Part shown: positions 1 through 64,000 of the stretch, in pieces
Numbering within the stretch: the stretch's first letter is position 1
Layout: the number at the start of each line of letters is the position of its first letter
Assembly (NCBI GenBank): GCA_022822135.1
Contig: JAJECH010000050.1
Coordinates: 1 to 64,000 of the forward strand
Direction of reading: 5' to 3'
Origin: Pseudomonadales bacterium
Lineage (GTDB): Bacteria > Pseudomonadota > Gammaproteobacteria > Pseudomonadales > Azotimanducaceae
DNA length: 64,000 bases
Notes under the pieces: generated by a model
The model's input: only the letters and a program-made list of their open reading frames with translations
Databases searched by the model: none
Told to the model about the DNA's origin: nothing
Program-made: the position numbers and the translations under genes

Positions 1-946
1 GCATGATGTTCATGATGCCGATGCCGCCGACCAACAACGAGATACCCGCCACGGCGGACATCACGATCGTGAATATGCGTTGGGTTTGTGGTTGCTGGGC
101 GAGCAACCTCGCCGGCACTACGATACGGGTATCGTCCTGTCCACCATGGCGGCGATCTAATAAATGTTGCACCGCTCTCGCCGCCTCAGCAGGGGGCACC
201 TCAGCAGCGATCTGTAGTTTCAAAGAAGAAAGTTCCGAGGACCACGGTCCTAACTGCAAACGCTTCAAGCCTGTCTGCAACGGGAGGTAAACGCGTTCGC
301 TCTCACCACCCACCTCTTCGCCTTGGAATTCCTCGCCGTCGATCTGACTGTCGCGGAGCACGCCAACAACTTCTACCCATAAATAATTGATCTTTATGCG
401 TTTTCCTAAGGCATCTCCGTTTGGGAACAGCTGCCTTGAAGCCACGCTGCCAAGTACGGCCTTCTGCGCGAATCGCACATCGTCATTCTCCTCTAACAGA
501 CCGCCCTGGACCGGTTCTAGACCCGATAACTCGAAGTAAGAAGGGCTAACGGCAAAAACCTCAGCCTGACTCTGTCCTTCATGCGAGATGAGATTCCAAA
601 CGTCGATCTGACGCACGCCAGCCCACGCTTCAACGAACGGCATCGTCGCCTTAATGGCGATCGCGTCTCTGGTCGACAAGCCGTCGGAATGGACGCGAAG
701 TTCACGTAATTCGTCACCATCCCCTTCGTCTGCTTCAACGATCAGGTTGCGAACTCCCATGCCTTCAACCAGTTTCATCGCTTCACGGCGTCCGCCTTCG
801 CTGACAGCCAACATAGCGATCACTGCCGCCACCCCAAACACCATGCCTAGCAAAGTCAACGACGAACGCAACTTGTGGTGTGCAAGTTGACTGAAAGCTT
901 GACGAAAATCTGGTACGATCGATTTCGCGACGGCTCCTAGATCCAT
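1..946 (-). CDS. MacB/FtsX-type ABC transporter permease, C-terminus cut by window edge
   Basis: Inner-membrane permease of an ABC export system. Reading the minus strand from the ATG at 946 gives 315 open codons with no stop before the window edge. Residues about 15-45 hold a first membrane segment preceded by a basic juxtamembrane stretch. A periplasmic MacB_PCD-like domain follows. The visible end reads GGIGIMNIM, the motif at the start of the second membrane segment in MacB-family permeases, so the last three helices lie outside the window. It is the last visible gene of an operon with a separate ATPase (4380-5093) and three HlyD-type adaptors, 121 bp after the third adaptor. MacB itself fuses ATPase and permease; here they are split. 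The substrate cannot be read. Confidence 0.9.
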   Translation of the reverse strand, partial: MDLGAVAKSIVPDFRQAFSQLAHHKLRSSLTLLGMVFGVAAVIAMLAVSEGGRREAMKLVEGMGVRNLIVEADEGDGDELRELRVHSDGLSTRDAIAIKATMPFVEAWAGVRQIDVWNLISHEGQSQAEVFAVSPSYFELSGLEPVQGGLLEENDDVRFAQKAVLGSVASRQLFPNGDALGKRIKINYLWVEVVGVLRDSQIDGEEFQGEEVGGESERVYLPLQTGLKRLQLGPWSSELSSLKLQIAAEVPPAEAARAVQHLLDRRHGGQDDTRIVVPARLLAQQPQTQRIFTIVMSAVAGISLLVGGIGIMNIM

Positions 947-1067
947 TGAGTTCTCAAGCGAATACGAATGCAGTTCATGTCGTTCGGTTCACGCATACAA
1001 CCAAAAGCGTCGTTTATCGAGTTTTGTTCGATCATCGATTAGGTTAGACGGAGCGAAATTCCCGCAA

Positions 1068-2261
1068 CTAGGCATCAACAACCGCGGGCGCGATCAAGCT
1101 GACAAATTCACCTGGAGCCAACCCTTTGGCAACCTCAATGAGCGTCGGACTCTTCCGTCCTAACTCCACCGTGCGTGCGTCAAGTCGACCACCACTCATA
1201 ACGTAGACGACCGATTCGTTCTTTTCGTTGAACACTGCTTGTTGCGGCAGGACAATCGCTTTCTTGAGGTTCGCCGTCACGATGGTGGCCGTAAGGGCAC
1301 TACCGATTCTCACTCCCTCACGCGAACCGTCGTTCAATGACGCTGACACAAGGACATACTGACGTGGGTCTCGTGAATTTTTAGAAATCGCCATCGGAGA
1401 AACACTCTCGACCTTCCCTTCTAACTCACGATCGACATCTGCGTCCACGAGTAACTTCACCAATTGACCGGCTTCGATGCCAATCGCATCGATCTTCGGA
1501 ACATAGATGCGAGCCTCTAGTTTTCCGTCAACCGGCAACATACCAACGGCCATACCTGGGTAGGCGGGACGACCGCGACCAATTTTTTGACCCCAAGGTG
1601 TCCTCGCGTGGAGGAAGATGCCATCCGCTGGGCTTCGTAGTTCGGTCGCTTCTAGTGCGCTTTCCTGTCTGTTCAGCTGTAGCTCGACCGAGGATCGCTC
1701 TGCCTGAATACGTGCCGTTTCAGCTGTGGTCCTCTGGTCATGGGTTCCGGATTGCCAATCGTAGAACGAAGCCTCAACCCCCAGAAAGTCCAAATCACCG
1801 ATTGCGTCAATAATCTCAATTCGACTAAAGTAGCGGGGATCAAAGTCAGCAAACGTCTGCGCGATGACGGTTTCGCCCGCAACTCTTGCGCTTTCGTGTT
1901 CAATCTTGGTATGAGCAGTTGCACTGTCCATCATGTGGTTTCGAATAGCCAACGACTGGTTGGCAATGGATACCAGTGACTGTCCTCGTTGTGTAGAAAG
2001 CTCATCGGCTTCAAAACGTACGACCAGGTCACCTTTGGTAACTGCGGTGTACTCTGGCAGCAACCATTCGATGTTGAGTTGCATTGAAACCGTATGAGGG
2101 ACATTGATCGGGATTGATTCTGACGAGACAATTTCGCCACGGGCTTGGAGCAGAAACGTGTGATCCTCCGATACAGTTTTCACCGTCATTTGCGGATTGA
2201 CGCTCTTGCCGCAAGACCCGACAAGAAATACTGCTGTAAAAACCAGAAATACGCCCTTCAT
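1068..2261 (-). CDS. HlyD/MacA-type periplasmic adaptor, predicted lipoprotein (third adaptor)
   Basis: A 397-residue membrane-fusion (periplasmic adaptor) protein that would link the inner-membrane ABC permease to an outer-membrane channel. The N-terminus is a lipoprotein signal with lipobox VGSC and acceptor Cys17. A half-lipoyl/barrel-sandwich segment follows, then a short helical hairpin (about residues 80-205), the second half-lipoyl segment, and a beta-barrel and membrane-proximal region ending near ALAPGEF-type RND/ABC adaptor motifs (here KGLAPGEFVSL). It overlaps the preceding adaptor by 4 bp (2258-2261), which indicates translational coupling. It is the only one of the three adaptors with a lipobox. 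No TolC gene is visible nearby. Confidence 0.88.
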   Translation of the reverse strand: MKGVFLVFTAVFLVGSCGKSVNPQMTVKTVSEDHTFLLQARGEIVSSESIPINVPHTVSMQLNIEWLLPEYTAVTKGDLVVRFEADELSTQRGQSLVSIANQSLAIRNHMMDSATAHTKIEHESARVAGETVIAQTFADFDPRYFSRIEIIDAIGDLDFLGVEASFYDWQSGTHDQRTTAETARIQAERSSVELQLNRQESALEATELRSPADGIFLHARTPWGQKIGRGRPAYPGMAVGMLPVDGKLEARIYVPKIDAIGIEAGQLVKLLVDADVDRELEGKVESVSPMAISKNSRDPRQYVLVSASLNDGSREGVRIGSALTATIVTANLKKAIVLPQQAVFNEKNESVVYVMSGGRLDARTVELGRKSPTLIEVAKGLAPGEFVSLIAPAVVDA

Positions 2262-3400
2262 ATCTGAACTTCATCCCCCGAGCTGAGACCATCAGTCACA
2301 ATGACTTTGCCGTTGCTTCTAGCTCCCACGCGGATTCGCTGCCACCCGTTGCGAGTTATGACGCCTGGCAGGTTGTCACGATATTGGATTGCGTCTCGAG
2401 GAACTGCAATCGCATTTTCCATTCGCCGTACTTCGATGATCATTTGCACCGAGACACCTAATTTCACCTCATCGGGGTGTTGGTCTAATGCAACACGGAT
2501 ATCCCGAATCATTTCTTGCGTGTAACGCGACAAACGACGGACGGTGTCACCAATCGACTCGATCGTGCCCGTGAATTCGAATCCCCCTGCAGAATCAGCA
2601 GTCATTCTTACGTTCTGACCAATGGCAATTTGGGCGGCTTGCCCCTCCCGCACAGCGCCATGAACCTCTAGCATCTCGGGATTCACCAGTTCAACTACGA
2701 CCTGATTCGCTTGCGCCGTTGAACCGACGTCGAGTTTTTCGCCGCTGAAGTTCGTACCTATTACAGCAATACCGGCACGCGATGCACGAACCGTGTGACG
2801 ATCTTTGTTCGCCTGCGCAGCCGCGAGCGCACGACTCGAGCGCATGGTAGCGAGCTCTAATTTACGTTTGCGACTCTCTCGTTCTTTTGCGCTTATCTCT
2901 GCCCGTCGAACGAGCTGATTGACGCGTCGGTCCGCGAGTTCACGCTGTTTTACGAGCTTCTGATACTCAACACTTGGTATCAAATCGGCCGGTTGCGTTG
3001 CTTTTCGATGTGCTTTTTCGGCTTCGCTCTGAGCTTGAGCAAGGTTTAGTTTTTCAGTTTCGATCTGTTGATTGTGTTTCTCTTCAAGTGACGCAAGTTC
3101 ACCTTGTGACACGCGCAACCGTTGCGTTACTTCCATCAACCGTTGGTCTTCGCGAGTACCTTCGAAACGGACAACCACATCCCCAGGGTTCACATGCGTA
3201 CCTTCTTGCACAAGCTCGCCGATCGTCATATTCCAGAAGAAACTTGGTGGGGGCGTGATTCGAATGCTGTCCTTAGAAGCAACGGTGCCGGATGTCTCGA
3301 TCGTCACCGGATGTGTTCCCCGCTCTACGACTAGCCAATTCGCAACTAGGTTTGTCGAGACCAAACACATGAAGACGGATAGAGTTAGATGTCGCAACAT
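2258..3400 (-). CDS. HlyD-type periplasmic adaptor (second adaptor)
   Basis: A 380-residue adaptor with an N-terminal signal peptide or membrane anchor (about residues 1-20). The order is a first half-lipoyl segment (residues about 50-85, containing EGTHVNPGDVVVRFEG), a long alpha-helical coiled-coil hairpin (about 88-210), the second half-lipoyl segment, then a beta-barrel region. The sequence EGxxVxxGDVVVRF is the usual barrel-sandwich signature of this family. Its start codon shares one base with the stop of the upstream adaptor (TGATG at 3398-3402), so the two are probably translationally coupled. It is not a recent copy of either neighbour, since the sequences differ widely. Confidence 0.88.
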   Translation of the reverse strand: MLRHLTLSVFMCLVSTNLVANWLVVERGTHPVTIETSGTVASKDSIRITPPPSFFWNMTIGELVQEGTHVNPGDVVVRFEGTREDQRLMEVTQRLRVSQGELASLEEKHNQQIETEKLNLAQAQSEAEKAHRKATQPADLIPSVEYQKLVKQRELADRRVNQLVRRAEISAKERESRKRKLELATMRSSRALAAAQANKDRHTVRASRAGIAVIGTNFSGEKLDVGSTAQANQVVVELVNPEMLEVHGAVREGQAAQIAIGQNVRMTADSAGGFEFTGTIESIGDTVRRLSRYTQEMIRDIRVALDQHPDEVKLGVSVQMIIEVRRMENAIAVPRDAIQYRDNLPGVITRNGWQRIRVGARSNGKVIVTDGLSSGDEVQI

Positions 3401-4383
3401 CAGAGCGCTTCGGCGGAGACAGCCATGCCAGGAATAAAACTGCTCGGAGTCGGTGAAATTGGCTTAGCTATCAGTTTGAAGTATCCTCCTTGACTCCAAG
3501 TCTCACGCTCGCTTGCGTAATTCGCGATCCAATCGACTTCCGCTTCAATGACTTTGTCAGGAAGTGCGTCGGCGACGACTGAAAGCCGCTGCTCTTCTTT
3601 CAAATAATTGATGTCCGCATCATGCACCCAGAAAACGAATTGTGGCTGTTCACCCGAAGCAATCGTTGCGATTGTTTGACCTGGCATGAGCGATTCGCCC
3701 GCAAAGATCTTCATACCGCCAAATTCATTCTCTGCGTATATCACGATGCCCGCGCGTTCTGCTCGAATCGTTAATCGATTTAATGCCTCGCGTACCTGCA
3801 ACTGTGACGCTTCAGCTTGTCTAACTCGAACCTCTAACACCGGTTTGAGTTCATCAAACTTGCGTTCAGCATTAGCAAGCGCTTCTTCGGCGAGGCGTAA
3901 CGCGTTTTCTGCGTTCTCAAGTGCTAGTTGAGCTCTGTCGTGGATCAATTCCGTCACGGCGGACGCGGGAACTTGTGCATCTAACCACGCGATATCTCGG
4001 TTGGTCTTTGCAACTTCGAGCGCTGTTTCCGCATCAATAATCCACAATGTGTGTTCTGCTTGGGAAGTTTCCGCCGATACCAGTTGCTCTTCGTTCGCTG
4101 TTTCAAGCACTTCTGCCTGCTCGATGAGACCTCCTGGATGAATGCGTACCACGACATCCCCTTTGTCAACGTGACTACCCTCAGGAGCGAGCCATTCAAC
4201 TTGGCTTCTAAAGGTATACGGAAGGTTGGGCATTTCGATGGTCTGAGAATCGCCGTCTTCAATAACGCCCGTTAAGTAAGGAGCGCCGGCATATGTACTT
4301 ACCGGATACATCAAATATGCTGTGACGAAGAAAACCGTAGCACGAAATCCTTGGATTTGTGCGCTAAGGTAAGGCAAATTCAT
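3400..4383 (-). CDS. HlyD-type periplasmic adaptor (first adaptor)
   Basis: A 327-residue adaptor with an N-terminal hydrophobic segment (about residues 12-32) that could be a signal peptide or an anchor. The motif EGSHVDKGDVVVRI (about residues 70-83) is the first half-lipoyl segment. A helical hairpin rich in Ala, Glu and Gln (about 90-205) follows, then RAERAGIV and the second half-lipoyl segment. It is the shortest of the three adaptors and ends soon after the beta-barrel region. It overlaps the ATPase gene by 4 bp (4380-4383). The gene order ATPase, three adaptors, permease suggests one export complex with a mixed adaptor ring, or adaptors used with different partners; this is inference. 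Confidence 0.86.
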   Translation of the reverse strand: MNLPYLSAQIQGFRATVFFVTAYLMYPVSTYAGAPYLTGVIEDGDSQTIEMPNLPYTFRSQVEWLAPEGSHVDKGDVVVRIHPGGLIEQAEVLETANEEQLVSAETSQAEHTLWIIDAETALEVAKTNRDIAWLDAQVPASAVTELIHDRAQLALENAENALRLAEEALANAERKFDELKPVLEVRVRQAEASQLQVREALNRLTIRAERAGIVIYAENEFGGMKIFAGESLMPGQTIATIASGEQPQFVFWVHDADINYLKEEQRLSVVADALPDKVIEAEVDWIANYASERETWSQGGYFKLIAKPISPTPSSFIPGMAVSAEAL

Positions 4384-5093
4384 GAGTTAATTTCTTCGCC
4401 TTCGATTTTCCCGTCTCGCATATGCACGATACGATTCGCTAACGACGCAATCGATCGTTCGTGGGTGACCAGCAAGATCGTTTGTCCTTCACGATTGAAC
4501 GACAACATTAATTCCAATATCTCCCCCGCCGTCTTGGAATCAAGATTTCCAGTCGGTTCGTCCGCAAGCAAGAGCGTTGGTTTTGCCATGAGCGCTCGCG
4601 CTATGGCAACTCGTTGTCGTTGTCCGCCAGATAGTTGATTCGGTCGATGGTCAAGTCGATCATCCAACCCTAAACGTGAAAGCAGCTCCAGCGCATGAGT
4701 GCGCGACGCTCCGACGTTGCTCGTAGCAAAGCGCAACGGTAAAAGAACATTGTCTAGCGCAGTAAGCCTTGGTAATAAATGAAAACTCTGAAACACGAAA
4801 CCGAGATGTTGATTTCGAATTTCCGAGAGGCGTTGGTCGTCCATGTCAGCGACCTGATGGTTTAGCAAACGATAGGAGCCACTATTCGGGCGATCTAAAC
4901 ACCCCAAAATATTCATGAGTGTTGACTTCCCACTGCCTGATGGACCCATCACTGCGACGAAGTCCCCAGACGCCATCGTTATATCAACATGATCGAGTGC
5001 ACGCACTCGCGTATCGCCGACTTCGAATGTGCGGCATAGATCCACGCCTTCGACAATGGCTTTGTTTGTTGTATCTGACGGCACTGCAGTCAC
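4380..5093 (-). CDS. ABC transporter ATPase, MacB/LolD family
   Basis: A 237-residue cytoplasmic ATPase that would power the FtsX-type permease. Walker A GPSGSGKST lies at about residues 50-58, the Q-loop glutamine at 102, the signature LSGGQ at 154-158, Walker B LLLADEP at 174-180 and the H-loop histidine at 211. The LDRPNSG segment is typical of the MacB/LolD/FtsE subgroup. It is the first gene of the operon, so the promoter should lie in 5094-5300, divergent from the beta-barrel gene at 5527. Length and motifs are complete. Lipoprotein release (LolD) is unlikely as its role because HlyD adaptors are linked to it. Confidence 0.93.
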   Translation of the reverse strand: MTAVPSDTTNKAIVEGVDLCRTFEVGDTRVRALDHVDITMASGDFVAVMGPSGSGKSTLMNILGCLDRPNSGSYRLLNHQVADMDDQRLSEIRNQHLGFVFQSFHLLPRLTALDNVLLPLRFATSNVGASRTHALELLSRLGLDDRLDHRPNQLSGGQRQRVAIARALMAKPTLLLADEPTGNLDSKTAGEILELMLSFNREGQTILLVTHERSIASLANRIVHMRDGKIEGEEINS

Positions 5094-5526
5094 AGGGCAC
5101 TAAGACGGTGAATTTCGAACAGCGTAATTTACATAGCACTCCCACGACGAACGCGAGAAGTGCTTACTTTGACGAATCGTGTGAATGATTGTAGGTTAGA
5201 CCGTGTACCTTCTTCGTACTTAGTATCGTTACAACCAAGATCGAGAACGGTACGTTCTTATGGTGTGGAACTGCGATCGAGAGGTCGGGTCGCTGCTGTT
5301 TGCGAACGTTTGCCCGCGACGCAGAGTCTTGGACCAAGCGTAAATCCGAGAGAATCGATCGTCTCGGTGCCGCCATCTACGAATGTAAAACAGACGCTTT
5401 ATCGAGGGTTTCCTTATTGAGTGCTATAGAGTCATCAGGCATAACAAATGCAAAAAGCGGCAACTCCGAACTTTGTGTGCCTAGGTGAGTCAAACAACAT
5501 CGTACTTTCCGATCATCGAGGACGCT
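5094..5526. other. Divergent intergenic region, 433 bp
   Basis: Lies between the start of the ABC export operon (minus strand) and the beta-barrel gene (plus strand). It must carry both promoters, but no strong sigma-70 hexamer pair could be picked by eye. A weak hairpin (CCGAGA at 5346-5351 with TCTCGG at 5362-5367) is present. Overlapping short open frames in several directions show no protein-like composition. Confidence 0.4.
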
Positions 5527-6234
5527 ATGCGCAAGACCATTGGATTTTCTCTATTTTCGTTATCTATCCTATTGTCAGGCTACGTTACCGCTGATACAAG
5601 CTTCACCAATCAGAAACGTGTGTCTGGGTTCGATCCCCACTTCTTCGCCACACTTGGCAGGGTGTCTCGGAGTAAATACACCGAACGTGTATCAGCATCC
5701 ATAGTCGTTGATGCATTGCAACATGGTGTGCCGTCTACAGTTTCCTTCAATCCGGGTCGAGAGTCGAAACTTGTAAGCGGTGTTGGCATGCGACCAACTG
5801 AGCGATGGTCGTTCGAGTTCAAGTTGAACGATCTACCTCACGCGGACTACATCGTGGGATCTCCGTTTTCTGAGAGAACTCCAGACATCATCACTGAAGG
5901 TAGTACTCGAGGGTGGAATGCCGAGTTATCAGCGGAGTACGCTTTTCCTCTAGGTAGTTGGGGATTGAAGGCAGCGACGCGGGCTGGTTTCTCACAATCC
6001 AAGGTGAAAGTGGTCGAAACAAGGAAATCTACCGATCCTAACAGTACCCTTGAGCCTATCGAAGCACGAACCTCAGAAACTTGGCGAGATCCATTCTTAG
6101 GCATCGGCTTGCGACTTCCATTTCCCGGTAGATTCGACAACTGGGAAGTGTCAGTAATGTTCACTCGCATATTCACCGATGAAGAAAGCTTGAACCAATC
6201 AGTAAGCGCACAGCTAGTTCATAACTTCAGATGA
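5527..6234 (+). CDS. Predicted secreted outer-membrane beta-barrel protein, unknown function
   Basis: Not recognised as a named family. From the ATG at 5527 the product is 235 residues with a signal peptide (MRKTIGFSLFSLSILLSGYV, likely cleaved after TADT). The rest alternates polar and hydrophobic residues, with repeated Trp/aromatic strand ends (WSFEFKLND, WGLKAATRAGF, WEVSVMFTRIF) and a C-terminal strand ending in LVHNFR, like a small outer-membrane barrel. The start is set at 5527 because a GAGG (5518-5521) sits 5 bp before it and the signal peptide begins there. An upstream GTG at 5485 is in frame but would bury the signal. It is divergent from the export operon; a functional link is possible but unproven. 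Confidence 0.65.
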   Translation: MRKTIGFSLFSLSILLSGYVTADTSFTNQKRVSGFDPHFFATLGRVSRSKYTERVSASIVVDALQHGVPSTVSFNPGRESKLVSGVGMRPTERWSFEFKLNDLPHADYIVGSPFSERTPDIITEGSTRGWNAELSAEYAFPLGSWGLKAATRAGFSQSKVKVVETRKSTDPNSTLEPIEARTSETWRDPFLGIGLRLPFPGRFDNWEVSVMFTRIFTDEESLNQSVSAQLVHNFR

Positions 6235-6352
6235 ACTAACCATAGACACGCTCGATTAGACGGAGATCGTGTCGTAGCAACCTCATAACAAGCTACTCAT
6301 ACAGGCGTTAATTCGATTCCGCGTTTGCTCGAGATCGTCTTAAAGTTGGCTC

Positions 6353-6619
6353 ATGTCGAGTTTAACGTTGATAGCAATTGGTTTCCTGATTTTTGCGATC
6401 TTTCTGAGACTCGCCACCTCGAGCATCAGAAACAGCGTGACGGACAGTTGGCTTTTTGTCACCTTAGCCGTGATCGTTTATTCAATTTCGATGGTCGTGA
6501 TCACCGTCGCCATTCTCGTTCAATGTGACCGTGAACACGAAACGTCCAATATCGCACCAGACGTCCAATTTGAACTGAGATCGCAGAACGAACAACATTT
6601 GGAGAAGCGAACTGCGTAG
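6353..6619 (+). CDS. Small hypothetical membrane protein
   Basis: An 88-residue open frame with two hydrophobic stretches long enough to span the membrane (about residues 3-22 and 33-55), then a polar, charged tail. No family is recognised. No strong ribosome binding site precedes the ATG, and an overlapping frame (6325-6528) is also open. The case rests on the hydrophobic pattern and on the position in an otherwise empty 700-bp gap between two real genes. It may be spurious. Confidence 0.4.
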   Translation: MSSLTLIAIGFLIFAIFLRLATSSIRNSVTDSWLFVTLAVIVYSISMVVITVAILVQCDREHETSNIAPDVQFELRSQNEQHLEKRTA

Positions 6620-6936
6620 TGACACTCCTACTGAACTTAACGGCGTTTTGTTTCACGTCGCAGTCGTTGGTGGACGATTAGGGAACATTTGTAACAAAGA
6701 TTAGTTTTGGCGGTTCAAGCAAGTCCTAGATGACTCAAAACAATGTATATTTCAATATGGAAGAGATTTCTCGACCCACTACTGGACTTCCGGCATTTCA
6801 TCGCTACTTCCGGTGTAATGTCACGCGAAAAGTTCCGCCAACTGCAGATTCGTATCCAGCACACATTTACGTCGCTGGTATCGTCAAGAAAGAAAGCAGT
6901 CATGTAAACTTAAACCTACGCCGTGAATTACTACCC
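6620..6936. other. Intergenic region before the PA4642-family gene
   Basis: 317 bp without a supported gene. The frame of the downstream gene stays open back to 6730, but the added 69 residues have no family-like character and the known family begins at the equivalent of 6937. No clear promoter or terminator is seen. Confidence 0.4.
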
Positions 6937-8911
<1,975 letters not shown>

Positions 8912-8914
8912 CTC

Positions 8915-9667
8915 GTGAACTCCGTCGGACCGAAACTGCTTGCTTCTCAACAGCCATGTCCTTACATCGAAGGAAAGACGGAGACGCTCTTCCACGTGGT
9001 TTTTCCCGAGCATGGCTCAGAACAGCTATCGCTTAGGGATTCGCTCATCGAGACGTTCTGGCAGGATTTTGGATCACATGGATACCGTCGACAAGGCCGA
9101 CTCGTTTACAAACCCTACTGCGCAAATTGTGAAGCCTGCATCGCAACACGAGTTCTCGTGAACGAGTTTGAGATGAAACGTCGGTTTCGACGGATCCTTC
9201 GAGCGAACGAGGACATTCGACTGGAAGTCAGTCGGGAAAAACTCGTAAGTGACCACGAGGCATTCCAACTCTACGAAAGATACATTAAAACGAGGCATAC
9301 AAACGGTTCGATGTATCCTCCTGACTTCAATACGCTACGAACAATGTTGCACCTTGAGCCGGACCGGTTCGATTTTCATCTCTACGGCTTTATCGACGAG
9401 CGACTTGTATTTATTGCGCAGACAGACCGCTTACTCGACGGACTCTCCGCCAACTACACCATCTTTGACCCAGATCTAAGCGAAAGGAGCCTCGGAACAT
9501 TCGCCATCTTGACACAAATCGAAATCGCTCGACGTGAAGGGCTCACCCACCTTTATCTCGGCTTTTCACTCGACGCTGTCAAGAATATGAGATACAAAAT
9601 GGACTTTCAGCCACAGGAACGACTTATCGACGACGAGTGGATTCGCTTCGACAATAGAGAGGACTAA
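8915..9667 (+). CDS. bpt: Aspartate/glutamate leucyltransferase (Bpt/Ate1-like arginyl-tRNA transferase family)
   Basis: A 250-residue member of the bacterial ATE family, which in characterised cases transfers Leu to N-terminal Asp or Glu. The N-terminal cysteine-containing block (PCPYIEGK) and the YKPYCANCEACI motif are present, as are RRFRR and the C-terminal acyltransferase-like part (YLGFSLDAVKNMRYKMDFQP). It starts with GTG at 8915, with GAGG at 8905-8908 as ribosome binding site, 3 bp after aat stops. Together with aat, clpS and clpA it gives a full N-degron tagging and reading set. Confidence 0.95.
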   Translation: MNSVGPKLLASQQPCPYIEGKTETLFHVVFPEHGSEQLSLRDSLIETFWQDFGSHGYRRQGRLVYKPYCANCEACIATRVLVNEFEMKRRFRRILRANEDIRLEVSREKLVSDHEAFQLYERYIKTRHTNGSMYPPDFNTLRTMLHLEPDRFDFHLYGFIDERLVFIAQTDRLLDGLSANYTIFDPDLSERSLGTFAILTQIEIARREGLTHLYLGFSLDAVKNMRYKMDFQPQERLIDDEWIRFDNRED

Positions 9668-9745
9668 ATCCGCTGAATCCTAATCGAAGCATGTAAATTA
9701 CGAATAGGGTCTTACAATACCGTCGCTGTCAGATTTGGGTATTAG

Positions 9746-9961
9746 ATGCCAAAACAAGAACCTATGGAAATGGATGGGCAGGTGGAAGACGTATTGCCAA
9801 ATACGATGTTCCGTGTCCGTCTCGATAACGACCATGTGGTTACCGCTCACATTTCGGGCAAGATGCGACGAAACTATATTCGCATTTTGAAAGGAGACCG
9901 CGTTAAGGTCGAACTTACGCCCTATGACTTAACAAAAGGTCGAATCACGTTCCGGAAATAG
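9746..9961 (+). CDS. infA: Translation initiation factor IF-1
   Basis: A 71-residue S1/OB-fold protein that binds the 30S A-site during initiation. The sequence shows the core [16 protein letters not shown], the [13 protein letters not shown] block and the ending [11 protein letters not shown], all typical of IF-1. Length is normal. It sits 78 bp after the transferase gene and faces clpA across a 25-bp gap, the arrangement found in Pseudomonas. Confidence 0.98.
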
Positions 9962-9986
9962 CCAACGTGCGCCATGAGCTGACGGA

Positions 9987-12299
9987 TTAACTCGTCGGCT
10001 CTTTCTCCGGTTCTTTTTCCTGCGGTTGCTGTCGACTCTTGTGCGGGCGAGTTGTGATCTTGATTTTGTCGTCTTCGATGTTGACTTCCGCGATTCCACC
10101 GTTGTCCGCGAGTTCGCCAAATAGGATGAAGTCTGCCAAATTCCGCTTTATCTCTTCTTGAATAAGGCGTTGCATCGGGCGTGCACCCATCTTTTCATCG
10201 AATCCATTAACCGCAAGCCACTCTTTCGCTTCGTTTGACACCTCCAACTCGACATTCTTGTGGTCGAGTTGCGCTTGAAGCTCATCTAAGAACTTGTCAA
10301 CTACCGTTCGAATGACTTCCATCGGTAAAGCGTTGAAGTAAACGATCGCATCCATCCGATTTCGGAATTCCGGCGTGAACATCTTCTTGATGACTTCACT
10401 AGCATCGGTCGTGTGATCCTGCTCAGTGAAACCCATTGAGGATCGACTGGCTTCCTGTGCACCGGCATTCGTCGTCATGATCAATACGACATTTCGAAAG
10501 TCCGCGCTTCGTCCATTGTTGTCGGTAAGCGTACCGTGATCCATCACCTGTAAAAGAAGGTTGAACACATCAGGATGTGCTTTCTCGATCTCGTCGAGCA
10601 GTACGACGCAGTGCGGATTCTTAGTCACTGCTTCCGTCAGCAATCCACCTTGATCGTAGCCAACATAACCCGGAGGCGCGCCGATCAAGCGTGAAACGGT
10701 GTGACGCTCCATGTACTCCGACATGTCGTAGCGAAGAAGCTCGACACCCATGATCCGAGCGAGCTGGCGACAGACCTCAGTCTTCCCTACCCCCGTAGGA
10801 CCCGCGAATAAAAACGAACCTATCGGTTTTTCGTCAACTTGCAAACCAGCGCGTGCAAGCCGGATCGCCGATGCCAAGGTCTTTATCGCGTCGTCTTGTC
10901 CAAAAACTGCCATACGCAGCTTTTCTTCCAAGTCATGAAGATTTTCCTTGTCAGTGGACGTAACCTGTGCAGATGGAATTCGGGCGATTTTCGCGACGAT
11001 TTGTTCGACATCGACTACGCCAATCGATTTCTTCCGGCGGCTGGGAGACTGAAGTTTTTGATAGGCTCCTGCTTCATCAACGACATCGATCGCCTTGTCG
11101 GGGAGAAAACGTTCGTTGATGTATTTCGCCGAAAGCTCCGCAGCAGCGCGCAGCGCTCGATCAGTGAACCTCAACGAGTAGTGGTCTTCGTACCGGCTCT
11201 TCAGACCCTTCAAGATCTTGTAGGTGTCGTCAACGCTTGGTTCGCCGATATCGACTTTTTGGAACCGACGTGACAACGCCCGATCTTTGTCGAAGATGCC
11301 CCGAAACTCCTTGAAAGTCGTCGACCCCATGCATCGAATATCGCCGTTTGCGAGCGCTGGTTTCAGCATGTTGGAGGCGTCGGAGACTGAACCGGACGCT
11401 GAGCCAGCGCCTATCACCGTGTGTATCTCATCGATGAACAGAATCGCTCGTTTTTCCTCGGTCAGTTCTTTTAAAACAGCCTTAAATCTCTCCTCAAAGT
11501 CGCCGCGATAACGCGTGCCTGCAAGCAATGCACCAAGATCCAGTGCATAGATCACAGCGTCTTTCACGATCTCCGGTACTTGACCGTCGGTAATTCGCTT
11601 TGCTAATCCTTCCGCAATCGCGGTTTTACCAACACCCGATTCACCGACCAGCAAGGGGTTGTTCTTGCGGCGTCGACACAATATCTGCAACACGCGTTCG
11701 AGCTCAATGTCACGTCCGATCAACGGATCGATCTTGCCTTCGCGCGCTTGTTCATTCAGATTGAGAGTAAACCTGGATAGTGCAGATTCGGTTTCCTTTT
11801 CCTGTTCTTCATCTCGGTTTGCGGTCGAGGAACCTTGACCTTCTGCCATCGCGTCTTCACGCCGTTTTGACGCGCCGTGCGTGACATAACGAATAACGTC
11901 GGTGCGGTCTACCCCTTGGGCTTGAAGCATTTTGTACGCTTCAGTTTCCCGTTCAGTGAACAGTGCGATAAGTACATGTCGCCCCTGAACGACCGCGTTC
12001 TTTTGGCTCTGCGTAACGGAGAAAAGGGCTCGCTGCATCACTCGCATAAACGCTAAAGAATGATCAGGACGCTTATCCGGGTCGCCTTGCGAACGCATCG
12101 TAATGTGCGTATCGAGGTACTTTTCCAGGTTTTTCTTAAGTAAATCGATATCCACCAGTACGTTTTCCAGTATGTCAATGACATCCGGGATGTTCAGAAG
12201 CGCGTATAGAAGATGCTCCGTCGTGAGAAGGTCATGCCGCTTTTGCATGGCGTGCATAGAAACTTCGTTAATAGCTTCCGTTAGTTCTTTATCGATCAT
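9987..12299 (-). CDS. clpA: ATP-dependent Clp protease ATP-binding subunit ClpA
   Basis: A 770-residue AAA+ unfoldase that feeds substrates to ClpP. The N-domain (about 1-145) is the ClpS binding part. Domain D1 has Walker A GESGVGKT (219-226) and Walker B ILFIDE (286-291). D2 has Walker A GPTGVGKT (500-507) and the GYVGYDQGG pore-loop region. The C-terminal tail is unusually rich in Gln, Pro, Glu and Lys (after about residue 750). It is convergent with infA and separated from the upstream clpS by 147 bp. Confidence 0.98.
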
Positions 12300-12446
12300 T
12301 AGTGTGGCGCTTCTTGCCTATCAGAATACAGTGGCTAAAGGTGGGTGAACTTCGCATCGCGTTAGCCGTGCGCAATGATCAGTTGCTTGAGCGCTCATAG
12401 CAAATATGGTGATTTTGCCCCCATTTTCAAGTAGACACGTCATAAG

Positions 12447-12776
12447 TCAATCAGTTTTCTCGATTTTAGACAGTAATGGATGGTTGTTTTGCTGTGCATA
12501 TGCGTTGACGCGTTCGCTCTTGGTTTCCGCGATCTCACGCGGGTAGATAGCAATCGTCGCCTTACCTAGCGTATGTACCGCGAGCATCAACTGAACTGCA
12601 CGTTCGGTGTCAATACCGAAGATCGATTCTAGAACGTGAACTACAAACTCCATGGGGGTGTAATCGTCATTCAAGAGAATGACCTTGTACATGGGTGGTT
12701 TTTCGAGTTTCGGCTTAGCCGGTTCAACCTTTATGCCGCGTTCAATGACTAGATCGTCGTCGGAATCTGCGGGCAT
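12447..12776 (-). CDS. clpS: Clp protease adaptor ClpS
   Basis: A 109-residue adaptor that binds N-degron residues and delivers them to the ClpA N-domain. The motif YKVILLNDDYTPMEFVVHVL (about 28-47) contains the N-end binding pocket residues, including the Asn-Asp-Asp block and the gatekeeper Met. H67-region HTLGKA is also conserved. The first 25 residues are a flexible, charged tail as in homologues. It lies upstream of clpA on the same strand with a 147-bp gap that could hold a separate clpA promoter. In Pseudomonas cspD lies between clpS and icd; no cspD is visible here. Confidence 0.97.
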   Translation of the reverse strand: MPADSDDDLVIERGIKVEPAKPKLEKPPMYKVILLNDDYTPMEFVVHVLESIFGIDTERAVQLMLAVHTLGKATIAIYPREIAETKSERVNAYAQQNNHPLLSKIEKTD

Positions 12777-12951
12777 AGCGTCGTTAAGTGCTTTGTTTTT
12801 TATTGGCTAACAATAAATAGTTTACACAAATCCAAAAAACTCAATCAATCTGCAGAATGCGAATTGGCTAATAACGTCATATTCCTGAAACGCGTAATGG
12901 GCAATGTTTCGAGCGAATGTTCCGCGTTCGTTTAAATCCTAACTGGGTTTT

Positions 12952-14208
12952 CTACATTTTGGCGATCATTGCGTCGCCGAACTCCGAACACTTCAAAAGT
13001 GTCGCACCTGTCATCAATCGTTCGAAATCGTAAGTAACCGTTTTCTCACCAATTGCACCTTCCATTCCTTGAATAATCAAGTCGGCCGCTTCGCGCCAAC
13101 CTAAATGACGCAACATCATTTCTGCAGATAGGATTAAGGAGCCTGGATTCACTTTATCTTGACCCGCATATTTCGGCGCGGTGCCGTGGGTCGCTTCAAA
13201 GAGTGCGATACGATCACCTATGTTTGCACCAGGCGCAATACCGATACCGCCTACTTGGGCAGCTAATGCATCTGATATGTAGTCACCGTTCAGATTCATT
13301 GTCGCAAGTACGTCATATTCATCTGGTCGTGTCAGGATCTGTTGCAGCATCGCGTCAGCGATCATGTCTTTGATAACAATCTGCTTGCCCGTGTTCGGGT
13401 TGGTGAGTTCATGCCAAGGACCACCGTCGAGTGGAGTCGCACCAAATTCACTTGCCGCTAATTCATAACCCCAGTCTTTAAACGCACCTTCGGTGAACTT
13501 CATGATGTTCCCCTTGTGCACGAATGTGACTGAATCACGATCTTCCTGGATTGCGTACTGGATCGCTTTACGAATTAACCGCTGCGAACCTTCAACCGAT
13601 ACCGGCTTTACTCCAATTCCGCAATGTTGCGGGAATCGGATCTTCTGGATACCCATTTCGTCGCGAAGAAATGCGATTACTCGATCGGCCTCGGCACTAT
13701 CGGCTTCCCATTCCACTCCTGCATAGATATCCTCCGTGTTCTCACGGAAGATCACCATATCGGTTTTTTGTGGCGCGACTACAGGGCTTGGAACTCCTTG
13801 AAACCAGCGCACGGGACGTTGGCAAACGTAGAGATCAAGGTGTTGTCGCAAAGCAACATTGAGTGATCGTATGCCGCCACCGACCGGCGTCGTCATGGGA
13901 CCTTTGATACCGACGCTAAATTCCCGCATCGCTTCAAGCGTTTCTTCGGGTAACCATTCATCGGTACCGTAAATCTCGAGAGACTTCTCACCCGAGTAGA
14001 TCTCCATCCAAACGATCCGACGCTCGTCGTTGTATGCCTTGCTGACCGCAACATCAACGACTTTTTTCATCACGGGCGTGATATCAACACCAATACCGTC
14101 CCCTTCTATGAACGGGATGATCGGGTTGTCGGGAACTATGAGACTACCATCTTCCGCCACAGCAATGTGCTGACCATCAGACGGAACAACAATGTGTTGG
14201 TAGCCCAT
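12952..14208 (-). CDS. icd: Isocitrate dehydrogenase (NADP+)
   Basis: A 418-residue TCA-cycle enzyme turning isocitrate into 2-oxoglutarate. The N-terminus reads [10 protein letters not shown]. The substrate-binding and phosphorylation loop [15 protein letters not shown] is intact, including the serine that AceK phosphorylates in E. coli. The metal and cofactor region [20 protein letters not shown] also matches the NADP-dependent family. It is near the glyoxylate enzyme aceA (18617-19990), with which it competes for isocitrate. Confidence 0.98.
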
Positions 14209-14280
14209 TTAGAGTCACCCGTGCGTTGAAAGGGGGCGGATTATAGAAAGGGCTCGGCGTGCGAATTAACGGCCGTAGCG

Positions 14281-14766
14281 TCATTCACCGACCGAAGAAA
14301 CTCCGTCGTCCCAACCATCACGACGCTCGTAGTCGCCACTGGTCGACCTAATCCAGAGTTCGCCGTCTGAACGAATCTCTTTCTTCCAGAATACCGCTTC
14401 GGTCTTGAGAAAATCCATGATGAATTCGCAGGCTGCAAATGCATCTGGTCGATGTGAACTTGCGACAACGACAAGGACAATCTGTGAACCCGCTGGTAGA
14501 GTGCCAATCCGATGAACGACGCGTACATGCTGCAACGACCAACGGTTTCGTGCATCCTCGATGATGTTCTTAATCGACGCTTCAGTCATCCCTGGGTAAT
14601 GCTCTAGGTGCAGACCCTCTACCTTTGAATCGCCGTCGGCATGGCGTACCAAGCCGATAAACGTTGCAATCGCGCCGCAGTCCAGACCCGCGGCTGCACC
14701 ACACGCTTCGTATTCGTCGGCGACCGAAAAATCATCCGTCTGAACGCGGATTTCGTCCACGTTCAA
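14281..14766 (-). CDS. moaE: Molybdopterin synthase catalytic subunit MoaE
   Basis: Large subunit of molybdopterin synthase, which inserts two sulfurs from MoaD thiocarboxylate into precursor Z. Family blocks are GAIATFIGLVR, LHLEHYPGMTE, HRIGTLPAG and ASSHRPDAFAACEFIMDFLKT followed by FWKKE. The 161-residue frame begins with TTG at 14766 and overlaps the moaD stop (TTGA). A GTG two codons later (14760) is another possible start. It is the last gene of moaC-moaD-moaE. No other Mo-cofactor gene or molybdoenzyme is seen in the window. Confidence 0.95.
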   Translation of the reverse strand: MNVDEIRVQTDDFSVADEYEACGAAAGLDCGAIATFIGLVRHADGDSKVEGLHLEHYPGMTEASIKNIIEDARNRWSLQHVRVVHRIGTLPAGSQIVLVVVASSHRPDAFAACEFIMDFLKTEAVFWKKEIRSDGELWIRSTSGDYERRDGWDDGVSSVGE

Positions 14767-15017
14767 CCCCCTGTGATGGGCGGTAGAAACGCGATTTCGT
14801 CTCCAGACTTCAAAACAAACTCACCCTTCTCGATGCTCCGATTAACTGCAATAGAGACGTTCTCAGCCATTAGAGGTGAGACACAGTCGCTTCCTAGCTC
14901 ACTCGTCAGTGAATCAAGCAAGTCGGATCGACCTGCACGATCTGATACGTCAAGTTCGATTTCACTTACACCCAGATCTTCTTTCAATGACGCGAAAAAG
15001 AGTACGTTGACTTTCAC
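14763..15017 (-). CDS. moaD: Molybdopterin synthase sulfur carrier subunit MoaD
   Basis: An 84-residue ubiquitin-like sulfur carrier ending in the required Gly-Gly (PPITGG). The start is placed at GTG 15017 ([15 protein letters not shown]), which overlaps the moaC stop in GTGA; a second GTG four codons earlier (15029) is also in frame. A much longer upstream frame exists but runs through moaC in another frame and is not real. Length fits the family. It is coupled on both sides with moaC and moaE. Confidence 0.93.
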
Positions 15018-15487
15018 GTTGATTGCCACGTACCAGACTTGCCGCCCGTTTTTGACAAGAGTCGGATATCCGCGATGGCAATGTCCTTCTGTACCGCCTT
15101 GCACATGTCATAGACCGTGAGCGCAGCAACCGTCGCGGCGGTTAGGGCTTCCATCTCAACTCCCGTTTGACCATTCACGCTAGCGCTCGCACGCACATGT
15201 AGTTCGTCGTCGTTGTGTGATTCAAAATCGACTGCAACATTCGTAAGCGCTAATGGATGGCATAAGGGAATAAGCTCGCTTGTTCGTTTGGCCGCTTGAA
15301 TACCTGCAATCCGAGCGACCGCAAAAACGTCGCCTTTCGGCATTTCGCCATCGAGAATCATCGCGAGCGTCGACGGCGCCATCTTGACGACCGCCGCTGC
15401 CGTCGCAGCTCGTTGTGTCACGGATTTGGTCGAAATATCAACCATTTGCGCTTCGCCGTCGGCATTTATATGACTGAGCTTGGCCAT
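15014..15487 (-). CDS. moaC: Cyclic pyranopterin monophosphate synthase MoaC
   Basis: A 157-residue enzyme that converts the MoaA product into cyclic pyranopterin monophosphate. Motifs are [34 protein letters not shown] in two blocks, [10 protein letters not shown] and [12 protein letters not shown], with the active-site Lys near KSGTW at the end. It is the first gene of the moaC-D-E set; the promoter should lie in 15488-15560, divergent from mnmA. Confidence 0.97.
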
Positions 15488-15569
15488 GGATCCTAATTAA
15501 AATGCTCGTTCTATCGACTCGTCTCAGAATTCGACACGAGTCATACGTTTTCCGAGCCATTTTAAGAAA

Positions 15570-16649
15570 GTGGAGCCCAATCGAGTCGCCGTCGGGCTAT
15601 CCGGTGGTGTTGATTCAGCCGTTACCGCGTTACTCCTTAAGCAGGAAGGGTACGAGGTAGAAGGCATCTTTATGAAAAATTGGGATGAAGACGATGACAC
15701 CGAATACTGTACAGCTATCCAAGATTATGAGGACGCACAGCGAGTCGCAGACCAGATCGACATCCCGTTACACGCGATAAATTTCGCTGCGGAGTACTGG
15801 GACAGCGTGTTTGAAGATTTCCTGAGTGAATACGCAGCGGGTAGAACACCTAATCCCGACGTTTTATGTAACCGCAATATCAAATTTGCCGTCTTTCAAG
15901 ACTATGCTGAGATGCAAGGAGCGGATTGGATTGCCACTGGACACTACGCGAGACTCGAACGCAACTCGAAATCGATCGAACTGCATCGTTCTGATGATCT
16001 AGATAAAGATCAAACGTATTTTTTGCAGGCAGTTCCCGTCGAACGATTCGATCGCTGCTTTTTTCCACTTGCACGTCTTACCAAGGCTGAGGTGCGGAAT
16101 ACGGCAAAACGCCACGCGTTGCATGTACATTCAAAGAAAGATAGCACTGGGATATGTTTCATCGGTGAACGTCGTTTCAGTGACTTTCTCAATCGTTATC
16201 TTCCTAAAGAACCAGGTCCGATCGTGGATACGCATGGGACTGTAATTGGCGAGCACATCGGACTCCCCTACTACACGCTCGGGCAACGACAAGGGCTAGG
16301 GGTCGGGGGTATGCGCAACGCCGAGGAAGCACCTTGGTACGTCATGAGTAAACGCTCAAAAACGAATGAACTCGTTGTAACACAAAATCAATCAGACCTA
16401 GAGGCTACAAACTTGGTTGCCGACGAACCGAATTGGTTCATTGAGGACCCCTCAACCATCGACCGGTGCGACGCTACGGTTCGTTATCGTTCAACCCCCA
16501 AACCCTGTGCGATCAAGATTGACGGCACGGACGTGAAGGTTTCATTCGATGAACCTCAACGCGCGATTACGCCGGGTCAGTATGTTGCGTTCTACGATGG
16601 GAGTCGTGTCCTTGGTGGTGCTAAGATCAAGCGAGTTGACGCGAAATGA
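15570..16649 (+). CDS. mnmA: tRNA-specific 2-thiouridylase MnmA
   Basis: A 359-residue enzyme that thiolates U34 in tRNA-Lys, tRNA-Glu and tRNA-Gln. The ATP P-loop SGGVDS lies at residues 11-16, the first catalytic Cys at 100 (PDVLCNRNIKF) and the second at 196 (STGICFIGERRF). A C-terminal beta-barrel follows. Start is GTG at 15570. Its stop overlaps the purB start by 4 bp, a pairing (mnmA-hflD-purB) known from many gammas, but hflD is missing here. Confidence 0.97.
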   Translation: MEPNRVAVGLSGGVDSAVTALLLKQEGYEVEGIFMKNWDEDDDTEYCTAIQDYEDAQRVADQIDIPLHAINFAAEYWDSVFEDFLSEYAAGRTPNPDVLCNRNIKFAVFQDYAEMQGADWIATGHYARLERNSKSIELHRSDDLDKDQTYFLQAVPVERFDRCFFPLARLTKAEVRNTAKRHALHVHSKKDSTGICFIGERRFSDFLNRYLPKEPGPIVDTHGTVIGEHIGLPYYTLGQRQGLGVGGMRNAEEAPWYVMSKRSKTNELVVTQNQSDLEATNLVADEPNWFIEDPSTIDRCDATVRYRSTPKPCAIKIDGTDVKVSFDEPQRAITPGQYVAFYDGSRVLGGAKIKRVDAK

Positions 16650-18088
16650 CGAAGGACGGACAAACAGCTCCTAAGAACCTCGTTTCAAACGAAGCGACCA
16701 ACGAGCTACTCGCCGTATCGCCACTCGATGGTAGGTATCGGCGACATGTTGCTGAACTCGCAACAATCTGTAGTGAATTCGGATTGATTCAACGTCGTGT
16801 CGTCGTCGAAGTCGAGTGGTTGAAATTCTTGGTCGCGGATCTCAGATTGCTCGGCGACACCTCTCTTGATCCAGAGCAGTTAAGCGCGCTACAAACCGTG
16901 CGGACCGAATTCACGGGTGCGGATGCCGAACGAATTCGAGAGATTGAACAGACGACGAATCACGACGTTAAGGCGGTTGAGTATTTCGTCAAAGAGAAAC
17001 TTGAGAGCATCGATTTACACGCAGTGAAGGAGTACGTGCACTTTGCATGTACGTCTGAGGACGTCAACAATCTCGCCTACGCGATGATGCTCCGCGACGC
17101 CCGCCGTGATGTCCTTCTCCCGCTGATGGTCGACGTTACACGCGAAATCCTCTCCCTAGCGTCCGCACATCTCACGACTCCGATGTTGTCTCGTACGCAC
17201 GGTCAAACAGCATCGCCTACAACGTTAGGAAAGGAGCTAGTAAACGTTGCTGCTCGGCTAACGCAATGGGCAGAGCGCTTCAGTAACGTCGCAATACAAG
17301 CCAAAATCAACGGCGCAGTCGGAAATTTCAATGCACACGTTGCCGCTGCTCCGGAAATCGACTGGCCTACGGCGTCTGCAACCTTTGTCGGGACGTTAGG
17401 GTTTACGCCAAATTCGTACACGACACAAATCGAGCCGCACGACTGGATAGCGGAATTCCTTAATGCACTCGTCGGCTTTAATCAGGTCATATTGGATTTC
17501 GACAGGGATGTATGGGGGTACATCGCGCTAGGTTACTTCAATCAGAAGCAAGTAGAAGGCGAAGTTGGTAGCTCAACGATGCCACATAAAGTAAATCCAA
17601 TTGATTTCGAAAACTCAGAAGGTAATGTCGGTATCGGCAACGCGCTCGCCAGACACCTCGCCGACAAATTACTCATTTCCCGATGGCAGCGAGACCTGAC
17701 GGATTCAACGGCGTTGCGCAACATCGGCTCGGTATTCGGGCATTCGGTGATCGCTCTTCGAAGCACAAGCCGAGGTCTAAAGAAACTTGAGGTGAATCAA
17801 GCGCTTCTCGCCAAAGATCTGGACGAAGCTTGGGAAGTACTGAGTGAAGCCGTGCAGACCGTTATGCGTCGGCACGGCCTGCCAGATCCCTACGAAACTG
17901 TTAAAGAAATCACTCGAGGTAAGCGATTAACTGAAACACTTTACGCGGAGATGCTTGAGAAACTACCCCTCGACGATGAATTACGCTCGCAATTGCGCGC
18001 GATGCATCCATCATCGTACATTGGCCTCGCGCAAGAGCTCGCGGACAATGGCATACATGAACTTTCAGTAAGGCTACAGAACCTGTGA
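16646..18088 (+). CDS. purB: Adenylosuccinate lyase
   Basis: A 480-residue tetrameric lyase acting twice in purine synthesis (SAICAR and adenylosuccinate cleavage). The superfamily signature GSSTMPHKVNPIDFENSEG (split here as GSSTMPHKVNP and IDFENSEG) is present with the catalytic Ser. The TSEDVNNLAYA and RTHGQTASPTTLG blocks are also clear. It is somewhat longer than E. coli PurB, from an N-terminal leader of about 20 residues. It overlaps both mnmA and the GNAT gene by 4 bp. Confidence 0.97.
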   Translation: MTKDGQTAPKNLVSNEATNELLAVSPLDGRYRRHVAELATICSEFGLIQRRVVVEVEWLKFLVADLRLLGDTSLDPEQLSALQTVRTEFTGADAERIREIEQTTNHDVKAVEYFVKEKLESIDLHAVKEYVHFACTSEDVNNLAYAMMLRDARRDVLLPLMVDVTREILSLASAHLTTPMLSRTHGQTASPTTLGKELVNVAARLTQWAERFSNVAIQAKINGAVGNFNAHVAAAPEIDWPTASATFVGTLGFTPNSYTTQIEPHDWIAEFLNALVGFNQVILDFDRDVWGYIALGYFNQKQVEGEVGSSTMPHKVNPIDFENSEGNVGIGNALARHLADKLLISRWQRDLTDSTALRNIGSVFGHSVIALRSTSRGLKKLEVNQALLAKDLDEAWEVLSEAVQTVMRRHGLPDPYETVKEITRGKRLTETLYAEMLEKLPLDDELRSQLRAMHPSSYIGLAQELADNGIHELSVRLQNL

Positions 18089-18510
18089 AACCTGATATTC
18101 GCCGCGTCACTTGGAAAAGCGCAAGCGAAACACTGAAAGACATTCGATTCAAGGTCTTCGTAGAAGAGCAAGCCGTGCCGGTCGAAGAAGAACTGGATGG
18201 CATGGATGAAGTTTCCACGCATTTCATCGCAACACTTGACGGCAATCCCGTCGGTGTAGCCAGGTTGATGCCGTCTGGACAGATAGGTCGTATGGCAGTC
18301 CTGATGCCTTACAGAAAACACGGCATCGGTGCACTATTACTACGCGCCGCCGTGAAGGAAGCGCTCCAAAACGGTCACACAGAGCCTTTTCTGCACGCAC
18401 AAACCCACGCACTTAGCTTCTATGCCGCGAATGGTTTCGTGGCATTTGGCGATATTTTTCTCGACGCAGGGATCGAACATCGCGCAATGCGCTACAACGG
18501 AGGTGTCTAA
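18085..18510 (+). CDS. GNAT-family N-acetyltransferase
   Basis: A 141-residue acetyltransferase-like protein of the ElaA/YjcF type. The N-terminal RFKVFVEEQAVPVEEELDGMDE block and the acetyl-CoA loop MPYRKHGIGALLL (about residues 73-85) identify it, as does the final YAANGF segment. It starts with GTG inside the GTGA overlap with purB, so it is translationally coupled to it. The substrate is unknown. Confidence 0.88.
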   Translation: MKPDIRRVTWKSASETLKDIRFKVFVEEQAVPVEEELDGMDEVSTHFIATLDGNPVGVARLMPSGQIGRMAVLMPYRKHGIGALLLRAAVKEALQNGHTEPFLHAQTHALSFYAANGFVAFGDIFLDAGIEHRAMRYNGGV

Positions 18511-18616
18511 ATTAGCAATTCCATTTAAGAAAGTAATTCATGCTATCTATTCTCTTTTCTACACGAATATGAGTCCTAGAATTCGCGCCTTTCGAAGCTG
18601 CACGACGAATTGACCA

Positions 18617-19990
18617 ATGGCTCTACACTACCAACCACGAAAACCACGTTCCGCTCAAATCGCGGAATTAGAAGAAGAATGGCGCACCAATCCACGCTGG
18701 CGTGATGTCAAGCGTGGTTACTCAGCCGAAGACGTCGTTCATCTCCGAGGCACGATTCCGCACCGTAGCATGTTGGCCGCTCATGGCGCCGACAAACTTT
18801 GGGATTTGCTTGAGTCCGAGGATTATGTGAACTGTCTTGGCGCGTTGACTGGTGGCCAGGCTGTGCAACAGGTGAAGGCAGGAATCAAGGCGATATACCT
18901 ATCCGGATGGCAAGTCGCAGCGGATGCAAATTCTTCTGAAACGATGTACCCGGACCAATCACTATACGCCGTAAACTCTGTTCCCACCGTCGTCAATCGC
19001 ATCAACAATGCGTTCCGACGTGCCGACGAGATCCAATGGTCGAAAGGAATCGATGATGGTATCGATTACTACGCACCGATCGTCGCGGATGCGGAAGCCG
19101 GATTCGGCGGGATTCTCAACGCTTTCGAACTGATGAAGGCGATGATCAATGCCGGTGCTGCAGGCGTCCACTTTGAAGATCAGCTTGCAAGCGTGAAGAA
19201 ATGTGGACATATGGGCGGCAAAGTGCTTGTCCCCACCGTCGAAGCGGTCCAGAAACTCATTGCTGCCCGACTAGCTGCGGATGTTTGCGATGTTCCCACG
19301 TTGCTCATGGCGCGAACGGACGCCAATGCTGCAGAAATGTTGACCAGTGACATTGACGAGCACGACAAACCCTTCATAACGGGCGAACGTACACCGGAGG
19401 GTTTCTATCGAACTCGCGCTGGATTGCCACAAGCCATCGCTCGTGGTAAAGCGTACGCTCCTTACGCGGATTTAATCTGGTGTGAAACCGCGGTTCCTGA
19501 CCTTAACGAAGCGAAAGAGTTTGCCGACGCGATCCACGAAGACTATCCGGATCAAATGCTCGCGTACAACTGTTCACCAAGCTTCAACTGGCGAAAGAAC
19601 CTAGACGACGCGACGATAGCGAAATTCCAACGAGAACTCGCAGCCATGGGTTATCGCTTCCAGTTCATCACGCTCGCTGGCATCCACAGCATGTGGTACA
19701 GCATGTTCGACTTAGCGCAAAAGTACGTAAAGAATCAGATGTCCGCATACGTTGAGCTACAGGAACAGGAATTTGCAGCAGAATCTCGTGGCTACTCCTT
19801 TGTCAGTCACCAGCAGGAAGTTGGGACAGGTTACTTCGATGAGGTCGCCAATGTGATTCAAGGCGGTGAGTCTTCAGTCACTGCATTGACAGGCTCAACC
19901 GAAGAAGAGCAATTTGCTCAAGATGCAGAAGCGGAAGAAACGCCCGAATCGCATATTGAGGAACTCATTCGCGGCGCAGTGAAGAGCTAA
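18617..19990 (+). CDS. aceA: Isocitrate lyase
   Basis: A 457-residue glyoxylate-cycle enzyme cleaving isocitrate to succinate and glyoxylate. The catalytic loop [11 protein letters not shown] has its Cys at residue 196. The N-terminal [13 protein letters not shown] and [13 protein letters not shown] blocks and the C-terminal [10 protein letters not shown] are conserved. Malate synthase is not in the window. A 106-bp gap before it likely holds its own promoter. The last 50 residues (acidic, with EEEQ and EAEE runs) are longer than in E. coli. Confidence 0.97.
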
Positions 19991-20013
19991 TTACGAGCTA
20001 GCTTGTTCTTTGT

Positions 20014-20041
20014 CATCGAGCGCGAATTCAGCGCTCGGTGA
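20014..20041. terminator. Hairpin after aceA, weak terminator candidate
   Basis: CGAGCGC (20017-20023) pairs with GCGCTCG (20031-20037) around a GAATTCA loop, extending to TCA/TGA ends. There is no T-run on either strand, so an intrinsic terminator is uncertain. It lies 25 bp after aceA and before the opposite-strand nudC. Confidence 0.3.
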
Positions 20042-20173
20042 CATCCCAATATTCAATTCAAAAGACAGCGACTAGGTCATCTGTCATTGAGCGGTTGAAA
20101 TCGGGACAACATCGGGAAAAGTTCTGGAAACTGTCTGGATAGCTTGTGAATAACTTAGTCGACGCTTGACGTT

Positions 20174-21058
20174 CTAATTAGAGTTTTGCTGCTTTTCTTC
20201 GATAAAACTATTGATAAGCCATCGGGAAATCGCAGTTGCGCCGGGAACATTCGGCAAGTCGTCAAATCGAAACCAACGTGCTTCAGCGATTTCCTCATCA
20301 TGGAATGTCAGTTCCCCGGAATCGTAGTCACAGTGAAAACCCAACATCAAAGAGTTTGGGAATGGCCAGGATTGACTACCAAGATACCGTAGATTTTTCA
20401 CGCAAAGACCGACTTCCTCCTTGATTTCGCGGTGGACCGTCTGCTCAATGGACTCTCCAGGCTCGACAAATCCCGCTAATGTACTGAACATCCCCTGAGG
20501 CCAGTTGAAGTTTCGCGCTAGTAGCATGTCGTCGCCTCTCCGGACCAGGACGATGATGCTCGGACTCAAACGGGGGTACGCGACAAAGCCGCACGCAGGA
20601 CAAGAACGTGCTCGATCTGATCGGTGATCTTCCATCTTCGCGCCACAACGACCGCAGAATTGATTTGTACGAACCATCTCGACAATCTGCTTCGCGCGAC
20701 CAGCGAGATAGAACATGCCAGGTTCAACACGACCTAACCAACCGCGCAAATCCGACACTGCGTAACCCGGTGGAACATCGCCATCAATATCCAATGCGAA
20801 ACAAGGTTGATTCCGCCACGCCCCCAAGTAATTCTTACTGCGGGTTTCCACGTCGAGCCACCGAAATTCGTCAGCTTCAATTGCGCGCGGAATGCCGCCT
20901 TCACTGATGGACAACATCTGATCCCCCATCATGCAGAAATAGAGCGCATCTGGATCGCTCCGGTTTTCGTGATTGACAGGGTGAGACAGGAAATCGTCGG
21001 GATCAAACGGCCACATATGTAGTTCAGTCGGTATGGAAGGCGTGATTTTAGGAGGCAC
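20174..21058 (-). CDS. nudC: NADH pyrophosphatase NudC / NAD-cap decapping hydrolase
   Basis: A 294-residue Nudix hydrolase that cleaves NADH and removes NAD caps from RNA. Zinc ligands are Cys135, Cys138, Cys153 and Cys156 (CGRCG and CPACG). The Nudix box runs from GFVEPGES to REIKEEVG (about 196-217). The NudC signature SQSWPFPNSLMLGF follows. The N-terminal domain is complete. It is divergent from nhaB with about 105 bp between starts. Confidence 0.96.
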   Translation of the reverse strand: MPPKITPSIPTELHMWPFDPDDFLSHPVNHENRSDPDALYFCMMGDQMLSISEGGIPRAIEADEFRWLDVETRSKNYLGAWRNQPCFALDIDGDVPPGYAVSDLRGWLGRVEPGMFYLAGRAKQIVEMVRTNQFCGRCGAKMEDHRSDRARSCPACGFVAYPRLSPSIIVLVRRGDDMLLARNFNWPQGMFSTLAGFVEPGESIEQTVHREIKEEVGLCVKNLRYLGSQSWPFPNSLMLGFHCDYDSGELTFHDEEIAEARWFRFDDLPNVPGATAISRWLINSFIEEKQQNSN

Positions 21059-21163
21059 TACACAACACGTGATTCGTCAAGCTATCGATTTGCTCATAGG
21101 CAAAATACTCGACTTTAACGCTGTGCTAATGCACGGCGCGTTAGCTACTTTTTAAGGAACAGT

Positions 21164-22699
21164 GTGAGCTCTCGATCCGCACCAACCATCGAAGCAAAGT
21201 CCTTGCCTCATGCTTTTTGGCAAGGCTTTCTTGGCTCTTCGCCCGATTGGTACAAGTACACGATCATCACGTTTTTGATCATCAACCCGATCCTACTGTT
21301 CATACCGGGTATCGGGGTCACAGTCGTCGGTTGGTTGCTCGTCCTTGAGTTCATTTTTACGCTTGCAATGGCGCTCACCTGCTACCCATTACTCCCAGGT
21401 GGTTTGCTCGCCTTAGAGGCTGTGGTGCTAGGACTTACCACGCCAGCTGACATTTATTTTGAGTTACAACAGAACCTAAAGGTGATTCTGTTGCTCGTCT
21501 TCATGGTCGCGGGCATCTACTTCATGAAGGATTTGCTGCTGTTTATCTTCAGCAAACTCCTGATCCATGTGCGGTCAAAAATATTGCTGTCGTTGTTGCT
21601 TTCATTTGTTGCAGCATTCCTCTCCGCGTTCCTTGATGCGCTTACGGTCATGGCGGTCATCATCGCGGTGTCGTTAGGTTTTTATGCGGTATACAACTCA
21701 GTCGCTGCTGGCTTGGCTGAGGTACCAGAAGACGTTCACGATATCCCTGAACTCTCAGAAGAACATCAAACCGACCTGCAGGAGTTTCGTGCCTTCCTGC
21801 GGAATCTTGTCATGCATGGAGCTGTCGGTACTGCACTCGGAGGCGTGATGACTCAAGTTGGCGAACCGCAGAACTTACTCATCGCCGATCGCCTCGGATG
21901 GGAATTCATGGAGTTCGTTTTCCAAATGGCACCAGTGACAGTTCCTGTGCTATTCGCGGGATTGGCCACCTGCGTGCTTCTTGAAGTCACGCGGATTTTC
22001 GGATTCGGCGCACGGATTCCACATTCTGTTCACAAGATTCTGCTCGAAGAACACGTAAAAGAGATGGATCAGATGAAACATAGCGATCGAAGTGCATTGA
22101 TCGTTCAGGGAATCGCAGCACTAACGTTAATCTTTGCGCTCGCATTTCACGTGGCTGAAGTGGGATTGATTGGACTGCTCGTCATCGTCCTACAAACTGC
22201 ATTCAACGGCGAAACCGAAGAGCACAATATCGGCAAAGCGTTTCAAGAAGCACTGCCGTTCACAGCGTTGCTCGTCGTGTTCTTCGCTATCGTCGCGGTG
22301 ATCCACGGAGCACATCTCTTTACGCCGATTTCTGATTGGGTTTTGAGCCTTCCCGTCGATTCACAGCCAGGTTTCTACTACATCGCAAATGGATTACTTT
22401 CAGCGATCAGCGACAACGTGTTTGTTGCCACGGTTTACATCCAAGATGTGGCAGACGCATATGCAAACGGCGAAATTACGCGTCAGCAGTTCGATGCATT
22501 GGGGATTGCGATCAATACCGGCACGAATATTCCAAGCATCTTGACGCCAAACGGCCAAGCTGCGTTTCTATTCCTCCTGACCTCATCGCTCGCGCCACTG
22601 ATTCGCTTGTCGTACGGGCGAATGGTCTATATGGCGATTCCGTATTTCATCGTTATGGGAACGGTCGGCTGGGTCTGCGTGAACTGGTTCCTGTTTTAG
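21164..22699 (+). CDS. nhaB: Na+/H+ antiporter NhaB
   Basis: A 511-residue inner-membrane antiporter exporting Na+ in exchange for protons. Many hydrophobic segments span the protein. Family blocks include [10 protein letters not shown] near the start, [26 protein letters not shown] and [17 protein letters not shown]. The start is GTG 21164 preceded by AAGGAAC at 21154-21160. It suggests growth in sodium-rich conditions, consistent with a marine habitat, though NhaB also occurs elsewhere. It converges on dnaQ with one base between the stops. Confidence 0.97.
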
Positions 22700-22700
22700 G

Positions 22701-23375
22701 TCAGTTAGCATCCCTTAGCTTACGCATATAGTCTTCGTGTTCGGCGAGTTCATCATTCGTTGCACGAATCACGAGAGGATTTTCTCGTTGCAGCTCCAGG
22801 AATCGCGGTTGCTCGTAAACCTCGACCGATTCCTCTAACTCGCCCAAAAGACTGTTCTTCGATTCGAGCATCCGAAGGTAGACCTCGGCGAGCAGCTGAG
22901 AATCCAGCAACGCGCCGTGTTTATCACGATCGGTACGGTCGACTGCGTACTTGCTGCACAACGCATCTAGACTCACTTGACCGCTCTTGTGAATCTCTTT
23001 TGCTAAATCCATCGTATCCGTTACATGGCACAAACTTGCCATCCGCTCCTTTCGACCCGCGCGCTCAAATTCTGAATCGATGAACCGTACATCGAATGCC
23101 GCGTTGTGCATAAATACTTCACGACCTCGAATGAAGTCAATGAATACGTCTGCTATCTCGTGGAACCGCGGTTGATTTACAAGATCCTCGAGCCTGAACC
23201 CGTGGATCAATGACGCTTCTGGATCAACCTCGCGTTCGGGATTGAGGAGCTGATGAAACTCCTCATTGGTGTGCATCCCATCTTTTACAACAGTCGCTCC
23301 AAGTTCAATGATGCGATGTCCGGTCGAGACGTCGATGCCGGTAGTCTCGGTATCAAGAAATACCTGAATCAGCAA
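22701..23375 (-). CDS. dnaQ: DNA polymerase III epsilon subunit (3'-5' exonuclease)
   Basis: A 224-residue proofreading subunit of the replicative polymerase. DEDDh motifs are FLDTETTG (Exo I, Asp8 and Glu10), HNAAFDVRF (Exo II) and KHGALLDSQLLAEVY (Exo III, with the His and Asp). The start is TTG at 23375, since the exonuclease domain begins immediately after it. It is 17 bp after rnhA on the same strand, so the two are probably one transcript. Confidence 0.95.
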   Translation of the reverse strand: MLIQVFLDTETTGIDVSTGHRIIELGATVVKDGMHTNEEFHQLLNPEREVDPEASLIHGFRLEDLVNQPRFHEIADVFIDFIRGREVFMHNAAFDVRFIDSEFERAGRKERMASLCHVTDTMDLAKEIHKSGQVSLDALCSKYAVDRTDRDKHGALLDSQLLAEVYLRMLESKNSLLGELEESVEVYEQPRFLELQRENPLVIRATNDELAEHEDYMRKLRDAN

Positions 23376-23392
23376 TTAACCACCCCTCATTG

Positions 23393-24361
23393 TCATTGTC
23401 TGAATAGTTCCAATGCGTCTCGTGCGGCGTCGGTTGCGATTCGAACGAGAGAATGTGAATGATGTTTATCGGAGCGCCGATCAAGATGCCATTCGATCGG
23501 AGCGCGATTACGTAAGGCTTCTATTTCAATCCAGAGATCCTTATTCGCAACCGGTTTAGAGTCAGATTTGCGCCAGCCACGATTGCGCCAACCATCTAAC
23601 CATTGCGTAATACCTTTGAACAAATATTCGGAATCAGTCGTCACTCGCGTGGGAGCATTCGGATCCAGCGAACGCATCAATACTACAACACCAGTTAGCA
23701 AAGCACGATTGACACTTGTGCCCTCCTCGACTCCATTTTCAATGTCCGTGCTACCATCAAACTCGCGAACAATTGCCCATGCAGCGCGACGCTCACCATT
23801 ATTAACGGCGGCGATAAAGTAACCCTCGGTTAAAGGAATATCGGAAGTTAGCGTGCGTCCATCGTGTGCAGCGGAAGTTGCCTCTTCGCCGGGATCACCA
23901 GCAGCAATTGCGGCTGCGCGGGCGGCTTCATCGACCATTTCATTGAAGGTGTTGCCTGCATGAGCCTTCACCCAGTTCCACTCAACACGTAGCCTTGAGT
24001 TCTGCGCGTGCAATTCGACCCACAAATCCTTGTTGAGGACTGGTTTACCTCTACCTCGCGTCCAATTCTTTCGACGCCACGAATCTATCCACCCTGTAAT
24101 ACCGTTTTTCACATACTGAGAATCAGTGAATAACTCGACTGTCTCGCCATCCTTTCGTGACTTCAGAGCTTCAAGCGCAGCCGTAAGCTCCATACGATTA
24201 TTTGTTGAATGTGCTTCGCTTCCTCGCATAAGCTCATCGGGTTCGCCGTTAATGACCGGCAGGTACGCCCACCCGCCTGGACCGGGATTCGTTGGCGCAC
24301 AGGAACCGTCCGTGTAAAGAACAACCTTGTACTTCGATTCGGGCTTGTTACTCGAACGCAA
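23393..24361 (-). CDS. rnhA: Tandem RNase HI protein: active first domain, degenerate second domain
   Basis: A 322-residue protein with two RNase H folds, where normal RNase HI has about 150 residues. Domain 1 (about 10-150) carries the full catalytic set: Asp18 in YTDGSC, Glu58 in NRMELT, Asp80 in FTDSQY, His134 in KAHAG and Asp144 in VDEAAR. Domain 2 (about 180-320) repeats the scaffold (TDSEYLFKGITQWLDGWRNRGW against TDSQYVKNGITGWIDSWRRKNW; KPVANKDLW against KPVLNKDLW) but the first Asp is Asn188, the Glu is Leu221 and the last Asp aligns with Thr310; only Asp243 is clearly kept. The second copy is thus probably a non-catalytic nucleic-acid-binding or structural part. It overlaps the PpiD gene by 14 bp. 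Confidence 0.93.
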   Translation of the reverse strand: MRSSNKPESKYKVVLYTDGSCAPTNPGPGGWAYLPVINGEPDELMRGSEAHSTNNRMELTAALEALKSRKDGETVELFTDSQYVKNGITGWIDSWRRKNWTRGRGKPVLNKDLWVELHAQNSRLRVEWNWVKAHAGNTFNEMVDEAARAAAIAAGDPGEEATSAAHDGRTLTSDIPLTEGYFIAAVNNGERRAAWAIVREFDGSTDIENGVEEGTSVNRALLTGVVVLMRSLDPNAPTRVTTDSEYLFKGITQWLDGWRNRGWRKSDSKPVANKDLWIEIEALRNRAPIEWHLDRRSDKHHSHSLVRIATDAARDALELFRQ

Positions 24362-26261
24362 TGAGTTCAGTCTTTATCGAAGCCTCTGATCTCAAACTAA
24401 CAAAGAACGCCGCGGTTGCTCGCGTCTTAGCGTCGTTACCCGCGCTCTCTGTTAACGTGTCTTGTTCGGACGAGTCAAGCAATGCGTAATCGGCAAGATT
24501 CTGACGGGAGGTCGTAACAATGTACTTTGTCGGTGTGAATTCTGATTCGGCGGAAACGATCACGCGCTCACCGTCTGATGGAAGCGCTTCTGCAAATGCT
24601 GCGTCGAGAATGGCAGGATCAACGGTGAAATCGTCCCGTTTTTGCCTTTCGTATACAACCCAATCCGACCCCGCAGCACGAGACGCCGCGTCGTAGTCGC
24701 GATCTTCCAATAGTTGGTTTAGCACGCTATCAAGTTTGGAATCTCTTGCGGCAACCGCCGATTCCTCTGCAAGTTTCTGACGAATTCCGTCTGAGACTTC
24801 CTCAAACGGCCGCAACGTTGGCTCGGTTCGATTGATCAATCGACCGACAACGATGGCAGAGTCTCCGATCTCAACTACACGGCTGTTAAAACCATTGTCG
24901 ATCACATCGCTATCCAAAAACGCGCTTCGAACACTCTGGTTGGCGAGTAGACCATCTCGACTAAACTGGTCTACCCCTACGATCTCACTGATTTCGATAT
25001 CAAATTCAGCCACAATCGGCTGTAACGAATCTGACTGTTCGAATGCGAGTCGGTCTACTTCCGTGAGTGCTTCCTTAAGAGATTCGGACGCCAGTGCTAA
25101 CCGATGTTCTTCGACCAGCGCTTCGCGGCGATCTTCCAGTGAAGGAAGATCGAGATCTTCGACTTCGAGCAACTCAATCAGGTGATATCCGTACGATGTC
25201 TTGACCGGCTGTGAGACTTCGTTAAGTTCGAGCGACCATAGTGAGTCGGAAAATTCTGTTACCCACTGTTCACGGTCTGAGAACCCGAGATCACCCCCAT
25301 CTCGCTTCGAGCCTTCATCCTCGGACAATTCACTTGCCAAGTCTCCTAACGATTCTCCGCCTTCAACTCGAGCCCGAAGCTCTGAGATAAGCACTAGCGC
25401 TTCTTCATCCGAACGGTTGTCGTCAACCTTAATCAATAAATGACGACCTCGACGTTGGGCATTTGATTCACGTGCAGCGATATCAGCTTCATACAGGTCC
25501 TGAATTTCCTCGTCAGAGAGATTCGCTTCCGTAACAAATTGCTCGCGCTTCAACTCGACGTATTCGAAGTCGAAGGTACCTTCGGTCATATACAAGTCGG
25601 TATTGAGTTCGTAATAAGACGCGATGTCTTCGCCGGTAACGCTATTCGGGTCTTCGAATTGATCAAGATTGAATTCCAGAACCGAAATGTCACGAACTTG
25701 CTTTTCGAATTTCGCTGCAAGGCGGGTTGCAGATTCTGTGCTAAACGCCGTATCTTCTAATGCACGCAAAAGCTGAGTACGAACGGTCGATTCTTCCTGT
25801 ATCCCGCGAAGCGTCTGCACGGAAAGACCACCTCGCTCAAGCGTCGCTCGGAGTAGCTCCTCATCGAACTCACCGCTTTCTGATTGAAACTGCGGGTCGG
25901 TTCGAAGCACCCTCTCGAACGCCAAATCCGATAAAGTAAGATCTAAGTCACGACTCGCTTGCATTAGCAGTTCCATATCAATCAGGCGTCGAAGCGCGAA
26001 TTCTTCGTTCACGAATTGATCGAGTTGAGCCTCTGTCACCGAGTCACCATAGCTAGCTCGAAACTGTTGCTTTGTGCGTTCAACTTCTGATGCCAAGCGA
26101 CGCTCGGTGATATCCTCACCATTTACGGTGGCTATGGCGGGTTTATTTACAGCGAAAAGATTGAACGCCCCAAAGCCGAAGATCGTCAAGACAACGATGA
26201 TCACGCCTGCTACGAACTTTGCGATCCACGATTGGGACGCATTGCGCATTCTGACCAACAT
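24348..26261 (-). CDS. ppiD: PpiD-like SurA-N domain peptidyl-prolyl isomerase/periplasmic chaperone
   Basis: A 637-residue inner-membrane-anchored periplasmic folding factor. A single membrane segment lies at about residues 15-37, followed by a SurA-like N domain with NGEDITERRLASEVERTKQQF. A parvulin domain is centred on RRGRHLLIKVDDNRSDEEAL and DLGFSDREQWVTEF (about 265-360). A long C-terminal helical region follows. It lies after hupB as in E. coli, but a 130-bp gap with a plus-strand terminator-like hairpin separates them. Confidence 0.94.
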   Translation of the reverse strand: MLVRMRNASQSWIAKFVAGVIIVVLTIFGFGAFNLFAVNKPAIATVNGEDITERRLASEVERTKQQFRASYGDSVTEAQLDQFVNEEFALRRLIDMELLMQASRDLDLTLSDLAFERVLRTDPQFQSESGEFDEELLRATLERGGLSVQTLRGIQEESTVRTQLLRALEDTAFSTESATRLAAKFEKQVRDISVLEFNLDQFEDPNSVTGEDIASYYELNTDLYMTEGTFDFEYVELKREQFVTEANLSDEEIQDLYEADIAARESNAQRRGRHLLIKVDDNRSDEEALVLISELRARVEGGESLGDLASELSEDEGSKRDGGDLGFSDREQWVTEFSDSLWSLELNEVSQPVKTSYGYHLIELLEVEDLDLPSLEDRREALVEEHRLALASESLKEALTEVDRLAFEQSDSLQPIVAEFDIEISEIVGVDQFSRDGLLANQSVRSAFLDSDVIDNGFNSRVVEIGDSAIVVGRLINRTEPTLRPFEEVSDGIRQKLAEESAVAARDSKLDSVLNQLLEDRDYDAASRAAGSDWVVYERQKRDDFTVDPAILDAAFAEALPSDGERVIVSAESEFTPTKYIVTTSRQNLADYALLDSSEQDTLTESAGNDAKTRATAAFFVSLRSEASIKTELIAFE

Positions 26262-26294
26262 GATGAATATTCGCCTGTGAGTTAGGTCTATAGA

Positions 26295-26338
26295 GAAGTC
26301 GCGGATGCCCGACGGGTGAGTCCGCGACTTCGTTTTTT
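26295..26338 (+). terminator. Strong intrinsic terminator shape pointing against the local genes
   Basis: GAAGTCGCGGA (26295-26305) pairs perfectly with TCCGCGACTTC (26321-26331), followed by G and six T on the plus strand (26333-26338). The loop holds a small CCCGACGGG palindrome. Both flanking genes (hupB, ppiD) are on the minus strand. In that direction the hairpin is followed only by TCTATAG, so it would terminate poorly. Confidence 0.7.
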
Positions 26339-26391
26339 AGTGTGGCACGGGTGACACGCGCGATCGCACGGTGCCACTGCCACCTGGAAGG

Positions 26392-26670
26392 TTAGCTGTT
26401 TATTCGTTGCTTCAGTCTACTACCTGCCTTGAAGGCAGCGTTCGACGACGCAGCAACTTGAATAGGTTCGCCAGTTTGCGGGTTGCGTGCAGTCCTTGCA
26501 GCGCGGTGGCGAACTTCAAAGGTTCCGAACCCTATAAGCATCACCGGATCCCCATTACACAGCGATTCAGCAATTGATTCAAGAATCGCGTCAAGTGATT
26601 TTGCGACGTCGCCCTGTGTCAGCGACTCATCCTTTCCGGCAGCCGCACGGATCAAATCAGCTTTGTTCAC
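26392..26670 (-). CDS. hupB: HU family DNA-binding protein
   Basis: A 92-residue nucleoid protein. It begins MNKADLIRAAAG and has GFGTFEVRHRAARTARNPQTGEP-type DNA arm sequence, split here as GFGTFEVRHRAAR and RNPQTGEPI, then FKAGSRLK near the end. It starts with GTG at 26670, with GGAGA at 26681-26685 as binding site. A terminator after clpX (26773-26798) means hupB should have its own promoter in the 100 bp before it. Confidence 0.96.
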   Translation of the reverse strand: MNKADLIRAAAGKDESLTQGDVAKSLDAILESIAESLCNGDPVMLIGFGTFEVRHRAARTARNPQTGEPIQVAASSNAAFKAGSRLKQRINS

Positions 26671-26772
26671 TTACATATCTCCATGAACGTATGTGAGAAA
26701 AGAGCACCCGCGAAAGACATCGTGAATGCGACAATCCTGACGCATCCGCGTGCTGCAACGCAACTACTCCAT

Positions 26773-26798
26773 AAAAACCCGAACTTCCGATGTTCGGG
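26773..26798 (-). terminator. Intrinsic terminator after clpX
   Basis: On the minus strand CCCGAAC and GTTCGGG (26792-26798 and 26778-26784) form a 7-bp stem with a short loop, followed by five T (26773-26777). It lies 60 bp downstream of the clpX stop and before hupB, on the coding strand of both. Confidence 0.8.
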
Positions 26799-26858
26799 CG
26801 ATCAGATCGCGTTGGATCCAACTCTATTCGTACCATCATAGTATCGTCGAGACTTGCT

Positions 26859-28145
26859 CTAAACCGTATCTCCGCCGCTGACCTTCTTTTCCATCGGCTT
26901 GTACTTCAGCATAGGTTTATGTGCTTCGCAGTCACGAACCATTTTGGCATCTACGACAACACCAACGACGTCCGATTTAGAAGGTATCTCGTACATGACA
27001 TCAAGAAGCACCTCTTCCAAGATCGAGCGAAGGCCACGAGCACCAGTCTTGCGTTCAACCGCCCGTTCTGCGATAGCTTCCAGTGCATCGTCATTGAATA
27101 CTAAATCGACTTCTTCCATACCTAAGATCGCTTGATATTGTTTAATCAGCGAGTTCTTGGGTTCCGTCAGGATCTTGACGAGTGCATCTGTGTCAAGTTC
27201 CTGCAACGTTGTAACGACTGGCAGACGTCCGACCAGCTCAGGGATCAAACCATACTTGATTAAATCCTCTGGTTCAACCGTTTTCAGAATCTCACCAATC
27301 TGCTCTGCGTCTTCTTCGCCTTGAACGGTCGCGTTGAAGCCGATTCCACTTTCTGATGTCCGGTTTTGGATTACTTTCTCCAATCCCGAAAATGCGCCAC
27401 CTACGATGAACAAGATATCTGAAGTATCCACCTGGATGAATTCTTGCTGGGGGTGCTTACGTCCTCCTTGAGGAGGAATAGCCGCCGTGGTGCCTTCGAT
27501 CAACTTCAAGAGCGCTTGTTGTACACCTTCACCAGACACGTCTCGCGTGATCGACGGGTGATCGGTTTTACGCGAGATTTTGTCGATTTCATCGATGTAG
27601 ACGATCCCGCGTTGAGCTTTCTTGACATCGTAGTCGCACGTCTGAAGCAGCTTCTGAATGATGTTCTCGACGTCTTCGCCCACGTAGCCGGCTTCGGTCA
27701 AGGTTGTCGCATCTGCTATTACAAACGGGACCTTGAGCATACGAGCGAGCGTTTCTGCCAATAGGGTCTTGCCTGAACCGGTAGGACCGATGAGCAGGAT
27801 ATTCGACTTCGCGAGTTCGACATCTGACTCTTTACCGCCGTTGCGCAGTCGCTTGTAATGGTTGTACACGGCCACTGACAAGATGCGCTTCGCATAGTCC
27901 TGACCAATGACGTAGCCGTCTAGGAACTCATTGATCTTCTTCGGGACCGGCAGCTCATCAGCTTCGGTGCGCTCTTGCTCCACCGGCTTTTTCGGCTGCT
28001 TGATGATGCCGGCACAGATGGCAACACACTCATCGCATATGTAAACGTCATCCTGACCTGCGATGAGCTTGTCGACTTCTTGACCGTTCTTAAAACAAAA
28101 GGAACATTCGGCGACGTCGTCCGAGCCGCCTTCTCGATCACTCAT
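26859..28145 (-). CDS. clpX: ATP-dependent Clp protease ATP-binding subunit ClpX
   Basis: A 428-residue AAA+ unfoldase partnering ClpP. The N-terminal zinc-binding domain uses Cys14, Cys17, Cys37 and Cys40. Walker A GPTGSGKT lies at 120-127, the pore loop AGYVGED, Walker B IVYIDEID, the RKH-type loop [10 protein letters not shown], and the ClpP-contacting loop with IGF (SGIGFNATV) are all present. The C-terminal sensor 2 region [12 protein letters not shown] is conserved. Immediately upstream lies a small gene encoding two more copies of the same zinc domain. Downstream, the usual lon gene is absent and a terminator follows. Confidence 0.98.
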
Positions 28146-28190
28146 GTTGTTGATTCCATATCGTTTCTTGGTGCGCTTACGTGCGCCTTA
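28017..28190. repeat. Duplicated segment, copy in clpX (leader plus zinc-domain codons)
   Basis: The leader and first 43 codons of clpX resemble those of the small gene at 28177-28443. The leader holds GGCGCACGTAAGCGCAC and AATCAACAACATG, against GGCGCACACGAAAGTGCAC and AATCAGCAACATG in the other copy. At protein level 32 of the first 43 residues are identical. The last codons of the small gene run into this leader element. Confidence 0.75.
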
Positions 28191-28443
28191 TGATGCCATC
28201 ACAAATCGCGACACACTCTTTGCAAATCTGTGCTTCGCTTTCGTTTGGAATTGGGAACTCGTTCTTACGAAACTTCTTAGAACAGAAGGAACATTCAACG
28301 ACCTCATTTGAGCGAATCGCGACACATTCATCGCAAATATAAACGTTGTTGTGACCAGCTATGAGCTTGTCAACTTCCTGACTGTTCTTTGAACAGAAAG
28401 AACACTCTACGATGACCTCTGAGACGCCTTCTTGATCGCTCAT
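28177..28443 (-). CDS. Stand-alone tandem ClpX-type zinc-binding domain protein
   Basis: An 88-residue protein consisting almost only of two C4 zinc domains of the ClpX N-terminal type. Domain 1 uses Cys14, Cys17, Cys37 and Cys40, domain 2 Cys51, Cys54, Cys74 and Cys77, both with CX2C-X19-CX2C spacing. Residues 1-43 are 32/43 identical to ClpX of the same locus; domain 2 is more diverged but ends [16 protein letters not shown], matching the end of the ClpX domain. There is no AAA+ part. It has its own ATG and stop, lies 155 bp after clpP and 31 bp before clpX on the same strand. In ClpX this domain dimerises and binds adaptors and some substrates, so a free tandem copy could compete for or deliver cargo; this is inference. 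Confidence 0.85.
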
Positions 28444-28490
28444 GTTGCTGATTTTCTACACCTCGCTCGTGCACTTTCGTGTGCGCCGTG
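28315..28490. repeat. Duplicated segment, copy in the stand-alone zinc-domain gene
   Basis: Partner of the repeat at 28017-28190. It includes a leader hairpin-like element (GCAC and GTGC around ACGAAA) and the first zinc-domain codons. The DNA is clearly alike but has diverged at many synonymous sites, so the duplication is not very recent. Confidence 0.7.
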
Positions 28491-28598
28491 TTCTAAGAAT
28501 AGCACGTTAGCGGCATTTTCCGCGATTTGCAGCGTTGCATGCCTAACTAGCGACCAGAACGACGCATCCGAATTTGATTCGATTCTGCTCGAATTTCG

Positions 28599-29207
28599 TT
28601 ACTCATTGACCGCTTTGGGCAACTTGACACGAGGTTCTTGAACCTTGTCGATCAGCCCGTATTCCGCCGCCTCTGCGGGTGTCATCCAGTAATCGCGATC
28701 AGTGTCCTTCGCGATCTGTTCGACCGATTTGCCAGTATGTACCGCCAACAGTTCATTCAACTGCTGACGGATCGCCAAAATCTCGCGAGCCGCGATTTCG
28801 ATATCGGCGGCTACGCCTCTCGAACCACCGGATGGTTGATGGAGCATGATTCGCGAGTTCGGCAATGCGAAACGCTTGTTTTCAGCACCCGAGGCTAGTA
28901 AGAACGCTCCCATACTTGCTGCCTGGCCGATACATGTCGTCTCAACGTCGCATCGCACGAACTGCATGGTGTCATAGATTGACAATCCAGCGGTCACAGA
29001 GCCGCCAGGCGAATTGATATACAAGTGCGTGTCTTTATCCGGGTTCTCGGATTCACACCACAATAGTTGTGCAACAACCACACTCGCGACCGCATCGTCG
29101 ATCGCGCCATTGATAAAAATGATGCGTTCCTTTAGTAGACGCGAGAACAAGTCGTAAGAGCGTTCGCCCCTTGCCGTCTGTTCTAGCACCATAGGCACAA
29201 GCGCCAT
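28599..29207 (-). CDS. clpP: ATP-dependent Clp protease proteolytic subunit ClpP
   Basis: A 202-residue serine peptidase forming the double-ring chamber used by ClpX and ClpA. The catalytic triad is Ser98 (GQAASMGAF), His123 (MLHQPSGG) and Asp172 (TDRDYWM). The N-terminus begins [17 protein letters not shown], as in E. coli after propeptide removal, so any propeptide is very short. It is 19 bp downstream of tig. Confidence 0.98.
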
Positions 29208-29226
29208 ATGTCATTTACTCCTGTAG

Positions 29227-31026
29227 TTAACCGTTCTTCTTAAACAGTTTTTTGAAAATACCTGGCTTAGTTTCCGTGTCCGCGTCGTGTCCTTCCGCAT
29301 CGGGAACCGCCTCGTCCGCTGTCTTTGATTCCTCGTCATTCTCATTCACCGACTCGGCGTGCGCTTCGGCTGTCTCGTCATCTTTTGGCTTAGACACGCT
29401 AGAGACAAATCCTTCCGGGTCCGGGAGGCTTGGAGCTACTTTGAAAATAGCTAGCGCCTCTTCCGCGTCCTCTCCTCCAGATTGAGACAAAAATGAATCG
29501 AATTCGACATCTTCATCTTCAATCGTAGCCTCATCGAGCAGGAGTTTCGCAGATTGCTCCAAGAGACTCTGAGTGACGAGGTCCTTGTAGTGCTGTTCTC
29601 CATAGACGTAATCTAGATACTCCTGCGCACGAGACTGATCTTCCACCATACTGACGCTGTCAGCCTTTGTCTGAATCTGTGAAGCAACCCAATCTTGATC
29701 CGCTTCAATGCTACGTTGTTCGATCAGAGCTTGCTGTGTCAGCGTGAATGCCACACGCTGCACCGCGCGATTTACTTCGCTCGTCCAAAAAACGCGAAGA
29801 CTCTCGGGAAGCAACCCATCTTCACCGTTGGTTTTGGAGGCCGATTCAGTTTCAGCTTCGGAACTCGAGTCCGAGTCTCCATCCGCACTATCATCGTTCG
29901 CACTAGGTTGAGCCATTAGTAGTCGCTGATCTAAAGTCTCACCATCAACGATGGGATCAAAGAGTCGAAACGCCATAAACGCCGTTTGAAGATTCTCTTC
30001 TCCGATCTGGGTGCCTTCTAAAAATCGCTGTCGTAGCACCTCACGCGGTAAGGACCCAATGTGCTGCTTTGCTAGTGCCCACATCGCACGATTCTCAACT
30101 ATTTGCTCGATTGTTCGTTCGACGTTTTGCTCAATCGAAGCTCGAGCGATTGGCATTAATTCCTCGATACTCTCGATTTTGGTGTCTGGCATTGAATCCA
30201 GGAGATGACGGAATTCCGGCCGTGCGAATAGTGGTTCTCCAAGATGAGGAAGATCACCTGTATCGATGCGAACAACGGTCGCCGCCGTTGAACTTGGCGT
30301 CGAGTCTTCGCTCATGCCAAGTTCATTACTCAGTTCTTCGTCTGATATCTCAAGTTGCTCACCTACCTTCAGTCCGATGAGCTTTTCTTGAAATGATTCC
30401 GATAGCTCGTTCTTTGGCAAACGAAGCACGATAGGAAATCGTTCAGTTTTTCTCTCGGTTACGTCATCGGAACTCGGGTCCGCTTCCGACGCCTCAGGTT
30501 CTTCAGATTCAAATTGGCATTCAATCCAGATGCGATCGCCATTCTTTGATTGGATCTCATCACCTTTCAGCTCGTACCACTCAATACAACGCGTACGCGC
30601 GTTATCGATTTGTTCTCTTACATTTGCGTCGCTAAGGATCACGTTCGGACGTTTAATCGTTAGTTCCGCGAGATCGCCGATCTCGATCTTCGGCATCGTC
30701 TCCACGCGTACTTTGTAGGTGTACGGCGCATCTGTCGGCGCGCTTAGGTAAGGTCTACCTATCCAACCCGCCTGCAGTCCTTCGTCGGAGAGGATGGTGG
30801 TACAGTTTTCATTGACGATTTTTTCGAGTACATCGTTCTCGATCGCGGAACCGTAGCGCTGCGAAATCACTTTGCGAGGCGCTCTTCCTTTACGAAATCC
30901 CTTCAGGTGCGCGTTGGAAGCAACTTCATTTGTGAGTTCGTGAATCCGCTGATCCAATGCTTCCTGGCTGATAGGTACGGTGTACTCACGCGTGAATTCA
31001 CCGATCTGCTCGTATTCGTAGGTCAT
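29227..31026 (-). CDS. tig: Trigger factor, unusually long with acidic inserts
   Basis: Ribosome-bound chaperone of 599 residues; typical trigger factors have about 430. The ribosome-binding motif GFRKGRAP lies at 43-50. The PPIase region is at about 155-255 and carries an acidic insert around 172-192. A Ser/Asp/Glu-rich insert at about 373-404 breaks the C-terminal chaperone arm. A long acidic extension (about 505-587) ends in a short basic tail (KPGIFKKLFKKNG). The start is fixed by homology at the ATG 31026, only 22 bp after the tRNA-His CCA end, with no clear Shine-Dalgarno. It is followed by clpP. Confidence 0.93.
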   Translation of the reverse strand: MTYEYEQIGEFTREYTVPISQEALDQRIHELTNEVASNAHLKGFRKGRAPRKVISQRYGSAIENDVLEKIVNENCTTILSDEGLQAGWIGRPYLSAPTDAPYTYKVRVETMPKIEIGDLAELTIKRPNVILSDANVREQIDNARTRCIEWYELKGDEIQSKNGDRIWIECQFESEEPEASEADPSSDDVTERKTERFPIVLRLPKNELSESFQEKLIGLKVGEQLEISDEELSNELGMSEDSTPSSTAATVVRIDTGDLPHLGEPLFARPEFRHLLDSMPDTKIESIEELMPIARASIEQNVERTIEQIVENRAMWALAKQHIGSLPREVLRQRFLEGTQIGEENLQTAFMAFRLFDPIVDGETLDQRLLMAQPSANDDSADGDSDSSSEAETESASKTNGEDGLLPESLRVFWTSEVNRAVQRVAFTLTQQALIEQRSIEADQDWVASQIQTKADSVSMVEDQSRAQEYLDYVYGEQHYKDLVTQSLLEQSAKLLLDEATIEDEDVEFDSFLSQSGGEDAEEALAIFKVAPSLPDPEGFVSSVSKPKDDETAEAHAESVNENDEESKTADEAVPDAEGHDADTETKPGIFKKLFKKNG

Positions 31027-31048
31027 ACTTGAATCTAAGTTGAGATAG

Positions 31049-31124
31049 TGGGGTGGATGAAGGGATTTGAACCCTCGACAGCCGGAACCACAATCCGGGG
31101 CTCTACCACTGAGCTACATCCACC
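31049..31124 (-). tRNA. tRNA-His (anticodon GTG)
   Basis: The minus strand folds as a cloverleaf: acceptor GTGGATG with CATCCAC, an encoded extra G at -1 opposite C73 as expected for tRNA-His, D arm GCTCAGTGGTAGAGC, anticodon loop with GTG, T arm GGGTTCAAATCCC, and encoded CCA (31049-31051). The tig start follows 22 bp later. Confidence 0.97.
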
Positions 31125-31157
31125 ACGCAATTCGATTTTACGAACGGTTTTCACAGG

Positions 31158-31233
31158 TGGCACGCCTGGAAGGATTCGAACCTTCAACCGTTGGCTTAGA
31201 AGGCCAATGCTCTATCCATTGAGCTACAGGCGC
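31158..31233 (-). tRNA. tRNA-Arg (anticodon TCT)
   Basis: Acceptor GCGCCTG pairs with CAGGCGT (one G-U at the end), D arm GCTCAATGGATAGAGC, anticodon TCT in CTTCTAA, T arm AAGGTTCGAATCCTT, discriminator G and encoded CCA. It lies 33 bp upstream of tRNA-His. Confidence 0.97.
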
Positions 31234-31381
31234 TGACTGGACCGCTGTCACACGCCGATATCGTCACCCGCAGAATTCCTTCGAATAACGGCCAAAACCG
31301 AAACTTCGCCCTGCTGGCAACTGTGCACACCTATGGCGCAATCTTCATTCGCGAGAACTTCGCTGCGCCGCGTTCATTCAC

Positions 31382-31458
<77 letters not shown>

Positions 31459-31560
31459 GTGCGAAAATTATCCAAATCTGGCAAGATGATGCTCGTTTAT
31501 CCGAACTTTCTACGCAACCTATGAGTATTCGAATTCAGAGCATGCGGTCTTTCAATTTAG

Positions 31561-31800
31561 TTAGTCGCCGTTCTTGTCGCCGATGTGCAAGCCACGCGGT
31601 AAAGCCACAGCACGAAATATGCTCAAGCACATGAATATACCTACGGTCGCCCAAAAACCGGGTGACTGAAGCGCAGCGGGTAGAAATCCGAACATTTCAC
31701 CGACACCTAAAAACGACCAAATGAACCAAAAAGGAATGGCAAGAAACGTCGCAAGTACGAAGCTTAAAAGCCACCCGATAATCGGAATTGCATTGACCAT
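31561..31800 (-). CDS. Small hypothetical membrane protein
   Basis: A 79-residue frame from ATG 31800 with two hydrophobic spans (about residues 5-30 and 45-63) and a short polar C-terminus (HIGDKNGD). TAGGTGA 9 bp before the ATG is a fair ribosome binding site. The frame is open three codons further to a GTG (31809). No family is recognised. It lies upstream of tRNA-Pro on the same strand and is divergent from folD. Confidence 0.55.
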   Translation of the reverse strand: MVNAIPIIGWLLSFVLATFLAIPFWFIWSFLGVGEMFGFLPAALQSPGFWATVGIFMCLSIFRAVALPRGLHIGDKNGD

Positions 31801-31939
31801 AGCGATCACCTAAAGCACTCAATAAACACTTCGGCAATGTTAGTGTTCTATCAGAATTTTGCTGGTTCAAAGCACAGTCGCATGTCCTTCAGCAATCTAA
31901 AATTCCAACCTTCGCCCGCTACGCACTGCGAAGCTACCT

Positions 31940-32794
31940 TTGACCGCCAAGATACTCAATGGTGAGCGGATCGCCAAAAACATCCGCAAAGAGGTCAAGG
32001 AGAAACTTGAACAACGACAGCAGCGCGGTCTTCGTCTACCCAATCTCTCCGTTGTGCTTGTCGGGGACGACCCCTCTTCCGAGCTATACGTCCGGCTAAA
32101 AAAGCGTGATTGCGAAGATGCCGGTATCGACTGCCATGTCTACCATCTACCCGCAAGTGCACTAGAAACCGAGGTTTGCGCGCTCGTAAAACGAATCAAC
32201 GCAGATCCACTAGTTGACGGCATTCTGGTTCAGTTACCCCTACCCGCACACCTGAACGACTTCAACGTCATTGGGGAGATTGACCCCCGCAAGGACATCG
32301 ATGGTGTATCGCCGCACAACATGGGATTGCTTACGTTAAGACATCCGGCCCACCGCAGCTGTACACCAAAAGGCGTCATGACGTTACTCCAACACACCGG
32401 GGTTTCGCTTCTAGGAACTCACAGTGTCGTCGTCGGTGCGTCCAACCACGTTGGGCGTCCAATGGGGTTGGAACTATTGCTAGTTGGGAGCACTGTGACC
32501 ACGGCACATAAATTCACCCGGAACACAAAAGAACTCGTGCGCGAAGCTGACGTTCTCGTATCCGCAACCGGTAAAGCCGGTCTGATTCAAGGCGACTGGG
32601 TCAAACCTGGAGCAATTGTGATTGACGTCGGAATTGATCGCCAGCCAGACGGTTCGTTGAAGGGTGATGTTGACTTCGAGAGTGTTTCAGAGGTAGCGAG
32701 CTGGATCACTCCTGTACCAGGTGGTGTAGGTCCGATGACCCGCGTATCACTCTTAGAAAACCTTCTCGATTCGGTCAATCGGGCTACTAATTGA
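31940..32794 (+). CDS. folD: Methylenetetrahydrofolate dehydrogenase/cyclohydrolase FolD
   Basis: A 284-residue bifunctional C1-folate enzyme. The motifs SELYVRLKKRDCEDAGI (active-site Tyr and Lys), DGILVQLPLP, KDIDGVSPHNMG, VVVGASNHVGRPM and the final TPVPGGVGPMTR are present. The start is TTG at 31940. The asparagine-histidine in VGASNHVGRPM differs from the common NIVGRP. Its stop overlaps lpxH by 4 bp (TTGA). Confidence 0.96.
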   Translation: MTAKILNGERIAKNIRKEVKEKLEQRQQRGLRLPNLSVVLVGDDPSSELYVRLKKRDCEDAGIDCHVYHLPASALETEVCALVKRINADPLVDGILVQLPLPAHLNDFNVIGEIDPRKDIDGVSPHNMGLLTLRHPAHRSCTPKGVMTLLQHTGVSLLGTHSVVVGASNHVGRPMGLELLLVGSTVTTAHKFTRNTKELVREADVLVSATGKAGLIQGDWVKPGAIVIDVGIDRQPDGSLKGDVDFESVSEVASWITPVPGGVGPMTRVSLLENLLDSVNRATN

Positions 32795-33516
32795 GTCAAG
32801 TTTTTATTTCAGACCTACACCTTGAGTCTGATCAGGATCCGAAATACAGTTCGTTTCAGCAAGTACTTCGAAACGCGTGTACCCAGAACCTTGAGGTCTT
32901 CATCCTCGGGGATTTAGTTGAAGTGTGGGTTGGCGACGATGACGATTCGACATTCGCAAATACACTAATCCACGACTTACGTTTAACCACAAAACACATC
33001 CCAGTGCACGTAATGCACGGTAACAGGGACTTTCTGTACCGCGAGGAGTTTGCTTCCCTGACCGGTGTGAGGCTAATTCCCGACCCTTTTGTGCTGGAAA
33101 GCATGGAGCTTTCAGAGAGGGTTCTTCTGGCGCACGGTGACGCGTATTGCACGAGCGATGTCGCGTACATGAACATGAGGAAACTACTCCGTTCACCCGA
33201 ATGGCAGAATCAGATTCTCAGTTCATCGCTTGAGGAAAGACGTGCGCTCGCTCGATCACTTCGCGAGCAAAGCAAGAACTCAAACGAGTTAAAAGCTGAG
33301 AACATAACGGATGTGGTCGAAGTCGAGATAGAGAACGATCTAGAGGCTCATGATTGCAAAACCATGATTCACGGTCATACTCATAGACCCGGCGTTCACC
33401 TGTTACACAACGGCGCCAAACGGATGGTTTTAGGCGACTGGGGGACTTGTGGATGGCTTTTACGCCAGCAAGATTCAGTATTCAATCTCGAACGATTTGC
33501 GATTCAATCCAGTTAA
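32791..33516 (+). CDS. lpxH: UDP-2,3-diacylglucosamine diphosphatase LpxH
   Basis: A 241-residue membrane-associated metallophosphoesterase in lipid A synthesis. Metal ligands are visible in SDLHL (Asp8, His10), GDLVEVWVGDD (Asp41), HGNRD (Asn78), HGD near 114 and HGHTHRP. It starts with TTG overlapping the folD stop. Its stop overlaps the stop of the convergent miaE. Confidence 0.95.
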   Translation: MSQVFISDLHLESDQDPKYSSFQQVLRNACTQNLEVFILGDLVEVWVGDDDDSTFANTLIHDLRLTTKHIPVHVMHGNRDFLYREEFASLTGVRLIPDPFVLESMELSERVLLAHGDAYCTSDVAYMNMRKLLRSPEWQNQILSSSLEERRALARSLREQSKNSNELKAENITDVVEVEIENDLEAHDCKTMIHGHTHRPGVHLLHNGAKRMVLGDWGTCGWLLRQQDSVFNLERFAIQSS

Positions 33517-34115
33517 CGATCTGGCGTGCCGCTGTGAAATCTAAATTCTTGGTCAGGTTGCGATATCAAGTGAGCGTCTAATCTGCTCAGGCTTGCGAGT
33601 CTTTCCTCGCAGTAATTAGGGTCAAGCGTATAGGCTCTCGCGACATAGAACTCAAAATGACGATCTTCTGCATCGTGCAGTTTTTCGTACAAGGTTCTTA
33701 AATCACCTTTGAGGATCGCAAGTAACGCTCCGATTCGCTCGCAAGACCTTGCCTCGATCATCGCACACACCAGCAATTGATCCACGAGACGCGCTGGTTC
33801 ACGCTTGCTCGTCCACTCATTCAAAGCTCTCGCATATCGCCCGGCAGATAAATGCCGAGTGCTCATGCCGTGACGCTTTATGACTCTTAGTACGAGCTCA
33901 AGATGCTTGAGTTCTTCTCGTGCGATGCGGGATAGCTCCAACGAAAATCGTTCGTCTGAACCGCTTCGATGCAGCAAAGAGACCGCAGTTGCTGCTGCCT
34001 TTTTCTCGCAGTTCGCTTGATCGATCAGCAAGTTAGGGAGTTGCTGTGATGCCTCCTCAAGCCATGTCGAAGGTGTTTCGCACAGCAACAGACTTTGTAT
34101 CGCAGCAGAAACCAC
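33513..34115 (-). CDS. miaE: tRNA-(ms2io6A37) hydroxylase MiaE
   Basis: A 200-residue ferritin-like diiron oxygenase hydroxylating the isopentenyl group at A37. Carboxylate/His ligands appear in ANCEKKAAATA, REELKHLELVLRV, MIEARSCERIG and AEDRHFEFY. It is the last gene of a long minus-strand run, 2 bp after the DUF1289 gene, and converges with lpxH on overlapping stop codons. Confidence 0.94.
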   Translation of the reverse strand: MVSAAIQSLLLCETPSTWLEEASQQLPNLLIDQANCEKKAAATAVSLLHRSGSDERFSLELSRIAREELKHLELVLRVIKRHGMSTRHLSAGRYARALNEWTSKREPARLVDQLLVCAMIEARSCERIGALLAILKGDLRTLYEKLHDAEDRHFEFYVARAYTLDPNYCEERLASLSRLDAHLISQPDQEFRFHSGTPDR

Positions 34116-34117
34116 CG

Positions 34118-34612
34118 CTAGTTTGTGCGGATCTTGTAAAACTGTTCGAATGCGCCGCGAGAGGTCTCGTAGTAGAAATCTTCAATATGTTTGAGCACCT
34201 TCAACGGGTCTTCCCATCCTTTCAGGTCCTTAGGCGGCTGTAATCCCCAATCGGCGTAGACACCTTCACAGCGACCCAACGCCTCATATACTCGAAGCGC
34301 TAGGTCATCGGAAGCCCTGCCAACAAACTCGTCTGTCTTTGACCGCAGTTGATCCTCGTTGGCGATCGTTACCAACGCCAAAATACTATCCCGCTTTAGT
34401 TGCGCAAGTCGATTGAAGACCATTTCCCGCTGGTCTGGTGCAAAGTTCTGCCAATCACGAACTTCGTTAAAAAAACGCTTGCAACCGCGACAGACAAAAT
34501 CGCCATGCGATGTTGAGCAAATACCCACACACGGCGTTGACCGCGGTCGTGGTTTGAGGAAATGCTCGGTGCGCGCAGGTCGGTCGCGCTTATCCTGCGG
34601 TACTTTAGGCAT
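34118..34612 (-). CDS. DUF1289-domain protein
   Basis: A 164-residue protein with the DUF1289 cysteine motif TPCVGICSTSHGDFVCRGCKRFFNEV in two parts (PCVGICS and VCRGCKR, Cys at about 28, 32, 41 and 44), suggesting metal binding. The long C-terminal part (about 70-164) is conserved with Pseudomonas-type versions. Function is unknown. It overlaps purF by 8 bp and precedes miaE by 2 bp. Confidence 0.85.
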   Translation of the reverse strand: MPKVPQDKRDRPARTEHFLKPRPRSTPCVGICSTSHGDFVCRGCKRFFNEVRDWQNFAPDQREMVFNRLAQLKRDSILALVTIANEDQLRSKTDEFVGRASDDLALRVYEALGRCEGVYADWGLQPPKDLKGWEDPLKVLKHIEDFYYETSRGAFEQFYKIRTN

Positions 34613-36143
34613 TCACGCGCGAATTGGCGGTGTGTTGATCGTCCGACTCGATTTCGAACACATCCTCGATAGATCGGGTGTAGTCGTTGCGCTCAAGCGA
34701 TAGCTGGCTGAGGTAGGACTCATCTACCCCCACGCAGTTGTACCTGCCATCAAAAATAGAGCAATCAAATTCTTCGATGTCTTCGTTCCAACTGCGGACC
34801 ACTCGCTTGAGATCTTCCAACTTCTGGTACACGAGTAGCTCAACACCAAGACTCTGTTGGATTTCCTCTTCGGTGCGTCCTGTTGCAACAAACTCGTCCG
34901 TACTTGGCATATCAATGCCAAACACGTTCGGGAATCGCACCGGCGGTGCTGCACTTGCGAGATATACCTTCTTCGCACCCGCTTGACGACACTGTTCGAT
35001 AACCTCGCGGATCGTCGTGCCTCGAACGATCGAGTCTTCAACGAGTAGTACGACTTTGTCGCGGACCTCGAGCTCAATGACGTTTAGTTTTTGTCGAACC
35101 GACTTTTTCCGAATCGACTGACCCGGCATGATGAAGGTTCGACCGATGTATCGATTCTTTACGAATCCTTCCCGGTAATCCACGCCTAATCGGTGTGCTA
35201 GTGGGAGCGCGGCAGTTCTGCTAGTCTCTGGAATGGGTATGACTACATCAACGTCGTGCTTCCTATTTGGAAAGCGTTCGAGGAACGTATCTGCTAGTGC
35301 TTCGCCCATACTAAGGCGAGCTTTATAGACGGAAATCTTGTCGAGCACGGAGTCGGGTCGAGCGAGGTAGACATACTCGAAAATGCACGGCGTGTGTGTA
35401 TGTTGTTCCGCGCATTGCTGAATATGTAGCTCACCGCTCTCAGTTATGTAGCACGCTTCACCTGGTTCAATATCTCGTATCGGTTTGAACCCCATGATGT
35501 CGAGAACTGCCGTTTCGCTCGCGATCATGTAATCAGGAGTGCTCTTCTTGTTGCTGTTTCGTGCCCCAACGACCAAAGGTCGAATACCTCGAGGATCACG
35601 GAAACCCACGATCCCGCCGCCGATGACCAACGCAACAGCCGCATACGCACCGATGCACTGCTGATGTACCGCTGCAACCGCGTTGAAGACACTGGCAGGT
35701 TCACTAACTGCTTGTTCGCTGTTTTGTAGCTCATGCGCGAATACATTGAGCAAGATTTCGGAGTCGGAGCGGGTGTTCAGATGCCGGTTGTACTTAGTTG
35801 TGATGTCCTCACGCAGTGATTTTGAATTTGTGATATTGCCGTTATGAGCGATACAGATTCCGCACGGTGAGTTCACGTACATGGGTTGGGCTTCTGCGGA
35901 AGTAGCGGTCCCAGCCGTCGGATAACGCACATGTCCAACACCAAGTTTTCCCCGTGCACGCAACATATGACGTTCTTGGAACACTTCGCTAACAAGCCCA
36001 TTCGCTTTTCGAAGCGCAAGTCGATCACCATCAGAAATCGCCATTCCCGCAGCGTCTTGACCGCGATGCTGTAGGATGAGCATTGCATCGTAGAGCTCTT
36101 GATTGATCTCTGTGCTACCAACGATGCCTACTACGCCGCACAC
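34605..36143 (-). CDS. purF: Amidophosphoribosyltransferase PurF
   Basis: A 512-residue enzyme making 5-phosphoribosylamine, the first step of purine synthesis. It begins MCGVVGIVG with the N-terminal nucleophile Cys2. The glutaminase part is followed by the PRPP-binding motif LLVEDSIVRGTT. Length and motifs are normal. It is 43 bp after cvpA. Confidence 0.98.
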   Translation of the reverse strand: MCGVVGIVGSTEINQELYDAMLILQHRGQDAAGMAISDGDRLALRKANGLVSEVFQERHMLRARGKLGVGHVRYPTAGTATSAEAQPMYVNSPCGICIAHNGNITNSKSLREDITTKYNRHLNTRSDSEILLNVFAHELQNSEQAVSEPASVFNAVAAVHQQCIGAYAAVALVIGGGIVGFRDPRGIRPLVVGARNSNKKSTPDYMIASETAVLDIMGFKPIRDIEPGEACYITESGELHIQQCAEQHTHTPCIFEYVYLARPDSVLDKISVYKARLSMGEALADTFLERFPNRKHDVDVVIPIPETSRTAALPLAHRLGVDYREGFVKNRYIGRTFIMPGQSIRKKSVRQKLNVIELEVRDKVVLLVEDSIVRGTTIREVIEQCRQAGAKKVYLASAAPPVRFPNVFGIDMPSTDEFVATGRTEEEIQQSLGVELLVYQKLEDLKRVVRSWNEDIEEFDCSIFDGRYNCVGVDESYLSQLSLERNDYTRSIEDVFEIESDDQHTANSRVNA

Positions 36144-36186
36144 GTTTATATCTCTATTCTGCTAGGCATGCTCGGACTAAATTGTG

Positions 36187-36672
36187 CTACCCGACTAACA
36201 AGTCTACAAACTTGCTCATGTCGTCATTGAATGGTTCGAGCAATCGAAACGAAAATGAGCTCAACAACTCAGGCGAATCGGGATACCACCGTAGCATGCA
36301 GGCGATGATGAGCATGATGATCAAGAACCCCCGTACGACGCCGAGCACTAGTCCAATCGTTCGATCAGCAGGGCGCATCGCGGATTCAGTTATGGCAGAA
36401 TCGATCGCCTTCCGAATGAGTGCACCAACCAGCGTAACGACGACGAACACGATCACGAATCCGAGTGGTAATACCCAAGGGTTTTGACCTTCTTGGGACA
36501 CACCCAGGATAAGAGTGCCAACTTCTGTTCCGAACAGAAGACCGCCGAATATCGCAATCAATAAAACAACGGTTGCAATCGTGTCGATCACAGCACCTTT
36601 GGACCATCCGCGAAATGTCGAGACCAACAAGAGCGCCGCAAAACCAATGTCCCAAAAGTTAAAACCACTCAT
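36187..36672 (-). CDS. cvpA: CvpA family membrane protein
   Basis: A 161-residue inner-membrane protein with four hydrophobic spans. It begins with FNFWDIGFAALLLVSTFRGWSKG, the typical CvpA opening. CvpA is linked to colicin V production and envelope processes, and is nearly always beside purF. It overlaps dedD by 4 bp. Confidence 0.94.
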   Translation of the reverse strand: MSGFNFWDIGFAALLLVSTFRGWSKGAVIDTIATVVLLIAIFGGLLFGTEVGTLILGVSQEGQNPWVLPLGFVIVFVVVTLVGALIRKAIDSAITESAMRPADRTIGLVLGVVRGFLIIMLIIACMLRWYPDSPELLSSFSFRLLEPFNDDMSKFVDLLVG

Positions 36673-37190
36673 GGTTTGTAACCAACGACCAGACCGTCGA
36701 TGTCGTACCGTTCAGCGGCTTCGTTCCGATATGACTCTGCAGCCTCGCGCTCATTGAATGGTCCAACAGCAACTCGGGTCATGATCTCGTCGTTGATTTT
36801 CGCCTGCGAAATCCAGGTACGCTGCCCATCTTCTTTAAGGCGCAACCTCAAGGCATCGGCCTTATCTGATTCTCGGAAACTCCCGAGCTGGACAGCCCAA
36901 TAGCCGGAGTCATTGACTTTCTCGTCAATCGTCACATCACCGACTCGAGTGCCGTAATCGACTAAAAAGCCATCCTCATCAACTATCTGCCTCAGTTCTT
37001 CGCGTTTAGACGCTGCGGTACTTGCGTTTGGGAGGGGTATTTCCGGAACTCGCTCAATATCGAGCTCCGACATCGGTTCGATTTCTAGCGCCGGACCAGG
37101 CGACTCATCGAAGAGCATGGGCACCAGAATGACAGCGAGTGCAGCCAGAAATACCCCGCCGACAATCCGGTCGCGTGTTTTGATTTCCAT
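36669..37190 (-). CDS. dedD: SPOR-domain cell division protein DedD-like
   Basis: A 173-residue protein with a short cytoplasmic start, one membrane span (about residues 9-26), an acidic/proline linker and a C-terminal SPOR domain (about 97-173, containing WAVQLGSFRESDKADALRLRL in two parts). SPOR domains bind denuded septal peptidoglycan. The start shares a base with the folC stop (TAATG). Confidence 0.9.
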   Translation of the reverse strand: MEIKTRDRIVGGVFLAALAVILVPMLFDESPGPALEIEPMSELDIERVPEIPLPNASTAASKREELRQIVDEDGFLVDYGTRVGDVTIDEKVNDSGYWAVQLGSFRESDKADALRLRLKEDGQRTWISQAKINDEIMTRVAVGPFNEREAAESYRNEAAERYDIDGLVVGYKP

Positions 37191-38503
37191 TACTGGTTAC
37201 GGTTTCCCGAACCGTACATATTCAAAGCGCATCGAGCGCGCGAGACGACATCAAATGATCCGAGAACAACGACCGGCGTGTCCAGGGGCGCTAAATTCGC
37301 AGCGACAGTCAGTGCATCGTTTAGGTTTGATTCAATCTGCAACCTGCAATCCAGACCCGTAGCCTTAGCTACGAGATCGTCTGCGTCAAGTCCGCGAACA
37401 CCGTAAGAATCCGTAAGTACGACATCTAGCACCTCAGCCGCACCCCATTCGTTCGGTTCTAAAAGACTCTCCAGCATGCCTCTTACATCTTTGTCAGCGA
37501 AACACGTAAATACGACAACGCATTGAGTGATATTTTGGCGAGCGAGATGTTGACGCAGAAAGCGAATTGCAGCTGGATTGTGCGCCACGTCTAAGATCCA
37601 GTGACGGTCACGCGTAAATACGCTCTCCATACGCCCCTCTGGCGTCGAGAAACGTAATGTACCGAGCGCTAGGTCGTCCCGTAGATGGTCTAACAACATG
37701 GCGGCTTGTAGTGCCGAGCTAAAACTCTCGATAACGTAATTGGTCAACGTCCGAGAAATAAAAAAACGACGATGGTCACTGCCGGTTACGAATATCGACT
37801 CTATGTTTGAGGAACCAAATTCACGATCGATTTTGTAAAGAGGATTGTCGTGAGCGTGAGCGTACTCATCAACAACCAAATTGGCGCGTCTGTCACCGAA
37901 TACCAACGGCTTGTTCGGTCGCGCGATCGGCAATTTCTCACGACTGATCTCCTCGATGGTACTTCCAAGTACCGCGCTATGATCTAAGTCAACGTTTGTG
38001 ATCACAGCGACATCGCTGTCCACCACATTTGCACAGTCGAGTCTACCGCCTAACCCGACCTCGACCACCGCCACGTCCACTTCCCATTGTTTGAACAAAT
38101 GTAAGGCTGCCAACGTTGTGAGATCAAAGTAAGTCAGCGCAAGATCACCTGTGATCTCTGCAACGGTACGGATTGCGTCGAAGCACTGACTCGCCGTGAC
38201 CATTTCGCGATCCAGCATGATCCGTTCAAGGTAACTATGCATATGAGGCGACGTGGTTGTTCCGACGCGAAGACCTTGGTGCGTCAAGATTTGCTGTAAA
38301 TATCGGACCGTGCTGCCTTTACCGTTAGTTCCCCCAACGACAACCTGCTTCGGAGCGACGCGGTGTAAACCTAAGTCACACGCAACTTCACGTATCGCTG
38401 CGAATGAACGGCTTTGAACCAGTTTGGCGCGCTGTCTCGCGATCTCGGTGACAAATGCTTCGACGCTTTCGCTTGTCGGGTTTGTCAATGAATCAGCATT
38501 CAC
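37190..38503 (-). CDS. folC: Bifunctional folylpolyglutamate/dihydrofolate synthase FolC
   Basis: A 437-residue Mur-ligase family enzyme adding glutamates to folates. The P-loop GGTNGKGSTV, AVVEVGLGGRLDCAN, VITNVDLDH and LDVAHNPAA are present. GTG 38503 is chosen as start ([11 protein letters not shown]), overlapping the trpA stop by 11 bp. A longer frame to 38605 lies inside trpA and lacks family character. In Pseudomonas accD precedes folC; here it is trpA. Confidence 0.93.
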   Translation of the reverse strand: MNADSLTNPTSESVEAFVTEIARQRAKLVQSRSFAAIREVACDLGLHRVAPKQVVVGGTNGKGSTVRYLQQILTHQGLRVGTTTSPHMHSYLERIMLDREMVTASQCFDAIRTVAEITGDLALTYFDLTTLAALHLFKQWEVDVAVVEVGLGGRLDCANVVDSDVAVITNVDLDHSAVLGSTIEEISREKLPIARPNKPLVFGDRRANLVVDEYAHAHDNPLYKIDREFGSSNIESIFVTGSDHRRFFISRTLTNYVIESFSSALQAAMLLDHLRDDLALGTLRFSTPEGRMESVFTRDRHWILDVAHNPAAIRFLRQHLARQNITQCVVVFTCFADKDVRGMLESLLEPNEWGAAEVLDVVLTDSYGVRGLDADDLVAKATGLDCRLQIESNLNDALTVAANLAPLDTPVVVLGSFDVVSRARCALNMYGSGNRNQ

Positions 38504-39296
38504 GAATTGAGCGTTTAAGTGCGGAGGTAAGTTCGTATAGGTCAGACAACGCCTCTTCGAGCTCCTTTTCTCCGCCGAGAATATCAACGAGTGCACTCCC
38601 GACAACGACGGCGTCAGCTACCTTCGCTATCGCAGCTGCGGCTTCAGGGGTCTTGATACCGAATCCGACCGAGACGGGTAGATCAGTCGTTAGTTTTATT
38701 GAAGCCACCTTGTGCTCGACGTCTTTCACGTCAAGGTGGTCAGCGCCAGTGATACCTTTAATCGAAACGTAATAGAGAAATCCTGAACAGCTCTGCGCAA
38801 GCCCCTCTATCCGCTCGATCGGTGTGGTAGGCGCTACTAAGAGAATGAGGTCAATCCCACGCGGTTTGAGAGCTGCACTCAGTTCACCCGCCTCTTCCGG
38901 AGGAAGATTTACGACGATTAAACCATCTACACCTGATTCATGCGCGAGCTTTGCGAATTGTTCTATGCCGAGTGCGAGAATTGGATTTAAGTAGCCCATG
39001 AGGACAACCGGTGTGTCTTCATTGTGCTGTCGGAACAACGCTACTTGCTCGCACGTCTTCCGCAAAGTAACTCGATTCAAAAGGGCGCGTTCAGACGATC
39101 GTTGAATCGCCGGACCGTCCGCTTCGGGATCCGTGAAAGGGACTCCCAGCTCCAAGACATCAGCGCCAGCATCGGCTAATTGAGTTAGCGCGGGGACAGT
39201 TGCTGACAATGAAGGATCACCGGCTGTAATAAACGTGATTAAGCCTTTCTCGCCGCGCTGGCGCAGACAATCGAAGGTCGACTTAAGACGGCTCAA
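38493..39296 (-). CDS. trpA: Tryptophan synthase alpha subunit
   Basis: A 267-residue TIM-barrel lyase. The catalytic block [19 protein letters not shown] (Glu and Asp) and [11 protein letters not shown] are present. GFGIKTPE is the phosphate-binding part. Partner trpB overlaps by 4 bp. Confidence 0.97.
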
Positions 39297-40507
39297 AGCT
39301 CAACACCATCCATACGAGCAACCGTTTCCAGATCTTTGTCGCCTCGTCCAGAGAGATTTACTACGATCACGTCTTCGACATCACCCGCCGCGGACAGCTT
39401 CGATGCCTGTGCAAGCGCATGCGCCGATTCAAGCGCGGGCACAATACCCTCGCACGCTGAGAGAAGACGGAACGCTTGCAGAGCCTCTTCATCCGTTACA
39501 GTCTCATACGTGACTCGTCCTGTATCCTTAAGGTAGGCATGTTCTGGGCCAACGCCTGGATAGTCCAACCCTGCGGATATCGAATGCGTATCGAGGATCA
39601 GTCCGTCTTCGTCTGCCATAAGGTACGTATTTGCGCCATGCAGCACGCCTGGTGTTCCACCATTGAGCGGAGCCGCATGGCGGCCACTTTGCATGCCTTC
39701 CCCACCGGCTTCAACACCGATCATCTTGACATTAATGTCGTTTAGGAACGGGTAAAACAGTCCCATCGCGTTGGATCCGCCACCTACGCACGCGACCAAT
39801 ACGTCCGGTAGTTGTCCGACTAACTCAAGACACTGCTCACGACACTCTTCGCCAATCACAGACTGGAAATCACGCACCATAGCAGGATACGGATGAGGCC
39901 CGGCAACACTTCCGATGATGTAGTGAGTAGTGTCGATGTTCGTAACCCAATCACGCATCGCTTCGTTCATCGCGTCTTTTAGCGTCTTCGAACCCGAATC
40001 GACGGCTTGGACATGAGCACCGAGCATCTTCATCCGATACACGTTGGGCTTTTGACGTTCAATATCGGTTGAACCCATGTAAACCGTGCATTCAACGCCT
40101 AACCGAGCAGCGACTGTTGCAGTCGCCACACCATGCTGACCAGCACCAGTCTCCGCGATGATCCGCCGTTTACCCATTCGCGAAGCCAGTAACGCCTGTC
40201 CAATCGTGTTGTTGATCTTGTGCGCACCGGTGTGGTTCAAATCTTCACGTTTAAGGAAAATGCGCGCTTTGCCGATACTTGCGGCGAAACGTTTTGCTTC
40301 ATAGAGCGGTGATGGCCGTCCGACGTAACGTGCAAGATCTGTTCTGAATTCCGCTTCAAATGTAGGATCATCTAGAGCGTCCTCATAAACGCGTGTTAGT
40401 TCATCTAACGCGCTCATCAAGGTTTCTGCGACGAACCGACCCCCATATGGACCGAAATGTCCAGAGCTATCAGGGAGTTCGTTATCCCCTTCCCTATGCC
40501 TCAACAT
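39293..40507 (-). CDS. trpB: Tryptophan synthase beta subunit
   Basis: A 404-residue PLP enzyme. The PLP lysine lies in [10 protein letters not shown], the glycine-rich phosphate site in [13 protein letters not shown], and the opening [13 protein letters not shown] is typical. The ATG at 40507 lies inside the end of trpF (14-bp overlap). Confidence 0.98.
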
Positions 40508-41111
40508 TCCTCACGCCTTGCATAAATCGGACCATTAGTTCACGGTTTTTGGAGTGATCGTCGTTTTCGATTCCCGATGCGACATCGACACCCCAGGGGC
40601 GTGTCTTATGGATTGCGTCTGCAACATTATTCGGGTTCAAGCCGCCCGCAAGGACTACCTTCGCCTGTGCGCTTCTCGGGAATTGGTTCCAATCAAACGT
40701 CGTACCTGAGCCGCCGCCTAGCTCAGACACTGAGTCTAGAAGATAGGCAAACGCATTCGGAAACAGTGCGCACTCCCTTTCAAAATCAAACTTATCTGTG
40801 ACGTGCATGCCTTTGATGTAAGGCCAACCGAAGGAATCACAGAAATCAGCAGGTTCATCCCCACTGAACTGTAGGAAATCTAACGCCAACGAGTCCAATG
40901 TGTCGCGTACCTCAGTCTCGCTTGGATCTTTGAAGACGCCGACGAAGAGCATTTTTGACCCATAGGACGTGACGATCTTCGAAGCCACTTCAGTGTCAAC
41001 GAAGCGAGGGCTCTTAGGCACGAAATTGATGCCGACCAGGTCACAGCCGACGTGGACTGCCGCCTCAACATCAGATGCACTGCGTATTCCGCAGAACTTC
41101 ACTGCCGTCAC
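40494..41111 (-). CDS. trpF: Phosphoribosylanthranilate isomerase
   Basis: A 205-residue TIM-barrel isomerase of tryptophan synthesis. It starts [15 protein letters not shown] with the catalytic Cys, and has LQFSGDE, LLDS with the general acid Asp, and [10 protein letters not shown] near the phosphate site. It overlaps truA by 4 bp. The trpF-trpB-trpA order is typical for gammas without a full trp operon. Confidence 0.96.
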
Positions 41112-41959
41112 GGGTCGATCGACCTACGGTAGTAATCACAAGGCAGTGTCACTGCGCGGAAGCGATCCTGTATCTCGCCGAGTACTGCAGGTACTCGGAT
41201 GGAACTATCAATATTGAATTCCGATTCATAACCGACCGCGGCTAGATATAAGCCCGTCGCACGCGCAGTCGGTGGACCTAGATTCCGGTCGCGAGAGTCG
41301 ATCAACGCCATGACATCACTGCGGTTCAATTTGTTAATCCCTACATCATGGAGCACGGCGGCCAAATTTCGAACCATGTGAAGTAGGAACGCGTTCGCCG
41401 CAATATCGATTATCACAAATCCACCGATTCTTATGACGTCCAGATGGTAGACGTGACGAAAAGGCGTTCGAGATGTGCAATCAGCAGCGCGTAGACAACT
41501 GAAATCCTGTTCGCCGAGAAAAAGGTCCACGACCTGTTCCATGCGATCGACATCGAGAAACGAATCGGTCCAACTGACGAAATTACGAAGAAAAACCTGC
41601 ATGTTCGAACGATGACCGTATATGTAGATATATCTTCGCCACAACGCGGAAAATCGCGCACTGAAATCGGCGCTAACCTCCTTCACCCAATTGACGGCGA
41701 TCGTACTGGGCAGCAACGAATTCACACCAACCACCCATGCGCGGTCTGGACGCTCAACCGAGGTCTCGAAACTTACCACCTGCTGCGTCGCGTGAACGCC
41801 ACGGTCCGTGCGACCGGCAGCGACAACGCATATCGGTTCCGCGGCTATCGAGCTCAATGCCTTCTCCAGTTCTGCCTGAACCGTCTGAGCTTCAGCTTGC
41901 CGTTGATAGCCACTATAGCTCGTGCCGTCATACTCGACACCAAGCGCGTAGTACCTCAT
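41108..41959 (-). CDS. truA: tRNA pseudouridine(38-40) synthase TruA
   Basis: A 283-residue enzyme modifying the anticodon arm. The catalytic Asp is in AGRTDRGVHATQQV. EYDGTSYSGYQRQ near the start and HMVRNLAAVL are conserved. It is 28 bp after asd. In Pseudomonas fimV lies between asd and truA; it is absent here. Confidence 0.97.
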   Translation of the reverse strand: MRYYALGVEYDGTSYSGYQRQAEAQTVQAELEKALSSIAAEPICVVAAGRTDRGVHATQQVVSFETSVERPDRAWVVGVNSLLPSTIAVNWVKEVSADFSARFSALWRRYIYIYGHRSNMQVFLRNFVSWTDSFLDVDRMEQVVDLFLGEQDFSCLRAADCTSRTPFRHVYHLDVIRIGGFVIIDIAANAFLLHMVRNLAAVLHDVGINKLNRSDVMALIDSRDRNLGPPTARATGLYLAAVGYESEFNIDSSIRVPAVLGEIQDRFRAVTLPCDYYRRSIDP

Positions 41960-41987
41960 GGTCGATCTGGCTGCACCAGAACAGCGG

Positions 41988-43007
41988 TTAATGAAGGATT
42001 GGAAGCAGCTCTTCCGCGATTTGGATGCTGTTCAACGCCGCGCCCTTTCGTACGTTGTCAGATACAACCCACATATTTAGACCGCGCGGGTGAGAAACAT
42101 CCTTCCTTACACGACCAACAAAGACTGGATCTGTGCCAGCGGCGTGGTCAACGGCAGTTGGATAGCCACCTGGCTTGCGATCGTCGATGAGGACGACGTT
42201 TTCGGCCGTCTTTAGCAGATCACGTGCGAAATCCACGCTGATAGGCTCACGCGTTTCAATGTGTACCGCTTCGGAGTGACCGTAAAACACCGGTATTCGG
42301 ACACAGGTCGGATTCACTTGAATGGAATCATCTTCGAAGATCTTCTTCGTCTCGAGCACCATCTTCCATTCTTCTTTCGTGTAACCGTTGTCTTCGAATT
42401 CAGCAATCTGAGGGATTGCGTTGAATGCGATTTGGACCGGATGCACGGTTGGGTCTGCACCGTTCCCGTTCAGGATGTTGGTCGTCTGCTCGGCTAATTC
42501 ACGAATCGCCGAAGCACCAGCGCCCGACACCGCCTGATAGGTCGCGACATTGATTCGTTCAATACCCACTGCGTCGTAAATCGGCTTCAACGCTACCACC
42601 ATCTGAATTGTCGAACAGTTCGGATTGGCGATGATGCCAGTATCCAGTCCATCCTTGATTCGATGCGGATTTACTTCCGGTACCACCAGTGGAATGTGAG
42701 ACTCTTGACGAAACTGTGACGTGTTGTCCACGACGATAGCACCGGCTTTAGCTGCGCGTGGCGCGTGAACAGCAGAAACTGATCCACCAGCAGAAAAAAA
42801 CGCGATTTGCGTATCCGAGAAGTCAAATTCGTCAAGAACTTGCACGTTTATCGTTCGATCTTCGAAGTCGAACGATTTACCTGTGGAACGTGAACTCGCC
42901 AATAGACTTATCTCACCAACAGGAAATTCGCGTTCGACGAGCATTTCACGCAGGACTTCACCGACGGCACCTGTCGCACCGGCGATTGCTACGTTAACTG
43001 CATTCAT
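41988..43007 (-). CDS. asd: Aspartate-semialdehyde dehydrogenase
   Basis: A 339-residue NADPH-dependent enzyme feeding Lys, Met, Thr and diaminopimelate synthesis. The nucleotide motif GATGAVGEVL, the catalytic Cys in NPNCSTIQM and GHSEAVHIET with the acid/base His are present. It follows leuB with 3 bp between. Confidence 0.97.
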   Translation of the reverse strand: MNAVNVAIAGATGAVGEVLREMLVEREFPVGEISLLASSRSTGKSFDFEDRTINVQVLDEFDFSDTQIAFFSAGGSVSAVHAPRAAKAGAIVVDNTSQFRQESHIPLVVPEVNPHRIKDGLDTGIIANPNCSTIQMVVALKPIYDAVGIERINVATYQAVSGAGASAIRELAEQTTNILNGNGADPTVHPVQIAFNAIPQIAEFEDNGYTKEEWKMVLETKKIFEDDSIQVNPTCVRIPVFYGHSEAVHIETREPISVDFARDLLKTAENVVLIDDRKPGGYPTAVDHAAGTDPVFVGRVRKDVSHPRGLNMWVVSDNVRKGAALNSIQIAEELLPILH

Positions 43008-43010
43008 TGC

Positions 43011-44096
43011 CTAATCTAGCTCCTGCAACACGGCATCCGTCATTGCGTCTGTCCCTACTTGCTGAATCGCGTCATCTGGAGTCGAAGGCATGATGTCACC
43101 TGTTCGATAGCCATTGGATAGCACGGTGTCAACCGCTTGCTCGATTCGATCGGCCGAATCTCCAGCATCAAGTCCGTAACGAAGCATCATGGCAACTGAA
43201 AGGATCGTCGCTAGCGGATTCGCGAGGTTCTTGCCGGCGATATCAGGCGCGGTGCCATGTACCGGTTCATAGATGCCCCGATTGTCGGCGTTCAATGACG
43301 CCGAGGGGAGCATTCCGAGCGATCCAGTCAGCATCGCTGCGACGTCTGAGAGTATGTCGCCGAACATATTCCCAGTGACTATGACATCGAATTGCTTCGG
43401 TTCTCGTACCAACTGCATCGCAGCGTTATCCACTAATAAGTGTGTCAGTTCGACATCCTGATAGTCCGCATGGACTTCGGTGACAACATCTCGCCATAAC
43501 TGAGTGACTTCAAGCACGTTTGCTTTATCGACCGAACAGAGCTTGCGATTTCGCTTACGAGCTAGTTCGAAAGCTGTGCGCGAGATTCGTTGGATTTCCG
43601 TCTCGTCGTAGACATAGGTGTTCACCCCACGACGCACGTTACCTTCGACCTGCACACCTCGAGGTTCCCCGAAGTAAATCCCACCTGTGAGTTCACGGAC
43701 GATTAATAAATCTAGGTTACTTACAAATTGTGATTGGAGAGTCGAAGCCCCGGCTAACGGTTCAAATAGGATTGCAGGACGCAAGTTTGCGTAAGCATCC
43801 AAGCCAGAACGTAACCCAAGTAGCCCTTTCTCTGGTTTCTTGTCAACCGGAAGGTCATCCCATTTCGGACCGCCAACGGCACCAAGTAGCACAGCGTCTG
43901 CTTCCTGTGCAGCACGCAATGTCTCTGGTGTTAAGGGGACACCGTGCTTGTCAATGCTGATTCCACCAGCATCGGCTTCATCGATGTGAAGGTCGAGTAA
44001 ACCATCCGTGGCTTTACGCAGAACTTGAACCGCGTGCGGCACGATCTCCGCGCCAATACCGTCCCCAGGCAAGACCACGATTTGCGCTGACTTCAC
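43011..44096 (-). CDS. leuB: 3-isopropylmalate dehydrogenase
   Basis: A 361-residue dehydrogenase of leucine synthesis. [12 protein letters not shown] begins the protein, followed by [32 protein letters not shown] (in two parts) and [16 protein letters not shown] 44096 is taken as start because it overlaps the leuD stop in GTGA and matches family length; a longer frame to 44120 lies within leuD. Confidence 0.96.
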
Positions 44097-44755
44097 GCTC
44101 GATCTCCATCGAACAACCATGGATTCGCTTTCACATGACGAGTTTCAAATGCCTTGATATCATCAGCATGTTCCAGCGTTAATCCAATTTCATCCAAGCC
44201 TTTGAGCATACGATTCTTGCGTACTGGATCGATCTCAAACCGATAGTCGAGATTGTCGCCTCCAGTTACTGCTTGTTCACCGAGATCAACCGATAACTCG
44301 ATCGGCTGACGCTGCGTCGCTCGTGCAAAAAGCTCGTCCACTTCCGCGTGCGTTAGTTGAACCGGCAACAACCCATTGTTGAAGCTGTTGTTGTAGAAGA
44401 TATCGGCAAACGAAGGTGCGATCACGCAACGAAAACCTGCCTGAAGAAGCGCCCAAACAGCATGTTCTCGACTCGAACCGCATGCAAAATTCTCGCGTGC
44501 GAGCAAGATCGATGCATCGGCATATCGTGAGTCGTTCAGCACGAAATCACGAACTGGTTGTCGTTCAGATAGTGGCTTTCCGATGGTTCCCTCGTCCTCA
44601 AAACGCCAAGCATCAAAGAGGTTCTCACCAAATCCAGTCCGTTTGATTGATTTCAAGAACTGCTTCGGGATGATCTGATCAGTATCAACGTTCGCCTTGT
44701 CCAACGGCGCTACGACTCCAGTATGTCGCTCGAACTGAAGCGGGTTTACACTCAT
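44093..44755 (-). CDS. leuD: 3-isopropylmalate dehydratase small subunit
   Basis: A 220-residue swivelling subunit of isopropylmalate isomerase. [17 protein letters not shown] and [14 protein letters not shown] are the standard blocks. It overlaps leuC and leuB by 4 bp each. Confidence 0.97.
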
Positions 44756-46161
44756 TGCAGAAACTCCCTTACGTCGGCGATATGACCCGCGATTGCGCTT
44801 GCTGCTGCAGTTGCTGGACTGACGAGGTGCGTCCGACCAAGGTGTCCTTGTCGCCCTTCAAAATTTCTGTTTGACGTCGACGCACAACGTTCCCGAGGCA
44901 TGAGGCGATCGTCGTTCATTGCGAGACACATCGAACAGCCAGGATCGCGCCACTCAAAACCAGCATCGATGAAGACCTGATCCAGACCTTCGTTCTCTGC
45001 TTGTTGTTTAACCAACCCGGAACCAGGTACGACAAGTGCTTCAAGGTTAGTAGAGACTCTTCGACCTTTCGCGACGGATGCCGCCGCACGTAGATCCTCG
45101 ATTCTCGCGTTTGTACATGAGCCAATGAACACTTTGTCGAGTGGTACGTCCTTCAGCGATTCGCCTGGGCGTAAGTCCATGTACTTGAGCGCTCGTTCCG
45201 CAGTTTCGGCGGTCGCCTCGTCTTCAAACGTAGCCGGATCAGGAATCGACTCGTCGACCCCTACCACAAGCTGCGGATTAGTACCCCACGAGACCTGAGG
45301 AGCCAGTGCATTTGCATCAAGCACCACCGTGGAGTCAAATGTTGCATCTTTATCTGACTTGAGATCTTGCCATGCTTCGATCGCCTCTTGCCATCGTGCA
45401 CCACTAGGCGCGAAAGGTCTTCCCTCAACATAACCTAGCGTCGTTTCATCAACCGCGACCAATCCTGCTCGCGCTCCTGCCTCGATCGACATATTGCAGA
45501 CCGTCATGCGACCTTCCATGGTCAAGCTACGGACGGCCTCACCCGTATATTCAATCGTGTGCCCTGTTGCTCCAGCGGTTCCTATCGCACGAATGAGCGC
45601 CAAGATGATGTCCTTCGCATAAACGCCCTGATTGAGAGAACCGGTGATTTCGACACGCATGTTTCGACTTTTTTGCTGGACGAGGCATTGAGTAGCTAAT
45701 ACATGCTCAACTTCTGACGTACCAATCCCATGTGCAAGCGTGCCTAATGCCCCGTGTGTCGAGGTATGAGAGTCACCACACACTACCGTCATTCCGGGTA
45801 AGACTGCGCCTTGTTCCGGACCGATTACATGCACGATGCCTTGTCTGACATCCAGTAGCTCAAATTGCCTGATATCAAATTCTCGGCAGTTGTCGTCGAG
45901 CGTTACAACCTGCTCCTTCGCTATAGGATCCTCGATCCCAGCCATACCGAGACGACGGTTCCGCGTAGGAATGTTGTGGTCAGGCGTTGCTAAATTCGCA
46001 TCTAGTCGCCAAGGATTGCGACCGGCGAGTCTAAGCCCTTCAAACGCTTGAGGCGACGTGACCTCGTGAATCAGGTGACGGTCAATGTAGAGCAGACTGA
46101 GACCATCATCGCGTTGACCAACGACGTGAGCATCCCAGATCTTGTCGTAAAGCGTTGCCAA
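44752..46161 (-). CDS. leuC: 3-isopropylmalate dehydratase large subunit
   Basis: A 469-residue aconitase-family subunit with a [4Fe-4S] cluster. Cluster cysteines lie in [12 protein letters not shown] and GCSMCLAMN, and the [15 protein letters not shown] block is present. It heads the 14-gene leu-asd-trp-folC-purF run. A promoter is seen directly upstream. Confidence 0.98.
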
Positions 46162-46190
46162 GATGGATCGGTGTGGGTTTGGGGCGCGGG

Positions 46191-46219
46191 ATTATAGAAA
46201 TTCTATGAGCTTCTGTCAC
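46191..46219 (-). promoter_or_regulatory. Sigma-70-like promoter of leuC
   Basis: On the minus strand GTGACA (46219-46214) and TATAAT (46196-46191) are separated by 17 bp, a near-perfect sigma-70 pair. Transcription would start near 46184, leaving a leader of about 23 nt before the leuC ATG, too short for a leader-peptide attenuator. Confidence 0.6.
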
Positions 46220-46530
46220 CCAGACTAACTGTACCGAGATCTTAATTTCCTTTCTAAATCAATAACTTTTCTTCGGAATCAACGAAATGTTCCACACACC
46301 ATCAAAGTTTATTTAGAGCTACGATCCCCCCAACCTGCAATCATGAGACCAGAGTTTATATTCCCGTCGACAGTTTGGCGTATGTCGCAAGCTCCTCAAC
46401 CTAAGATTTCAGAGTAATTACGTACGAACTGAGGCATGTGATAACGTCTCTCAATTAACTGCATATAGACACGCTGAGTGAGCTGTTTAGTGATTGAATA
46501 CGATCTCAAATGTATCTATATCTACTGTTC
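46220..46530. other. AT-rich intergenic stretch before the DUF4143 gene
   Basis: About 310 bp between the leuC promoter and the palindrome, visibly richer in A and T than the flanking genes. No gene, tRNA or repeat was recognised. Confidence 0.4.
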
Positions 46531-46571
46531 TACCATGTTATTTGGAAGTCAGACTTCCATATTACATGGTA
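46531..46571. repeat. 41-bp palindrome, copy 1
   Basis: Two 20-bp arms (46531-46550 and 46552-46571) match at 18 of 20 positions around one central base; each arm reads TACCATG...GGAAGTC or its complement. It ends 10 bp before the DUF4143 ATG, so it could be an operator or an mRNA hairpin covering the start region. A second copy lies at 51635-51675. Confidence 0.85.
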
Positions 46572-46581
46572 AAATTAACGT

Positions 46582-47745
46582 ATGATCGATCGAAGACGAC
46601 ACCAAGACGCGATAATGAACCTCCTAAGTGAGGTCCCCGTTGTGGCCATGCTTGGCGCACGTCAAGTGGGGAAAACTACGCTAGCGCACGAAATAGGAAA
46701 ACAGTTTCAAGGCGAAGTTCACTTTTTCGATCTCGAAGACTCCGAGCATCTCACACAGTTAACAGAACCGTTGTTGAGACTTCGTTCGCTTCGCGGCTTA
46801 ATCGTGCTCGACGAAATACAACGATTACCACTTATTTTCGAAACACTACGTGTGCTTGCCGACCGAGCGGGCAACCCCGCGAGGTTTCTATTACTCGGTA
46901 GCGCATCTCCAGAGCTCTCGCAGCGTTCGTCCGAATCACTGGCCGGGCGCATCACGCTCTATGAACTACCCGGACTCACTCTCAATGAAGTTGGCGCAAA
47001 TCACTTGGACAAACTCTGGCTTCGAGGAAACTTTCCTCGTGCTTTTACAGCCAACTCTGAACGTGCGAGCTGGGACTGGAGACGAGACTTCGTACGAACC
47101 TTTTTTGGACGCGATATAGCTGATTTCGGAACCCGAATCCCGTCAGCAAACCTAGAACGTTTCTATGCAATGCTTGCCCACTATCACGGTCAATCCTGGA
47201 ACAGCGCTGAGTTTGCTCGAGCGTTCGGTGTTTCGAACCACACCGTCGCAAACTACCTGAGCTTCCTAGAGTCGACGTACGTCGTTCGCGTCCTGAAACC
47301 TTGGCATGCAAATATCTCAAAACGTCAGGTGAAAACCCCAAAGATTTACTTTCGGGACTCTGGTATTCTGCATTTCTTCCTTAATACGGGTTCATACGAG
47401 ACACTACTTCAACATCCAAAGATTGGTGCTTCTTGGGAGGGTTTTATTGTTGAGAACATTATTGGAGAAATCGCGCAAGGGTCAGAAAATGCGTTCTATT
47501 GGCGTACTACCAACGGAGCGGAACTGGACCTTGTTATCCGTCTCGTCGGTAGGGGTGATGCATTGCGTGGCTTTGAAATCAAACACACCTTAAGCCCCAA
47601 GATTACCAGTGCAATGAGAATCTCAATGTCAGACCTAGGCCTCGACCGACTAGACGTGATTCATGCGGGTGATACGACATTCGATCTAGATGACAACATC
47701 CGCGCGGTTGCAGCGAATCGGTTACTTGAAGATTTGCACGATTGA
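46582..47745 (+). CDS. AAA_14/DUF4143 ATP-binding protein
   Basis: A 387-residue P-loop ATPase with an N-terminal AAA_14 domain and a C-terminal DUF4143 domain. Walker A is GARQVGKTT (25-33), Walker B LIVLDEIQ (Asp78). A helix-turn-helix-like stretch (about 208-245, AEFARAFGVSNHTVANYLSFL in parts) and a nuclease-like C-terminal region with GAELDLVI and GFEIKHT (a PD-D/ExK-like pattern) follow. Such proteins are common accessory genes in bacteria and archaea; their role is not established. It starts just downstream of the palindrome and has no partner gene. Confidence 0.9.
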   Translation: MIDRRRHQDAIMNLLSEVPVVAMLGARQVGKTTLAHEIGKQFQGEVHFFDLEDSEHLTQLTEPLLRLRSLRGLIVLDEIQRLPLIFETLRVLADRAGNPARFLLLGSASPELSQRSSESLAGRITLYELPGLTLNEVGANHLDKLWLRGNFPRAFTANSERASWDWRRDFVRTFFGRDIADFGTRIPSANLERFYAMLAHYHGQSWNSAEFARAFGVSNHTVANYLSFLESTYVVRVLKPWHANISKRQVKTPKIYFRDSGILHFFLNTGSYETLLQHPKIGASWEGFIVENIIGEIAQGSENAFYWRTTNGAELDLVIRLVGRGDALRGFEIKHTLSPKITSAMRISMSDLGLDRLDVIHAGDTTFDLDDNIRAVAANRLLEDLHD

Positions 47746-47894
47746 TTACAACTGCCTTAATCTAATTTAGACGAACCTACCAATCCCTTTCTCTAACTAA
47801 AAAGTCCCGGTGACCGCAACCCTTACTGATGGAAGGGGAGCAGTCACGTCGCAAGGAAGTTCATACGTTACGAAATTCTGTACGAGTCACTCGA

Positions 47895-48095
47895 TTGGTC
47901 CAGTTGACGACAGTACTCTTTTAAAGTACACACTTAACCGGTCCCATGCGTCTTTAGGCTGTTCACGGTTAGTTTCTTGGTCGCGTTCAAAGTAAAGCCA
48001 AAACCCGTGTTGGTAAGGTTCGTAGATGCGTACGTCATACGGAATATCGGCTTCATTCAAGGAATGTACAAGCGAGGTCTGGACGGCAACGCCAG
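47895..48095 (-). pseudogene. Remnant of a dienelactone hydrolase gene (C-terminal part)
   Basis: Translated on the minus strand, this stretch reads GVAVQTSLVHSLNEADIPYDV and on through QHGFWLYFERDQETNRE to DAWDRLSVYFKR, matching residues about 203-263 of the intact hydrolase at 51812-52630. It keeps the catalytic His context but has a stop directly upstream (about 48095) and no N-terminal part with the nucleophile. It is therefore a decayed fragment or partial duplication. Confidence 0.8.
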
Positions 48096-48279
48096 TTCAG
48101 AAATGGCATTTGAATACGCCAGGGGCGCGCGGAGGCGATCAGAACTCGCATGGCGACTCGTACCGGACCATGCATAACACCGTCTAAACACAATACGAAA
48201 TCGTGCATTGCGCTAAGTGTAGCCAATGCGAGTAAATTCATGACAAAATTGCACAAACTCAGTCACTGATTTCGGACCG
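48096..48279. other. Intergenic region before the diheme cytochrome gene
   Basis: No gene is supported. Together with 47746-47894 it is the non-coding surround of the hydrolase remnant. No strong promoter was identified for the downstream gene. Confidence 0.35.
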
Positions 48280-51200
48280 ATGCGCATGTCGTATGTTGGA
48301 CAAAGTTTGAGACAACGTATGCGAGTCCTCACACACAGACTGACGAGGTTCCAGCTATGCGCGCTGCTGCTGGTTACATGCATCGCGTCGTGGCACGCGT
48401 ACGCCCAGGACTTCATCGCATTTGAGTCGGGACCCGTACGACCGATGGCGCTTTCCCCAGATGGTTCGTTTCTATACGTCGTTAATCCACCAGACAATCG
48501 TCTTGAGGTCTATGGCGTAAAGGACGACGGAACGCTCGCGTACGCGACTTCAATACCGGTGGGTATGGAACCGGTCTCAGTCGCCGCGAACGGCTATGAG
48601 GAAGTTTGGGTCGTCAACCATCTATCCGACTCTATCAGCGTTGTCGATGTCCGATCACTTCGGAGTTCAAGCACTTCAATTTCTTCGCCGCCGTTCGTGT
48701 CACGAACTCTCCTTGTCGGCGATGAACCACGCGACATCGTGTTCGCTAACAATCGCGCCTTCATCACAACCGCGCATCGCGGACAGCATCGAACTCACCC
48801 TTCAATCGCGCACATAGAAGGCGCTGGCGATCCGCAACTACATACGGCAGGTATTGCACGCGCAGACGTGTGGATATTCGACGCCGCCCATCCCGGTGAG
48901 GGGTTTGGTGGAACGCCACTCAAGATCGTGGAATTGTTTGGTGATACGCCTCGGGCGCTCACAGTGAGTCGCGATGGACGGACCGTATACGCAGCCGTCT
49001 TCAATTCCGGTAATCAAACCACCGTCGTGCATGAAGGCGTAATGTGTCGGGGCTTTGAGGATACACCTGCCGGATTTTTTGTGGGAGCGACATGGGATCG
49101 ACGGAACGGAAATCAACCCTGCGTGGCGGGTCATATGCCCGCGCGACTTGCGTCACGATCACCCAATGGACCGGCGGATAAGACACTGCCCAAAGGTCGA
49201 CCATTGCCAAGTCGCGGTGCAGACAACGAACACGCGCCCTTCACTGCCATGATTGTTAAATGGGATAGGGCAGCCGGAGAGTGGCAAGATTCAAGAGGAT
49301 TGAACTATTCGAACGGCATTCGATTTTTCCTGCCCGATAAAGACGTCTTTGCAATCGACACAGAATCGTTAGAAGAAGTCAAGCACTTTTCGCACGTTGG
49401 CACCACACTGTTCAACATGGCAGTGAATCCAGCGAATGGAAATGTGTACGTATCCAACACAGACTCACAAAATCATGTGCGCTTTGAAGGGCCGGGCATC
49501 CGCGGCGGATCGACCGTACAAGGAAATCTTGCGCAAGCTCAAATCACGGTACTTGACCCGTTAACCGACACCGTGCGAGCCCGACATCTCAATCGACACA
49601 TCAATTACGACATCTTGAAAACATCGCCCGAGACTCGCTCGCATAGTTTGGCGACGCCTTTAGAGATGCAGTTTAGTCCAGATGGTTCAAAGCTCTACGT
49701 AGCGGCGTTAGGATCTAGTCGCGTTGGCGTTATCAATACGGCAGAGCTCGAAGATGATGCCTTTTGGGACGGGAGTGGCGCGGAATTCGACCCCACCGCG
49801 GCGAGTGCCGAATACCTCAATGTCGGCGGAGGACCCGCGGGATTGGTTCACGGCACCGCTCGCGATGGTTCTGGCGCAAGACTCTACGTATTCCTCCACT
49901 TCGCACGCGGCATCAGCACCATAAATCCTGAGTCGGGCGAGTTCCTTCAATCTGTTCGCTTTCACAATCCCGAACCGACAACGGTCATATCAGGACGACC
50001 GATGCTCTACGACGCGAACGGATTCTCGTCAAACGGCGAGGCATCGTGCGCGAGCTGTCACATTTTTGGTGACACCGATCACATGAGCTGGGATCTAGGA
50101 AATCCCGACGACGTGAACGCTGCAAATCCACAACCTTTTCCGACATTTTCCGATTTTTGGTTGAACTGCGACATCTATGGACACTATCGAGGCTGCGAAT
50201 CGGTGCCATACGTCAACGGCAATGGCGAGCAACGAGATTTCAGTTCGATGAAAGGTCCAATGGCCACGCAAACGATGCGCGGCATGTCGACACACGGTCA
50301 TTTGCACTGGCGTGGCGACCGTGCGAATGGCTACTTTGGCGTTGATACCGAGCGGACCCTTGATGAGAAGTTCTCATTCATGAATTTCATCGTCGCAGTT
50401 GAAGGCTTACTTGGTCGAGACGTTGCGCTGTCCAGCGTCGACGAACAAGAGAAATCTAACGAAGTTCGCCGCCTTGAACGCGACATCGAAGCTTTCGCTG
50501 ACTTCATTCTCGCCGTGCAACTACCGCCAAATCCGATTCGTTCGTTAAACCGTGAACTTTCGACTTCAGCGCAGAAAGGTCGCGATTTCTTCGACGGCGA
50601 AAGACGTGCAGATGGGTTAGGTCCCGACTATGACTTGCCGAATAACCTCAATGGTCTCGAACCCGACGGCCGCAACTGTGCGGGGTGTCATGCACTGGAT
50701 CCGCTCAATGGTTTCTACGGCACTTCCGGCGACGCGGCGCATGGTGGTGAAGTTTTGATCCTCAAAGTTCCGCACCTGCGCAATCTGTATCAGAAGGTAG
50801 GCACGTTCGGTTTGCCCAATCGGGAGTTCTTCCTTCCGTCAACCACCGACCAGCACCAAGGAGATCAGATTCGCGGGTTTGGATTCCTCCACGACGGCGC
50901 GACCGACAAGTTATTCAACTTTCTGCAAGGCGCCGTTTTCGACGATGGCACGACTAGCTGCGAAGACCTTGACCTATCCTCCGGTCAGCTGCCGGTCTAC
51001 AACATTTTTGGGTGCGACTTCAACGATGGCATGGATGTCGGCATACCAGGCGATGAAGTGCGACAAGGGTTGGTGGACTTCATGATGGAGTTCGATAGCG
51101 ACCTTGCACCCGCCGTTGGACAACAGGTCACTCTCATAGATAGCAACGATTCAGAAACTGCAGCACGGATCGACTTGCTGATTGAACGCGCTGCTACTCC

Positions 51201-51543
51201 TTTCGAGTCTTTCGTGTTAGGCGGAATGACCACTGACTGCGATCTGATTGCGAAGGGACGAGTCGGAGGACAGACCAGAGGCTGGGTCCTGCAGGATGAC
51301 GGCACGTTCCTTGACGATGTCGGCGGCACAGCATCCGACGCAGAGGTTCGCGCCTTCGCAATCTCTGACGGACCGATCACTTACACCTGTACGCCGCCAG
51401 GTTCCGGGTATCGCATGGGGATCGATCGCGATCGAGATTCCGTACTTGACGGTTTAGACAACTGTCCTCACGTGTCGAATCCGGATCAAGTGGACTCCGA
51501 CGCTGATGGCATAGGAGATGTGTGCGAGCTGAGCGACGATTGA
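48280..51543 (+). CDS. Secreted beta-propeller/diheme cytochrome c protein with thrombospondin type 3 repeats
   Basis: A 1087-residue exported protein. A signal peptide (LCALLLVTCIASWHAYA) follows a long N-region; Met14 (48319) may be the true start. Residues about 45-575 hold YVTN/YncE-like propeller repeats (SPDGSFLYVVN, SRDGRTVYAAV, SPDGSKLYVAAL). Two c-type heme sites follow, CASCH at 590-594 and CAGCH at 800-804, with a cytochrome c peroxidase/MauG-like layout. The C-terminus (about 1050-1083) has calcium-binding thrombospondin type 3 repeats (DRDSVLDGLDNC, DSDADGIGDVC). Likely a periplasmic or surface redox enzyme; substrate unknown. It is flanked by the hydrolase remnant and the second palindrome. 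Confidence 0.88.
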   Translation: MRMSYVGQSLRQRMRVLTHRLTRFQLCALLLVTCIASWHAYAQDFIAFESGPVRPMALSPDGSFLYVVNPPDNRLEVYGVKDDGTLAYATSIPVGMEPVSVAANGYEEVWVVNHLSDSISVVDVRSLRSSSTSISSPPFVSRTLLVGDEPRDIVFANNRAFITTAHRGQHRTHPSIAHIEGAGDPQLHTAGIARADVWIFDAAHPGEGFGGTPLKIVELFGDTPRALTVSRDGRTVYAAVFNSGNQTTVVHEGVMCRGFEDTPAGFFVGATWDRRNGNQPCVAGHMPARLASRSPNGPADKTLPKGRPLPSRGADNEHAPFTAMIVKWDRAAGEWQDSRGLNYSNGIRFFLPDKDVFAIDTESLEEVKHFSHVGTTLFNMAVNPANGNVYVSNTDSQNHVRFEGPGIRGGSTVQGNLAQAQITVLDPLTDTVRARHLNRHINYDILKTSPETRSHSLATPLEMQFSPDGSKLYVAALGSSRVGVINTAELEDDAFWDGSGAEFDPTAASAEYLNVGGGPAGLVHGTARDGSGARLYVFLHFARGISTINPESGEFLQSVRFHNPEPTTVISGRPMLYDANGFSSNGEASCASCHIFGDTDHMSWDLGNPDDVNAANPQPFPTFSDFWLNCDIYGHYRGCESVPYVNGNGEQRDFSSMKGPMATQTMRGMSTHGHLHWRGDRANGYFGVDTERTLDEKFSFMNFIVAVEGLLGRDVALSSVDEQEKSNEVRRLERDIEAFADFILAVQLPPNPIRSLNRELSTSAQKGRDFFDGERRADGLGPDYDLPNNLNGLEPDGRNCAGCHALDPLNGFYGTSGDAAHGGEVLILKVPHLRNLYQKVGTFGLPNREFFLPSTTDQHQGDQIRGFGFLHDGATDKLFNFLQGAVFDDGTTSCEDLDLSSGQLPVYNIFGCDFNDGMDVGIPGDEVRQGLVDFMMEFDSDLAPAVGQQVTLIDSNDSETAARIDLLIERAATPFESFVLGGMTTDCDLIAKGRVGGQTRGWVLQDDGTFLDDVGGTASDAEVRAFAISDGPITYTCTPPGSGYRMGIDRDRDSVLDGLDNCPHVSNPDQVDSDADGIGDVCELSDD

Positions 51544-51634
51544 CACTCGAAACTGCGTAGATTCCGTCTGTCTTCGTGTCGCCGTTATATAGTGAAGTTT
51601 GTAGTTCACTAAACAAATGAAAAATCCGATCATT

Positions 51635-51675
51635 TACCATGTAATTTGGAAGTCAAACTTCGAAATTACATGGTT
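51635..51675. repeat. 41-bp palindrome, copy 2
   Basis: Arms 51635-51654 and 51656-51675 match at 17 of 20 positions around one base and share the TACCATGTAATTTGGAAGTC consensus with copy 1. No gene starts just after it. It lies 91 bp after the cytochrome gene and 137 bp before the end of the hydrolase gene. Confidence 0.85.
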
Positions 51676-51811
51676 AGTTAGCACTAATTTAGCCAATATG
51701 TTCTAAACTGAATCCTCGTGGCCAGATGACTCATTTCCTTGCGACAGGAGATTTTCAGCGATCGAGCCTCTTAATGAAATCAAATGGGAAGAGTGGTCGA
51801 ATTTAGACTAA

Positions 51812-52630
51812 TCAGTCTGCGTCTGCTTCCGGTTGTAAGGTCCTCTCAAAGTACGCGCTTAACCGGTCCCATGTGTCCTCGGCTGGTTCGCGATTCGTTT
51901 CTTGGTCACGCTCAACATAAAGCCAAAACCCGTGTTGGACCGGATCGTAGATGTGTATGTCATTCGGAATACCAGCTTCATTGAGGGCGGCAACGAAGGC
52001 ATGTACTTGCTCGACAGGAATGCCTCGATCCTGACCAGCAAACGTACCGAAAATTTCATGATCTAGTTTCGCTAATTCTGCAGGATCCGTTAATAACTGC
52101 CCATAAAAAATCGCTGTACCGTCATGATGCTCACCACCTAATGCAAACGAAAGTGCAACGCCGCCGCCAAAACACCAACCAATCGTCGCGACATGCCCGT
52201 TCGAATCCGGTAGAGATTTCAGATACGCAACCGCAGCGTTGAGATTGGCGATGATCTCATCAGGATCCCCACGAGTCTCTCGAACGAGCGCCATATTCTC
52301 TTGTGGATTGGAACCCGTACGACCCGAATACAAGTCAGCGGCGAGTGCGATGTAACCCTGTGCTGCAAGCGCATCAGCAACCTGCTTCACACGCTCAACG
52401 AGACCATTCCATTCATGGATCAATATGACTGAACCGTGTGGACCTTCACCATGGGGTTCGGCGAGATATCCCTTCGCCGCTCCGTAATACTCTAGCGTGG
52501 TGCCCGACGGTTCGGCCCCGCCACCTTCTATCACTTGCAGGATATTCGAGTTACCTTGACCCACGCAATACGACGCTACGAATGCAGCTAGCAATGCCGC
52601 AATAGTCTTCCTAATGCTTGATCCATGCAT
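51812..52630 (-). CDS. Exported dienelactone hydrolase family protein
   Basis: A 272-residue alpha/beta hydrolase with a signal peptide (AALLAAFVASYCVG). The Cys-Asp-His triad is visible as Cys153 (GWCFGGG), Asp201 (GQDRG) and His233 (QHGFW); Glu73 in HEWNGL fits the family. Periplasmic or lipid-anchored location is likely (Cys22 follows the signal but is not in a clear lipobox). A decayed copy of its 3' end lies at 47895-48095. Confidence 0.92.
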   Translation of the reverse strand: MHGSSIRKTIAALLAAFVASYCVGQGNSNILQVIEGGGAEPSGTTLEYYGAAKGYLAEPHGEGPHGSVILIHEWNGLVERVKQVADALAAQGYIALAADLYSGRTGSNPQENMALVRETRGDPDEIIANLNAAVAYLKSLPDSNGHVATIGWCFGGGVALSFALGGEHHDGTAIFYGQLLTDPAELAKLDHEIFGTFAGQDRGIPVEQVHAFVAALNEAGIPNDIHIYDPVQHGFWLYVERDQETNREPAEDTWDRLSAYFERTLQPEADAD

Positions 52631-52760
52631 ATGAAATCCGTTCCGTAGATCTCGCTTGATTCACTATTCTAGGTTTGAAACTCCGACCTAGCTCGACAAG
52701 AGGCGAGATGACGTACTCCGTCTCCAGACCTGCCAAAATAAGCGTCTAGACCTGAATCTG

Positions 52761-52794
52761 AAAAACTAAACGCTTCAGTTATTGACGTGTTTAG
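52761..52794 (-). terminator. Intrinsic terminator overlapping the aroC stop codon
   Basis: On the minus strand CTAAACAC (52794-52787) pairs with GCGTTTAG (52773-52766) including one G-U pair, followed by five T (52765-52761). The first arm contains the TAA stop of aroC. Confidence 0.75.
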
Positions 52795-53861
52795 CGCGTA
52801 ACGTCCGCGTTCTGCGCACGGTCACGCAGACAGTGATCCATCAGCACCAGTGCTGCCATTGCTTCCACAATGGGCGTCGCACGAATCCCGACACATGGGT
52901 CATGACGCCCCGTTGTACTAACCGTCGTCACGTCGCCACTCTTGTTTTGGGTCTGACCCTCTTTCGTAATACTCGAAGTAGGTTTTAGCGCAACACTCAA
53001 GGTGATGTCCTGACCTGAGGCGATACCTCCAAGTACCCCACCCGCATTGTTGCTGACGAATCCAGACTCATCCATCTCGTCGCGGTTCTGGCTACCGCGT
53101 AGTTCAACAACTGCGAAACCCTCGCCAAACTCTACGCCCTTTACCGCATTGATACCTATCATGGCAGAAGCGAGCTCTGCGTCTAGTTTTCCGAAGACTG
53201 GCTCTCCTAATCCGACTGGCACGTTAGTCGCAACGAGACCGATTCGCGCACCGATTGAGTCTCCATCTGCACGCAACTCATCAATTAGTTGCTCGATCTC
53301 GGGAACAAGCGAGGCATCAGGACAAAAAAACGCGTTGTTCGCAATCTCGTCAACGTCAAACGTCTTCGCCTTCAAGGATCCAATCTGCGCCAGATATCCA
53401 CGGATTTCAGTACCGAACTGTTCGCGTAGGTACTTTTTGGCAATTCCCGCGGCAGCCACACGCATGCTCGTTTCGCGAGCCGAAGCGCGTCCCCCACCTC
53501 GGTAATCGCGAATACCGTATTTCTTCGTGTACGTGAAGTCAGCATGGGCGGGTCGAAACACGTCCTTTATGGCCGTATAGTCGCGGGTGCGTTGGTCTTC
53601 GTTTTCGATCAACAATCCAATTGGGGTACCGGTCGTCTTACCTTCGAAAACCCCTGACAAAATTCGAACTCGATCGTCCTCTCGGCGTTGAGTTGTGTAC
53701 TTGGATTGTCCCGGTTTTCGACGATCAAGATCGCCCTGCAAATCAGATTCGCTTAATTCCAGACCAGGTGGGCAGCCATCAACAACAGCGCCAAGCGCTA
53801 CTCCGTGACTCTCGCCGAAAGTCGTTACGCGGAAGAGTTGCCCGAAAGTATTACCAGCCAT
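52791..53861 (-). CDS. aroC: Chorismate synthase
   Basis: A 356-residue FMN-dependent enzyme giving chorismate for aromatic amino acids. GESHG near the start, [15 protein letters not shown] (in parts), [10 protein letters not shown] and the C-terminal [17 protein letters not shown] are conserved. It is the last gene before a terminator and follows the DUF4892 gene by 26 bp. Confidence 0.98.
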
Positions 53862-53887
53862 GTTTTAGCCGATTGCGACACAGTCGA

Positions 53888-54793
53888 TTAACGAGAAACC
53901 TGGCGCAGCAAGCTTGGAACTACGACTTCCACGCGAGTCAACTTTCGCCCTTCGACCGGTAGTAATGGTCCAACGCCCATCGCTTTTGGTTCAATTGAGG
54001 TTTCCTCCGCCAGTTGACCCGCAACTTCCTCAGCACAGCGTCCGCTAGCCTCAATCAACGGGTCCGCTGAACCTGATGCATGCATGTGGCATACGACATA
54101 AATGTCGCGAGAGATGAGGTTTGACATCTTCTGGGCAATCGCACTGATCACTTGCTTTGCCTCAGCATCAATCGATCCGTCGCGTCGTGGCGTCACATTA
54201 CGGATGACAGCGACGCCCGTCGCATTGAGCGAATCCGCAAACCCTTGGTTTTCGTCGAATGTAACAGGAGCGCTGGGTTTGACTTCCTCAATATGTGCGT
54301 TGACTCGCTTGTTTCCTCGTTCAACAACGTAGACAGCAACAAGCGTTTGATCGGAAGCATCCCCCAGTACGTATGCGGCGTACGCCTGCTGGCGATCAGG
54401 TGCCGAAAGACTACGAACGCGGAAAATCTGGCTTGCCCAGATCGTGGCACGTCCACAGTCGGGTCCTTCGCACGTAAACAACATCGTTCCGCCTAATCGA
54501 TCTAACTGGGACGTATACCAGAGAAGTGCGTCCTCTCTACTTACACCTCGCGGCATTTCATACGTGATTCGCTGTCCTGTCCCTGAAAATCGAACCGAAC
54601 TCTCAAACGATACGTCTCGTTTTATCTTGTCAACGGAGGCATAGATAAAGTCGTACGCGCCGTCAATAACCCCGTACTCAATGATTGTTGATGCTGTATA
54701 TCTGGTCAGTACATTACTGTCCGAAGAGCCAGGAACGTCGGCAAAAAGAGCGAACGATCCTAGCGCAAGCACACACGATATCAGGCGTTTCAT
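53888..54793 (-). CDS. DUF4892-domain secreted protein
   Basis: A 301-residue protein with signal peptide (MKRLISCVLALGSFALFA). The middle reads GSSDSNVLTRYTASTIIEY and later CEGPDCGRATIWAS, typical of DUF4892 proteins. The C-terminus (about 205-290) resembles an OmpA-like peptidoglycan-associated fold with HASGSADPLIEASGRCAEEVA. Function unknown. Confidence 0.82.
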   Translation of the reverse strand: MKRLISCVLALGSFALFADVPGSSDSNVLTRYTASTIIEYGVIDGAYDFIYASVDKIKRDVSFESSVRFSGTGQRITYEMPRGVSREDALLWYTSQLDRLGGTMLFTCEGPDCGRATIWASQIFRVRSLSAPDRQQAYAAYVLGDASDQTLVAVYVVERGNKRVNAHIEEVKPSAPVTFDENQGFADSLNATGVAVIRNVTPRRDGSIDAEAKQVISAIAQKMSNLISRDIYVVCHMHASGSADPLIEASGRCAEEVAGQLAEETSIEPKAMGVGPLLPVEGRKLTRVEVVVPSLLRQVSR

Positions 54794-54843
54794 ACTCGTA
54801 TTGGATTATAGGTAGCGATTGGAAATGGACAGGTGGAGAACAA

Positions 54844-55851
54844 TCACACAGGAACGACCGATTCAACATCCGGTTGCTGTTGCGAGGTCATTAGCTCTCC
54901 AATCACAGCCAAGATGTTCTCATTACGAAATAACACACGGTACGCGCCATCTGCTAGCGGCATATAAACGTTGAGTTCTTCTTTCTTGCGATAAACGACC
55001 TCAAGTGTATTTACACCTTCTGCTAATTTGCCAAGTTTTTCTTGAGCCTCGTCTAAGGTCAAACCTTGAGCTAATTCTGAACCTAGCTGGAAGTTACGTG
55101 AATGTGGCGAGGTACATGTAGCGATCAGGTCTCCAACACCAGAAAGGCCTAGGAAAGTTATCGCATTAGCACCCATCGACTGAGCAAAACGGTTCATTTC
55201 AGCGAGACTTCGCGTCATGACCATCGCTAGTGCATTCTGCCCTACCTGAAGTGTGGTCGCCATACCACAGATGATTGCGTATATGTTCTTAAGCGCACCG
55301 CCTAATTCAACACCATAGACATCCGCGTTGCCATAGACCCGAAATCTCGAATTCTGTAAATGCTCCTGTACAGTCTTGACGAGTGTCTCATCTTCACTTG
55401 CGATCACTGTGCCTGCAAACTGTCCCGCTGCGATTTCTTCTGCCAGATTAGGACCACTCAACACACCCACCCTCGCATGGTTGATTTCGTCCTTAACAAT
55501 TTGGCTCATCAAGCGAAACGATGTCGATTCAACGCCTTTAGTTCCGCTGACGACGAATGCTCCAGCTGCGACATATTCAGACATCGCCTTAGCGACTTCT
55601 CGAAACGACGCACTGGGTACCGTGACAAAAAGTAACTCGCTAGCAGAGGCAGCTAGGTCGAGATCTGAAGTGGGCTGTACACCGTCGGCTAGTTTGTGAC
55701 CTGGGAGGTAACGCCGATTTTCGCCGTCTCGCAGCATATCGTGCAACTGCTGCTTGTCGCGTAACCAGAGGTATGTGTCGCAACCATTACGCGCCAGAAT
55801 ATTCGCTATCACTGTGCCGAAATTACCAGCACCGATCACAGCGACTCTCAT
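54844..55851 (-). CDS. gpsA: Glycerol-3-phosphate dehydrogenase [NAD(P)+]
   Basis: A 335-residue enzyme making sn-glycerol 3-phosphate for phospholipids. The GAGNFGTVIA nucleotide motif, SGTKGVE, SGPNLAEEIA and GGALKNIYAI with the catalytic Lys are present. Its ATG overlaps the htpG stop (4 bp), so its translation may depend on htpG. Confidence 0.97.
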   Translation of the reverse strand: MRVAVIGAGNFGTVIANILARNGCDTYLWLRDKQQLHDMLRDGENRRYLPGHKLADGVQPTSDLDLAASASELLFVTVPSASFREVAKAMSEYVAAGAFVVSGTKGVESTSFRLMSQIVKDEINHARVGVLSGPNLAEEIAAGQFAGTVIASEDETLVKTVQEHLQNSRFRVYGNADVYGVELGGALKNIYAIICGMATTLQVGQNALAMVMTRSLAEMNRFAQSMGANAITFLGLSGVGDLIATCTSPHSRNFQLGSELAQGLTLDEAQEKLGKLAEGVNTLEVVYRKKEELNVYMPLADGAYRVLFRNENILAVIGELMTSQQQPDVESVVPV

Positions 55852-57725
55852 GCACGATTCTCCAAGAGTTCCGCTAAGATGCCATTGACGCGTCGCACGT
55901 ATTCAGCCGTATCAACATCCAACGAACCGTACGCCAAACGCGCCTGATCAAGCAACGTACGTGTGAGATCCTCAAACTTAGTCTCATCTTCAAGTTCTTT
56001 GAGTCGTTGCACCAGTGGGTGCGCCATGTTGAGTTCGAGCTTGAGTTTTTCCTCACCGAGAATCTGATGTGTGTCCTTCAGCATATTGCGAACCCCACGG
56101 CTGATCCAAGGGCGTTCGCGAACAAGACAGGAAGCAGATTCGTGCAAGCGCTGCGACGCAGTTACATCAGACAGCGATTCTTCATCGAGCAACTCCTTTA
56201 CGCGTGATAGCAGCGCTGCGTCCTCCTTGTCTTCAGATTCATCGTCAATGACAGCCTCCTCGTCGGATTTCTCCGGTAGTTCGACATCCGCAAGCGAGAT
56301 ATCTTTAAACGAGTGATCGCCGAAGTCCTTGAATCGCTCAATGATGTACGAATCAAAATCGTCACTCAAGAGCAACACTTCGATACCCGCGTCGACATAG
56401 TGCTCAAGTAGAGGATTGTTGCGCAAACTTGAAGCTGACTCGCCGACAAGATAGTAAATCTCTTTTTGATCGTCTGAGGCTCTTTCGACGTAATCCTCTA
56501 GTCCTACCGTTTGTTCCGCACCTTCACTCTGCGTCGAAGTAAATCGCATGAGCTTGTAGTAGTTTTCGTCATATGCCTGATCCCAGTCATACGCTACCTT
56601 CATCTGATGGCCAAATTCACCCCAGAACGCGTTGTAGCTGTCCGCATCCTTCTTCGCGTGGCCTATCAAACTATCTACCACTCGTTTAACTACCGCAGTC
56701 CGTACTGTGCGGATCTGATCGTTTTCTTGGATTGTCTCGCGCGACATATTCAAAGGCAAGTCGCGTATGTCGACGACACCCTTAACGAAATTTAGGTTGT
56801 CAGGTAGAAAAAGATCCATCTGATCGGTGATGAAGACGCGCTGAGCGTATAGCTTGAGGCCATGCGCCTTCTCGGCCATCGCAAACATGAAGGGGGCTTT
56901 GCCAGGTACGAACAGCAAGCTCGTGTAGTCAACTTTACCTTCGATCTTGTTGTGAGCCCACAACAACGGATCTTGGAAATCATGTGAAACGCTCTTGTAA
57001 AACTCTTTGTACTCGTCGTCGCTAATTGCGTTCTTTGGTCGACTCCAGAGTGCCGTTGCAGTGTTAATCTGCTTCGGTTCAGAATCGTCGCCAGCTATAT
57101 CGATGACCCAAACTGGTACATCAACATGGTCACTGTATTGCTTGACGATGTCGCGTAGTCTGAACTCATCGGTGAACTCACCCGCATCTTCTTTTAGGAT
57201 CAATTCAATCGTGGTGCCACGAGCGTGCTCCTCGACATCCTCAACGGTGAAATCTGCTTCTCCGGAAGAGGTCCACTTTGCTGCATCCGTCGTACCGGCC
57301 TTCCGGCTTGTCACATTGATTTGATCAGCAACGAGAAACGCACTATAGAAACCGACGCCGAATTGACCAATTAGCTGCGAAGCTTCCTGCTGGTCATCGT
57401 TGAGCATCTCAAAAAACTGCTCAGTTCCCGATTTCGCAATCGTGCCAAGGTTCTCGATCAGTTCGTCGCGGGACATTCCGATCCCGTTGTCCTCGATCGT
57501 TAGCGCATTGCATTCAGTATCGAACTTGATTTGAATGCCCAACTCTCCAGCATCGTCGAGGAGCGTCGCATCGGAGAGCGACTCAAATCGCAATTTATCG
57601 ATTGCATCGGCTGCGTTAGAGATTAACTCTCGTAAGAACACCTCCCGGTTCGAATACAGGGAGTTGATCATCAGCTTCAGGAGTTTCTGAGCTTCGGTTT
57701 GAAATGAATGTGTTTCGGTCGTCAC
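55848..57725 (-). CDS. htpG: Chaperone protein HtpG (Hsp90)
   Basis: A 625-residue Hsp90 homologue. The ATP-binding N domain has LISNAADAIDKLRFESL (in parts), DNGIGM and GQFGVGFYSAFLVA. The middle and C-terminal parts are complete. It follows sucD by 78 bp, with a heat-shock-like promoter candidate in the gap, and overlaps gpsA. Confidence 0.98.
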   Translation of the reverse strand: MTTETHSFQTEAQKLLKLMINSLYSNREVFLRELISNAADAIDKLRFESLSDATLLDDAGELGIQIKFDTECNALTIEDNGIGMSRDELIENLGTIAKSGTEQFFEMLNDDQQEASQLIGQFGVGFYSAFLVADQINVTSRKAGTTDAAKWTSSGEADFTVEDVEEHARGTTIELILKEDAGEFTDEFRLRDIVKQYSDHVDVPVWVIDIAGDDSEPKQINTATALWSRPKNAISDDEYKEFYKSVSHDFQDPLLWAHNKIEGKVDYTSLLFVPGKAPFMFAMAEKAHGLKLYAQRVFITDQMDLFLPDNLNFVKGVVDIRDLPLNMSRETIQENDQIRTVRTAVVKRVVDSLIGHAKKDADSYNAFWGEFGHQMKVAYDWDQAYDENYYKLMRFTSTQSEGAEQTVGLEDYVERASDDQKEIYYLVGESASSLRNNPLLEHYVDAGIEVLLLSDDFDSYIIERFKDFGDHSFKDISLADVELPEKSDEEAVIDDESEDKEDAALLSRVKELLDEESLSDVTASQRLHESASCLVRERPWISRGVRNMLKDTHQILGEEKLKLELNMAHPLVQRLKELEDETKFEDLTRTLLDQARLAYGSLDVDTAEYVRRVNGILAELLENRA

Positions 57726-57752
57726 GGTATTGAATAGATCAATTGAGGTATG

Positions 57753-57777
57753 AATGGGTGAATTCGGTAGATCAACT
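57753..57777 (-). promoter_or_regulatory. Candidate sigma-32 promoter of htpG
   Basis: On the minus strand GTTGAT (57776-57771) lies 12 bp before CACCCATT (57760-57753), resembling the CTTGAA and CCCCAT-T elements used by the heat-shock sigma factor. The htpG ATG is 28 bp further. The match is partial, so this is tentative. Confidence 0.35.
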
Positions 57778-57803
57778 GCTTGTTGACCAGCCGCGAATTT
57801 TGT

Positions 57804-58682
57804 CTAGCTAGATGATAGGTTCAAGTCGTTAAGAAGCTCGCCAATCTCTGCGAGATTGTTCACGGTTTCTGCACCTGCTTCTCGTAGTGCCGCGAATTTT
57901 TCTGCAGCTGTACCTTTACCGCCAGCGATGATCGCACCGGCGTGCCCCATGCGCTTCCCTTTCGGTGCCGTTACACCGGCGATATAAGCAACCACAGGTT
58001 TGCTTACATGGTCTGCAATGAACGCAGCCGCTTCCTCCTCCGCCGTACCGCCGATCTCACCAACCATCACGATTGCTTCGGTCGCAGGATCATCCTGAAA
58101 GAGCCGTAAGACGTCGATGAAATGGGTGCCAGGAATCGGATCCCCACCAATGCCAACGCACGTTGACTGCCCAAGACCTATATCGGTGGTCTGTTTCACC
58201 GCTTCGTAGGTCAATGTACCAGAACGCGAGACCACACCTACCTTTCCGGGCAAGTGAATCTCGCCAGGCATGATGCCAATCTTGCACTCCCCTGGCGTAA
58301 TGACGCCTGGGCAATTGGGTCCAACAAGGCGTGTGCCCGTACCGTCGAGATGGTGCTTTACACGCAACATATCCAACGTCGGAATACCTTCCGTGATGCA
58401 GACGATGAGTTCGATACCAGCGTCGACCGCCTCCAAGATCGAATCAAGACAGAATCGAGCCGGGACGTAGATCACTGAAGTCGTCGCACCTGTTGTCGCG
58501 ACCGCTTCGGCGACTGTATCGAAGACAGGAAGACCTAAATGCTGTGTACCACCCTTACCGGGTGTTACACCACCTACCATCTCTGTGCCATAGGCGATCG
58601 CTTGTTCCGTATGAAGCGTTCCTTGCGAGCCAGTGATGCCCTGGCATATGACCTTCGTGTGTTGGTCGATCAGAATGCTCAT
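57804..58682 (-). CDS. sucD: Succinyl-CoA synthetase alpha subunit
   Basis: A 292-residue CoA-binding subunit. The active-site His that is phosphorylated lies in [32 protein letters not shown] near the start and [16 protein letters not shown] are conserved. It overlaps sucC by 4 bp. Confidence 0.98.
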
Positions 58683-59854
58683 GCTGCGACCGTTGAGGTT
58701 GTTGCCGCGACGGCTTTCTCGGCCGCTTCTGGCAATGTAGCGGCTGCGATGATGTTGAGACCGCTATCAGCAAGAATGCGAGAGCCTTCAGCGGCACTAT
58801 TACCGTCAAAACGCACAATGACCGGTACCTCAACACCCACTTCCTGTACCGCGCGCACGATGCCATCCGCAATATCCGCACACGATACGATGCCGCCAAA
58901 AATGTTGATTAAAACGGCTTTAACCTCTGGATCTGCCAAGATAATCTTGAATGCTTGCGAGACGGATTCGACGGTGACGCCTCCGCCCACATCAAGGAAG
59001 TTGGCAGGCATGCCGCCGCGAAGTTTCACGAGATCCATCGTGCCCATCGCTAAACCAGCTCCGTTGACCATGCAGCCGATGTTGCCGTCAAGTGCAACGT
59101 AATTTAGGTCATACTCCGCGGCTTGAGCCTCTCTCTCGTCATCTTGACTGGGATCGTTGAGCGAGGCTAGATCGGCATGCCGGAATAGCGCGTTTCCGTC
59201 TATGTTGACTTTAGCGTCCAGACAGTGAATGTCTCCATCAGCGGTGATCACAAGCGGATTAATCTCAACGAGAGAGCAATCTAGTTCCATGAACATGCGG
59301 CAAAGGTTCATGAAAAGTTGCGTGAATTGAGCCACCTGCGACCCACTCATACCTAAACGAAAAGCGAGCTGGCGACCCTGAAATTCCTGCGGTCCCAACC
59401 CCGGGTCAATCGTTGCTCGGAAGATCTTCTCTGGCGTCTCGGCCGCGACTTGCTCGATTTCGACACCACCTTCCGCAGACGCCATAACGACGACGCGCGC
59501 GGTCGCACGATCGATCACCGCTCCTAAGTACAACTCTGTGTCAATGTCAGTGATCTCTTCAACGTATAGCAAGTTAACGGGCTGACCTTCACCTGTGGTT
59601 TGTACGGTCTGAATATGGTTCCCGAGCCATTGGTTGGCAAATGCGCGGATGTCCTTTTCGTTTGATACGAGCTTGACGCCGCCGGCTTTACCGCGCCCTC
59701 CCGCATGAACTTGTACCTTAATAACCCATCGATCCCCGCCAAGCTCAGACGCGGCAGCAACTGCTTCGTCCGCTGATCGTGCAACTTGTCCTTTTGAAAC
59801 AGGTAGTCGAAATTTCGCAAACAGTTCCTTGCTCTGATATTCGTGTAAATTCAT
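58679..59854 (-). CDS. sucC: Succinyl-CoA synthetase beta subunit
   Basis: A 391-residue ATP-grasp subunit. The start at ATG 59854 ([12 protein letters not shown]) is fixed by homology; the frame is open to 59929 but that part overlaps the end of lpd. [16 protein letters not shown] and [16 protein letters not shown] (in parts) are conserved. It follows lpd by 37 bp. Confidence 0.98.
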
Positions 59855-59891
59855 ATGTATCGCTTGCTGGATTAGAACCGAAGTCCTGTGC

Positions 59892-61328
59892 TCATTTTCC
59901 TTTGCGTCGATTGACCGTATGAATTGCATGTCCCGCTACCCCTAACGCGGCTTCATGCACAGCTTCTGATAACGTTGGGTGTGCGAACATGATCAAGCCT
60001 AAGTCTTCCGCAGTCGCACCGAACTCCATCGCTATGACCGCTTGCGCAATTAACTCAGATGCCTGTGGACCAAATATGTGCACACCAAGGATTCGATCCG
60101 AGTCAGAATCTGACACAACTTTAACGGTACCTTCCGCGTCCGCACCAGCAAGAGCACGACCATTTGCGGCAAATGAAAACGTTCCTGCCTTGTAGTCTGC
60201 CCCGGTATCACGTAACTCCTGTTCGGTTTGACCTACCCATGCGATTTCAGGGTGGGTGTAGATTACAGATGGGATGCAGTCGTAATTGACAGCAGGTTTG
60301 AATCCAGCAATACGCTCCGCAACCATGATGCCTTCTTCCATGCCTTTGTGAGCGAGCATCGGCCCGCGAACTGCATCCCCTACGGCATAAACGTCGGACG
60401 CATCGGTCTCGCACTGCTCGTTGACAAAGATGAAACCTCGCTCATCGAGTTTTACAGGACTGTCTGCACCCAAAAGCTGTTCGGAGTAAGGCGCTCGACC
60501 TACTGCAACGATTAGTTTGTCGCACTCTAGATTCTGTTCTTCGTCGTTTACGAGGTATGTCACAGTCACACCGTCGCCATGGTTGTCACTGCTTAGAACT
60601 CGCGTACCTAACCGGATATCCATTCCTTGTTTCGAAAACGACCTCAGTGCATCACGTGCGATTCGTTCGTCCGCGTTCGGAAGAAATTTTTCAAGGGCTT
60701 CGAGCACAACGACCTCAGACCCAAATCGTGCCCATACGCTTCCGAGCTCCAAGCCGATAATCCCTGCACCGATGATGCCAAGGCGTTTGGGAACTTCGGT
60801 AAATGACAAGGCACCAGTGGAGTCGACGATGCGATCGTTGTCAACAGGTGCAGCGCCGATGCGCATGGGTTCTGAACCGGTAGCAAGGATGACGTGTTTT
60901 GCGTTGAGCACTTCCTCTGAACCGTCTTCCTTCGTCACTTTAACATCGGATCCAGGTAAGAGCGAACCGACGCCGTGGTACGGCGTCACGCCGTTGCCAC
61001 TGAACAACATTCCTACGCCACCGGTTAACTTCGCAACAACCTCATCCTTGCGCGCAAGCACGCCAGCCAAATCCAGCTCAACTTTCGAGACTTTCAATCC
61101 CAATTCGTCGTAGTACTGCGTCGCGTCATAACGATGTGAGATATCAAGTAGCGTTTTGGACGGAATGCAACCCACGTTGAGGCATGTGCCTCCAAACGAA
61201 GGCTTACCGTCAGCAGCCAGAGTCTTGTCGACGCAAGCTACCGTCATCCCGAGCTGGGCGGCACGAATCGCTGCGTGATAACCCGCAGGACCCGCGCCAA
61301 TAACGACGATATCGTAGGAATTACTCAC
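59892..61328 (-). CDS. lpdA: Dihydrolipoamide dehydrogenase (E3)
   Basis: A 478-residue FAD enzyme regenerating lipoamide. The FAD motif [10 protein letters not shown], redox pair in [13 protein letters not shown], a second nucleotide motif [13 protein letters not shown] and the catalytic [11 protein letters not shown] near the end are present. It lies 14 bp after sucB and so probably serves the 2-oxoglutarate dehydrogenase complex. Confidence 0.98.
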
Positions 61329-61342
61329 ACTTTTAACCTATA

Positions 61343-62557
61343 TCAGAGTTCAAGAAGAATTCGGGCGGGATCTTCGATCATCCCTTTGATAGTAACCAAG
61401 AACTGTACCGCTTCTTGTCCGTCGATCAGACGATGGTCATAAGAGAGTGCCAGATACATCATCGGACGCACAACGATCTCCCCATCTTCAACGACCGGGC
61501 GCTCCTGAATCTTGTGCATCCCAAGTATCGCAGTCTGCGGCGGATTGAGAATCGGCGTTGACATAAGAGACCCAAATACCCCACCGTTGGAAATCGTGAA
61601 TGTACCACCGGTCATTTCATCGATGGAGAGCTTGTTGTCTCGCGCCTTCTCGCTGTACTCGACAATCTGATCTTCGATCTGATGCAGACCTAGTGCATCG
61701 GCATCTCTTACGATGGGCACCACTAATCCACGTTCCGTACTAACTGCAACGCCAATGTCGTAGTAGCCATGGTAAACAACATCATCGCCGTCTAGTGACG
61801 CGTTAACCGCAGGGAAACGCTTCAACGCTTCAACGGAGGCTCTAACAAAGAAGCTCATGAAACCAAGGCGCGTACCGTTATGTCGTGCGACGAACTCGTC
61901 TTGGTACTGACGACGCATCCGCATGATCGGATCCATATTCGCTTCGTTGAAGGTCGTCAACATTGCGGCGGTCTGTTGCACTTCGACCAAGCGCTTCGCG
62001 ATGGTCGCACGCAACCTAGTCATCGGTACGCGTCGTTCAACTCGAGTGTTGTTGTCGAGTGGCGTCAATGGGCTCAGATCTTCTTCGACGGATGGAGCCT
62101 CAACCACGGCATCCTCTTGTACTGATGGCGTCGCGCGAATCTCGTCAAGCAGCTTCGCAACGTCACCTTTCGTGACCATGCCTGATCGCCCGGTACCGTT
62201 GATGTTCGAAAGATCAAGATCGTGTTCCGACGCTAATTTGCGAGCAGCCGGCGAAGCCGCTACCTCCTCCGCATCACGCGCGACACTCACCGGTTCAATC
62301 GGCGGCGCATCTGAAGTTCCTATCGAGGATTCGTCGATCGAGCAGAGCAATTCCTCACTCTCGACGGTATCGCCTTCGTGCTTATAGATCTGCTCTATAC
62401 GACCATCTGCCTGAGCAACGATTTCAATCGTCGTCTTCTCGGTTTCAACGTCCGCAAGTAAATCGTCACGCTCGACGAAGTCACCTTCGTGCTTGTACCA
62501 TTTCGTCAACTCACCTTCGCTGATCGACTCTGGGAACGTTGGTGCTCTTATTTCCAT
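61343..62557 (-). CDS. sucB: 2-oxoglutarate dehydrogenase E2 (dihydrolipoyl succinyltransferase)
   Basis: A 404-residue E2 with a single lipoyl domain (lipoyl Lys in [11 protein letters not shown]), a peripheral subunit-binding domain ([20 protein letters not shown] in parts, about 100-140) and a catalytic domain ending with [13 protein letters not shown]. Spacing to sucA is 2 bp. Confidence 0.98.
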
Positions 62558-62559
62558 GT

Positions 62560-64000
62560 CTAGCTACCGTATAACGCGTCCTGCACGACTTTTTCTTGCC
62601 TCACCGAATGACGTACCTGTGATCCACTCGCAGGTGCCGCGTAGGAGTCGCGACCCGCATAACGAAGTGTTAATTGTGGGTGGGTCTGTGCCACGACTTC
62701 CTCAAATCGATGTTTGAGCGAATACCAAGCACCTTGGTTTCTCGGCTCTTCCTGACACCACACAATATCTTCTAGTTTCTCGAAGGCACCCAATTGATCG
62801 GTTAGCTCTGACGTGGGGAACGGATACTGCTGTTCAATCCGAATGATCGCAGTATCCTCGATTCCTTCGGCACGCCGAGTTTCCAGTAGGTTGTAAAACA
62901 CCTTGCCTGAACACAAAACCACGCGATTTGCTTTGGAAACATCAATGTCGTCGCATTCGCCTATGACATTTTGCCAATGCCCGTCAGCGAGTTCTTCGAG
63001 CGTAGACGTGGCAAGCTTGTGTCGTAGCAGACTCTTAGGCGACATTACGATCAAAGGTCGGCGCATCAAGCGTTTCGCTTGACGACGAAGTAGGTGAAAA
63101 ACCTGAGCAGGTGTCGTTGGCACACATACCTGAATGTTGTGCTCAGCACACAACTGCAAATACCTTTCGAGGCGTGCGGATGAATGCTCAGGTCCAGCTC
63201 CTTCGTAGCCGTGTGGAAGCAACATGACCAATCCACAAAGTCGCGTCCACTTCGCTTCACCGCTTGACACAAACTGGTCGATGACGACCTGTGCGCCATT
63301 CGCGAAGTCACCAAACTGAGCTTCCCAAACAACGAGAGCATTAGGCGTGGTTGTGGCGTATCCGTATTCAAATGCCAATGCCGCTTCTTCTGACAACAGC
63401 GAGTTGTAGAGCGATAAACGAGCATCTTCTCTAGCTACGTCATGAAGTGCGACGTGCTCTTCACCGGTGCGTTGGCAATACAACGCGGCGTGACGATGAC
63501 TGAACGTGCCAATACATACATCCTGCCCTACCAATCGCACATTGAATCCTTCGTCCAGTAGAGTCGCGTAGGCCGCGACTTCCGCGCCTCCCCAATTGAT
63601 CGTCGCGGCTCCCGCCAGCATCTTCTCACGATCTTCGAGAATCTTTGCTACTTGGCGATGTACGACAAAACCAGTCGGGGTCGAAGCAAGAACTTGACCT
63701 AGCTCTCTCAACCGCGTTCGGCTAAACGTTGTATCCGATGGCGCATCCCAGTCGTGACCAAGGTAGGGTCGCCAGTCGACGAAGAGTGCTTCGTCGGGTT
63801 CGCTCACAAGAGACAACGCGATCGTTTCACCGTCATCTAGTCGATCCCGCAAGGTTTTTGCCATTTCGGCGGCCTGTCCTGCACGCAATATGCCATTTGC
63901 CTCTAGTTTTTGAGCGTATAGCGTTCGTGTCGTAGGGTGGCCGCGAATCTTCTCGTACATCAACGGCTGAGTCTTGAACGGATCCTCAGCTTCGTTGTGA
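62560..64000 (-). CDS. sucA: 2-oxoglutarate dehydrogenase E1, C-terminal half (cut by window edge)
   Basis: Thiamine-diphosphate E1 component. The visible part is about 480 codons, read to the window edge, where HNEADEP-like sequence ([18 protein letters not shown]) shows the frame continues. Transketolase-like core blocks ([37 protein letters not shown] in parts, [25 protein letters not shown] in parts) are intact. An internal ATG at 63963 is not the start. Confidence 0.97.

Follow-up and report, generated by a model that had tools for sequence, protein, structure and literature searches.

A small gene with two ClpX-type zinc domains lies between clpP and clpX

The window is the whole stretch of DNA that was analyzed, 64,000 nt in length. 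Its genome was named G000, and the other G numbers denote the genomes compared with it. On the minus strand of the window, tig, clpP, a small gene, clpX, a HU-like gene, and a ppiD-like gene follow one another in this order (Table 1). The Pfam search found two zf-C4_ClpX (PF06689) stretches in the small protein (75.5 bits, cut-off 27) and no ATPase. The first-pass annotation had described an 88-residue protein with two C4 domains of ClpX spacing and no ATPase part, and the open reading frame and the Pfam score bore this out.

Each of the two zinc domains (ZBDs) alone exceeded the PF06689 cut-off, with 56.2 bits for domain 1 and 28.8 bits for domain 2. Together with ClpX (58.1 bits), they were the three PF06689 places in the G000 genome. 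The ClpX unfoldase models NF003745 and TIGR00382 reached only 43.1 and 40.2 bits, and their cut-offs are 359 and 370.75, respectively. No AAA family was listed for the small protein in Pfam and NCBIfam. The cysteine spacing was C-x2-C-x19-C-x2-C in domain 1, domain 2, and the adjacent ClpX alike. The best sequence matches in the PDB were isolated ClpX ZBD entries, which matched domain 1 (2ds7, E 2e-8; 1ovx, E 5.4e-8). PADLOC returned one match, with E 0.036 and 11 bits. A chance frame was ruled out by the family match and by the relatives described below. Chance is an unlikely source of the small gene because these relatives carry the same eight cysteines.

Three side observations were made on the neighboring genes. 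The trigger factor had a clear N-terminal domain, and its C-terminal match stayed below the threshold (13.5 bits, cut-off 22.7). A 322-aa protein at 23393-24361 (minus strand) matched RNase H (PF00075, 198 bits) in two stretches of a single chain and is also a tandem-domain protein. In other proteobacteria, lon lies between clpX and the HU-like gene. In the window, lon was absent between these two genes (26671-26858), and a Lon_C match (270 bits) was found in a 786-aa frame on another contig (G000:C56).

Table 1. Features of the clpP–clpX region and its surroundings in the window.
Feature	Position	Strand	Remarks
ppiD-like gene	24348..26261	-	
HU-like gene	26392..26670	-	
clpX	26859..28145	-	428 aa, complete
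Spacer, small gene stop to clpX start	28146..28176	-	31 nt; copy of leader end
Small gene	28177..28443	-	88 aa, ATG start; open reading frame and Pfam
Zinc domain 2	28186..28296	-	PF06689, 28.8 bits; 9 of 14 scored residues kept; basic FRKNE segment
Zinc domain 1	28315..28407	-	PF06689, residues 13-43; 14 of 14 scored ClpX-ZBD residues kept
Leader, clpP to small gene	28444..28598	-	155 nt; same length as the clpP–clpX leader of G016
Conserved leader element AACGTGCTATTCTT...	28486..28508	-	one per genome, 6 of 6 genomes
clpP	28599..29207	-	202 aa
tig (trigger factor)	29227..31026	-	599 aa

The small gene carries copies of the clpX 5' end

Residues 1-43 of the small protein, which contain domain 1, were identical to the adjacent ClpX at 32 of 43 positions, as the first-pass annotation had counted. 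At the DNA level, the repeat offsets in the window were 298 nt between domain 1 and clpX, 187 nt between domain 2 and clpX, and 111 nt between the two domains. These offsets agreed with the earlier proposal of a tandem duplication of the clpX 5' end, with the correction that the 187-nt-spaced unit is present a second time, as domain 2. The duplication had also been said to include the leader. This stood for its end, since 138 nt from 10 nt before the small gene start matched the clpX start by 79% at the offset of 298; the part of the leader with the conserved element does not belong to the copied unit.

The locus of G001 carries three copies, 187 and 189 nt apart, sharing 92% and 72% identity with the reference copy. 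The repeat unit is of equal length in the window and in G001, because the 187-nt spacing occurs in both. On this sequence evidence, the small gene arose as a 187-nt tandem repeat of the clpX leader end and about 47 zinc-domain codons. In G001, copy 1 and copy 2 are followed by clpX, of which 44 codons are known as the contig stops within the gene. AAG occupies the start-codon site of copy 2, and the leader between copies 1 and 2 is read as a 26-residue linker. The genes of G000, G015, and G017 have the G001 layout minus 78 nt, in frame, so that the two copies are fused. The junction of the zinc-domain codons with the copied leader was recognizable in all four carriers. The small protein ends at this junction with RRT in G000, KRT in G001, and KKHK in G017, and the junction is read through in G015. 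The locus of G001 looks like an intermediate in the escape of a domain from a multidomain enzyme via tandem repetition of its 5' end. An assembly error is possible for any single draft genome and is hard to square with four diverged copies.

Recent origin from a phage or plasmid was unsupported: coverage of the protein at a single place reached 80% in none of the 24 phage records and none of the 40 plasmid records. The features named at these matches were ClpX, a ClpX-like subunit, gp258, a hypothetical protein, and a ClpX C4-type zinc finger protein.

The two-domain gene was found in four genomes of the genus

The genus sample of 18 genomes was searched with alignment A1. Four genomes (G000, G001, G015, and G017) contained the two-domain protein, with at least 138 bits over both domains, and all eight cysteines were kept in the alignment of the four proteins. 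Three of the four were thus the relatives with conserved cysteines that the first-pass annotation had staked its reading on. The next A1 matches in the genus, at 71.8 bits or less, were ClpX starts. G012 (77% complete) gave no A1 match, and the clpP–clpX gap was read in the other 17 genomes. This gap held the two-domain gene in all four carriers, and a frame with two CxxC pairs was absent from it in 12 of the 17. In G016, one of the genomes missing the small gene, clpP and clpX are separated by a plain leader of 155 nt. Of 20 other genomes of the family that were tried, the gap was readable in 11 (the search pattern gave no clpX in five, clpP was not in the stretch in three, and one was masked), and none of the 11 had a frame with two CxxC pairs there.

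Wider searches were performed with A1 in samples of the class and the phylum, which overlap in genomes. In the class, 338 of 369 genomes gave a match, and only that of G000 spanned both domains among the matches listed, where the next match outside G000 had 48.5 bits and lay in a 442-aa frame. In the phylum, the respective values were 388 of 398 genomes, again with only the G000 match spanning both domains among the matches listed, and 44.5 bits in a 433-aa frame for the next one outside G000. The Pfam family was used for the order and matched in 374 of 390 genomes. More than one match was present in 25 genomes, namely G000, G014, and 23 others; the extra matches of the 23 were in frames of 440-529 aa or 58-199 aa, one per frame, apart from G396, with a frame of 313 aa. 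A scan of genome_contigs with the single protein found no relative. The scan with A1 gave 13 loci: three with two domains, nine ClpX with a Walker motif, and one single-ZBD frame of 182 aa (L059). The three two-domain loci (L047-L049) belong to the genomes G017 (COS1_bin_8), G015 (COS4_bin_15), and G001 (277c_35).

Among 61 ZBD loci of viral contigs, 42 were frames with a Walker motif and one was a 772-aa frame without it. The remaining 18 were short frames of 63-155 aa without a Walker motif, some of which end at contig ends. None of the 61 loci contained two complete ZBDs. Five of the short single-ZBD proteins (L087, L097, L102, L104, and L116) shared a similar YDxLxK-like part before the ZBD.

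Two other rearranged frames were observed between clpP and clpX. G014, of the same genus, has a lone divergent ZBD frame there (L041:1641-1868, plus strand; 75 aa, GTG start, 35 bits against the cut-off of 27), perhaps from an independent event. G396, of the same family, has a ZBD–ClpP fusion frame of 306 aa (L144:1465-2385, plus strand), in which approximately the first 85 ClpX residues, including the zinc domain (64 bits), are joined to a second ClpP (274 bits). It looks as if clpP and the clpX 5' end had been duplicated in tandem; a fusion or an internal start is possible. Given these two frames, re-use of the ZBD at the clpP–clpX locus may be recurrent in the family.

Gain, loss, and selection

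G015 and G016 were sisters in three trees (support 100, 99, and 66), and the order of the rest of the carrier clade was poorly supported in these trees. G006, in which the gene is absent, was placed outside the carriers in two trees (support 65 and 58) and beside G000 in the tree of codon positions 1+2 (support 64). The latter position would call for one more loss. The simplest account is a single gain with a later loss in G016, and separate gains are the alternative. In the single-domain tree, the second domains of G000, G015, and G017 formed one clade (support 99) on a long common branch. The second domain of G001 grouped with the ClpX of G001 (support 87), suggesting either a separate event or that this domain later exchanged sequence with clpX.

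The four small genes had pS of 0.62-0.71 and pN of 0.26-0.34 by the Nei-Gojobori method, with an omega of 0.15-0.28 that is rough because the synonymous sites are near saturation. For the three genes of the same layout (G000, G015, and G017), pS was 0.62-0.71 and pN was 0.27-0.30. Their full-length pN/pS values were 0.38, 0.42, and 0.47; the bootstrap limits spanned 0.26 to 0.70, the upper ones being 0.54-0.70. The bootstrap limits for single domains were 0.13 to 0.96. For clpX of G000, G015, G016, and G017, pS was 0.48-0.71 and omega was 0.005-0.012. By these estimates, the small gene is under constraint, far less than ClpX is.

A neutral simulation was started from the window gene, with 20,000 runs per distance. 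At distance 0.3, 0.015% of the runs kept the frame and the eight cysteines; at distances 0.6, 1.0, and 1.5, none of the 20,000 runs did. Taken over the whole clade, the pN/pS values, the simulation, and the kept cysteines ruled out that the gene is a clpX fragment in decay. Absence of decay had been argued before from the eight cysteines, and the aligned relatives and pN/pS agreed with it; the full-length values of 0.38-0.47, with upper limits of 0.54-0.70, likewise answered the earlier question of how much of the change is non-synonymous.

The locus might also be prone to repeats, with recombination producing copies that stay open transiently and bring no benefit. The plain 155-nt leader of G016 without the gene, the grouping of the G001 second domain with its own ClpX, and the two further ZBD rearrangements in the family (G014 and G396) are consistent with such a by-product. 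The full-length pN/pS, with an upper limit of at most 0.70, and the neutral simulation, in which no run kept frame and cysteines at distance 0.6 or beyond, argue against it, and we consider it quite unlikely.

The two zinc domains had unlike fates

The small proteins were compared with ClpX in alignment A4, whose 20 rows comprise the four small proteins plus 16 ClpX segments, including two phage ones. Fourteen positions with little or no variation in A4 were scored. A fifteenth conserved position, the cysteine C81, was left out of the 14; at this site, domain 1 carries R in G000 but Y in G017. Domain 1 kept 14 of the scored residues in G000 and G017, 12 in G015, and 13 in G001. Domain 2 kept 9 in G000, 7 in G017, 8 in G015, and 13 in G001. 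At the site of NGQEVD in ClpX, domain 2 has KFRKNE in G000, KYRKNE in G017, and EFRRKD in G015. By Pfam, the G000, G001, and G017 proteins each had two stretches and the G015 protein had one; the second domain of G015 was defined by the alignment and the kept cysteines.

Domain 1 is without the second half of the helix that follows the last CxxC, and domain 2 has kept this helix. According to passages of PMC5890618, this C-terminal helix contributes to the dimer interface of both the ClpX NTD and CsfB. Dimer formation by the shortened domain 1 is therefore uncertain. AlphaFold2 models from 4 and 20 sequences were of low confidence (pLDDT 62.6 and 62.0, pTM 0.35 and 0.34); in the first of them, the helix is short in domain 1 (38-44) and long in domain 2 (75-87). 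Foldseek with the first of these low-confidence models found no match at E 0.001 or better. Its ranks 1-7 were six ClpX entries at E 0.016-0.041 and one TRIM32 RING, and this result says no more than the sequence does.

The divergence of domain 2 bears on the possibility that the small protein is a new adaptor, whose domain 1 pairs with the ClpX ZBD and whose domain 2 brings substrates of its own. The domain 2 segment F/Y-R-K/R-N/K-E/D in three genomes, which is missing from ClpX, the unlike fates of the two domains, and the long common branch of the second domains would fit such a role. It is a doubtful one, as no substrate is known, the domain 1 helix is short, and the segment comes from three sequences only.

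The small gene probably shares a transcript with clpX

In six genomes, the conserved leader element lies 52 nt before the first start codon downstream of clpP. This start codon is that of clpX in G006 and G016 and that of the small gene in the four carriers. The pattern of the element, AACRTGCTATTCTT-WRA-NN-AC, occurred once in each of the six whole genomes, and the backward control gave none. Among the leaders of G000, G015, and G017, the first 85 nt behind clpP were 32-58% identical (ungapped), and the last 70 nt were 80-87% identical. The region 28100-28700 contained no match to the sigma-70 consensus promoter and no terminator. As the consensus did not match, the element is a putative promoter on the basis of its conservation. 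If it is a promoter, its place 52 nt before the first start codon means that the small gene probably heads the clpX transcript. The small gene stop lies 31 nt before the clpX start in G000, G001, and G017, and the two overlap by 8 nt in G015. From this arrangement we infer that the small gene and clpX are expressed from one transcript at a fixed ratio.

The same 31-nt spacing and 8-nt overlap, together with the constant 52 nt between the leader element and the start codon, would also fit a cis-acting leader frame whose translation sets that of clpX. A frame with no other role than this would have no need of eight conserved cysteines or of a low pN/pS, which makes this explanation very unlikely.

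The small protein may modulate adaptor use by ClpXP

In our best reading, the small gene is a paralogue of the clpX 5' end that is confined to one clade and maintained by selection. This is part of a larger reading, to which we assign a probability of roughly 0.45, in which its product is a modulator: a free ZBD module that would compete for the adaptors of ClpX or pair with ClpX ZBDs. The first-pass annotation had offered titration of adaptors, capping of ZBD dimers, and a new adaptor as possible roles; titration or capping was ranked above the new adaptor.

Adaptors reach ClpXP through the ZBD. Passages of PMC9035409 report that this domain can dimerize in isolation and is essential for adaptor contacts. 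According to parts of PMC7226468, deletion of the ZBD abolishes the sigma-S turnover mediated by RssB and leaves that of SsrA-tagged substrates intact; in vitro, free ClpX ZBD is reported to inhibit the RssB-mediated turnover. A section of PMC12373786 describes binding of the SspB tail peptide XB by the dimeric ZBD, with a KD of 35 nM for a synthetic XB-containing peptide on immobilized ZBD.

The free ZBD module would act on ClpXP via ordinary ZBD contacts. Its domain 1 would bind partners of the ClpX ZBD, perhaps the SspB tail that binds ClpX, another adaptor, or the ClpX ZBD itself as a dimer partner. Adaptor-dependent degradation would be damped or redirected, and ZBD-independent degradation would continue. 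The diverged domain 2 may hold a new contact that gives the module a specificity of its own. The conservation of domain 1 favors contacts common with the ClpX ZBD, and the divergence of domain 2 favors a new contact. SspB was matched in all 12 genomes searched, out of the 18 in the genus, so the free ZBD would have an encoded partner to compete for. The C-terminal ends of three of the four SspB copies retrieved were LRLVKD (G000), LRLVKD (G016), and LRVVKD (G001). The tail of E. coli SspB is LRVVK.

Several results speak against the modulator. The small gene is dispensable in G016, because this sister of G015 lacks it. The gene evolves far faster than ClpX, the single-domain limit of pN/pS reaches 0.96, and Pfam found one stretch in G015. 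The helix of domain 1 is short, and the structure models are weak. A two-headed regulator made at a fixed ratio to ClpX, in which domain 1 makes ordinary ClpX-ZBD contacts and domain 2 is a new recognition head, would reprogram ClpXP in the clade; this reading is conceivable and rather doubtful.

If the modulator reading is true, a soluble, selected copy of the ClpX docking domain would place a built-in control on adaptor traffic. The carriers would then offer a natural test of adaptor-dependent versus direct degradation in the cell.

Comparison with known systems

IraD-type anti-adaptors, which act on RssB, would resemble the small protein in action only, in that both would lower adaptor-dependent delivery to ClpXP. 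Unlike IraD, the small protein is built from the docking domain of ClpX itself.

CsfB (Gin), an anti-sigma factor of Bacillus subtilis, is described in passages of PMC5890618 as a small free four-cysteine treble clef that forms a ClpX-NTD-like dimer. The same source gives it one domain with the pattern C11-x2-C14-x15-C30-x2-C33, whereas the small protein has x19 between its pairs, and in these passages its authors doubt common descent with ClpX. A CsfB-type role as a free treble-clef protein would agree with the reported resemblance of the CsfB dimer, above all others, to the ClpX NTD dimer (PMC5890618, in part) and with the drift of domain 2, save its cysteines and basic segment. Such a role is nevertheless unlikely for the small protein, as domain 1 is near the ClpX ZBD (12-14 of 14 scored residues) and the gene adjoins clpX in all four carriers.

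The closest likeness is to the ClpX ZBD itself (PDB 1OVX, 2DS5-2DS8), with which the small protein shares the cysteine pattern within one residue of spacing and from which it descends by tandem repeat. It differs in being a small protein without the ATPase ring, in having two domains per chain, and in its short domain 1 helix and diverged domain 2.

The first-pass annotation knew of no described protein of this build. This did not hold for free ZBDs as such, since single-ZBD frames without a Walker motif were common (18 of the 61 viral loci, L059, several in the order, and H55), and it did hold for the tandem form, which was not found elsewhere in the samples. Among the open-licence PMC papers listed, no title or abstract start dealt with a tandem ClpX zinc domain in free form. 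One Streptomyces plasmid match is annotated as "ClpX C4-type zinc finger protein". PHROG 6797, for which PHROG gives no function, matched the small protein (51.5 bits) and three viral ones. Its single-ZBD proteins are likewise ZBDs without an ATPase part; they have exactly one ZBD, and the 18 short viral frames have only one complete ZBD, whereas the small protein has two. The domain family has been described before, and its free single-domain members are widespread; the tandem, clpX-linked form was found in four genomes of one genus and in no other of the samples searched. What a loose ZBD does is a question that phage single-ZBD genes raise as well, and the small gene is a bacterial case of it beside the parent gene.
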